Shown one piece after another: positions 1 through 41,474 of a DNA stretch of 41,474 nucleotides. Under the pieces are notes generated by a model that worked only from the letters and a program-made list of their open reading frames with translations, searched no databases and had not been told where the DNA came from. Origin of the DNA: Chrysochromulina parva (lineage: Eukaryota > Haptophyta > Prymnesiales > Chrysochromulinaceae); NCBI GenBank assembly GCA_002887195.1, contig PJAB01000113.1, positions 1-41,474 of the forward strand, in the 5' to 3' direction. A program made the position numbers and the translations under genes. Positions within the stretch are counted from its first letter, which is position 1, and every line of letters begins with the position of its first letter.

Positions 1-432
1 AAGTTTGGTCGACTTCAGTCGATCATCGAGTGCAACGACCGTTTCAGCGCCGTGCCGCCGCCTTTCAATCTGCCGATCACTCTCTATGCGTTCTTGACGT
101 TCATGTATCGCAAGGCGACCGCCGGCACCGGCGAAACGTCCAAGAAGGCACTGGATGAAGATCAGATTGCCGAGATTAAGGTGGCAAACCAGAAATTGGA
201 TAAGGTTGCCAAGAGGCTGCTCTACTCGCTGAAGCGCGCCGAAGAGGATGCCACGAATATGGAAGAGGTTGGGGGTGACGTGAAGACGATCATAGCTAAA
301 CAAGAGACGATGGAAATTCATCTCCATAAGAGAATGGACAAGGTCGAAGGCATGATGAGCAAGACCGAAGACGTTCTGACCTCTGTCGCTGAGATGGTGA
401 AGGGACTGCAAACGGCCCGGACAGCACGTTGA
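1..432 (+). CDS. TRPM-like cation channel, C-terminal end (partial, 3' exon)
   Basis: The frame is open from base 1, so the gene enters from the left; about 143 residues precede the TGA at 430-432. The first residues read KFGRLQSIIE, then a VPPPFNLPITLY segment. This matches the stretch after the TRP helix of TRPM channels (WKFQR...IIEY...RP..PPPF), which leads from the last transmembrane helix to the cytosolic tail. Residues about 45-138 are charged and heptad-like, consistent with the assembly coiled coil of TRPM tails. By family knowledge the product would be a tetrameric Ca2+-permeable or non-selective cation channel in plasma or internal membrane. The pore and melastatin domains lie outside the window, so the subfamily is inferred from a short motif. 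A different TRP or polycystin-type channel is possible. Confidence 0.55.
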   Translation, partial: KFGRLQSIIECNDRFSAVPPPFNLPITLYAFLTFMYRKATAGTGETSKKALDEDQIAEIKVANQKLDKVAKRLLYSLKRAEEDATNMEEVGGDVKTIIAKQETMEIHLHKRMDKVEGMMSKTEDVLTSVAEMVKGLQTARTAR

Positions 433-1349
433 CTCTCGTCGTCCGTGTCGGCTGCGGAAGTCCCGTCTGCTGTGCATTCGGTCCCGTGAGATCCCACGGG
501 ATGCTAGTTGGGCACGGGCTTGCCCCATTGCGTGCATTCGGTCTTGGTGCTGCGTCTGGGTGTGGACTTGTTCGGATCGATGCAGCAAGATGCAGAAATC
601 GCCGAGTAGGAGGCCGAGTCGGAGGCGTGAGCCTGTGTGAGTGCGGCATGTACACCGAGTTGGACATGAGTTGGGATGGCTGTGCTGCGTCGGAACATTG
701 CGGCCCCTTGGACGCTATGCTAAACCACGTGAGTGCCCTGTGAGGCGCGTGCGGGGGGATGCCTGAAACTACCATGCAAGGTGCACGCTATTGGAAGTAG
801 AACAGAATGAGCAACGGGGCATATGGAACGCCAGCCGAGACCAGAACGCAGAAGTGGGCGCCTATACCAGAAGCTAGCGACGCGAGGGACGAGGGGTTCT
901 GCGAGGAAGGGTACATGCTCGAGGGTCCTTGTTGGGTCAGCTTCAGGGTAAGGCAAGCCGCCATGTGAGTCACTCGGCGCTCTACGCGATGACGATCGTG
1001 GGACCAACTACAAGGAGTCGGAACAGCAAATGAGCGAAGCTGCAGTCTGGAGTGCGGATGTGCGTGCGTTCGGCTCGACGCCGACAACGGGCGCTGAGGC
1101 CGGAGCCGCTCCCGTGGAGCCGCGCCGAGACCGCGATAACGGTGAGCGAAAATCTGCGTGGTGAGTGCGAATGCGATATCTGTTAACGGAGCACATTGAA
1201 GGGTGTGGAAACCCAGTCGCTACAATCGAAAGTAATGTATGTTAAAGATAACACGGCAAGACGTCTAAGATCTAAGAATACGCTGATGTACATACGTAGT
1301 CAAATCATTACAGCTGTATTCCCCACGTGTCGAATACAGGTTACAGCTG
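433..1349. other. Intergenic region, convergent 3' ends
   Basis: This stretch lies between the channel stop codon and the stop codon of the coiled-coil gene on the other strand. It should hold the 3' UTRs of both. The short reading frames here are low-complexity, have no recognisable domain and overlap on both strands. The right part (about 1190-1350) is clearly more AT-rich than its surroundings. I see no RNA gene. Confidence 0.6.
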
Positions 1350-3470
1350 TTAATAAGGCGAAGCTGTGGCGTGTGGGACTGTGCTGGTCGGCCGGGACAC
1401 TGGCAAGGTATCTTTCAGGCTTTCGGGCGAATTCTTGGTAGTAGAGTGCTGCAGTTGGCTTTGCTCGGTGACGAAAAATGGACTCGAACCCATGGGCGAC
1501 CATGTCGGACGTGCCGGCGGCGCTTGGTGGCGTGGTCTTGATGGCGACTTTGGCTGATTGTGTGGAGGTGACGTGGGCGGCTCTGGCTGGTGGCCGTGCA
1601 GTCGCTGGCCATCGTGGGCCGGAGACTGCTTGAACAGGGGTGGCGGTTTACGGCTTGGATTGGGGATTGGATTAGGGCGAGGCGCATACGTCGGCACAGG
1701 GCGCTCCCACTCGTCCTGATGAAACTCCGTGCCTGGCCTTTGATAGTCGTGGGTAGTGCCGCGCCACGAAACGGCAGCTGGCTGGGGGTGGCCGTTGAAC
1801 GCGGCAGGCAGCTTGAGCGCCTCCTCTAAGATCAGCAGCCGCGCCTTGCCGAGCAGGGCAGTCTCGGGCAGCGGAGTGAAGCCGACTTGTTTGCGACGGA
1901 GAGGCTCGAGGGACCCTTCCGCGAGGACCTCGCGGAACAACGATTGGAGCCGCGCCATCTCGTGGCGGAGCGCCATGGACTCGCGCCCCTTCTCCTCCAG
2001 CAGCCTCCGGAGCTCGTCGATTGGCCTCTGGAGCTCCTCGCACTGCTTCCGATGCTCCTCTTCTTGTCGGGCCTTCTCATCTTCAGCCCTCAAGAGCTTA
2101 TCGGCGAGAAACGTGGTGTACTCATTGAACTCCTGCAGCGCTTGCTCCGCCTCCTTCAAAGCCTGCTGGCGCACCTGCTCAGTCTCCTTTCGCGCCTGCT
2201 CAGTCTCCTTTCGCGCCTGCTCAGTCTCCTTTCGCGCGCTCGCAAGTGAGAATTGTAAAGCCTCTGTCGCCTCTCGCATTGCAAGGCGATGCTCTTCCGC
2301 CTTCGCCTCCAGACGCCTCTCGCACTGCTTCCGAAGCTCCCCTACAAGGCGTGACTCGAGGGCAGCCAACTCCATCAGACGAGACGTTCGCGCTCGGATG
2401 CGCAGCTCGTGCATCTCGCGCGTGAGCTCCACGCGCTGCGCTTCCATCTGAGCCTCCAGCGCCTCGACCTCCTCCCTCCACTTCGCCGCGATGATCGACA
2501 CCTGAAATTCGAGATCTCGCGTCTGCCACGTGAAACATTTGATCACGGTCTCCAACTCGAGCTGGGCACCTTTCATGAACCCCTCTAAAAGGAGCTTTAT
2601 CGCATTGAGCTCGGCGAGCAGCGCCTGCCGCTCCGCCTCGCTCTTCGCTTCATTTGCATGCAATTTCTCGATGGCCTCGCGAAGGTCTCTGCTCAAGCTC
2701 TCAGACACCTTCTGCAACCGAACGTTCTCGTCCTCGAGCAGCTGACATCGCTGCTTCCACGGGTCGCAATAGCGCTTGCGCATCGCAATAAACTGGCCCA
2801 TCTCACCCTCGAGACGCGCCTGCGCCTCCGTGATGCGAACCAATGGCCGCGCCATCCGCAGAAGTAACCCGCGGCAGGCGGAGCGAGCCTCGGCATCATG
2901 ACGAAAGAACCACTCCGCCTTCACGAATGTGTCATCGTTCATAGCCGCCGCCTGGTCTCTCGCGTCTGCCATTGCAAGCTGCGCTGCGTGCACGCGCCTT
3001 CCTTTCTCGATGAGCTCCGTAGGCGACTTGATCAGCTCTCCCGGCACGCTTGGGTCGTCTGCATTCTCGAACAGCAGCGCGGCAGCCAAGTCGGACAGTT
3101 CGAAGTGGACCTTTGGCTCAGTGTGAAGCTCCTCCAGGCTGTAAGTAGGGTCCACCAGGCTATTGCGCGCATAGTCGTTTGAGCGCTGGATGGCTGCTGC
3201 ATAGTCGCCATCGGGTGATGGCTTTGGAGGCGCAACAACAATGCCTGCGTGTGCAAAGCGTTGAAGCATCGAATTCCACTGCGGCTTGCGGTGCGGGCTG
3301 GGAGTGGTCGCTCCCGGTCCCTTGAGTGGGCTTGGCTGGACCCGTGGCACACTGCCTGGACGGATTGCGAAGGCGTCTATCATGGGTGTGCCGCCGGTTC
3401 CGATCGACTGGAGCGACCCCGCGCGTCCCTCGAGAGGGTGAACGAAATGCAGATTTCCACAAACTTCCAA
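1350..3470 (-). CDS. Long coiled-coil protein of unknown function
   Basis: A 706-codon frame with no intron needed. Residues about 1-130 are polar and Pro-rich. Residues about 130-560 form a long, highly charged Glu/Arg/Gln/Leu coiled coil with heptad pattern (for example LLEDENVRLQKVSESLSRDL). Residues about 570-706 are a Pro/Ser-rich tail. A perfect 7-residue unit, RKETEQA, is repeated three times. No enzymatic motif, signal peptide or membrane span is visible. A structural or cytoskeletal role (flagellar, basal body or centrosomal linker) is only inferred from the architecture. The start is uncertain: Met1 is at 3470 and Met30 at 3383. It is divergently arranged with the purple acid phosphatase gene about 485 bp away. 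Confidence 0.75.
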   Translation of the reverse strand: MEVCGNLHFVHPLEGRAGSLQSIGTGGTPMIDAFAIRPGSVPRVQPSPLKGPGATTPSPHRKPQWNSMLQRFAHAGIVVAPPKPSPDGDYAAAIQRSNDYARNSLVDPTYSLEELHTEPKVHFELSDLAAALLFENADDPSVPGELIKSPTELIEKGRRVHAAQLAMADARDQAAAMNDDTFVKAEWFFRHDAEARSACRGLLLRMARPLVRITEAQARLEGEMGQFIAMRKRYCDPWKQRCQLLEDENVRLQKVSESLSRDLREAIEKLHANEAKSEAERQALLAELNAIKLLLEGFMKGAQLELETVIKCFTWQTRDLEFQVSIIAAKWREEVEALEAQMEAQRVELTREMHELRIRARTSRLMELAALESRLVGELRKQCERRLEAKAEEHRLAMREATEALQFSLASARKETEQARKETEQARKETEQVRQQALKEAEQALQEFNEYTTFLADKLLRAEDEKARQEEEHRKQCEELQRPIDELRRLLEEKGRESMALRHEMARLQSLFREVLAEGSLEPLRRKQVGFTPLPETALLGKARLLILEEALKLPAAFNGHPQPAAVSWRGTTHDYQRPGTEFHQDEWERPVPTYAPRPNPIPNPSRKPPPLFKQSPAHDGQRLHGHQPEPPTSPPHNQPKSPSRPRHQAPPARPTWSPMGSSPFFVTEQSQLQHSTTKNSPESLKDTLPVSRPTSTVPHATASPY
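2174..2238 (-). repeat. 21-bp tandem repeat inside the coiled-coil CDS
   Basis: Three tandem 21-bp units starting near 2174, 2195 and 2216 encode the RKETEQA heptad three times. The unit length is exactly three heptads' worth of one coiled-coil turn (7 codons), so copy-number change would keep both frame and heptad phase. Confidence 0.85.
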
Positions 3471-3598
3471 ATATGTGTGACACGCAACTTTGGAAGATAC
3501 GGAACAGTACCGTATATTCGCGTTGCAGACCTTCGACGCGAGTCCGCACTACGAGGACAACGCGGGAGTCAAGGGGGAGACAACCGTCGCGGGCCACC

Positions 3599-3636
3599 GC
3601 AGACGCCCGCAGACGCCCGCAGACGCCCGCAGACGG
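3599..3636. repeat. 10-bp tandem repeat (gcagacgccc)
   Basis: Unit gcagacgccc occurs three times in direct succession plus a partial fourth copy, in the upstream region of the coiled-coil gene. Confidence 0.9.
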
Positions 3637-3836
3637 CTCTGAACTCTAAATCTGAACTAAAACACCGCGACTACCCGAATACCCCGACAGCCCCAAGGGC
3701 AACCGTTTTAGCGCGCGCGATTGCTTTTTTCAGACACACCCGTATGAGCTCTTATAAGCTCCAGGATTATAATTATTAACCAACATGAAATGATGACAAC
3801 TGGAACGGGTTTTGTTGGACGGGTGTGTGAACTGGT

Positions 3837-3857
3837 GTGTGAACGTTAACACGACAG
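3837..3857. promoter_or_regulatory. Shared 21-bp near-palindrome, copy 1
   Basis: The 16-base core GTGTGAACGTTAACAC is a near-perfect palindrome centred on AACGTT and is followed by GACAG. The identical 21 bases occur at 24166-24186, also between divergent genes. The similarity continues weakly downstream (cgcgaca). A transcription-factor site is an inference. Confidence 0.45.
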
Positions 3858-3955
3858 TCGCGACAACTGTGTGCCGTGGCTGTCGGCAACCTGTTACTGC
3901 CCGCTCAGAATGTGTGTGTGCATCGATCGTGCCAGGATCGTGAGGCATTTCTTTC

Positions 3956-6115
3956 ATGACAACCTCAACCTATCATCGACCGTCGTCATCGCTCACGCTC
4001 CATCACGACACGTGGTCAGCGGCCGTCAACGAGTCAGAACAGGTGCATCTGCAGCTCGGAGGACCGGGTGAGATGACCGTGGTATTCGCTTCGGCGACGG
4101 CCTCAACGCCCTCCGAAGTCTCATGGGAATGCCTGAACTGCGCGGTGCCCACCTCTGGTAATGTGACTGGCAAGGCGCACGCTTACAGCACGCTGATGTA
4201 CTTCACGAAGTACCTAACCGCTCCGGCTCTCGGCGCGCCATACGCTACCGATGCTCAGATCGTGGCCTTGCAGAACACATCCAGCTGGGCATTTGACCCA
4301 TTCTACGCATCAGAACAGGGCGACAGCTATTCCGACAGTGCTAAGCCCCAGTACGGGCTCGGCGCGTATAGCAACCCACAGGAAGTGTACACGAGCCCCG
4401 TGCTGCACACCGTCCGCTTGCAGAACCTGACCGGAGGTACCACTTATGCATACCGCGTAGCGGGCTCCGAGCGGCTGTTCAACTTTTCGATGCCCGTCAA
4501 CGGGTTCAACTTTTCGTCGCCGTACCCGTTCGTGCTCGCGCTGACTGCCGATCTCGGCCAGACTGCGGCCTCAAAGGCCAACGTGCTTAACCTGCTGCAA
4601 ATTGCCACCTCGGAGGGACCTGGGCGCGGCGTAGCTCTCTTGTCCGGCGACCTGTCGTACGCTGACGGATACGGCCCCCGCTGGGACAGCTACGCGCGCA
4701 TGATGGAGCCCCTCGCGAGCGCCGTGCCGGTCATGGTGACGGGTGGCAACCATGAATTTGGCGATGGCGAGGCGTGGACGGCATGTGCGCGTCGTGCGGC
4801 TCTCGAATCCTTTCTGTCACCTCAACCTCAGGCCCTTGGCCCACGCAAACGCATGTCTGCTGTGCTTGCCTGTTGTGCTTTGCCTGCTCACCCCCCGTCT
4901 TCCTGCCCCGGTCGTGCGGCGCGTGCACAGACAATGCGCGCTATCCAATGCCCTCGGAGAGCAGCGGCTCAGTGTCCAACTTGTGGTGGAGTCGCGACAT
5001 TGGGCCTGTGCACATCATCGCTCTGTGCTCGTACGCCGCCACGGCTGCTGGCTCGCTGCAGTATGAGTGGCTCGCGTCCGACCTTGCTGCGGTCGACCGC
5101 CAGTCGACGCCGTGGCTGCTCGTCATGATGCACGCGCCCTGGTACAACTCGAACAGCGGCCACATCGCCGAAGCCGAGCTCATGCGACGCGACATGGAGC
5201 CGCTCCTGTTTCAGTACGGCGTTGATGTGGTCCTCTCCGGGCATGTACACGCCTATGAGCGTGTTGCGCCCGTGCTCAACGGCTGCCTCAACAGCTGCGG
5301 GCCCGTCTATCTCAACCTCGGCGACGGTGGCAACTGTGCGCTGCACCTTGGCCACGCGGCCCACTGCACCTTGGCTACGCGGCCCACTGCGCGCGCGATG
5401 GAGCCCCAACGCTTGCGACTACGCATTTGTGTGCCCTCTCCCTCGCTTGACGGCGCGCGCGCTGCCGTGCCGTTGTGCAGACGAGGGAACGTACATCCCA
5501 TGGCGTGAGCCGCAGCCGCCCTGGTCCGAGTTCCGTGAGTCATCCTTTGGAGTGGGAGGGCTTCGAATCCTGAACGAGAGCCATGCCCAGTACTCGTGGC
5601 AGCGCTCGTCGTGTGAAGGCTCCGAGGATCCGACGCACATCAACTTCAATCAGTCGTGTGAGAGCATTTTGTGGAATCAGTACGGCAGACCGGTCGACAA
5701 CTCGCAGTTCGCGAACGTGACATCGGACGAGACCTGGATCGTTCGCCCGCGGCCCCTTCCCAATCCGGGCCTCTGCCCACTCCCCGGCGATCTCTCTCCG
5801 CAGACGGCCTGCTCGGTCGTTTTGCTCCCATTGCCGCCCTCGCCGCCGGAGCCGCCCTCGCCTCCCCCGCAGCCTCCCCCCCCTCAGCCCCCCCCCTCAC
5901 TGCCAGCCCAGTTCGGACTCGGCGTCGTTGTCGGCACGGCAGTGGCCGGTACAGTCTGCGGCGGCGCTCTGGTGGCCCTGGCATTGCTCATCATCATCCC
6001 CTGGTCCCGTCGCAAGCTCCCTGCTCGTCCCCTGATTGAGCCTCTCAATCCGTTGTCTTCGAGCACCGTGACGCTTGTAACGGGAGGGAACGCGGAGCAC
6101 ACGCACGCGGCGTGA
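3956..6115 (+). CDS. Purple acid phosphatase (metallophosphoesterase) with proline stalk and C-terminal membrane anchor
   Basis: Exons 3956-4784, 4931-5335 and 5481-6115 (TGA) join to 622 codons. The first junction creates AWTAYNARYPMP and the second GDGGNYEGTYIPW, both expected in this family. An N-terminal Fn3-like domain comes first (SEQVHLQLG, residues about 25-170). All five dinuclear-metal motifs follow: D199 (ADLG), D232 and Y235 (GDLSY), N265-H266 (GNHE), H344 (MHAPWY) and H381/H383 (GHVHAYER). The enzyme should hydrolyse phosphomonoesters with an Fe/metal centre. After residue about 500 comes a PPSPPPEPP-type proline stalk, then a hydrophobic helix (about residues 559-582) and a short RRK-containing tail, so the catalytic part should face outside or a lumen. 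No signal peptide is visible at this start; an upstream exon may be missing. Scavenging of organic phosphate is the likely role. Confidence 0.88.
4785..4930 (+). other. Intron 1 of the purple acid phosphatase gene (GT-AG, 146 nt)
   Basis: It starts gtgcgcgtcg and ends cgtgcacag. Removal joins a split Tyr codon (T + AC) in the conserved AYxxRYPMP segment. The 10-mer gtcgtgcggc occurs near both ends (4791-4800 and 4911-4920). Confidence 0.85.
5336..5480 (+). other. Intron 2 of the purple acid phosphatase gene (GT-AG, 145 nt)
   Basis: It starts gtgcgctgca and ends cgttgtgcag. As in intron 1, it splits a TAC codon after the first base and is of near-identical length. It contains a short duplication around ctgcaccttgg...cgcggccca. 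Confidence 0.85.
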
Positions 6116-6662
6116 TCGGCATCGGGAGGGAACGCATGCGTGCTTCGGAAGGATCGGAAAGGACGGGGAGGGAAGGCATGCATGCGAGAGCACAGGTGCC
6201 AAATGGGGAGGAAAGGCATACAAAGCGAGAGCACAGGTGCCAAGCTGACAACAGGCACTAGTACTGCTGGCATTGATTGTGGGGCCAAGTAACTCAGGAA
6301 TCCGTGTGGCTGGGTGCCAACCAACTATGGAAAACAGGCACCGGCGCGGCGAGGAAGCCAAGGCAGGCGCGCGCGCGACGAGGGGGCCTCCTCGTTGAAA
6401 CGGCATGCATTTTTTTCCACGGAAAAGGCCTGGTCGTCGCACGACCGGCCTCGTGTTTCCTCACAGTGTGTCCACAGATACGGAGAGGGACGAAATTGGC
6501 AGCTCTGTGTGAAACGGCTGTGAGCCGGAGCGTGCTCCCGCACCAACTCACAGTTGAAAAGGTCGGCTGCCTGCGAAATTGGTAGCTTTGTTCGTCTACC
6601 ATGGTAGGAGGGCACGACCTTCCTATTGGCCTGGTCGTCCGAGGAAGACCAGCTGAGCAGCC
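6116..6662. other. Intergenic region between the acid phosphatase and the ARM-repeat gene
   Basis: A tandem arrangement: the 3' UTR of the phosphatase and the presumed promoter of the ARM gene share about 547 bp. The left part has repeated gggagggaa(c/g)gcatg-type words (about 6080-6220) and a repeated agcacaggtgcc word near 6189 and 6230. No recognisable gene or RNA. Confidence 0.6.
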
Positions 6663-9600
6663 ATGGTGGTGCATGGAAATGCCGAGATCCCCAAACTCGT
6701 CGCGCAGATGGCGTCAGGCACCATGGCCGAAAAGGAGAAGGCCTCGGGCTATCTCAACCGGATCCTTCAGGCGCACCCGGATCAACGGGCCAAGAATGCA
6801 GACGCGATGATCAAGGAGGGCGTGATCGCACCGGCACTGGCGCTGCTCAAGGAGGGCAATGCACCTGGCCAAACGGCGGCCTCGGGCATCATCTACTGCA
6901 TCGCCGAGGGAAATCGCGAAATCCAGGTGCAGGTCGTCCAGGCGAATTGCATCGAGCCGCTGGTGAGCATCCTGAAATCGGGCAGCCCGGGCGCGCAGGA
7001 ACACGCGGCCGGAGCGGTGGCGAGTATCTCGGAGGACATATCGACGCAGAGGCCGCTTATGAAGGCAGGCGCCATCCCACCACTCGTGCAGCTGCTCCGC
7101 TTTGGCTCAGCCAGCGCGCAGGTGCACGCGTCGAACGCGGTCGCGCACCTGTCGGCGGGCAACTTGCAGGGGCAGAACCAGATCGCTGCGGCCGGCGCGA
7201 TCCCGTTGCTGCTCAAGCTGCTCGAGAGCGGCAAGGCGCAGATGGCGGCTGCATTCGCGATTGGGCGTCTGGCCGCGGGTCACGCGCTCAACCAGTTGGC
7301 CATCGCCGAGGCAGGTGGAGTCGCACCGCTGCTGTCGCTGCTGAACGTGACGAGCGTGGAGACGAACGTGGAGGCGGCGAACGCGCTGCTCGAGCTCGCG
7401 CGCGACAACCAGCTCACTCAGACCGCGATCGCCAAGGCAGGCGGCATCGGTCCCTTGCTCGCGATGCTTCCAAGTCGTTCCGCGATGGCGCAGAGTCGTG
7501 CGGCCGGTGCGCTCGCGCAGCTGGCACGCTTCAATCGGGAGAATCAGGACTCGGCCGCGCGACAGGGGGGGCTGCCGCTCCTCGTCGGTCTTCTGCCCGG
7601 CACGAGCGGCGCGGAAGTACAGGTGAGTGATGCAGCTAATGGCTTCTTAGTGCCTGACTGATTGCGACTGATTGATACTGATTGAGGCTGATTGCACGAC
7701 CTCGGTGGTGCAGGCGATGTCCGCTCTCGCCATCGCCGAGATCTGCCGAAACAACAAGGGCAACCAGGATCTGCTGTACGACTTAGGTTGGCTCCCACCA
7801 CCCACGCACCCCGAACCCGAACCCGTACCCGTACCCTAACATGACCTGCTGTCTGACGCACCCGGAGCCCGAGCCCTAACGATCCCGTACCCGTGCCCTT
7901 ACCGTACCTGCTGTCTGACCATAGGCGGCATCCCACCACTGACGGTGCTACTCAAGCACAAGGAGAGCGCGGAGGTGCGCGCGGAGGCGGCGGGGGCCGT
8001 GTATTGTCTGGCCGATGGGCACGAGAACAACAAGACTTCCATCGCCTCCGCGGGCGGCATCAAGCCGCTCATCACGTTGCTTGGCAGCGGCACGGCGCGC
8101 GCGCAGGAGCACGCTGCCAACGCTCTCGCGAGCCTCTCGTTCGGCAACGTTGAGAATCAGGTGATCTGATGACCGCTGATGGGCGCTGATGGCCTCTGAT
8201 GGCCTTTGATGGCCTCTGATGGCCTCTGATGGCTTCCTCTGATGGCCTCTGATGGCCTCCTCTGATGGTCTCTGATGGCCTCCTCTGATGGCCTCTCACG
8301 GCCTCTCATGGCCTCTGATGGCCTCTGAGTGCGTCATGATTGCCTGTGCTCGGCCAGATGGTGATCGTGGCGCCGCTGCTCGAGATGCTCAAGCTGGGAA
8401 ACGCCGATGCGAGGACGCGTGCCACGACGGCGCTCTGGCGGATGGTGCACGAGAACCCGGAGCAGCAGCGCGAGATTGCAGCTGCGGGCTTCGTCAATCC
8501 GGCTGACCTCGTCCACCTGCTGCGTGAAGGCGTACCGGCGGCCAAAGAGTTTGCGCTCTGGTCCATCTCCCTCGCGACGGATGAGACCAACCAGAGAACG
8601 ATTATGGAGGAGGGAGGGATCCGACCGCTCGTGGCGGCACTGATGGCGCCCGCTGTGGAGCAGCGCGAGCATGCGGCCGCTGCCCTCGCACGCCTCGCGA
8701 CCGGCTGCAGCGAGACGCAGCTTGCAATTGCGCGTGAGGGTGGCGTGGCGCCGCTCATCGCGCTGCTCGACGCCGGCATGGGCTCGCAGTCGACCCAGGT
8801 CAAGGCCGCAAGGTGCCTCGCGCTGATGGCCGAGCAGAGCGAGAATAAGGACGCGATCGTGGCCGCGGCCGCCGTCTCCCAGCTGGTGAGTCCCATGGAT
8901 GGGAGATTGAGGAAGAGATTGATCGGGGAGATTGATCGGGAGATTGGTGGGGAAAAGTCTCGTCATATGGCCTCTGATGCCCACTGCTTGCGCACTCGTG
9001 GCCGCCGTCGCCGTCTCACCCGCTGGTGGCGCTCCACTCTGACGAAACTTCTGATCACTTGCCTGGATGGCCTCGCTGAGTGCGTCACTGATTGCCCCGT
9101 TCATCAGGTGGCGCTCCTCTCCGACGGTGAGACGGAAGCGAAGCAATGCGCCGCCGCGGCGCTCGCGCGGCTCGCCCACAACGACGCGCAGACGCAGCTG
9201 GCCATCGGCGAGGCGGGTGCGATTGCGCCACTGGTCAATCTGCTAAGAGGCGATCGAGGCGAGACGGCGCAGGAGGAGGCGGCGGGGGCCCTGTTTGAGC
9301 TGGGCGCACAGGCAGTCAACCGTCTTGCGATCACGGAGAGCGGCGGCATCGGGCCGCTCGTCGTGCTGCTCGGATGCAGTAACGCCAAGGCGCGAGGGCA
9401 CGCGATCGGGGCGCTCTCGCGCCTGTCGATCGAGAATGCGAACCGCGTCCTCATCATCAAGCAGCTCGTCTCGATGCTCAGCGACCAGGGCGCAGGCGCA
9501 CAGGAGCAAGCGGCCGCCGCGCTCGCCAATCTTGCGAGGGACTCCGCCGACAATCGCGTCTCGATTGTGGACGCGGGTGGGATCGCGCCGCTGCTTGCGC

Positions 9601-12600
9601 TGCTCGATAGTGACTCCTCTACGGCGAAGGAGAACTCGGTCCGCGCCTCGGATGGCCTCTGATGAGCACAGACGGTCTCGGATATGGCCTCTGATTGCAC
9701 GGCCAAGGAGACCTCGCCCACCGTGGGCGGTCGCCCAGCATGCACATGCTCAGCACGACGCCCCACTTCCCCCTTCCCCACAGGTGCGCGCCCTCTCGCA
9801 ACTCGCCCATCGCTCGTGGGCGAACCAGGCGGCGATCGCCAAAGAGGGCGGCATCCCGAAGCTGGTCAACGTGCTCTCGTCAGCGGTGTCGAACATCAAG
9901 GACGTGGCGGCGGCGGAGCTTTGCTCTCTCGCGGCGGCGGCTGTGAATGAGATGTGCAAGGGCAATGCGCCCAACCAGGCCGCGTTCTCATCGAATGAGG
10001 CAAACGCCATCACGCCGATCGTACAGATGCTCGGCAACCCCGACCCGCAGATGCAGGCGAGTGCGAGCGGCGCCCTCTCAGAGTGCATGCTGAGCGCATC
10101 TCTGAGTGCATGCTGATTGCCTCCCTCATCAGGCGAATGCGAGCGGCGCCCTCTCAGCCCTCGCGCGCGGCAGCCCAGACAACCAAGCGGCCATCGCACG
10201 CACAGGCGCCATCGCGCCTCTGTGTACGCTCGTACGCGACGGCTCGCCCGAGACGAAAGAACAGGCGGCCTCCGCCCTCTGGTCGCTCTCGAACGAGAAC
10301 GCGCCGAATAAGGCCACGATCGCCAAGCTGGGCGGCATCGAGCCACTCGTGGGCTTGATTGTGAGCGGCGCGTCCGAAAAGTCCGCAGCCAACGCGGCCG
10401 GTGCGCTCGCGTCGCTCGCGGCGAAGCACACCGAGAACCGCTCGTCGGTGGCGAAGCGGCTTGTGGCGCTGCTCAACGGTAAGGTGGCCGAGCGGGCGGT
10501 GCGCGTCATGTCAGCGGTCTCGACTCTCTGTGCGGACAACCAGGCGAACCAGCTCGCGATTGCCAAATTTGGAGGCATCCCGCCTGTGATCGGCTGGCTC
10601 TCCTCACCTGACCCAGGGGCGCAGAAGGCGGCGGCGTTCGCGCTGCTTCATCTGGCCAAGGAGAATACGACGACGCAGGTGCTCACTGCCAATATGAATG
10701 CCTCTCATTGCCTCTAATAGCGCCTCTAATTGCCTCCTCGACGCAGGTGCTCATTGCCAATATGAATGGCATCCCGCCGCTCGTGCAGCTCGTCTCTTAC
10801 GGCTCCATCGAGGCTCAGGAGTCGGCCGCGCGCGCGCTCTGGCACCTCGCATCATCCAATGAGGCGAAGGAAGCGATTGCGGAGAGTGGCGGCATAGGGC
10901 CGCTCGTGGGCATGCTCTCCGTCGAGGACGAGCGCTCCCAAGAGATTGCGACGGTGACCATCTCGCGCCTCGAGGATTCCCCGTCTGACGAGGCGCGATT
11001 CCCCGTCTGACGAGGCGCGATTCCCCGTCTGATGAGGCGCGATTCCCCGTCTGACGAGGCGCGATTCCCCGTCTGATGAGGCGCGATTCCCCGTCTGATG
11101 AGTATCCTCCTCTTCCCCATCTACAGGTGACCATCTCGCGCCTCGCGCGTGGCAACCTGAAAGTGAGCATGACCATCGCGGAGAGCGGCGGCATCGTGCC
11201 GCTCGTGCGTCTCATTTGCTCGGGAGATCGCTCCGGAGATCGTCACATGAGCTCGGGGCAGACGGTGCTCCAGGCGACGGCCGCCCTGCATGCAAGTGCT
11301 CACCACGGCGCCATTTCCCCACAGACGGTGCTCCAGGCGACGGCCGCCCTGGCCGAGGTGAGCCTCGTACCTGCCAATCGCGAGCTGATCGCACGCGCGG
11401 GCGCCATCCCCGCCCTCGTCTCGCTCCTCGCGAGCGCCGTCGCGGGCACTCCGGAGACTGCCGCTCGAGCGCTCGGGCACCTCGCCCGAGACGGCGCGCT
11501 CAAGCTGCCGCCGAGCGACGACGCGGCCGCAGCAGCTGTGAACGTTCACACATCCTACCCCGACACCGGCGGCCTTCCCCGGCAGCCATCTCGCGAGATC
11601 GGACGCGAGATCGGACGCGAGATCGGACGCGATCTCCCGACCGATCTCCCGCCGCCGCCGACGGGTGAGAGCGCCCTTGCGCCCGACGACGGCGCTCGAG
11701 ACGGCGCGCTCTTCGACGGCGCGGCGCGTCGCCGCCTGATCCGTACGTGCGGCGGCGTCAGGCACCTCGTCCAACTGCTCGACCCGGTGAGCGCGATCGA
11801 GCTTCAGAATGAGGGACGAGAGGCCAAGAGCAGCAAGCACTTGTGGATGGGCGTCAAAGCTGTGGCTACGGTGTCGAGCGCTGTGCCGAGCGCGGTGCCG
11901 AGCACGGTGTCGAGCGCTGTGCCGAGCGCAGTGTCGAGCGCTGTGTCGAGCGCGATGTCGAGCGCTGTGCCGAGCGCGGTGTCGAGCGCCGTGCCGAGCA
12001 TGAGTACGGAAGGCTCCGCGGACCCCGAGCTGGTTGTGGGAGTGCAGGAGGCGGCTGCGGCGGCGCTGGCGGACCTCGCATACGGTGATGAGGAGATCCA
12101 GGCGGCCATCATTCAGGCGGGGGGCGTGGTGCCGTTGCTCGCGATAGTCCGTGGCGTTTCGTCAGCTTTGTCGGTTGCGTCGGGAATGAGCAGCGCGATC
12201 TCGGCGGGCGCCCAGGAGCACGCCGCACGTGCTATCTGGAACTTGGCCGCCTCGCCTGACAATCAAGACGTCATCGTCGAGAACGGCGCCATCCCTGAGC
12301 TCGTGACCCTAGTACGCGAAGGCTCGCCCAGAGCGCAGGAGGTCGGGGCGGCGGTGCTCTCCGAGCTCGCGCACGGAGCGGTGCTGCTGCACCAGAGGCT
12401 ACAGCTGCAGCAGAGGGCGCAGCTGCAGCACCAGACAGAGGAGCAGCTGCAGCGGAAGGTGGATGCGGGAGGCGACGGCGGCGTGGCAACGGCTGAGGAG
12501 GACGACGATGTGGAGCCGTATGCAAGCGCTCACCACGGCGCCATGACCCCACAGGACGACGGCGTGGAGCCGTTTGACAACTCGAGGCTGACCGAGATCG

Positions 12601-15600
12601 CGTCCGCGGGCGGGATCGCTCCGCTAGTGGCGCTGCTGGGGAATGGGAGCGTCGGGGGCAAGGAGCACGCCGCCTCGGCCTTGTTTTATTTGGCGGCACA
12701 CCCGGCGAATCGCCTCTCTATGGCCAAGGCGGGCGGCATCGCGCCGTTGGTGGCGCTGCTCGATGAGGGTACTCAGGTGGACGATGCTGATTGCTACTGA
12801 TTGCCACCGAGTGCCACCGAGTGCCACCGAGTGCCACTGATTGCCACAGAGTGCCACTGATTGCCACTGATTGCCACAGAGTGCTACTGATTGCCACAGA
12901 GTGCCACTGATTGCCACAGAGTGCCACTGATCGCCACTGATCGCCACTGATTGCCTCTGATCGCCACTCATCACCACTGATCGCCACTGATCGCCACTCA
13001 GGCGGCTCATGAGCACGCGTCGAATACGCTCGCTCGGCTCGCGATCCATTCGACCGAGAACCAGACGGGTATCTCGAAGAAGCTCGTCGAGCTGCTCCGA
13101 GTGCCTCGGTCCATGACGCAGCAGCGTGCTGCGCGCGCCCTGCGATCGCTCGCTGTGAACAACCCGTCGAGCTCCACGATCATCGTGAACGCAGGCGCCA
13201 TCTCGCCGCTCGTCACACTCCTTGCCACAGGTGCGACGGGGGCGAGGGAGGAGGCCAAGGTCGCACTGCACACGCTCGCCCTCAACGCGCCTTCGAATCA
13301 GCTTGCGATTGCGACTGGGTTGGTGGCACTCCTGTGCACGGGGGCGGCAGAGGCTCAGGAGCATGTGACACGCCTGTTGCTCACCCTCGCCACCGATGCA
13401 ACCAACCGCGTCGCGATCGCCAAGGCGGGCGCCATCGGCCGTCTGGTCATGCAGCTCAAGCAGGGCAAGGAGGCGGGCGGCTCCTTGGCTTGCCAGACGA
13501 GCCTCAAGTCGCAAGAGCTCGCCGCGGCCGTGCTCGCCCAGCTGTCGGCCGACTCGGAGGCCAACGTGGGTGCGATCGCCGCGTGCGCGAGCACCAAGGC
13601 GCTCATCGCGCTGCTCGGCTCGGCCTCCGAGTCGGCGCAGGCGCACGCGGCCGCGGTGCTTGCGGACTTGACGCGCGGGTCGAGGGAGATGCAGGGAGAT
13701 CAAGGGAGATCGGATGAAATCGAGGCGAGGTCGAGGGAGATGCAGGAGGACGTGGCACGCGAGGGCGGCATCGAGCTGCTCGTTGGGCTCCTGTCGGGCG
13801 AGCACGCGTGCACCGAGGCCGCCAACGCCATTTGGTCGATCGCGGCTGGCGACGAGGACATGAAACACATGGTCGCCCGGACGGGCGCAATCCCGCCGCT
13901 CGTAGCGCTGCTGGGCCGGCCAGGAGTCGTGCGCCTTCGTGCAGCAGGTGCGCTCGGTACGCTCGCGTGCGGCTTAGCCGTCCACCAGAGCGCAATCGCA
14001 GCTGCGGGCGGCCTCGCGCCGCTCGTGTCTCTCCTCGGCGATGGTGGCAAGCTCAGTGCGTCGCCCGCGGAGAGCGAGGCGCACGCTGCGAGAGCGCTCG
14101 CGAGCCTCGCTGACGGTCACGTGAGCAACGCGATCGCGATCGCCGAGGCGGGCGGCATCGTACCTCTCGTGCAGGTGGCGGATTCTGATTGCCACCGATT
14201 GCCACCGATTGCCACTCACTGCCACTGATGGCCTCTCAATTGCCACGGATTGCCACTCGATGGCCACTCATTGCCACTCATTGCCACGCATTGCCACGCA
14301 TTGCCACGCATTGCCACTCATTGCCACTCATTGCCACTCATTGCCATCGTACCTCTCGTGCAGCTGCTCCACGACGCCACGCCCGCCGCCGCCGCTTCTG
14401 CCGTCGCCGCCGCCCCCGAGGCGCACACGTACATGTGGCGGGTGGCGCCCGGGACGGCGCCATTGGAGTGGGCGCGCGAGGAGGCGGCAAGAGCGCTGCA
14501 TGCGCTCGCGTGTGGCTGCCCCCCCAACCAGTCCGCCATCGCGGAGGCGGGCGGCATCGCGCCACTCGTGCGGCTGCTCTCCTCGGGGACCGAGAGTGCT
14601 CAGGTGTTCAGCGCCAAAGCCCTTGCTTCTCTCGCGGTGGAGCACGAGGCGAATGAAGCGACCATCTGCGCGCAGATGGTCCAACTCCTTGGCTTGCCGG
14701 ACAAGCAGGCGGCGGCACGCGCGGCGCAAGCGATTGCACGGCTCGCTCACAAGGGGCTGCCCGCCTCCCAGGCCGCCTTTGCGCGCGCAGGCGCCATCAG
14801 CTTGCTCGTCACGCTTCTCAAGAGCGCGGGCCACTCGCTCGGCGCCTCCAAGGAGAGCGCCGCCTCGAGCGCCTACCTGCAACGGGAGAGCGCCGCGGCG
14901 CTCGGGGCGCTCGCCGAGGGGCACCCGGCGAACCAGGCCGCCGTTGCGGCCGAGGGGGGCATCGTTCCACTCGTGGCGATCCTGAAAGAATACCATCAGC
15001 CTGAGGTGTATGGTGAGGTGGCGCGAGCGTTGTGGAGGGTAGGTGGTCATCCACCGAACCAGCTCGCCATCGCCCACGCCGGCGGCATCACACCGCTCGT
15101 GCACCTGCTCGCGCAGTCTGTGAGCGTCGAGGCGAGACGAGAGGCGGCGGGTGCCCTCGGGGTGCTCGCCCAGCAGCCAGAGAACCGAACAGCCATCGCG
15201 CGCGCCAATGGCATGCCGGCCCTCGTGGCTCTGTTTGAGCTCGACTCGATCTCCGCCGCCGAGCAGGCCGCTTCGGCGCTCACGACCCTCGCGACCGATG
15301 ACGTAGCCAATCAGCGCGCGATTGCGACGGAGCTGGTGGCCACCCTCAACAACTCCCCGAGCGTGGCCGCTCAGGAGCAGGTGACGAAACTCCTAGGCGC
15401 TCTCGCCACCAATCCCGACAATCGCGGCGCCATCGCCGACGCCGGTGCCATCCCGCCTCTGGTGCGACAGCTTGCAGCTGGCTCGTCGGCCGCGCAGCAG
15501 TCGGCCGCGGCCGCCCTCTTCCAGATTGCGCGCCACTCAGCCCGGACGCCCGTGGCCATCGTCAAAGAGCTCGTCTCACTGCTGGGCTCGCATACCGTAG

Positions 15601-15987
15601 CCGTCCGCCAGCGTGCGGCCGCGGCGCTCAGGGAGGTCGTGCTCGCCTCAGCATTCGCGGGCTCGGGGCTCGCCATGTCGGGCGGCATGGCGAGCGTCGT
15701 GCCGGGCGGCATGGCGAGCGTCGTGATGGCCGATGGCGCCGAGCCGCTCGTCGCGTTCCTCCGCGACGGATACGTCGAGGCGCAAGAGTATGCGCTCTGG
15801 TCGCTCTCCCTCTCGACCGAGCCGAAGCACAAGATCGCCATCCTCGAGGCGGGGGTGATCGAGCCGCTCATCGCGGCGCTCAATGGGAAGCTCTCCGTCG
15901 ACGCGCAGGAGCACGCGGCGTGCGTGCTCTCCTTGCTCACTAGCTCGGCGCCGACGGCGACCGATCTGGTCCTCGAGGATCAAACCG

Positions 15988-16030
<43 letters not shown>

Positions 16031-18745
16031 TGCCGCCGCCGCCGCTGCCGCCGCCGCGGGGGTGCAAGGCGAGCTGAACCACGCGAGCGGTGCGACTCTC
16101 GTCGTCCGTGCGGGTGGCATCGGGCCGCTCGTGGCGCTGCTGCGCTCTGCACGTGGGACGACCAGGCGGCATGCGGCGACTGCGATCGCACATATCTCGA
16201 CCGGCGCGCGGGCGGAGGGCGGCATTCACGCACTGCTGTGCAATGCGGGTACGGTTGGCGCGCTGATTGAGATGTTGCATGCGACGGACGGCACCCTCGC
16301 CCAGGGCGCGAGCCACGCTTCGAGTGGCGACAAGGTGACAAGCCACGCTTCGAGTGGCGACAAGGTGACGCTGGTGGCCGAGGGCGCCGAGGTGGCTGCG
16401 ATGGCCCTGTGCGATCTCGCTCGATCTCGCGAGATGCAGACGACGATCAGCGAGGAGGGCGCCATCGGCCACCTCGTCGCCATGCTGGCGAGTGTGGAGG
16501 CCGGCGGCCGGCCGGCGGAGAGTGCGCGCTCATGGGCAGCAGCCGCACTCGGTGCGCTGGCCCAGGGCCACTCGCTCAACCAGACCCTGGTGGCTGTCGA
16601 GGGCGGCCTCGCGCCGCTTGTCGCTCTGCTCAGGCCGTCGATGCCACCGGCGTGCACGCAGCATGCGACGCGAGCGCTCACTGCCCTTGCTGCCGATCTT
16701 GAGAACCAGCTCGCCATTGGCGCCGTCTCGGGCGCGTTCGAGCACCTCGTGGGCATGCTCTCGGCGAGCAGTGCAGCGCTACAGGCTGATGGTGTGACCG
16801 CCCTGGCCGCGCTCTGCCGCGACTGCACGCCCAACCAGCGCGCTTGCCTCGAGACGGGCGCCATTGCGCCGCTTGTGCGCCTGCTCGGTGCACCCGTCGA
16901 GACATGCCGCAAGCACGCGAGCGCCGTGCTGGGCATGCTCTGCGAAGGCGCACATGCAAGCCACCGAAAGGCGCTGCTGAGCGCCGTCGTGGGCGCCACC
17001 GGCCGGGTCCCTTACGGAGTGCATGCGCCGCTCGCCGCGATCCAGACCCTCGCGAGCATTGCCGCGCGCTCCGACGCTGAGCTCGAGGCGCTCGCTCAAT
17101 TGGACGAAACTCTACCGGCCCTCATTGGGCTGTTGGGCCACGTTCACATTCACACCCGCGAGGCCGAGGAGGCCGCCCAGCTGCTCGCGGTACTCTCGCG
17201 CCGTCCCGAGCGTCGAGATGCGTGCGTGCTGGCGGGTGCGGTGGCGCCGCTCGCGCACATGCTCGGCTCGGCGCTCGGCTCGGCGCGCGCCGCAGCCGTT
17301 GGCTCGCTCGCCTCGCTCGCCAGCTCCCTACGCGTCTGCGCCGCCCTCGAAGCTCACCACGGCGCGCTCTCGCACCTCGTCAACGTCTTGGGTGAGGCAG
17401 CCGAACCTGCGGACGATCCGTGGGCGGTGGCGCAGGCACTACAGGTGCGCACGCAGGCTGCGCGGCTGCTGGGCCTCCTGCATGCATGTGCTCACCACGG
17501 CGCCCTCTCTCCCCACAGGTGCGCACGCAGGCTGCGCGGCTGCTGGGCTTCCTGATCGGATCGGCCGGTGCGCCGGCGACTCTCCTCAAGGCAGGTGGCC
17601 TCGCGCCCCTGCTGCGCATGCTCGAATGGATCCCGCCCGCCGCCGCGCCCGCGACGGCGCCATTGGCCGATGCCACGGGCGGCAAGGAGGCAGTGGCTGC
17701 CTCGCCACCCGTGCTGCCGCCGGCGCCGCCGGCGCCCGTCGAGGCGGCGCAGCAGGCGGCTGCGGCGGTGCTCGTCGAACTCGCTCGCCAACACGACGCC
17801 AGCGTCCTCGCCGCCCTGAGCCAGCCAAGCTGCCTGAGCCACGTGGTCGCCATGCTCGGCACAGAGCGCGCCGCGCTGTCGCACCGGCATGCGGCCGCTT
17901 TGCTGGGCGCTGTCGCGAGCACGGACGAACCACAACGTCGGGCGCTGCTGACGGCAGGGGCCGTGCCGCCGCTCGTCTCGCTCCTCTCTCGCTCTGCCGA
18001 TGCCCAAGGCGGCGCCCTCGCCGCGCTCAGCGCCATCGCACGGAGCACGGCGGCGCGGCGGGTGCTCCTGCAGTCCAACTGCGCCGATCCGCTCGTCACG
18101 CTCGCTTACGGGCGTGTCGGCTGGCTGCGCGCGCAGGCGGCCGAGCTGCTCGAGCTCCTTGGCCACGTAGACCCGCCAGCGAGGGCGCCCGGGACGGCGT
18201 GGCGTGCTTGGGAGGCCGCGGCGGCGGAGGCCGAGAGGAGCGCCGTGGTGGGCGAGAGGAGCGCCGTGGTGGGCGAGAGGAGCGCCGCGGTGGGCGAGAG
18301 GATTGACAGCGTACATGCTGCTGCAGACGCTGCGTGGGACCAAGGGGCGATCGCGCCGAGCGCGCCCGAAGCTGCCGCCGCGGTGTCGCTCAACCATCTC
18401 GCCATCTCGAACCGCATCACGCGCGTCGTGCTGGGCAGCGCGAGCAAGCTCAAGGGCGTCGCGATGGTGGCTGTGAACGTGAACGCGACACTTTTCGGTC
18501 CACTGCCGCCGCCGCAGCCGACGGGCGTCACTGACGCCCCTACGCCCTCCGCCAACGCCCACCACGACGCCCACCCGCCAAGCCCAGGCGGCTTAGGCGC
18601 CCCTATCAAGATGCCACCACACGTGCCAGTCGGCCTCGGCGTCAGGCCGACTGGCTCCCCGACCAGCAAGGCGGCGGGCTCGCCCCCCAGCTCGCCCCTG
18701 ATGAAGTTCCACACGGCAACTACGGCCGCCATTTTCCCAGCATGA
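6663..18745 (+). CDS. Giant armadillo-repeat protein (about 3,494 aa, 12 exons)
   Basis: Exons: 6663-7622, 7714-7786, 7925-8160, 8358-8885, 9108-9638, 9784-10056, 10133-10678, 10747-10953, 11127-12776, 13002-14174, 14364-17444, 17519-18745. They total 10,485 nt in one frame. Nearly the whole protein is armadillo repeats of about 40-43 residues with the signature AxAGGIxPLVxLLxxGsxxxxExAAxALxxLA, so several tens of copies form a long superhelix. Low-complexity insertions interrupt it: GREIG repeats, a Ser-Ser-Ala-Val-Pro tract, a Gln-rich stretch, polyalanine and an ERSAVVG repeat. The last about 130 residues are Pro/Ser-rich. ARM solenoids are protein-binding scaffolds; the repeats resemble yeast Vac8 and plant ARM proteins. 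No catalytic domain, signal peptide or membrane span is seen. The start at 6663 is the first ATG of the open frame. The partner and location are unknown. Two further in-frame duplications (11259-11351, 12501-12576) may also be spliced out. Confidence 0.85.
7623..7713 (+). other. ARM gene intron 1 (GT-AG, 91 nt, phase 0)
   Basis: Donor gtgagt, acceptor gtggtgcag. The interior is four imperfect copies of ctgattg(c/a). It contains in-frame stops, so splicing is needed. The junction reads AEVQ|AMSALA. Confidence 0.85.
7787..7924 (+). other. ARM gene intron 2 (GT-AG, 138 nt, phase 1)
   Basis: The only intron of this gene that is not phase 0. The junction restores YDLGGIPPL. The interior is a roughly 62-bp imperfect duplication rich in (a)cccg(t/a)acccgtaccctaac. 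The 14-mer acctgctgtctgac occurs at 7844-7857 and again at 7906-7919. Confidence 0.8.
8161..8357 (+). other. ARM gene intron 3 (GT-AG, 197 nt, phase 0), tgatggcctc satellite
   Basis: Starts gtgatctgatg and ends gctcggccag; the junction is VENQ|MVIVAP. Most of it (about 8166-8330) is a degenerate tandem array of tgatggcctc(tc). Confidence 0.8.
8886..9107 (+). other. ARM gene intron 4 (GT-AG, 222 nt, phase 0) with an internal copy of the spliced junction
   Basis: Donor gtgagt, acceptor cgttcatcag; junction AVSQL|VALLSDG. Bases 8998-9044 resemble the end of the upstream exon (8859-8885) fused directly to the start of the downstream exon (9108-9127), without the intron. The rest has gattgatcgg(g)ga-type repeats and tgattgcc/tggcctc words. 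The length is a multiple of three, so splicing is inferred from the ARM register. Confidence 0.75.
9639..9783 (+). other. ARM gene intron 5 (GT-AG, 145 nt, phase 0)
   Basis: Begins gtccgcgcctcg, a degraded match of the next exon start gtgcgcgccctctcg. Bases 9699-9716 repeat the end of the upstream exon (9621-9638) with 2 mismatches in 18. It ends in a divergent copy of the CTCACCACGGCGCC element (9739-9783) that supplies the acceptor ccccacag. Confidence 0.75.
10057..10132 (+). other. ARM gene intron 6 (GC-AG, 76 nt, phase 0)
   Basis: The 28-bp segment 10054-10081 is repeated at 10130-10157 with one mismatch. The second copy is the true exon start (Q|ANASGAL). Removal must start with GC (gcgagt) and end catcag. 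The frame requires removal of 76 nt. Confidence 0.75.
10679..10746 (+). other. ARM gene intron 7 (GT-AG, 68 nt, phase 0) made by a junction duplication
   Basis: The 30-bp segment 10671-10700, which spans CAG|GTG, is repeated at 10739-10768 with one mismatch. The intron is therefore the right half of the first copy, a filler of attgcctct-like words, and the left half of the second copy. The 68 nt must be removed to keep frame. Confidence 0.85.
10954..11126 (+). other. ARM gene intron 8 (GT-AG, 173 nt, phase 0) with a 22-bp tandem array
   Basis: The first 19 nt (10954-10972) are identical to the start of the next exon (11127-11145). The body (about 10975-11102) is nearly six copies of a 22-bp unit containing gattccccgtctgaygagg. 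It ends ccccatctacag. Confidence 0.85.
11259..11351 (+). repeat. Exact 30-bp direct repeat flanking the CTCACCACGGCGCC element, in frame
   Basis: Bases 11259-11288 and 11322-11351 are identical (QTVLQATAAL twice). Between them lies element copy 11289-11324 ending ccccacag. The 63-nt period keeps the reading frame. A 60-nt GT-AG intron (11265-11324) or another noncanonical excision is possible but not required. Confidence 0.8.
11590..11632 (+). repeat. 12-bp coding minisatellite (GREI repeat)
   Basis: Units of cgcgagatcgga encode Gly-Arg-Glu-Ile repeats inside the ARM protein, between two ARM blocks. Confidence 0.75.
11878..12000 (+). repeat. Coding minisatellite (Ser-Ala-Val-Pro/Ser tract)
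   Basis: A 12-bp unit related to agcgctgtgccg is repeated about ten times and encodes about 40 residues of SAVPSAVS type within the ARM protein. The unit length is a multiple of three. Confidence 0.9.
12501..12576 (+). repeat. 22-bp direct repeat flanking the CTCACCACGGCGCC element, in frame
   Basis: Bases 12501-12522 and 12555-12576 match with 3 differences, separated by an element copy (12519-12554) ending ccccacag. The period is 54 nt, in frame. A 45-nt excision 12510-12554 (gtggag...cacag) is conceivable, but this would be a very short intron. Confidence 0.7.
12777..13001 (+). other. ARM gene intron 9 (GT-AG, 225 nt, phase 0), tgattgccac satellite
   Basis: Starts gtggacgatg and ends gccactcag; junction DEGTQ|AAHEHASNTLA. 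The body is a nearly continuous array of 9-12 bp units of type ctgattgcca(c) and agtgccac. Confidence 0.85.
14175..14363 (+). other. ARM gene intron 10 (GT-AG, 189 nt, phase 0), satellite plus copied exon end
   Basis: The last 19 bases of the upstream exon (14156-14174, catcgtacctctcgtgcag) are repeated exactly as the last 19 bases of the intron (14345-14363), so the 3' splice site is a copy of exon sequence. The body is a ttgccactca/ttgccacgca satellite. Confidence 0.85.
15985..16058 (+). repeat. GCC-rich triplet tract (polyalanine)
   Basis: Continuous gcc/gct codons encode an alanine run of more than 20 residues within the ARM protein. Confidence 0.9.
16310..16369 (+). repeat. 30-bp coding tandem duplication (SHASSGDKVT twice)
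   Basis: Two adjacent near-identical 30-bp units encode SHASSGDKVT twice in an ARM linker; the frame is preserved. Confidence 0.85.
17445..17518 (+). other. ARM gene intron 11 (GT-AG, 74 nt, phase 0): exon copy plus CTCACCACGGCGCC element
   Basis: The 40-bp segment 17441-17480 is repeated at 17515-17554 with one mismatch. The intron is 36 nt copied from the downstream exon start followed by the 38-nt element (17481-17518) ending ccccacag. Removal of 74 nt is required for frame, which makes this the clearest spliced copy of the element. Confidence 0.9.
18234..18301 (+). repeat. 21-bp coding tandem repeat (ERSAVVG)
   Basis: Three units of gagaggagcgccgtggtggg-type sequence encode ERSAVVG, ERSAVVG and ERSAAVG near the end of the ARM protein. 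Confidence 0.9.
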
Positions 18746-19244
18746 GATCGCATCTCGAGGGCATGCTCGAGGGTCACACGGGAGCTCAGGCTTGTGGCTT
18801 CTATACTTCATGGCAGCTACGACAGGTCAGTGCAAGCTGCCACAGCAGTGCACAGGAGATTGATGGCTAGAGATCAGAGTTTCACACGTCACATGACTAG
18901 ATATGAATATAGAATAATAGCGAATGCCGTCACATAACTAGTTGGGCGCTCGCTGCACGCTGGGCCCCTGGGGAACGGAAACTTTTTCTCCTTACTGCCT
19001 AGACGCTTTATTCCTTCTCCACATACGAAGCACCAACTCGGCTCCGCGACCCGCACGAGGGTTGCTGAGCGTTTCCTCTACACACTACACAGCCAGGCGA
19101 CAGGGCCGTGCACGAATGTCCAGTCGCACCGCAGCCTCCGTGAGCTCCAGCCATGAGCGCTCTTCTCGCTCCCGCCCACCCGGGCATCGACCTCTGCAAT
19201 AAGGCAGCGCGACCCCCCCTCCGCAGCCTCCGTGAGCTCTAGCC
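18746..19244. other. Intergenic region after the ARM gene
   Basis: Presumed 3' UTR of the ARM gene, then unassigned sequence; about 18840-18960 is AT-richer. A 19-bp direct repeat (19129-19147 and 19221-19239) lies at its right edge. No recognisable coding domain. Confidence 0.5.
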
Positions 19245-20386
19245 CTAGTGGATTGTCCCCCATGTTCCAATGCCCCTCCATCGATAAGAGGCCACCCGCG
19301 CCCCCCAGCGCGCTTCACCGGGGTGGACCTGCTTCGTCCCAACGCTCCCCCTCCCCGCTCTAACATGCCCCACCACCCGCGGCCCCCTGATTCGGAGATT
19401 CGTCGTCGTCGTCTCATTATAGTCAGACACGCTGCCGGCCGCCACAAGCGTGAGCGTGACCGTAGCAGCGCTCCTCGGTGAGAATGGCGGCGGCGGCCGC
19501 GACGGCGGCGACGGCGGCGACGGCGGTGGTGAGGGCGACGGCGGTGGAGGCGAGGGCGAGAGAAGAATGAAGGGCCTTGTGGACGGCGCGCTGTGTGGAC
19601 GGCGCGTGTGGACGGGCGCTATGAAGGGAGGTGTGCAGAGAGGCTGCCACTGCCATGGCGCGGGCGCGCGCTCAAGCGGAGACAAACGTGCGACGAGAGG
19701 AGAGGTGAGAAGACGTACGTGGCGGGGCGGGGAACGAGGGAGTGCAGGGTGGATCACGCACCATTCATCGCGACGGTGAATGTGTCGACCGTAGTGCCGT
19801 TGTACTTGCCAGTAAATACGATGTTCTTGCCTGGGACTGCTTCAATGTACTCCTGTGAGAGATATGGGGGAGGCATGGAGGAGATTCTGTGTGAGATCGC
19901 ATGGTACCAGTCGAGATGCGGGCGAGGTGTGAGGTGAGGGGGATTGCATGCCTCCTCGCTGAAGCAGAGAACGAGCGGCTGCGTCTCGTCCACATCCGTG
20001 GCTCCCCATTTGGCGTCCGCCTGGGGGCACTCTTGCAGAGTCGGGGGAGTGGTGTCCGGAATCGTGTTGAAGTAGTAGTACGCTGATGCAGATGTGGTCA
20101 TGGCGGCCTCGGCCATGTCGTACATGTAGATGGCGCCCGCGGGAATCTGGAGTCGGAATTGGCCACCCGCGTAGAGCGGGCAGTTCTCATTTGGCGAGAT
20201 CAGGAGCTGCGCGCCGTCCACGTCGATGTCGGGGTTTGTGATCTTCTCGCCATCCTCATCCGTCGCGATGAGGGGGAGGGCGCAGTACGGTTCCGATGCT
20301 ATCCGAAGCGTGCGAATGGTCTGATTCCCCACGGGTGGGGGGGATGTAACGTTCCAGATCGGATTGAAGGCCTCCGCCTCGCGCAC
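19245..20386 (-). pseudogene. Partial surface-protein gene: SbsA-like Ig domain, then Pro-rich and SVSDY-type segment (exon structure unresolved)
   Basis: On the minus strand, 20386-19754 encodes the end of one Ig-like domain (LQIPAGAIYMYDMAEAAM ... YYYFNT), then DTTPPTL and the start of another (PLVLCFSEE ... IVFTG...FTVAMNGA). This is the pattern of SbsA-type bacterial Ig-like domains found in repetitive adhesins. A GC-AG intron (19853-19951, 99 nt) would join FSEE to EYIEAVPGKN. Further down (about 19560-19400) a PPPPSPSPPPSPP tract leads into VTLTLVAAGSVSDYNE, the start of a domain common in proline-rich algal surface proteins. The frame then ends early. No complete 5' or 3' end can be built, so it is either a multi-exon gene I cannot resolve or a decaying fragment. 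A secreted or cell-surface role is inferred. Confidence 0.45.
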
Positions 20387-21722
20387 GCGATGAAGTCAGT
20401 GCGGAAGGGGGCGGCCATGCAGAAGGCGCAGACGTGCGCGCGTGAAAGGTGGTACCTGGCGCAACCCAGGGCATCCCAGCTTCGCAGGCCCGGGGGGCGG
20501 CAGCGCGCGCGCACGTGCGGCACAACCTTTCGCGTGGGCTTTTTGGTCCCGGTCTCCCGGACCAACGCCAAGCAAATCCCGGACCATCGCCAAATTTAGT
20601 CGTTGAGCACATGAAGGCGGAGATGTAACTTCGTCAAAGGGATCCGAATAATGTTTAATTATCCGGATTTGTGCTGCACGAGGCGCGGCGGTGGTTATAA
20701 ACTGCTTTGGGCCCATCCCTCCAAATCTCCTTCTCAGTCGTCTCACCAGGATGAATCACCAGCACTCATATCGATCGTACGATCCTGGCTCGTGCCTCGT
20801 GGCTGGCACAAGCGCCTAGCCGGGGCCCGGGCGATTACTACTCCCTTCTACTTACTAGAGAGAACTTTGTAACTTACCAAGCTACCTACCCATTGGCAGG
20901 ACCCCCTGAATTGCGGTGGGGGAATTTGAAGGGGAGGTCGGCGTGAGAGTAAGGGAACCATGTGCCGTACTGCCGTTCCATGTTCCCATGTCGCATGCCG
21001 CCTTCTACTTACTAGTCTTTCTTAGCTTTGTACTGCAGTCGTGCATGCCATAAGCATAACCGCATATCCCGCTACGCCGCTTCCGACGGTTCCGTCTTTT
21101 ACGGCGAGCTTTCGTTTGCCGGACTTGCGTTATTGGTTATGGCCGAACCGCAACCGGAAACCGCGAACGCATCGCTTTCGTATCCCGTACTTACATTATC
21201 GTATGCGCTTGAAGCGCTTACCGCTTTTCTCTTCGCGTTTTCGTGTTAGCTGTTACGAGTACGTGTAAAAAGAAAAAGGCAGGGCGGCTAAGGCCCTACT
21301 GTGCCTACGCGTTCGTTACATGTAGAATCACAGATGACAGATTCGCGTCACCGGGCCGTCAGCCGCCGGTGCCCGGTCGAAGAACGAAGAACGGTACTAC
21401 TTAGTTTAACACCTTTAACTTACAAACTTAGTTAACTTCACCGATCCGATCTGAGAACGCTTCTTGGCACAGACCCGCTCGCCGCTCGCACCGCGCAAAC
21501 AATCTGATGAAATATGATGCCCCATGATGCATTCACGACGCAGACAGATTTGTCTACCGCGTGTAGTACGCCGACGTGTGCCGACGTGCACCTCGTACCC
21601 TGTGGTCTAGGTCGGCCCAGTGGGTCGTGTGCCTCTAGCCAGGACGTGCCTAGCCCCTCGATCGTGCCTCTACGCAACTTCAGTCGCGCCTGGTCAGTCA
21701 AAGGCTGGGTAGCTGGCGTGCA
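20387..21722. other. Intergenic region, lower GC, no gene recognised
   Basis: About 1.3 kb with no credible long coding frame. GC drops compared with neighbouring genes, especially 20600-21480. The word cttctacttactag occurs near 20844 and 21003. An A-rich run lies near 21267-21280. The block 21050-21260 is rich in cgctt/cgtttt words. It may hold old mobile-element debris, but no terminal repeats or protein remnants were found. Confidence 0.5.
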
Positions 21723-24262
21723 TCAGTCGCCTTGGAGGAACCCGTACAGCGAGGAGAGCGAGTGAGCAGCTGCTTCATCATCATGAGGATCATGCCGTGG
21801 CGCCGTGGTGGGCGGCGGCGCCCGCGCGGGCAGGCCGGCCGACGGGGCCGCTGTGGCGCGCCCTACATCGTCACACACCATCAGCATGCCGCCACTTGAG
21901 GTTACAAAGCCGCCGCTGCCGCCGCCGCCGCCAGCGGCAACCGCACTGCTGTAGCCACCTCGTCCGCCACCACTACCACCGCCGCCGCCACTTCCACCGG
22001 CGCCGGCGCCGTCGCCGCCGACGACGACGCCGCCGACGCCGACGGTCCTCATGATGCGGGCGACCGAGGAGGCGACCGAGGAGGACGAAGGCGGAGCGTA
22101 GGCGGGGGCTTCCGTCGTCGGCGGAGCGGCCACATACCCGTACCCGCCGTTGCTGGCGCCTCCAAACGAGCTCAACAAGTGCGCGGCGTCTCCGTTGCCA
22201 TCGGCGTCGGCGGCTGCGGAGGTCGCACCTCCGGTCTGGGCAAAGCCACCGTACCCGCCGCTTGCATACGTGGCCGAGTAGCTGCCACCGTACCCGCTCG
22301 CGTACCCGCTCGCGTACCCGCTCGCCACGGCGCTCGCGTACGCGCCTGGGAAGGGCTGCGTGAGCGCCGTGGTGAGCGCCGCCGCCGCCGCGCACTCGGG
22401 CCCAAGGGCGCTCACCACGGCGCCCCCGTCGGCCCCATCCCCCTTTGGCCGAGACTTGGAGCCCTTTGGCCGCCCCGGCTTGCGCTTGGGCAGCGGCTGG
22501 CCGTCGGGCCCGATGAGCGCCTTCGGCTTGAGGGGCGCGTTCGGGTCCTTGGGCTTGTTCTTACTGCCTTTCGGCCGGCCGCGCTTTCGCCGCTCCCGCT
22601 CATCGGGCTCGTACTCGTAGCCGTTCGCATGCCCGTACGGATGCCCTTCGGCGGCGGCGGCGGCGGCGGCGGCCGCCCTGGCCGCGGCCGCATTCTCGTC
22701 GATGGTGGTTACGAGGAGCACCGTATCGCCCTCAGGCTCGTCAGCGTCCACATGCTGTGCATACAGGTGTGACGAATCTCGCGTCTTGCCGAGCGGCACT
22801 AGGGAGAGGGAAGCCGCAGCCTCCGCGGCCGCCGCGTCGTGCGCGTAGTAGGTGGCGTGGACCGCACTGCTGCCCGAAAAGCTGCCGTCCGCGCCGAAGC
22901 CGGGGCTTGCATGCGCATGTCGCTCCTGCTTGCGCTGCTCCTTGGCATGATGGTATTGCTCCTTCATGGCGCTGAACTCAGCACTCGGTTGGTACCTGAT
23001 GAGGGAGGCACTCAGGCCCAATCAGAGGCAATCAGAGGCAATCAGGGAGCTCGGCTGGTACCTGATGAGGGAGGCACTCAGGCCCAATCAGAGGCAATCA
23101 GAGGCAATCAGGGAGCTCGGCTGGTACCTGATGAGGGAGGCACTCAAGCGATGATCAGAGGTCGTCAGAGGCCGTCGGAGGTCCTCAGAGGTCATCCGTC
23201 AGCAGTCATCCGTGGTCATTCGCGCTCATCAGCGCCCATTCGAGGATGGCAAACTGAGATGAGCTCATCAGATGGCAATCAGATGGCAATCAGATGGCAA
23301 TCAGCGCACTGCTCCATCTCGGCGTTGAAACGCTCCTTGTCGCGCACGGCGAGCTGCTCGAACGGCACCCGCTGCTCGGCGCCGAGGGCCTTCCACTGCG
23401 TCGCGAGCATGCGTGTGATATCGGGCACGCTCGCACCCGCATACTCGGTCATCACGGTCTGCCGATGCGCCTCCATGTAGTAAAAGTACGCCGAGTGCGG
23501 ATGCTTCGGGCGTTGCGGGTCTTTCTTGAGACGGCCGCACTTGGTGAAGCGCGACGGGTCGATGCCCGGCACGGCCTGCGGCTGTGGCATGCTCTGCCAG
23601 CGCTGCACCTCCTCCTCGAACCGCGCGCGGTCGTTGCGCTCGAGATACTCAAAGGGTTGCTTCGCCGTATCGGACATGGCGCGCCACTCCTCGCGGCACT
23701 GCGCGTTGAATAGGGAGATCTGGAACCCGTGACCCTCTCGCCGCATCTCCTCCTTGCGGTGCGCCGCGTAGAACATGGCCGCCGTGCGAGGCTTGGCCGG
23801 CTCGCCCGGAAGCTTGGGCTTGCGGCCTTGCCTCAGCTCCGTATCGTCAAAGAGTGAGTCGTCCGCGCCGTGGACGCCGGCGGACGCGGACGCGGTTCCG
23901 TACGCAGCTGCCGCCTCGGCATCATACATGGCCGCATTTGACGTGTACACAGCGGCCGCGGCGTCGTAGGCGGGCGCCCCCGACACTTCGTAGGCAGGCG
24001 GTGCCGAAGCTTCGTACGCCGCCACTGGCATGGTGCCGTAGGACGTCGTGCCAGGGTCTAAGACTCCCACGGCGTGCGCCGCGCCGCCATAGCGCGCACC
24101 CGGCTCCCTTGCGGCTTCCATGACGGGAGAGGGGTCACCCTTCAAGAACCGGCGTAGGAACGCGGGTGTGAACGTTAACACGACAGACGCGACAGCCGGT
24201 GCTACGGCACTGTGTTTGTTGAGAATAGATGAAAAGACGGTCTGGCCCCCAGTCAAACACAT
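21723..24262 (-). CDS. Double HMG-box and AT-hook DNA-binding protein
   Basis: Exons 24262-23310 and 22971-21723 join in frame (733 codons from 24262; 686 aa if the start is Met48 at 24121, which I favour because the longer N-terminus overlaps a conserved non-coding motif). HMG box 1 starts EPAKPRTAAMFYAAHRKEEM. HMG box 2 starts KKDPQRPKHPHSAYFYYMEA and ends just before the splice site. Exon 2 begins with a Lys/Glu/His-rich extension of the box. It then carries two AT-hook-like motifs, KRGRPKGSKNKPK and KPGRPKGSKSRPK, each with the GRP core. The C-terminal half is Gly/Ala/Ser/Tyr-rich and disordered. It should be nuclear, bending DNA and binding AT-rich minor grooves: an architectural chromatin factor. 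It is divergent from, and close to, the histone deacetylase gene. Confidence 0.85.
22972..23309 (-). other. Intron of the HMG-box gene (GT-AG, 338 nt) with 66-bp tandem repeat
   Basis: Sense donor GTGCGCTGATTGCC, acceptor GAGTTCAG. Splicing gives AEMEHAMKEQYHH. On the sense strand it starts with three TGATTGCCATC units, as in the ARM introns. It then has about 2.4 copies of a 66-bp unit whose ggtacc sites lie at 22991, 23057 and 23123, and whose interior contains TGATTGCCTC words. Confidence 0.75.
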
Positions 24263-24301
24263 CGCGAAGTCCTAAATGGAATTCCTATTCGCGCTCTGCA
24301 A
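24122..24301. promoter_or_regulatory. Short divergent promoter, HMG gene (-) / HDAC gene (+)
   Basis: Only about 180 bp separate the favoured HMG start (24121) from the HDAC start (24302); with the upstream HMG ATG the gap is 39 bp. It contains the 21-bp near-palindrome also found at 3837. Co-regulation of the two chromatin genes is an inference. Confidence 0.5.
24166..24186. promoter_or_regulatory. Shared 21-bp near-palindrome, copy 2
   Basis: Identical over 21 bases to 3837-3857 (core GTGTGAACGTTAACAC), again between divergent genes. If the upstream ATG of the HMG gene were used, it would lie in coding sequence. Confidence 0.45.
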
Positions 24302-26959
24302 ATGGAGGCCCTCCTCGCAGGCGACTTCGACGACGACGACGACGACGACGACGACAGCTTTGACGAGGGAGACGGAAAGGACGAAGACGATGACGACGAC
24401 GATGACTACGACGACGACGCGGACGATGATGACAGTCCTGCACAGGCGACGTACTCGCGCCTGCCTCTTCACGAGCTGGCGTGCGCCGGCAAGGTGGAGA
24501 GCCTCACCGCGGTGCTCGGCGAGGGTACACGCACGGGCAGCATCACGATCGGGAAGAATCCCGACGGATCGGCTCGTACGGTGATGTTCGACCTCAACCA
24601 GGCCAATGAGCAATGCGAGTATCCACTGCACGCCACGATCTTGGCAGCGGCCAACGACTTGGCCCTCGCCTCAGCGCCACCGAACGATCCTTGGAAGCGT
24701 GAGTCCGCACGCGACGATGTGCGGCTTGTGGGGTCGGCGGCGCCCACGCCACTCGCGTCCGAGGACGCAGCACCCGCTGCACTCAACGCGGACGCGGAGG
24801 CGCGCCTTGCATGCATGAAGCTCCTCCTCGACGCCGGTGCAGAACCCGAGCGCAAAGTGTACGGCCGCTCCGCGCTGCACCTCGCGTGCGCGTGCGCGGC
24901 GCTGCCGGCGCTCGCCGCCTTTGCCGCCAAGGCGGTCGAGCTGCTCCTCGCGGCGGGCGCCTCGATCACCCAGGTCGACACGTGTGGCAAGACCCCCGTG
25001 CACTACGCAGCGGTGGGCTTCTATGCCGCCGTGGGCACAGGCGCCCTCAAGCTGCTCCTCGGCCATCCGTCGGCCGGAGAGGCGGCGGCGCTCGTCGATA
25101 AGTCGGGCGCGACCGCGCTGCACGATGCGCTGCGCGGCGGCAAGGCATGTGTGCCCAATGCCTTGCCGCTGCTCGCGAGCGGTGGTCAGCCCGCGGCGAC
25201 CGCCGCGGATGCCGACGGCCTCACGCCCCTCCATCTCGCCACGGCGGCTGGGCTCGAGGGCGTGGCGAAGGAGCTGCTGTCCTTGGGCGCGGACCCGCGC
25301 GCCAAGGACACCATTGGGCGCACGCCGTCCGACCTCGCCGACGTTGGGAACAGCTTGCGTCACTCGCTTGGTTGTGGGCGCAAGTTGCCGACGTGGTTGT
25401 TGGCCCACCCGGCGTCGCTCCTCCACAACGCGCCGGCTGGCGTGGAGGCCGATATGTTCGCCGGCACGGCCGAGCGGCGTCATTTCGGGCAGCCAGAGTG
25501 CGCTGCCCGGCTCCGCGCACTCCTCTCTCCCGCTGGGCACCTGCGCGGCTGCCGTTACGCGGAGCTCGAATGGCGGCCCGCGCCCCTCGCGCACATCACT
25601 GACGTCTTGCGATGCCACGAGTACACATATCTCGAGCGGGTGCGCAAGCTGTGTGACGGGCTCGCCGCTGCTGCGGCCGCCGAGGCGGCGGCGGCGACCA
25701 AGGCGGCGGCGACCAAGGGGTTGGCGACTGACGACCCGTTCGCGCCGCCGCCGTCACGTCCATTCAAAGCGTCGCTCGATTGCGACACCGAGGTGACGCA
25801 GCACACCTTCAGCGCGGCGATGCGCGGCGCGGGCGCGGTGGTCGAAGCGGTGCGTGCCGTGTGCGTCACCCCTCGCGAGGCGCGGAACGCCTTTTGCGCC
25901 GTGCGCCCGCCAGGACACCACGCGGGGCCTTCCGGGGCCGTGGGCGGGCAATCGGCGGGGTTTTGCGTGCTGGCCAACGCTGCCATCGGCGCGGCGTACG
26001 GCATGGCAGTGCACCGCAATGTCATCCACAAAGTAGCCATTGTGGACTTCGACGTCCACCATGGGAACGGGACGGAGGCGTGCGTGCAGGCCGTAGTGCC
26101 GCAGCCATGGACCGAATCTGTCGAGACTCCCACGGGCTCCGTCAGCGCGAGCGGCGTCACCTACAAGCCGTGGCTCGGTCCCTTGGACAAGGAACGGATC
26201 TTCTTTGCATCCATCCACGGGTATGGCGCCGACGCGCCGCCCGGCGAGGCCGCCGAGTATGAAGGGCCCATGGGCGCCTTCTACCCTGGGAGCGGGGGTC
26301 CAAACAGCAGCAGCACGGATGTGGGCGTCGGACCCATCGTGCGAAACGTGCCCGTACGCCTTCGAACACGCTCGGCGGCGTGGCGGCGTGAGATGCTGAC
26401 GCAGATGCTCATCCCCCTGCGCTCGTTCGCGCCGGATCTCATCCTTGTCTCAGCGGGCTTCGATGCCCATGCGCACGATGCGCTCGAGGCCGGCGGGCTG
26501 CATGATCGTGATTACGTCTGGATGACGTCCGAGCTCGTGCGCATCGCTGAGGCGTGTGCGCAAGGGCGGCTCGTCTCAGTGCTCGAGGGGGGCTACCAGG
26601 TCGCCGGCGGCTTCGTCTCGTCTCTCGCGCGCGCGGTAGGGAGCCATGTGTCGGCGCTCACGCAGCCTTCGCTGCTGGGCGCCACGTGGAGGGCGGACGA
26701 GGCGACGGAGCGCCTAGAGGCTGCCCTCAAGTTTGAGGACGCCTGGCAGACCAACCGTTTGGCCATGATGGAAGCAAAGGCGAAGGGCTCCGCGGGCGGC
26801 AGCGCAGCGCCGGCGCCGCCGGAGCAGGACAATGGCGCACCCGCGCGCCGCTCGAAGCGTCCGCGCGGGGCGGTCGACTACGGGGCGCTCGAAGCGACGC
26901 TGCAGAAGGAGGAGGGCGGAGAGGTCAAAAAGCCCAAGGGTGAGGAGGCCGAGGAGTAG
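24302..26959 (+). CDS. Ankyrin-repeat / class II histone deacetylase fusion protein
   Basis: An intronless frame of 885 codons. Residues about 9-45 are almost all Asp/Glu. Residues about 50-370 contain ankyrin repeats (for example GRSALHLACACAALPAL, GKTPVHYAAVGFYAAVG, GLTPLHLATAAGLEGVA). Residues about 430-800 form the arginase-fold deacetylase domain of HDAC class II type: RPPGHH (R535-H540), DFDVHHGNGTEA (D582, D584, H586-H587), SAGFDAHAHD (D721), and LEGGY with the transition-state Tyr at 765. Zn ligands, charge-relay residues and Tyr are all present, so it should be active on acetyl-lysine. A basic RRSKRPRG stretch near the C-terminus looks like a nuclear signal. The ankyrin part probably recruits partners. 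The ATG at 24302 is the first with the acidic N-terminus; an earlier ATG at 24276 is in another frame. Confidence 0.93.
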   Translation: MEALLAGDFDDDDDDDDDSFDEGDGKDEDDDDDDDYDDDADDDDSPAQATYSRLPLHELACAGKVESLTAVLGEGTRTGSITIGKNPDGSARTVMFDLNQANEQCEYPLHATILAAANDLALASAPPNDPWKRESARDDVRLVGSAAPTPLASEDAAPAALNADAEARLACMKLLLDAGAEPERKVYGRSALHLACACAALPALAAFAAKAVELLLAAGASITQVDTCGKTPVHYAAVGFYAAVGTGALKLLLGHPSAGEAAALVDKSGATALHDALRGGKACVPNALPLLASGGQPAATAADADGLTPLHLATAAGLEGVAKELLSLGADPRAKDTIGRTPSDLADVGNSLRHSLGCGRKLPTWLLAHPASLLHNAPAGVEADMFAGTAERRHFGQPECAARLRALLSPAGHLRGCRYAELEWRPAPLAHITDVLRCHEYTYLERVRKLCDGLAAAAAAEAAAATKAAATKGLATDDPFAPPPSRPFKASLDCDTEVTQHTFSAAMRGAGAVVEAVRAVCVTPREARNAFCAVRPPGHHAGPSGAVGGQSAGFCVLANAAIGAAYGMAVHRNVIHKVAIVDFDVHHGNGTEACVQAVVPQPWTESVETPTGSVSASGVTYKPWLGPLDKERIFFASIHGYGADAPPGEAAEYEGPMGAFYPGSGGPNSSSTDVGVGPIVRNVPVRLRTRSAAWRREMLTQMLIPLRSFAPDLILVSAGFDAHAHDALEAGGLHDRDYVWMTSELVRIAEACAQGRLVSVLEGGYQVAGGFVSSLARAVGSHVSALTQPSLLGATWRADEATERLEAALKFEDAWQTNRLAMMEAKAKGSAGGSAAPAPPEQDNGAPARRSKRPRGAVDYGALEATLQKEEGGEVKKPKGEEAEE

Positions 26960-27701
26960 GAGCCACGCGTACGCAAGCCCAGGCCGCAGCATTGGGCGCA
27001 GGAGCGTGGCCAACATGAGCCTTGGGCACACGAGCGGGCCGTGACCAATATCTTGGCGCTTTGGCGCTTTGGAGTGGGGGGGGGGGGGAGACTACCAATT
27101 GGTCCGAGGGCTTTGCAAGCTCGTGTGACAAGGAGTCGAGAAAGCGCACATACGTCAGTGACGTGCATGTATTGAAGCTGCTGGATCGGTTTGGTGATGG
27201 TGACAGCGCAGCCGCAGGAGGGAGCTTATACGGCCGGGAGGCCATCGAGTTCGTCGACGACGACCAGCGTGCTCGAGTCGTCGAGTGTGCGGCGGGATGC
27301 CAGGCGCCGATGACGACTGTCGGGGTGTGAGACGACAGGCGAGAGTCGAGACGTTGTTCGCCTGTTCGCGCACCAGAGGGGTGTCGTGCGGGCACGACAC
27401 GGGCTCGGGTCCCACCGCGCACCTGGGGGATCGCATGTGTCGAGTCGACCGGCGCCGCGCGGCTGTGCCCACGCGGTGGATCGGATCGGATGATTGTGGA
27501 TGTGCCGATGGCGGTCGTGACGCACATTTTAATTCTAGGTCGTGACGCACAGACTAGGGTTTTCGCACTCCGCACTCCGACGTCCGAGCTTCGCCGTTTC
27601 CCGTCGGGCCGTCCGGTCTCGCCTGAGTTGGCGGTTGGGTGTGCGTGGCTGCCTCCAGGCTCACATCCATTAATCCAGACCCGACGGCGCCCGTGCTCAA
27701 A
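26960..27701. other. Intergenic region, convergent 3' ends (HDAC / PTEN-like)
   Basis: About 740 bp holding the presumed 3' UTRs of two convergent genes. It includes a run of 13 G at 27076-27088. Short frames on both strands show no known domain. No RNA gene seen. Confidence 0.6.
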
Positions 27702-29189
27702 TCACGATTCGTCCCGCGCGCTGTGACCTGGCGTGTCCTGGGCAGCGCCCGGCGAGTCGCCCGCGTCGTTGTCGGCGTACGCGGCCCGAGGCGGGGGCGG
27801 CGGTTGTTCGAGCACCTCGCCCCCCGAGGGGATCGAAGGAGCCTCGTTGGCGCCGACGTGAGCGCCGACGTAGCCCTGAGGCGGCGGCGGCGGCGGCGGG
27901 GGCAGCGGCTGCGGCGGCATCGTGGAGATGGAGGCGTTTGCGGTTGCGGGTGCGGAGGACTCATCTCGGCGCTCCTCTCGGCGTGAAGAGGACGCCTCTT
28001 CACACGCCTCTTCACACGCCTCTTCACACGCCTCTTCACGGCGAGAGGAGCTTGAGGAGGAGCTCGAAGTCATGGCGTCGCTCATGCAGTTCATCGAGGT
28101 ATTGGCCGACACGCCGAGCTCGAAGCTGCTGTCTCTACCCGAGGTATTGCCCGAGGTATTGCCCGAGGTTTCGTCAGCGGCACCGTCGCAAAAGAGAAAG
28201 GCGAGCGTGAAGCCGTCGGGCAGCGCACCCTTGTCGCTCACGTCCACCTCGCTCCGGAACTTGTCGTTCGCGAGCACGAAGCAAGCTTCCTCCGGTTCCA
28301 AATTAGGATGCATCCACAGCTTGCACAGCTCATGGCCTGCCTCATCAGCCAGGCTGACGCATAGGTCAGCGCTCACCAGTAGATTGCAGCGCGCCGTGTG
28401 CGGTGCACCCAGCGGAAGCCGAGGGTCGATCTCGATCACCACGCCGGCTTCTGGGATCGCGGCACCGTTTTTGCGGATGGTAACGACGAGCCGCGTAAAC
28501 TTGGCCTCGCCCAATGCACTGCTGTTCCCAAGCGATAACTTGGCTACCTTCTTTGCTGGAAGCCCGGATAGGCGCACCGCGCGCAGCGTGCGCTGGGCAC
28601 CCTCGAAGCTGATGCCGCGCAGCACGCGCTCGTAGTAATAGACGTACCGCCGCTGCGACGGCACCGTCAGCCCGCGGCCGTCCTTGGTGCGCCGCCCGTT
28701 GTAAAAGGCGATCGCTTCAGCTGCAGTGCGATGGTAGCCCAGATGCATGAGCAAGCAGCACGCCATCAAGCCCGTGCGCCCCTTGCCCGCCTTGCAATGC
28801 ACAACCACCATGTTATCAATGCCCGCCAGTAGCCAACTCTTGGCCGATTGGCAAAACGCGACCACGAGCGCGAGAGGAGGCGCACCATGGTCATCGAAGG
28901 GGAAGGATGCGCACGCGTCGCCAAATTTGCTGATGTCGTACGTCCGCTCGTTGCACAGGTTGAACACCTTGTACCGCCCACCGTGGTTCTTCTCGAGGAA
29001 GCGCACAACCGAGTCGATCGGGTTCCGGTATAGCGCCTCGGACCCTTGAGCAGGCAGGCCCATGCATATGATTTGCTCGGTGAGGTAGATGAGGTCGAGG
29101 TCAAACCCATCCTCCTTGAGCCGCACCTTGTTTTGGCTTACAAGTCGCCTCGCCGTACCTAACACCTTTTCTTTCGCGCCCGCGAACAT
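27702..29189 (-). CDS. PTEN-like phosphoinositide 3-phosphatase with C2 domain
   Basis: 495 codons from Met at 29189. The phosphatase domain begins with GTARRLVSQNKVRLKEDGFD, close to the PTEN N-terminus (RxxVSxxKxRxxxxGFDLDLxYI). The P-loop HCKAGKGRTG (residues 131-140, nucleophile Cys132) has the two lysines typical of PTEN (HCKAGKGRTG, Cys124 in human), which select PIP3. A C2-like beta domain follows (about residues 190-340, to LAFLFCD), for membrane binding. The tail is disordered, with TSGN and EEAC repeats, a proline run and Ser-rich stretches. The frame stays open up to 29573, but the upstream residues have no PTEN homology and overlap the neighbour's 5' region, so I place the start at 29189. 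It should counteract PI3-kinase signalling at the plasma membrane. Confidence 0.9.
   Translation of the reverse strand: MFAGAKEKVLGTARRLVSQNKVRLKEDGFDLDLIYLTEQIICMGLPAQGSEALYRNPIDSVVRFLEKNHGGRYKVFNLCNERTYDISKFGDACASFPFDDHGAPPLALVVAFCQSAKSWLLAGIDNMVVVHCKAGKGRTGLMACCLLMHLGYHRTAAEAIAFYNGRRTKDGRGLTVPSQRRYVYYYERVLRGISFEGAQRTLRAVRLSGLPAKKVAKLSLGNSSALGEAKFTRLVVTIRKNGAAIPEAGVVIEIDPRLPLGAPHTARCNLLVSADLCVSLADEAGHELCKLWMHPNLEPEEACFVLANDKFRSEVDVSDKGALPDGFTLAFLFCDGAADETSGNTSGNTSGRDSSFELGVSANTSMNCMSDAMTSSSSSSSSRREEACEEACEEACEEASSSRREERRDESSAPATANASISTMPPQPLPPPPPPPPQGYVGAHVGANEAPSIPSGGEVLEQPPPPPRAAYADNDAGDSPGAAQDTPGHSARDES
27998..28036 (-). repeat. 12-bp coding repeat (EEAC) in the PTEN-like tail
   Basis: Units of cacgcctcttca (plus strand) repeat about three times and encode Glu-Glu-Ala-Cys repeats. 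Confidence 0.8.
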
Positions 29190-29430
29190 GATGCCCCAAA
29201 GCTTGACGTGCCACTCTCCACAGTCCTGTCGGCCACGAGCGACGCCAACCGCACCGCAGGTGCTGTCACACACCGTCACACGCGGACCGACCGCGGGAAA
29301 AGTGAGATGTGCGAGAGAGTTTTGCCCACGCGGCCCCGAGAAGACACGCTTTGAAGTTCGGCTGTTGCCCCAAAATTTGGTCGCGTCCGCTGGGGACGTT
29401 ACCCGGCAAGTGCGCGCGGTCTTTATCAGG
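29190..29430. promoter_or_regulatory. Divergent promoter region, PTEN-like (-) / PC-esterase (+)
   Basis: About 240 bp between the favoured start codons. Both strands have open frames through it, so either 5' end could extend. A perfect donor-like GTAAGT at 29444-29449, just inside the plus-strand gene, warns that its 5' exon structure may differ. Confidence 0.4.
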
Positions 29431-30717
29431 ATGAACCTTCCGGGTAAGTTTCGTCGGCGGATGCTGGGCGCCGCCATCCACGCCGCACTTGCGGTGCCGC
29501 TGGGCATCGACGAGTGTGAAGCGCTGAACCGATTGCGCAATGTCGACGCGCATCGCGCGCACCAGGTGACCAAGTCAGTGCTGTGCGAGACCTTGCCCGC
29601 ACCGTGCGTCTCCGAGTTCCTCTTCTCGCACGAATTCTACTGGTCGGCCGAGCGCGCAGCGCGGGACGGCGGGAGCAAGTGCAGCCGGTGGACGCGCGAC
29701 GAGGACTGGCCGACGCTGGAGCCGCACCTCGTGCGCCCTGCCGGGCTCGGCGGCATCTGGGAGAACGTGCTCTCGATGATGCCCAACAGGACGCTGTGGA
29801 TGCATGGCGATTCGATCATGACGCAGGTGTGCGAGGCGGCCATCTGCTCGTTGCAGCGCTCGCACGTGGTGCCGCAGCCCCCGTTGTGCACGGGGAGAGA
29901 CCTTGCGGCAGAAACCGTCCCGTGCCCCGAGATCAATCAGCTCGCGTCGCGCATCGGCATGCAGATACGCGGGATACGATTGCCCAACGGCGCACGGCTG
30001 CTCTGCACTGCGGTAGGTGTGCTGGAGCACGAAAAGGTGTCGGCAGTGCTCCGAGGCGCGGGCGTGGACGTGGCGCTCATCAACTACGGACTTCATTACC
30101 ACACGAACGCGAACTTTGGACAGATGCTCCACACGCTCTTCAGCACTATGGAGGCCTGGGCGGCGGCCGGCGCGGGGCGCGTGAGCTTGTTTCGCGAGCT
30201 CTCGGCGCAGCACTTCAAGGGAGGCTCGTACAGCCCGGGCGCGGAGAAGCCGGCGCCAGGCACGCCCTGCCAGTGCGAGCCGCTCCAGAAGCGCGCCGCG
30301 CGCGACAGTAGCGAGCGCACCCTCGGCAACCAGAATGTGGAATTCAACCAGCTAGCGAAGCGCGCGGCGGCCAAGCACGGTGTGGGCATGGTGCCCTTTT
30401 ACAACCTAACGGCAGCACGGCACGACATGCATCGGCGCCATTTCTGCTCGTACTCGAACCAAGTCAAGGTTGGCCGCTGCTGCGACTGCACCCACTTTTG
30501 CTACACACCCCTTTTTTGGGACATGTTCTTCAGCCAACTCGGCAGGAGCATCCGCACGCACTCGCGCTGGGACGGCTCGCGCCTCGTGGAGCAGCAGCAG
30601 GAGGAGGTGGCGGCCGAGGGCAGCCGCCACGGACGCAAGTGGCGCCGCGGGCGGGGCAAGTGGCATGGCCATGGGCGTCGGAGGGCGGCACACGGGCAGC
30701 CTGAAGCACGCAGATGA
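29431..30717 (+). CDS. PC-esterase (TBL/SGNH-like acyl-esterase) family protein 1
   Basis: 428 codons from Met at 29431 (the frame is open from 29089, but earlier residues look non-coding). A short hydrophobic segment (MLGAAIHAALAVPLGI) near the N-terminus may be a weak signal anchor. Key motifs of the PC-esterase family are the GDS motif in LWMHGDSIMTQVCEAA (Ser128), an INYGLHYH segment after the central beta strand, and the C-terminal DCTHFC (Asp352, His355), matching the D-x-x-H motif. Members O-acetylate or deacetylate glycans in the Golgi or at the surface (for example plant TBL proteins, animal CASD1). Cys-rich segments suggest a secretory-pathway protein. The C-terminus is basic and low-complexity (GRKWRRGRGKWHGHG). 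A paralogue lies 3 kb downstream. Confidence 0.75.
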   Translation: MNLPGKFRRRMLGAAIHAALAVPLGIDECEALNRLRNVDAHRAHQVTKSVLCETLPAPCVSEFLFSHEFYWSAERAARDGGSKCSRWTRDEDWPTLEPHLVRPAGLGGIWENVLSMMPNRTLWMHGDSIMTQVCEAAICSLQRSHVVPQPPLCTGRDLAAETVPCPEINQLASRIGMQIRGIRLPNGARLLCTAVGVLEHEKVSAVLRGAGVDVALINYGLHYHTNANFGQMLHTLFSTMEAWAAAGAGRVSLFRELSAQHFKGGSYSPGAEKPAPGTPCQCEPLQKRAARDSSERTLGNQNVEFNQLAKRAAAKHGVGMVPFYNLTAARHDMHRRHFCSYSNQVKVGRCCDCTHFCYTPLFWDMFFSQLGRSIRTHSRWDGSRLVEQQQEEVAAEGSRHGRKWRRGRGKWHGHGRRRAAHGQPEARR

Positions 30718-31145
30718 CTACTGTAGGACCTCAGACTGAGAATCCATTCCAGATGCCTCAGCTCAAGATCGGATGTTGTAGCGAGATGGATGATGATAGC
30801 GGGAATGCAGGGAAAGTTAGGAGAACCTGATCTCTGTCCGATGTCAGGGCGGGGGCAATTGGGCGGGGTATGGCCTGATCACGCGAGAAACAAGAGTCCT
30901 AGTCGAGTGTCCGTCAAGTCTCAGGAGTCACTGACAGGAGAGCCGTCGCAGCTCGCACGACCGGCAGACGTCGTGTCTTGACAGATTGAGTCATCAAACA
31001 AGACGGCGAGTCTCGTGTGCTACGTGCACTTCCCCTAGCGCTGTGGGCGCCGCGCCGGCCGCCGCGCGCGCGTTTCAGATAGTGAGACTTTCCTCTTCAT
31101 GCCTCTTCAGTCCTGTGAACGCATCATTGAACGAAACTCACATCT
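30718..31145. other. Intergenic region between PC-esterase 1 and TRAPPC6
   Basis: About 430 bp, tandem orientation: a 3' UTR followed by a presumed promoter. No gene, repeat or RNA recognised. Confidence 0.6.
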
Positions 31146-31796
31146 ATGTCGGCCTTGTCGCAAGGACGACATCAAGTGGCCGAGTCCACTTTCAGCTTCC
31201 TGCACATGGAGCTGGTGCAGATGGCGCTCGGCCCGAATAGCGCAACGCCCACGACGTCTCAGCTGCAGCTGGCGAGCCGTAAGATTGAGGCCATCGGCTT
31301 CCAGGTCGGCCAGCGCCTAGTGGAAAGGTACACAAAGGACCGACCGCGGTTCACGGACACGCTCGAGATCATCAAGTTCATCTGCAAGGACTTTTGGGTC
31401 GAGGTGTACCGCAAGCAGATCGACAAGCTTCAAACCAACAACCGGGTGTGTGCACTGCTCCGCCCCTCCTCAGCCATTTTGGGACCTCCATTATCAAGAA
31501 GAGCCCCACTCACGTGCTGCTTCTGCTGTGCGTGCGACGGGAATGCGCAGGGCGTGTATATGCTACAGGATAACAGCCACCCCACGCTCGCGCGCTGCTC
31601 CGCACCGACCGCCACCTCCGCCTCGACCGCTAAGCAGATGGCGGCTCTGCACATCAAGTTCCCGAGTGGTCTCATTCGCGGGGCGCTCTCGGGCTTGGGC
31701 GTGATTGCCTCCGTCTCCGCCACCATCGAGAGCGAATTGCCGCGATGCCAGTTCACGATTAAGATCACCGCGCCGTCCGCGCCGCCACCAGCATGA
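31146..31796 (+). CDS. TRAPPC6: TRAPP complex subunit TRAPPC6 / Trs33
   Basis: Exons 31146-31445 and 31551-31796 give 181 residues, near the usual 160-180. After VAESTFSFLHMELVQ, the conserved block ASRKIEAIGFQVGQRLVERY is followed by RFTDTLEIIKFICKDFWVEVY, RKQIDKLQTNNRGVYMLQDN, FPSGLIRGALSGLGV and SATIESELPRCQFTIKI. This is the full Bet3/Trs33 fold signature. It is a structural subunit of the TRAPP tethering complexes, which act as Rab1 (and Rab11) exchange factors at ER-Golgi and Golgi membranes. The junction NNR|GVYMLQDN is diagnostic for the intron. The start is the first ATG with family-like spacing. Confidence 0.93.
   Translation: MSALSQGRHQVAESTFSFLHMELVQMALGPNSATPTTSQLQLASRKIEAIGFQVGQRLVERYTKDRPRFTDTLEIIKFICKDFWVEVYRKQIDKLQTNNRVCALLRPSSAILGPPLSRRAPLTCCFCCACDGNAQGVYMLQDNSHPTLARCSAPTATSASTAKQMAALHIKFPSGLIRGALSGLGVIASVSATIESELPRCQFTIKITAPSAPPPA
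31446..31550 (+). other. TRAPPC6 intron (GT-AG, 105 nt, phase 0)
   Basis: Starts gtgtgtgcac and ends gaatgcgcag. It is a multiple of three without stops, but the translated piece (RVCALLRPSS...) interrupts an otherwise continuous conserved block. No tgattgcc filler is seen here. Confidence 0.85.
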
Positions 31797-32572
31797 GAAC
31801 ATTGACAGGTGCTGCGTGCCTGTGTAAGTAAGCAAGTAAGTAAATCACCGCGCCTGACCGCCCGCGGCAGCGCGAACAGGGAACAGCGTTATAATAAGAG
31901 ACTGTCTGACTGTGACTGTGTCGCACCCGGGGTACGGGGTGTAAGCCGTAGCGACACTCGCTGTACTACTCGCTCTTCCGAGGTGCCGGCATCAAATCTA
32001 CTCATGACGATAAATGCTGCTGAGGGTGACGGCGCGTATGGTACGGCCGACGGGGCGACGGCTGTGTAACGAGCTAACGACAACATTAACCCTAACCATC
32101 ACGGTTACGAATACGACTTTTCACGGTCTATTGGTGCGCGGTCGACGTGCTAAACGTAATTTCAGTTCCCGAACCCGCACCGATCTTTTCTGCGGGTATA
32201 CGCCGGTGCGGCGCGGTAGGAATCCTATCGATCCTTCATCCGGCACGCGCGAGACGCGACGATGCGTTGCGAGCGGACCGAGAGCGTCGAGACTGAGCCG
32301 GTGCCTGTGCGGTGTGAAAAGAAAAAAAACAGGGACGGAGGACCCCGGTGACGCACCAGGAGACTGTCGGCCGTCGAACGAGCCACGAACTGCTTTTAGG
32401 GCCATGCGCCAAAGCCTTCCTTTCACGTAACTCTGAGAACATGTCAATACATGCGTCGGTGTCGCCGTCAAGGAGACGAGACGCGCGTTCCAGTTACACG
32501 GCGCCGCGCGCTTACGCAGCCCCCCCTCCTGCGCGCTGAGAGAGAGCTGCCTAGTGGCCGGCGCTTGCACGC
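31797..32572. other. Intergenic region, convergent 3' ends (TRAPPC6 / uL15m)
   Basis: About 780 bp of lower-GC sequence. It has a short tandem aagtaagcaagtaagtaa near 31826, a taaccctaacc word near 32088 (too short to be telomeric), and an A-rich run at about 32320-32330. No credible gene or RNA. Confidence 0.55.
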
Positions 32573-33721
32573 TCACGCGCGCTCTCCGGGCACGTAGGGC
32601 CGGTTGTCCCGGCGGCGCGGGTTGGCAGTTTGAATCGCGCGGGACGAAGGCGCCTTGCCAACAGCGTCGACGACCGCTTTCTCCCCAGAAGCGGTACGTG
32701 TGCCGTCGGCCTTGATGTAAGGCCGCCCGGAGGCCATCGCGTCGGCGTCGGCGGCCGCCCATCCCGGGTAGCGCGGCTTCTGACGCACCGACAGGTCGAC
32801 GTGCGCCGGATGCTCCTGAGGTCTGACTACGTCTCCGGGCTGCAGCTGGCGAAGGTAGCCGCGATGCCTCTCCGACATGTAGATGCGGGTCATGAGCTTG
32901 GGCGGCGGCAGCGCCGGGCGTGGGCGCATGGCGCCGTGGCGCTTGCCGACGGGCGCGGCCTCGAAGCGGTGCGGCTTGAGCAGGCTGCGCAGCGTCAGCC
33001 GGGAGTAGTAGACTGTTTCGATGGACCCTCCCGCTTTCTCGACAGCCTCGATCGCGCGCTGCGAAGCCATCTGGACCTCGAGGCGCAGCGGCGTGCTGTA
33101 GCTCTCGTGGCCGCGCCCGAGCAGCTGGATGCCCGCGTGCCGCTGGCGCAGCGTCACCAGCTTCGCGTTAAAGAGGTCGCGCACATCGATCGGTCGTTCC
33201 TCTGGTACCGGCAGACGGCCGCTGGCAACAGCTTCCTGGATGCGCCACAGGTTGATGTAGGCATACTCGAGCTTCGGGCGCCAGGCTCCCATCTTGGGAA
33301 GGCCCTTTTGTAAGGTCGTCTGGCCACCATCGTGCCTGAGCAGCCCGTGGTTGCCCGCGCGTGCCTTGCGCCCCTTCATTCCGCGTCCACAGTACCGGCC
33401 TCGGCCGGAGCCGACGCCGCGGCCCACGCGCCGCTTGACCGGGCGCGCACCAATATTGTCGTGGATTCTATTCAGCGCGAGCGGACCGACGCCGACCGGC
33501 AGGTTGAGCAGCATGGGCGCGGCCATTGCGGCCGACGAGGAGGCGCGGAGCTGGGGCAAGAAGGTGCCTCTGAGCGGCAGAGGTGAAGAGGAGGCGGTGA
33601 TTGACGAGGAGAGGTGCAGCAGCGAGCAGCTCCGCGTGCTGAATGCGGCAGTATGAGGCGCAAGTTGGCTTCGCCTGGCGAGCCCAGCTGCGAGCCGCTG
33701 CCCAGCGCGACAGAGGTGCAT
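32573..33721 (-). CDS. MRPL15: Mitochondrial large-subunit ribosomal protein uL15m
   Basis: 382 codons from Met at 33721. Residues about 1-70 are rich in Arg, Ser, Ala and Leu with few acids (MHLCRAGQRLAAGLARRSQL), a typical mitochondrial presequence. The uL15 signature follows: LNRIHDN, then KRRVGRGVGSGRGRYCGRG, MKGRKARAGNHG, and DGGQTTLQKGLPKMG, matching bacterial RplO (RVGRGxGSGxGKTxGRGxKGQKAR...GGQ). A long C-terminal extension goes beyond bacterial L15, as in mitochondrial forms. It should sit in the mitoribosomal large subunit. The frame is open upstream to 33949, but that part overlaps the neighbouring gene and has no homology. Confidence 0.93.
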   Translation of the reverse strand: MHLCRAGQRLAAGLARRSQLAPHTAAFSTRSCSLLHLSSSITASSSPLPLRGTFLPQLRASSSAAMAAPMLLNLPVGVGPLALNRIHDNIGARPVKRRVGRGVGSGRGRYCGRGMKGRKARAGNHGLLRHDGGQTTLQKGLPKMGAWRPKLEYAYINLWRIQEAVASGRLPVPEERPIDVRDLFNAKLVTLRQRHAGIQLLGRGHESYSTPLRLEVQMASQRAIEAVEKAGGSIETVYYSRLTLRSLLKPHRFEAAPVGKRHGAMRPRPALPPPKLMTRIYMSERHRGYLRQLQPGDVVRPQEHPAHVDLSVRQKPRYPGWAAADADAMASGRPYIKADGTRTASGEKAVVDAVGKAPSSRAIQTANPRRRDNRPYVPGERA

Positions 33722-33900
33722 TGGCAGAGATACGTGCTCAGTCAGGGTTAGGGCGCCGTAACTTGAAGCGCCGTAACTCGCCCTACAGTAGTCATATGAG
33801 AACCTGAACTTTAGCCCGACATCACGAAAGCAAAGGAAATGCAGTTGTCGATCGTGTGGCCCCCGCGACGATTCATTCACGGACTTCACGATGCCCATGG
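33722..33900. promoter_or_regulatory. Short divergent promoter, uL15m (-) / PC-esterase 2 (+)
   Basis: About 180 bp between the favoured start codons. It includes a short duplication of gcgccgtaact (near 33750 and 33769). The promoter role is inferred from position. Confidence 0.4.
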
Positions 33901-35043
33901 ATGCCGTCGCAAGCAACAGAATGGCGGAAGTCCTGCGACGTCCTGCCATTCACTCGGCGTCACATTTTCGGCTGCATCAACCAATCCAGCCAGCGAGACT
34001 ACCTGCGGCAATATGCATGCTCCACCTGCGACGACAGCTCTTTATCTGTTTCTGCCCATGACTGTAGTGCCATCCCGTTGCTGCGCAACCTCACAGTGGC
34101 CTTTGTTGGCGACTCGCTCATGGGCGAGCTGCACACTCTCGCCAACTGCTTGCTGCCGTTCGGCACAGTCGCGTTTGCGCTCAACTTGGTGCCGCACCAC
34201 GAGCCGCTCGCACGGCAGTTGCGTTTGGTGCTGTCCACAGCCGATGTCGTGCTCTTCAACTTTGGCCTGTGGTACAATTTCGAGCCGCCGGCGGTCGTTT
34301 CCGAGGGCGTGGACGAGAGTCTCACGCCGCAGCTTGTGGAGACCTGTCTAGCGCGCGGCCTTGGCGACGGCGGCGCTCTCGGCAAAGCGTGCTCGACGAA
34401 CGCATGCATGCTCGACCCATCGGGTAACCTTGAGAACGTTGCGTACGCCTTCCGCCGCCGGCTGTGCGAGCGTGCCATGGGGAGCGACGCGTACGCCTCC
34501 GATCTCATGCGCTTCGCGTCAACGCTCTCGGCGGTCGCCGCGGAGCAGCGCTGGCGCGCGCGGCGACTCATCTGGCGCGACAACACGCCACAGCACTATG
34601 CGACACCTAGCGGTTACTTCCCGACTTTTCGCAACGCCTCATGGCCGTCGGCAGGAAGCTGCATGCCCATCAAGGGACACCACTTCCCGCTGGCCAATGA
34701 GCGAAACCGGCTGGCAGAGCGCTTCCTCGCGCCGCTCTTGAGCGCGCCGCCGAACGCGCCAGCACGCCTTGAGCGTATGAGCACATGGCAACACGACGTG
34801 GCGCATCACGCGGAGCACCCGCGTGGCAAGCGCGACGAGCTCGAGGAGGTTGCTCCGACGATGCGCGCGACGACACAGCGAGTAGGGAATTTTTCGTCAT
34901 ACTTGGTATCGGACTGCTCGCACTTTTGCCTGCACAGTGCCGTGAGCAGGAACTGGATGGAGACTCTCCTGCTGACCGTGCTTTTCCCGAGGCTCGAACC
35001 CGGCACGCTCGCAAGCACTACGGAGAGAGATTCGTCGACATGA
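33901..35043 (+). CDS. PC-esterase (TBL/SGNH-like acyl-esterase) family protein 2
   Basis: 380 codons from ATG 33901. The GDS block is LTVAFVGDSLMGELHTLANC (Ser72), followed by VVLFNFGLWYNFEPP, the central LIWRDNTPQHYATPSGYF and the C-terminal SDCSHFCLHSAVSRNWME with Asp338 and His341. The order and spacing agree with the PC-esterase family, and the D-C-x-H-F-C motif is shared with the paralogue at 29431-30717. By family it would transfer or remove O-acyl groups on glycans in the secretory pathway. No signal peptide is visible at this start, so a short 5' exon may be missing. The frame extends upstream to a GTG at 33856 without better support. Confidence 0.75.
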   Translation: MPSQATEWRKSCDVLPFTRRHIFGCINQSSQRDYLRQYACSTCDDSSLSVSAHDCSAIPLLRNLTVAFVGDSLMGELHTLANCLLPFGTVAFALNLVPHHEPLARQLRLVLSTADVVLFNFGLWYNFEPPAVVSEGVDESLTPQLVETCLARGLGDGGALGKACSTNACMLDPSGNLENVAYAFRRRLCERAMGSDAYASDLMRFASTLSAVAAEQRWRARRLIWRDNTPQHYATPSGYFPTFRNASWPSAGSCMPIKGHHFPLANERNRLAERFLAPLLSAPPNAPARLERMSTWQHDVAHHAEHPRGKRDELEEVAPTMRATTQRVGNFSSYLVSDCSHFCLHSAVSRNWMETLLLTVLFPRLEPGTLASTTERDSST

Positions 35044-35603
35044 ATATAACTGCACTGTTTTGGGGTTCCTTGTTCCCCTCATCTTGTGTTCCATCGGACA
35101 CTCAGCGACACTGTCCAACTGGCGAGCTATAAGGAATAAGCGAGCTTCCTAAAAAGAACCGAATCTGGTAATCGAAGTTGTTTGGTTTCGCGTTTTCGTA
35201 TCGTGCACGCCCGAACACCGTACCACGCTTAGTATGCCTGGGGGTGACCCCCTCGCCACGTGTACGCTGCCTCAGACGCTGCCTGTAGGCGATTAGTAGG
35301 TGTCCCGGCTCCCACGTCCGATGTTTACTTACTTACGTTACGCCTACTAGGTTACTTATACGTATCGTGCACGCCCGCAGAGACGACCTCGCGGACCCCC
35401 CCACCCCCCATCTGATCATCTGTCACAATCTCGCCCAGCAGCATCTACGGGGTCTTCGGGCAGCGAACGGTAGAGGTGACCGCCTTTCTGAATCTTCTCG
35501 GATGTGACCATCCGCATCCGCCGGAACGCCTCCGGTACCGCGGCAGCTCGGCTCGGGTGGGCCTAGGTGGGCGTAGGTCCTCTTCCCGGAACGCTCACGG
35601 ACT
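35044..35603. other. Intergenic region with a 17-bp direct repeat
   Basis: Tandem-gene spacer of 560 bp; the left part is lower in GC. The 17-mer cgtatcgtgcacgcccg occurs at 35197-35213 and 35361-35377. Words tacttacttacgttacgcc and ctactaggttactta lie near 35328-35360. No gene recognised. Confidence 0.6.
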
Positions 35604-36740
35604 ATGGGAGCCCTCCTCACAACGGCAGCGGCCACGGCCACTTTGCCGGAACGGATAGACAATCAGCGGTGGACATTGGTCGCTCGGCCCTCGGGCCTGA
35701 TGCAGCTCGACGACGTAAAGCTCGTCCATGAGCAACTGGATACCTCGGCGCTGAAGGAGGGCGAGGCCATCATCCAGTGTGAGGTCTTGTCAGTCGACGC
35801 GTTTCTGCGCACGATGCTGGATGAAAAGGCTTACCACGGCGCCATCGCATTGGGTGATACGATTCCTGCTCTTGGCTACGGCAAGGTCGTCGCCTCGGCC
35901 AACCCGAAGCTCAGATGTGGGTCCCGTGTTATGGGCATGCTCGGCGCTTGCTCCTATGCTAAGCTGGGCAAGGACCAGGCCGCCATGGCGATGCCGATGC
36001 TCTCGCTGCCGTATGTGCAGCCGCGAACCTTCCTCGGGCTCCTCGGGGTCACGAGCGGCCTCACCGCGTGGGTCGGGATCCATGCCGTCACCAAGCCGCC
36101 GCGCCGAGGTGAGACCGCCCTAGTCTCTGGAGCGGCAGGTGCGACTGGATCCGTTGCCGCACAGCTCGCCAAGCAAACTGGCGCCCGCGTGGTCGGCGTG
36201 GCCGGCGGAGAAAACAAGAAAGCCTACCTGCTCGACAAACTCGGACTCGCAGCTGCCATCGACTACAAGGATACGCATCTCACAATCGGCGAGCAGCTTG
36301 ATAAGCTGTGCCCCAACGGGATCGACTACTACTTCGACACGGTGGGAGGCGAGCTCCTGGACGAGGTGCTCCGGCGGCTGAACCGTAACGCGCGCGTGGT
36401 CATCTGCGGCGCCTCCTCGCAGTACAATGGCAACCTTAACGTCGGCACAGTGCGCGGCCCGTCAGAGTACTTGAAGCTCGCAGAGAAGGGAGCGCAAATG
36501 ATCGGGTTCAACGTGATGTTCTACTTCCATCGGCTTCCGGGGGCCATGGTGCACATCCTCTGGCTGATGTTCCGCGGCAAGATCTTCATGACGGAGCAGC
36601 TCGAGCGCGGCGTCGAGGCGTTCGCCCCCGCGATGATCAAGATGTTCACAGGTGGACATATCGGCAAGCTCCTCGTCGAGATCGGACCTCCGAGGCCGAG
36701 CTCGGAGGGAACCGGCGAGGCCAGCAAAAAGATCGTGTGA
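35604..36740 (+). CDS. MDR-family NAD(P)H-dependent alkenal/prostaglandin reductase-like protein
   Basis: 378 codons, no intron. It is a medium-chain dehydrogenase/reductase of the leukotriene B4 12-hydroxydehydrogenase / alkenal double-bond reductase type. The N-terminal GroES-like domain contains EVLSVDAFLRTMLDEKAYHGA and GDTIPALGYGKVVAS. Conserved YVQPRTFLGLLGVTSGLTAW comes next, then the nucleotide-binding motif SGAAGATGSVAAQLAK (residues 175-190, AxxGxxG). DYYFDTVGGELLDEVLRRL and RVVICGASSQYN follow, as in this family. It lacks zinc ligands, as expected. It should reduce alpha,beta-unsaturated aldehydes or ketones, a lipid-peroxide detoxification role, in the cytosol. The ATG at 35604 gives a normal family length plus a short C-terminal tail. 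Confidence 0.92.
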   Translation: MGALLTTAAATATLPERIDNQRWTLVARPSGLMQLDDVKLVHEQLDTSALKEGEAIIQCEVLSVDAFLRTMLDEKAYHGAIALGDTIPALGYGKVVASANPKLRCGSRVMGMLGACSYAKLGKDQAAMAMPMLSLPYVQPRTFLGLLGVTSGLTAWVGIHAVTKPPRRGETALVSGAAGATGSVAAQLAKQTGARVVGVAGGENKKAYLLDKLGLAAAIDYKDTHLTIGEQLDKLCPNGIDYYFDTVGGELLDEVLRRLNRNARVVICGASSQYNGNLNVGTVRGPSEYLKLAEKGAQMIGFNVMFYFHRLPGAMVHILWLMFRGKIFMTEQLERGVEAFAPAMIKMFTGGHIGKLLVEIGPPRPSSEGTGEASKKIV

Positions 36741-37131
36741 AGACGAGATAGATTACGGGGGCGAGTGTGAATTTACGACGTGGTTCTTCAAGTTTGTAGA
36801 AGTTCTACATGAAGTTCGGTTATAGTACGGCCGGGAACAGGAGCGAGGAGGACCGGACACTGGGTTGACGTGGGCCGAGCGTCCAGGCACCCTGTCTCCA
36901 CTGTCCATCATCTCCGGGCCGCCTGCAGTACTGCCAGTACATACACGAGGGGCTGATGAGGGGCCGCCTTCCGACCGGATAACAGAGATACTAACACGAC
37001 GTGCGACTTGGAACCTCTGGAGCGTCGGCAGAGTACCGTAGTTTATGGCAGCGACTCACTGGTCACTCCACCGCGCTCCGCGGAGAGGCAGCGGAGACGG
37101 GAGAGAGGCTGCTATACTGAGAGAGAGAGGC
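36741..37131. other. Intergenic region, convergent 3' ends
   Basis: 390 bp between the reductase stop and the stop of the ankyrin-JmjC gene. A short gag repeat lies near 37119-37130. Nothing else recognised. Confidence 0.6.
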
Positions 37132-38775
37132 TCATTGCGGGTTGGCACGTAGCTGCTCGCGCAGGATGCGATGACGGGTGGAGATGGCGGTGCCGCAGTG
37201 CCACCAGCAGTTGACCGCCAGATTGAGCTCATCCGGTCCGTCGCATAAGGAGTCGACCTCGTGGTACCAAAAGGCGGGAAGCAGCAGTGCGTCGCCCGCA
37301 TGCACGTCCACGGTGGTCAGGTGTGCGTGCTCAAACAGAGGCGCGAGTGGCGCGCGTGAGGCCTCGCCGGCACACACGAGCGGGAAATTGTCGTACGTCG
37401 CGCGCTCGTCGGCGCTCGGCAGAGGTTCGATCTCATACTTGCCGGGGCCACGGCGCACCACGCTGGCCGCTGGAACGGTCGCCGGGCAGGGTGCGAGTCC
37501 GCAAATCGGCGTCGGATCGATGAGAGTGAAACGCTTCGATCCCTGCAACTGGATCAAGAGCGAGTCATACCCATCATAGTGCAGCTGGGAGAGCTTCGGT
37601 GGTGAGCAGGCCCAGAGATTCGCGTGGAATCCAGGCGGCATCGCTCCGTCTCTGTCTCTGTCTCCGTCGCTGTCTCCGTCGCTGTCGGCGTCGGCCAGCT
37701 GTAAGGTGGAGCGTCGAACCAGGCTGTCCGCGAGTGGCGGCAGAGCACTGCCGTCTTGCCCGAAGAGGCTTCCGAGGTCCGAGGTACGCGACTGCTGCAC
37801 CGCCACGTGCTCAAGCCGGCCGCCCTCGTCGTCGGCGGCTGCGGCGGCCGCATCCGCCGCCAGTGATCTGGCGGACGAAATGGGCGAAGACTTGGCAGCA
37901 TGCAGCTCGTCTATGAAGGAGGCGAAGCTCATCTCTTGAGACGGGGGACGGAGCACGCACAGCACGTCCTCGCCATCGACCGACGTGACGCGCTCGAAGC
38001 GCTGGTAGAGGGCGTCCGGCGAGAACCCCGCCCGAACACGAAGCTGCCCCCAGCGCTCCCGGAGCTCACCGCTGGCGGACCAATCTCGGACCATCTCCGA
38101 CCAGTCCTTGCCGAGGCCCTTGATGAGCACCGGCGTCGAGTCGGCGAGCGCAGCATCCCACGCGGACGGGCTGACGGCGAGCTCTGCGGCGGTCAGAATC
38201 CGCATTGTCCCGTGCGTACTAGCCGAAGGGCCCTTGGACGCGGGACGCCTCGCGCTCGGCTTTGCGGGGGGCGGTTGGTCCATCAAGAGCTGCACCGCCC
38301 CCTCATGACCCATCGCACGGGCCAGATCAACTGCCGAGATGCAGTCGTTGGGGGCAGTCACGTCGCTGCTCAGCAACGCTCCCAGAGTGTCGGCGTCACC
38401 AGCAGCGGCGGCGAGATGCACTGGCGGCAACGAGCCTGCAAACGGCGCTCCTGTGGATGCAACCGTGCAGTCTGCCTCGGCCAGCAGCTTCACCACAGGC
38501 GCCCTTGAGTGCAGAATCGCCCAGTCGAGCGGACGCATGCTGAGCTCGTCGACAGCTGTCTGGTCGGCACCCATTCTGAGCAGTGCCGTGCATGCCTCGA
38601 CACGACCTTCGAATGCAGCTTGATGCAGCAAGGTCCTACCGCCGTTGTCTGAGGCAACGGCCAACGTACTGTCACTCTCCAGGAGCTGCTCGAGAAGTTC
38701 AACGTTCCCGTGCCACACGGCCGACTGAGCCTCTGCGAAGGCGCTCGTGCTGCTGAGCGTGTCGACCAGCCCCAT
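37132..38775 (-). CDS. Ankyrin-repeat JmjC/cupin_8 Fe(II)/2-oxoglutarate dioxygenase
   Basis: 547 codons from Met at 38775 (Met at 38844 and 39048 also in frame). Residues about 5-160 hold four ankyrin repeats (WHGNVELLEQLLESDSTLAV, GGRTLLHQAAFEGRVEACTALL, MRPLDWAILHSRAPVVKLL, PPVHLAAAAGDADTLGALL). From about residue 190 a cupin_8/JmjC domain follows (VLIKGLGKDW, later LSQLHYDGYDSLLIQLQGSKRFTLIDP). The iron facial triad is visible as H399, D401 and H505 (LLLPAFWYHEVDSL), and the lysine of QGSKRF is the expected 2-oxoglutarate contact. A disordered Asp/Ser-rich insert (DSDGDSDGDRDRD) interrupts the domain. The type is close to FIH/JMJD7-like protein hydroxylases rather than histone demethylases with PHD domains. 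Substrate unknown. Confidence 0.88.
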   Translation of the reverse strand: MGLVDTLSSTSAFAEAQSAVWHGNVELLEQLLESDSTLAVASDNGGRTLLHQAAFEGRVEACTALLRMGADQTAVDELSMRPLDWAILHSRAPVVKLLAEADCTVASTGAPFAGSLPPVHLAAAAGDADTLGALLSSDVTAPNDCISAVDLARAMGHEGAVQLLMDQPPPAKPSARRPASKGPSASTHGTMRILTAAELAVSPSAWDAALADSTPVLIKGLGKDWSEMVRDWSASGELRERWGQLRVRAGFSPDALYQRFERVTSVDGEDVLCVLRPPSQEMSFASFIDELHAAKSSPISSARSLAADAAAAAADDEGGRLEHVAVQQSRTSDLGSLFGQDGSALPPLADSLVRRSTLQLADADSDGDSDGDRDRDGAMPPGFHANLWACSPPKLSQLHYDGYDSLLIQLQGSKRFTLIDPTPICGLAPCPATVPAASVVRRGPGKYEIEPLPSADERATYDNFPLVCAGEASRAPLAPLFEHAHLTTVDVHAGDALLLPAFWYHEVDSLCDGPDELNLAVNCWWHCGTAISTRHRILREQLRANPQ

Positions 38776-39844
38776 TTTTGCTTGGCGAGCATGTGGCACA
38801 AGGAGCGGAAGTATTGTGACCAGAGGTGCTGCGCTAACGAGCATGTGGCACAAAGGAGCACACGGCGAGCGGTCGGCCACAACCCGACCGTCCGCGAGTA
38901 CGAAGCCAAGGAAGCCCTTCGGATCGACTCCCAGGGGCCTTTCACTTTCCCCACAGAGCTGCACCACAGAACGGCGCCTGCTGCCGCGCCAGGGAGGCGC
39001 CCCTTGATGAGGGATGTAATTGCGCCTGGGATCAACACGAAACTGCAATCTCGGTCATTCCGCTTTCATTCCGCTACGGTGCGCGCGCGCGGCGCGCCTC
39101 GGCCAGGCATCAGTCTGTTTCCCCGGTACAAGTGCGAGTGGAGAGTGAGTGGAGTCACTGAGTGAGTGAGCGGACCGTGAGTGAGTGAGTTGAGTGACGT
39201 TTCTCGACCTGTACCCCGTATAGCGTACTGTACCACCGGTGGTGGATCTGTGTCTCAATAACTCACTCACTCCCGCAAGTTCAACACCCGAACAACACGA
39301 GCGAGCGTGCGGGTGCGCGCACACAGGCGTCAGAGACGCGGACCATTCGGGTGCGAGTGACACTCGACACGCAAGCCCGAAGGCGTCCATCATGAAGGCG
39401 TCGTGCCCGGAGCGGGGGATCGCTAAGGGCAGGGCGCGCGCGGTTCACAACAGCCCCGCCGTGGGCTAACCATGCCTCGAGACATGCCTCGAGACATGCT
39501 CGGCCAGCACCTCCGCGGGTCACAGCGGGAGGCAGAGGCGAGGGAGACAGACAGACCACGTGGGGCCTCCAGAGGCCACGGGTGTGGACGCACCGGCTGG
39601 CACAAGCACATGCACGTGGCCCCTTGGCGTAGTTCACCCCACCAGGAAAGAGAACGGATCATCCTACTAGGACCACTCCAGGAGGGAGCCAACGCTGGGG
39701 GAAGCCGGACAGGCGGGGGGCTTTGGTGGATCAGGCCGCAAACGGGGCTAACTTGTGCTAGCTCCTTGCGGGGGGGCCCTCCCGCCTTCGATGGTGCGCA
39801 GTGGCGGCCAGAGGGGTCTCGAGCGGCGCAGCCCTGAGAGCGTT
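38776..39844. other. Spacer between the JmjC gene and the phosphoesterase gene
   Basis: The 5' region of the JmjC gene (its frame stays open to 39048) followed by about 800 bp without a convincing gene. Short repeats: gagtgagtgagt words (39140-39200), a tandem atgcctcgagac (about 39472-39497), and a 9-mer ttgtgctag-type AT-richer patch. No RNA gene seen. Confidence 0.5.
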
Positions 39845-41474
39845 CTAGTCCCGCGCGTTCGCCGGGGTGGGCACGTGGCAAGTGGCGTGGGAGGGTCCGT
39901 CCGCGGACGATCCAGGGAGGCCGCTGTCGCGGGCACGATCACCATCGTGATCCGCGTCGCCGTCGTCGTCGCCATCCTCGTCGCCAGCGTCGTCGTCGTC
40001 GTCGAACTGATCGATGGCGCGCGGATGCACATCCATCTGCACCATCTCATCCTCATCCGTGTACGGCAGCGGCACGCGCTTCGTGTCCTCTCCGCGTCGG
40101 AAGATCCTGTACTGCTCGTCGATCCACACCTGATGAAGCCATCAAGGGTCATCAAGGGCCATCCGGTGAACTCAGACTCACGCATACATGTGTGTAACAA
40201 GAGGCCGGCATCAGGGGCCCTCAGGGGCACTCAACTCGCCGAGCCGCACCTGCAGCTCATCAAAGCCCATCTGTTCCCAGCCCGCGGGCGGCTCGTTGCC
40301 GAGGAGCGTCTGCCACAGCTTCACGTGCTTACGCTGGCGCCGCGTGATGTCCGCGGCGGTGCCGCACCCGTGGTAGGTCACCTTGGACGTTGGCTCTGGC
40401 GCGTCGGGCAAGTGCATGGGTGTGTCGGTGCGAGGACTCGTCTCGGTGAGGAGCTCTGCGAATGAGCCAGCCCATGAGTCGCGCATGGTGAGGAACTTGG
40501 GGAGGCCGAAGAGGTCGACGATGGTCGCCGAGATGGCCGAATGCTCCCACACGGTGTGTCCCGTGTTGAGGGGGCCCGGCCGCTTGGGCGGCCCCTCAAT
40601 GACGCCCGCGGGGATCCAGGGTGACATGAGGTACGAGACCACGCGCGAGCCCACGCGGCGGAAGTCGAACTTGTTCTTGCACCCGTGCGTGCGCGAGTAC
40701 GGCAACGTGTGCGACGAGTTGTCAGGCGGAATGCCTTCCGTGGGCGGCACCACGTGGTCGTACCTGATATGAGGGAAGCAATCAGGTGATCAGGTGGCAC
40801 TCAGGGAGCCAACCGGTGGCAGCCATTGGCAATCTGAGTGGCACTCTTTGGTGGCACTCATATGTGCCCGCGCTCAGCCGTACCAGCCGCCCGCATCGTC
40901 GTACGTCACGAGGAAGAGCGTCTTGTTCCAGCCCGGGCCTGCACGCAGCGCCTCGTAGTGATCCTTCACATTGCGCTCGCCCAGCGCGACGTCGTGGCAG
41001 GGGTGGTCGTCGTTTGGGTGGCCGTTGCGCGGATCGGAGCCGGAGACGATGTAGCTAAACTTGGGCAGCGTGCCCTCGGCCGCCTCTTTGAAGAACGTCT
41101 TCGACGTCTTGAAGTTCTTCTCGGCGTGCCGCAGCACACCCGCCATGTACGCATCGGGCGGCGTCGAGTTCCAATAGAGGCCAAAGCTCACGCCTGCTTC
41201 GGCCAGGTTGTCGTAGATGGTACGCTGCGGAAAGAGCGGGTCGATGCCACCGCATTCGATGTAGTCGATGTTGTCGTTGATGCCGGCCGACGTGGCCGAC
41301 TGTGCCCAGATGTGGTTGGGCATCGAGAAGCTCGGCACGGCCGAATGGTAGTTGTTGAAGATGGAGAAGACCTCCGCAATCTTCTTCTTGACGGGGAGCG
41401 CGTCCTTGCCAAAGAGCTGGATCGACGTGCCGTGTGCGCCGTGAGCGTACGAGTTGTCGTCCGACTGCGCGCCG
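39845..41474 (-). CDS. Phosphoesterase family (PF04185-like; non-specific phospholipase C / acid phosphatase), C-terminal part, 3 exons
   Basis: The gene enters from the right edge. Exons 41474-40884, 40763-40250 and 40129-39845 (stop TAG) give about 462 residues. The first exon starts GAQSDDNSYAHGAHGTSIQ. It has GVSFGLYWNSTPP, LPKFSYIVSGSDPRNGHPND, DHPCHDVALGERNVKDHYEAL and FLVTYDDAGGWYDHVVPP across the first junction. FDFRRVGSRVVSYLMSPWIP and TVWEHSAISATIVDLFGLP follow in exon 2. These are hallmarks of the alkaline-phosphatase-like phosphoesterase family that includes plant NPC enzymes and bacterial acid phosphatases. It should cleave phosphate esters, perhaps phospholipid head groups. The N-terminal metal-binding part is outside the window. 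The tail is Asp-rich (QFDDDDDAGDEDGDDDGD). Confidence 0.88.
40130..40249 (-). other. Phosphoesterase gene intron (GT-AG, 120 nt, phase 0)
   Basis: Sense GTGCGGCTCGGC...GGCTTCATCAG; the junction is ELQ|VWIDEQY. It is the same length as the other intron and contains GATGGCC and TTGATGACCCTTGATGGC words. The exon start GTGTGGATC is similar to the intron start GTGCGGCTC. Confidence 0.85.
40764..40883 (-). other. Phosphoesterase gene intron (GT-AG, 120 nt, phase 2)
   Basis: Sense GTACGGCTGAGC...CATATCAG; the exon resumes with GTACGACC, so the first bases of intron and downstream exon are alike. The interior has GAGTGCCACTCAGATTGCC and CACCTGATTGC words on the sense strand, as in the ARM gene introns. 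Confidence 0.85.

Follow-up and report, generated by a model that had tools for sequence, protein, structure and literature searches.

A dispersed 3′-splice module between long target duplications in haptophyte exons: a candidate introner family of unusual architecture

How new spliceosomal introns originate is an old open question. The stretch of DNA analysed here (the window; 41,474 nt, 64% GC) raises it in a concrete form, as a single armadillo-repeat gene harbors four copies of a short repeat, all of them in plus-strand frames of the gene. The first-pass annotation had interpreted these copies as introner-like elements, transcribed in the sense orientation and provided with a built-in acceptor. 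Are they introns, and how were they inserted? Our analysis favors, with reasonable confidence, an introner family that is unusual in its architecture and whose copies were inserted through duplicative, patch-like repair; both the splicing and the insertion route are deduced from sequence comparison.

The genome contains 58 matches to the light-harvesting family PF00504, and the host is therefore photosynthetic. For its PUS7/TruD gene (L047), the nearest named relatives among the matches listed are those of Prymnesium parvum (61% over 54% of the query), Isochrysis galbana and Emiliania huxleyi, which on this one gene makes the host a haptophyte. Chrysochromulina, to which we return below, is also a haptophyte.

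Copies in the window and across the genome

The repeat is centered on a 25-nt core, GCATGCNNGTGCTCACCACGGCGCC, which we located on the plus strand at 9738–9762, 11288–11312, 12518–12542 and 17480–17504, within one or two bases of the positions first reported. All four copies are in the sense orientation, and all four cores are followed by the pyrimidine-rich end CCCCACAG, as had been claimed. Three of the copies have clear flanking duplications (29, 19 and 39 nt). In the copy at 17480–17504 the core is exact, the pyrimidine-rich tail (17505–17518) closes with CCCCACAG and a predicted acceptor, and the duplicates of 39 nt lie at 17441–17479 and 17515–17553, identical at 38 positions. The GT at 17445, within the first duplicate, would be the donor of a 74-nt GT-AG intron (17445–17518, plus strand), the removal of which gives an open frame of 1353 aa over 14355–18487. 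A protein search with the exons joined across 17445–17518 gave no match at 1e-20. The diverged copy on the plus strand at 9738–9783 likewise ends in CCCCACAG, with a putative acceptor placed by eye at 9783. Its duplication is degraded, in agreement with the first-pass annotation; by eye, there is only a short repeat, GTCCGCGCC near 9640 versus GTGCGCGCC after the acceptor.

The two remaining copies are of a different kind. The core and tail at 11288–11324 lie between identical 29-nt duplicates (11259–11287 and 11322–11350), and those at 12518–12554 between 19-nt duplicates matching at 17 positions (12499–12517 and 12553–12571), all on the plus strand. Counted with one duplicate, they amount to insertions of 63 and 54 nt, respectively, both multiples of three, and both segments are open in the frame of the gene. 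The former has no GT in register and one GC-AG pair; the latter has neither a GT-AG nor a GC-AG pair in register. Moreover, the encoded peptides are present in predicted proteins of relatives. The claim that all four copies are introns is therefore not supported: in the window, only the copy at 17481 and, judged by eye, the degraded one at 9739 look like GT-AG introns.

Two further plus-strand segments of the window carry long duplications. One (10057–10132) is a putative 76-nt GC-AG intron of a second family, ending in CTCCCTCATCAG, with a flanking duplication of 25 nt. In the other (10671–10768), a 30-nt duplication surrounds other filler, with GT and AG in register. Ten-base minisatellites (CTGATTGCCA and alike) fill apparent longer introns of the armadillo-repeat gene at 12787–12998 and 14188–14346 and, by eye, are related to the 5′ part of the element. 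Another exon sequence of this gene, at 17352–17366 and well inside the exon, matches the core with one mismatch (GCTCACCACGGCGCG), either by chance or as an old in-frame remnant.

The genome-wide search for further copies that the first-pass annotation had proposed returned 1,816 core matches at no more than three mismatches in the 45.07-Mb assembly (2199 contigs), compared with one match for a reversed control. An exact 17-mer of the core occurs 513 times (control 0), with CACAGG 3–20 nt downstream in 329 of these cases genome-wide (control 0), and the window itself holds 11 matches to the 17-mer at up to three mismatches where 0.53 are expected. The counts for the core and for the exact 17-mer, set against their controls, reject chance similarity among the copies. 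Coding paralogy was rejected as the source of the repeat, the host genes being of unrelated protein families, and so was a plain minisatellite, the copies being dispersed and their duplicates locus-specific. Rfam at gathering scores gave no match within the window, and the exact core had none in a collection of bacterial and archaeal genomes.

The complete element is about 65–70 nt long and non-coding. It consists of a 5′ part (GTACGTTGATTGCCACTGATGACCTGCCTT), the core and a pyrimidine tail ending in CACAG. Its 5′ end, GTACGTTGATTGCC, occurs 67 times in the genome; the 5′ ends of individual copies are graded from 0 to the whole 30 nt, and at least 28 nt are reached in four of 109 copies. Flanks were analysed in 333,622 bases of partly overlapping sequence (the window, 30 loci of about 3 kb, 194 kb from 20 loci, and 20 stretches of 401 bases), in which the loci outside the window had been picked around exact matches and are biased to intact cores. 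This sample contains 121 distinct copies at no more than five mismatches (none in one block shuffle), 120 of them with enough flank for duplication analysis.

Orientation, which the annotation had suggested comparing with transcription, is not random. Among the 120 copies, 56 are sense, eight antisense and one conflicting, with 55 uncallable; random positions gave 400:420, with 781 uncallable and four conflicting. The genome thus holds many similar intragenic copies in the transcribed orientation, one of the properties by which introners are recognized. Tandem arrays of duplicate plus core within one locus were also seen (L027, L008, L006, L004, L067 and L040), with spacings of about 58–70 nt where measured. 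An alternative acceptor end, CTAATTAG, follows the same core at three sites (two copies in L038, and L064). In one contig of a viral collection, an element copy with its acceptor and a GT lies next to phage-like open frames and occupies the terminal 60 bases (L071:4495–4554); this end of the contig is probably chimeric.

Flanking duplications and intron anatomy

We scored duplication as the best ungapped repeat between the two flanks of a copy, with a cut at 12. This score is reached by 75 of the 120 copies and by 3.5% of 1,964 mismatched-locus pairs; 45 copies show no duplication above the cut. No second core lies just downstream in 63 of the 75, which constitute the non-tandem set. Their duplicates have a median identity of 0.97 and are identical in 24 cases, and therefore many of the insertions look young. 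Provided that the duplicates mark the insertion, removing one duplicate together with the element must return the old exon. In precisely this register, 37 of the 63 copies contain a GT...AG segment, compared with 0–10 in 24 shifted registers. Allowing GT or GC at the start raises the number to 45, against 2–27 in shifted registers; 26 of the 63 have no GT...AG in register.

Reading frames agree across the junction in 31 of the 37 cases, and in all 11 in which both sides are clear, frames being called with a codon model trained on the same genome. Retention would break the frame in 29 of the 37. Division of segment length by three leaves two in 20 cases, zero in 11 and one in six. The base before GT is G in 36 and is itself preceded by A (AG|GT) in 21. 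Exons were joined at ten junctions in nine loci, chosen by eye from the 37: a Pfam match spans the junction in seven and stops short of it in one, and two have no match. In comparison with solved structures, the joined exons of ABC-F (LSG|GE), PP5 and PUS7 are gapless over the junction; the GH127 piece had no match in the PDB search. For PUS7, 12 of the 120 homologues listed were aligned, and 11 of them run without a gap through YSVHE|VLLPLPG. In the twelfth (P0046, 99% identical), the reading continues across the first duplicate and ends within intron sequence, so that this allele, too, seems to have the intron. Precise removal thus restores host coding sequence, although not as a GT-AG intron in the window copies at 11288 and 12518. 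In an open scan, 235,867 bases yielded 104 duplications whose two copies lie 45–300 bases apart, and 47 of these are compatible with GT-AG on at least one strand; counted strand-wise, 54 are compatible versus 5–40 in shifted registers, the same trend in weaker form.

The 37 segments fall into two classes. Class A (34 of 37) starts at the donor with a host duplicate of 11–37 nt (median 22), which is the length of flanking duplication that the annotation had wanted measured. It is followed by 0–34 nt of filler, partly the 5′ part of the element cut at varying points, then by the core and by 10–19 nt of mostly pyrimidines ending in AG, after which comes the second duplicate. The end is CCCCACAG in 21 of the 34. 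The A of CTCAC is located 20–29 nt from the acceptor, a position that we take to fit a branch point. The built-in acceptor of the original claim was right, but the donor is in most introns not built in and is supplied by the duplicated target. Class A segments would be spliced out as introns. Their length is 77 ± 7 nt (n = 34), and the lengths of duplicate and filler are inversely correlated (rho −0.64, p 5e-5, n = 34), as expected if a narrow length range is selected. In class B (three of 37), GTACG... is provided by the element and the AG by the end of the second duplicate. For one of the three (L023), which has a tail and an AG of its own as well, usage is ambiguous. In the single U6 snRNA match (C501:6976–7168), 105 model positions extend over 193 bases. 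This implies an insertion of about 88 bases, a length similar to that of the putative introner introns.

A second 3′ end shows a similar pattern. Duplications starting at the acceptor accompany 31 of 87 CTCATCAG sites (donor GT in 10, GC in seven), some of the 31 being minisatellite self-matches, and 28 of 86 CCCCACAG sites. The corresponding numbers are four of 44 for [AGT]CCCACAG sites and 35 of 300 (29 with GT) for a sample of other [AG]CAG|GT sites, a set that includes real introns and is thus an unclean control. CTCCCTCATCAGGT occurs 955 times genome-wide (control 0). By eye, the body of the second family (CTGATTGCC and CTGATGACC units) is similar to the 5′ part of the first element, and the two families may share history. 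Members of the second family ending in CTCCCTCATCAG and flanked by similarly long duplications were also observed at 22984–23146 of the window (minus strand) and in L042, L048 and L050.

In-frame copies and alleles in relatives

Insertions of the kind found at 11288 and 12518 occur at other loci. One is a sense insertion of 60 nt (L014). Another is an in-frame insertion of 45 nt with duplication (L015), which is antisense by a regional codon score and belongs to the uncallable copies in the 120-copy orientation count. Non-tandem copies without a CAG tail (n = 6) have lengths that are multiples of three in four cases, and the two exceptions are both in the L050 array. Multiples of three account for six of the 14 copies that have the tail and lack GT, and for none of the ten tail-less copies in tandem arrays. 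Depending on the site, the element seems to give rise either to an intron or to an in-frame insertion. Duplications also accompany core-only and in-frame insertions and one that is apparently antisense (L015), which suggests that the insertion step does not depend on splicing.

Both in-frame copies of the window could be compared with alleles in relatives. The protein query covered 11124–12785, and the subjects were predicted proteins of metagenomic relatives, with an unstated gene-calling procedure. Two of them (P0001 and P0002) have both insertions. In P0003 (98% identity over aligned columns, 94% by BLASTP), precisely the 21 residues of the 11288 insertion are missing, and the insertion at 12518 is retained. 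P0004–P0006 (88–89%) lack exactly the 18 residues of the 12518 insertion, amid other length differences, and have the one at 11288. To judge from these proteins, the insertion at 12518 looks like a gain in this lineage. At 11288, the state of P0003 may be a loss by recombination between the repeats just as well as a gain here, because the insertion is present in the sister lineage P0004–P0006 and absent in the nearer P0003. The empty alleles found are thus both those of in-frame copies; for GT-AG copies, neither the protein search across 17445–17518 nor the 12 aligned PUS7 homologues revealed an intron-less allele. In the duplicates at 11259–11350, both copies read QTVL here and both read QTML in P0004–P0006. 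This concerted difference suggests gene conversion (exchange) between the duplicates or independent insertion at one site.

Routes of insertion and known systems

We propose that the element is copied, usually in a 5′-truncated form, into exons of this haptophyte. A staggered break would be filled in, leaving a long target duplication of variable length (11–37 nt in class A), and would be patched with a templated copy of an existing element, where GGT/AGGT microhomology, judged by eye at the 5′ junction, would perhaps help precise joins. Selection would then keep events that are spliceable or in frame. In many surviving copies the target stretch starts with GT after G. The first duplicate would thereby give the 5′ splice site and the element the branch-point-like CTCAC, the pyrimidine tract and the AG, and splicing would remove duplicate and element exactly. 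In a minority, the donor would come from the element and the acceptor from the end of the second duplicate, or the insertion would stay in frame and be translated. Three observations lead us to prefer fill-in with a templated patch: the element is variable at both ends, duplications of the same kind flank tail-less and in-frame copies, and the pattern is common to two 3′ ends. More tentatively, intron birth might be a by-product of break repair in general, with staggered exon breaks filled and patched with 3′-splice modules of at least two families, without a transposase and usually without an element-borne donor. AG|GT would then act both as joining microhomology and as splice site, a double role that would render the process self-propagating.

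A counter-point to patch repair is that the fixed CACAG end and the 5′ truncation also fit reverse transcription of intron RNA, which is a serious rival even if we consider it, on balance, doubtful. A nick in the target would be the site at which excised intron RNA, with its 3′ end exactly at CAG, is copied into DNA in the manner of target-primed reverse transcription, a process that leads to 5′ truncation and to long target duplications of variable length. The retroelement features are mostly present: a sharp, constant 3′ end with graded 5′ truncation, and variable duplications; the strong sense bias is also in its favor. However, priming from the 3′ end does not lead one to expect copies truncated at that end, and these occur as well, both in class B (three of 37, L023 being ambiguous), where the 5′ end is complete, and as tail-less, core-only copies. 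The apparently antisense in-frame insertion with duplication in L015 is a further difficulty.

Two other routes are less likely. Non-autonomous DNA transposons resembling MITEs and moved by a transposase are known among algal introners (PMC9860276, in the part available), and flanking duplications and high copy number are indeed present. Yet class A duplications vary between 11 and 37 nt (n = 34) instead of having a fixed length of 3–9 bp, inspection of the core and full consensus by eye revealed no terminal inverted repeats, and many copies are truncated; we regard this explanation as improbable and the involvement of a transposase as unlikely. Very improbable, in our view, is local tandem duplication of an AGGT-containing exon, with or without a neighboring 3′ intron end, in which case the shared core would be no more than a piece of a pre-existing intron. 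It would suit the AG|GT in 21 of 37 cases, the tandem arrays of duplicate and core, and the duplication of a 3′ intron end described from potato (PMC4974935, as excerpted). In class A, however, the exon is followed by duplicate, element and second duplicate, without an element farther upstream, and one and the same core recurs at many places on many contigs; therefore, the filler came from elsewhere. For 11288 and 12518, the alleles that lack the element and one duplicate together largely refute it. Duplicative, patch-like repair remains our preferred reading.

What stood of the original introner claim is the high-copy family with its sense bias, intron-like excision and long duplications, but not the intron status of all four window copies. 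The duplicated target would be a working half of the new intron, contributing the donor and part of the length, and the copied part is mainly a 3′-splice module. For two in-frame copies, closely related alleles that have or lack the insertion occur in nature, which makes the mechanism testable in one living alga.

Most introner families surveyed by Gozashti et al. 2022 (PMC9860276) fit DNA transposition, and duplications in the examples given in its available portion are of a few bases, including 4 bp in Symbiodinium and Chrysochromulina. The same portion describes introners that take one splice site from the target duplication, with 3–9 bp for earlier families. The search described there requires similarity starting within 10 intronic bases of both ends. 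Class A introns, in which the 5′ part is a locus-specific duplicate, lack such similarity and would therefore fail this search as described, which suggests that families of this type escape surveys in which copies have to be similar at both intron ends. Our literature search for introners with long target site duplications found none. In the haptophyte introner literature, judged by title and start of abstract, we did not find the element family; the supplement of PMC9860276, outside that scope, may list part of it.

The closest points of comparison come from the same survey, as excerpted. Introners of Chrysochromulina sp. (TARA MAG, family 5; PMC9860276) resemble those described here in forming many similar introns without inverted repeats, and in carrying one splice site and co-opting the other from the target. 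However, their duplications are 4 bp and the element carries the 5′ splice site, whereas here duplications are mostly 11–37 nt and the element carries the 3′ splice site. Symbiodinium microadriaticum introners have 4-bp duplications and terminal inverted repeats (PMC9860276), in contrast to long variable duplications and no such repeats seen here. Introner elements of Amoebophrya are likewise repeated introns with direct repeats at their borders, but, in the accessible text of PMC7789003, these are 3–5 nt long and are accompanied by inverted repeats of 8–20 nt and non-canonical splice sites.

The presence of long repeats is in itself not new: in 213 introns of many kinds, direct repeats of 4–30 bp (mean 11.4) were found at the borders or close to them and were read as traces of break repair on insertion (PMC11782384, in part). 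Those repeats are shorter on average and belong to single introns, whereas here a dispersed family has its donor from the repeat. In PMC8355091, small duplications result when breaks with protruding ends are filled in, as proposed here; the accessible part of that study concerns induced breaks and NHEJ, without templated intron filler. Finally, direct repeats from gap filling and a duplicated AGGT supplying splice sites, both paralleled in the model proposed here, are described in the excerpted text of PMC4974935, but as single events without dispersed repeated filler, whereas here one filler family recurs more than 1000 times.
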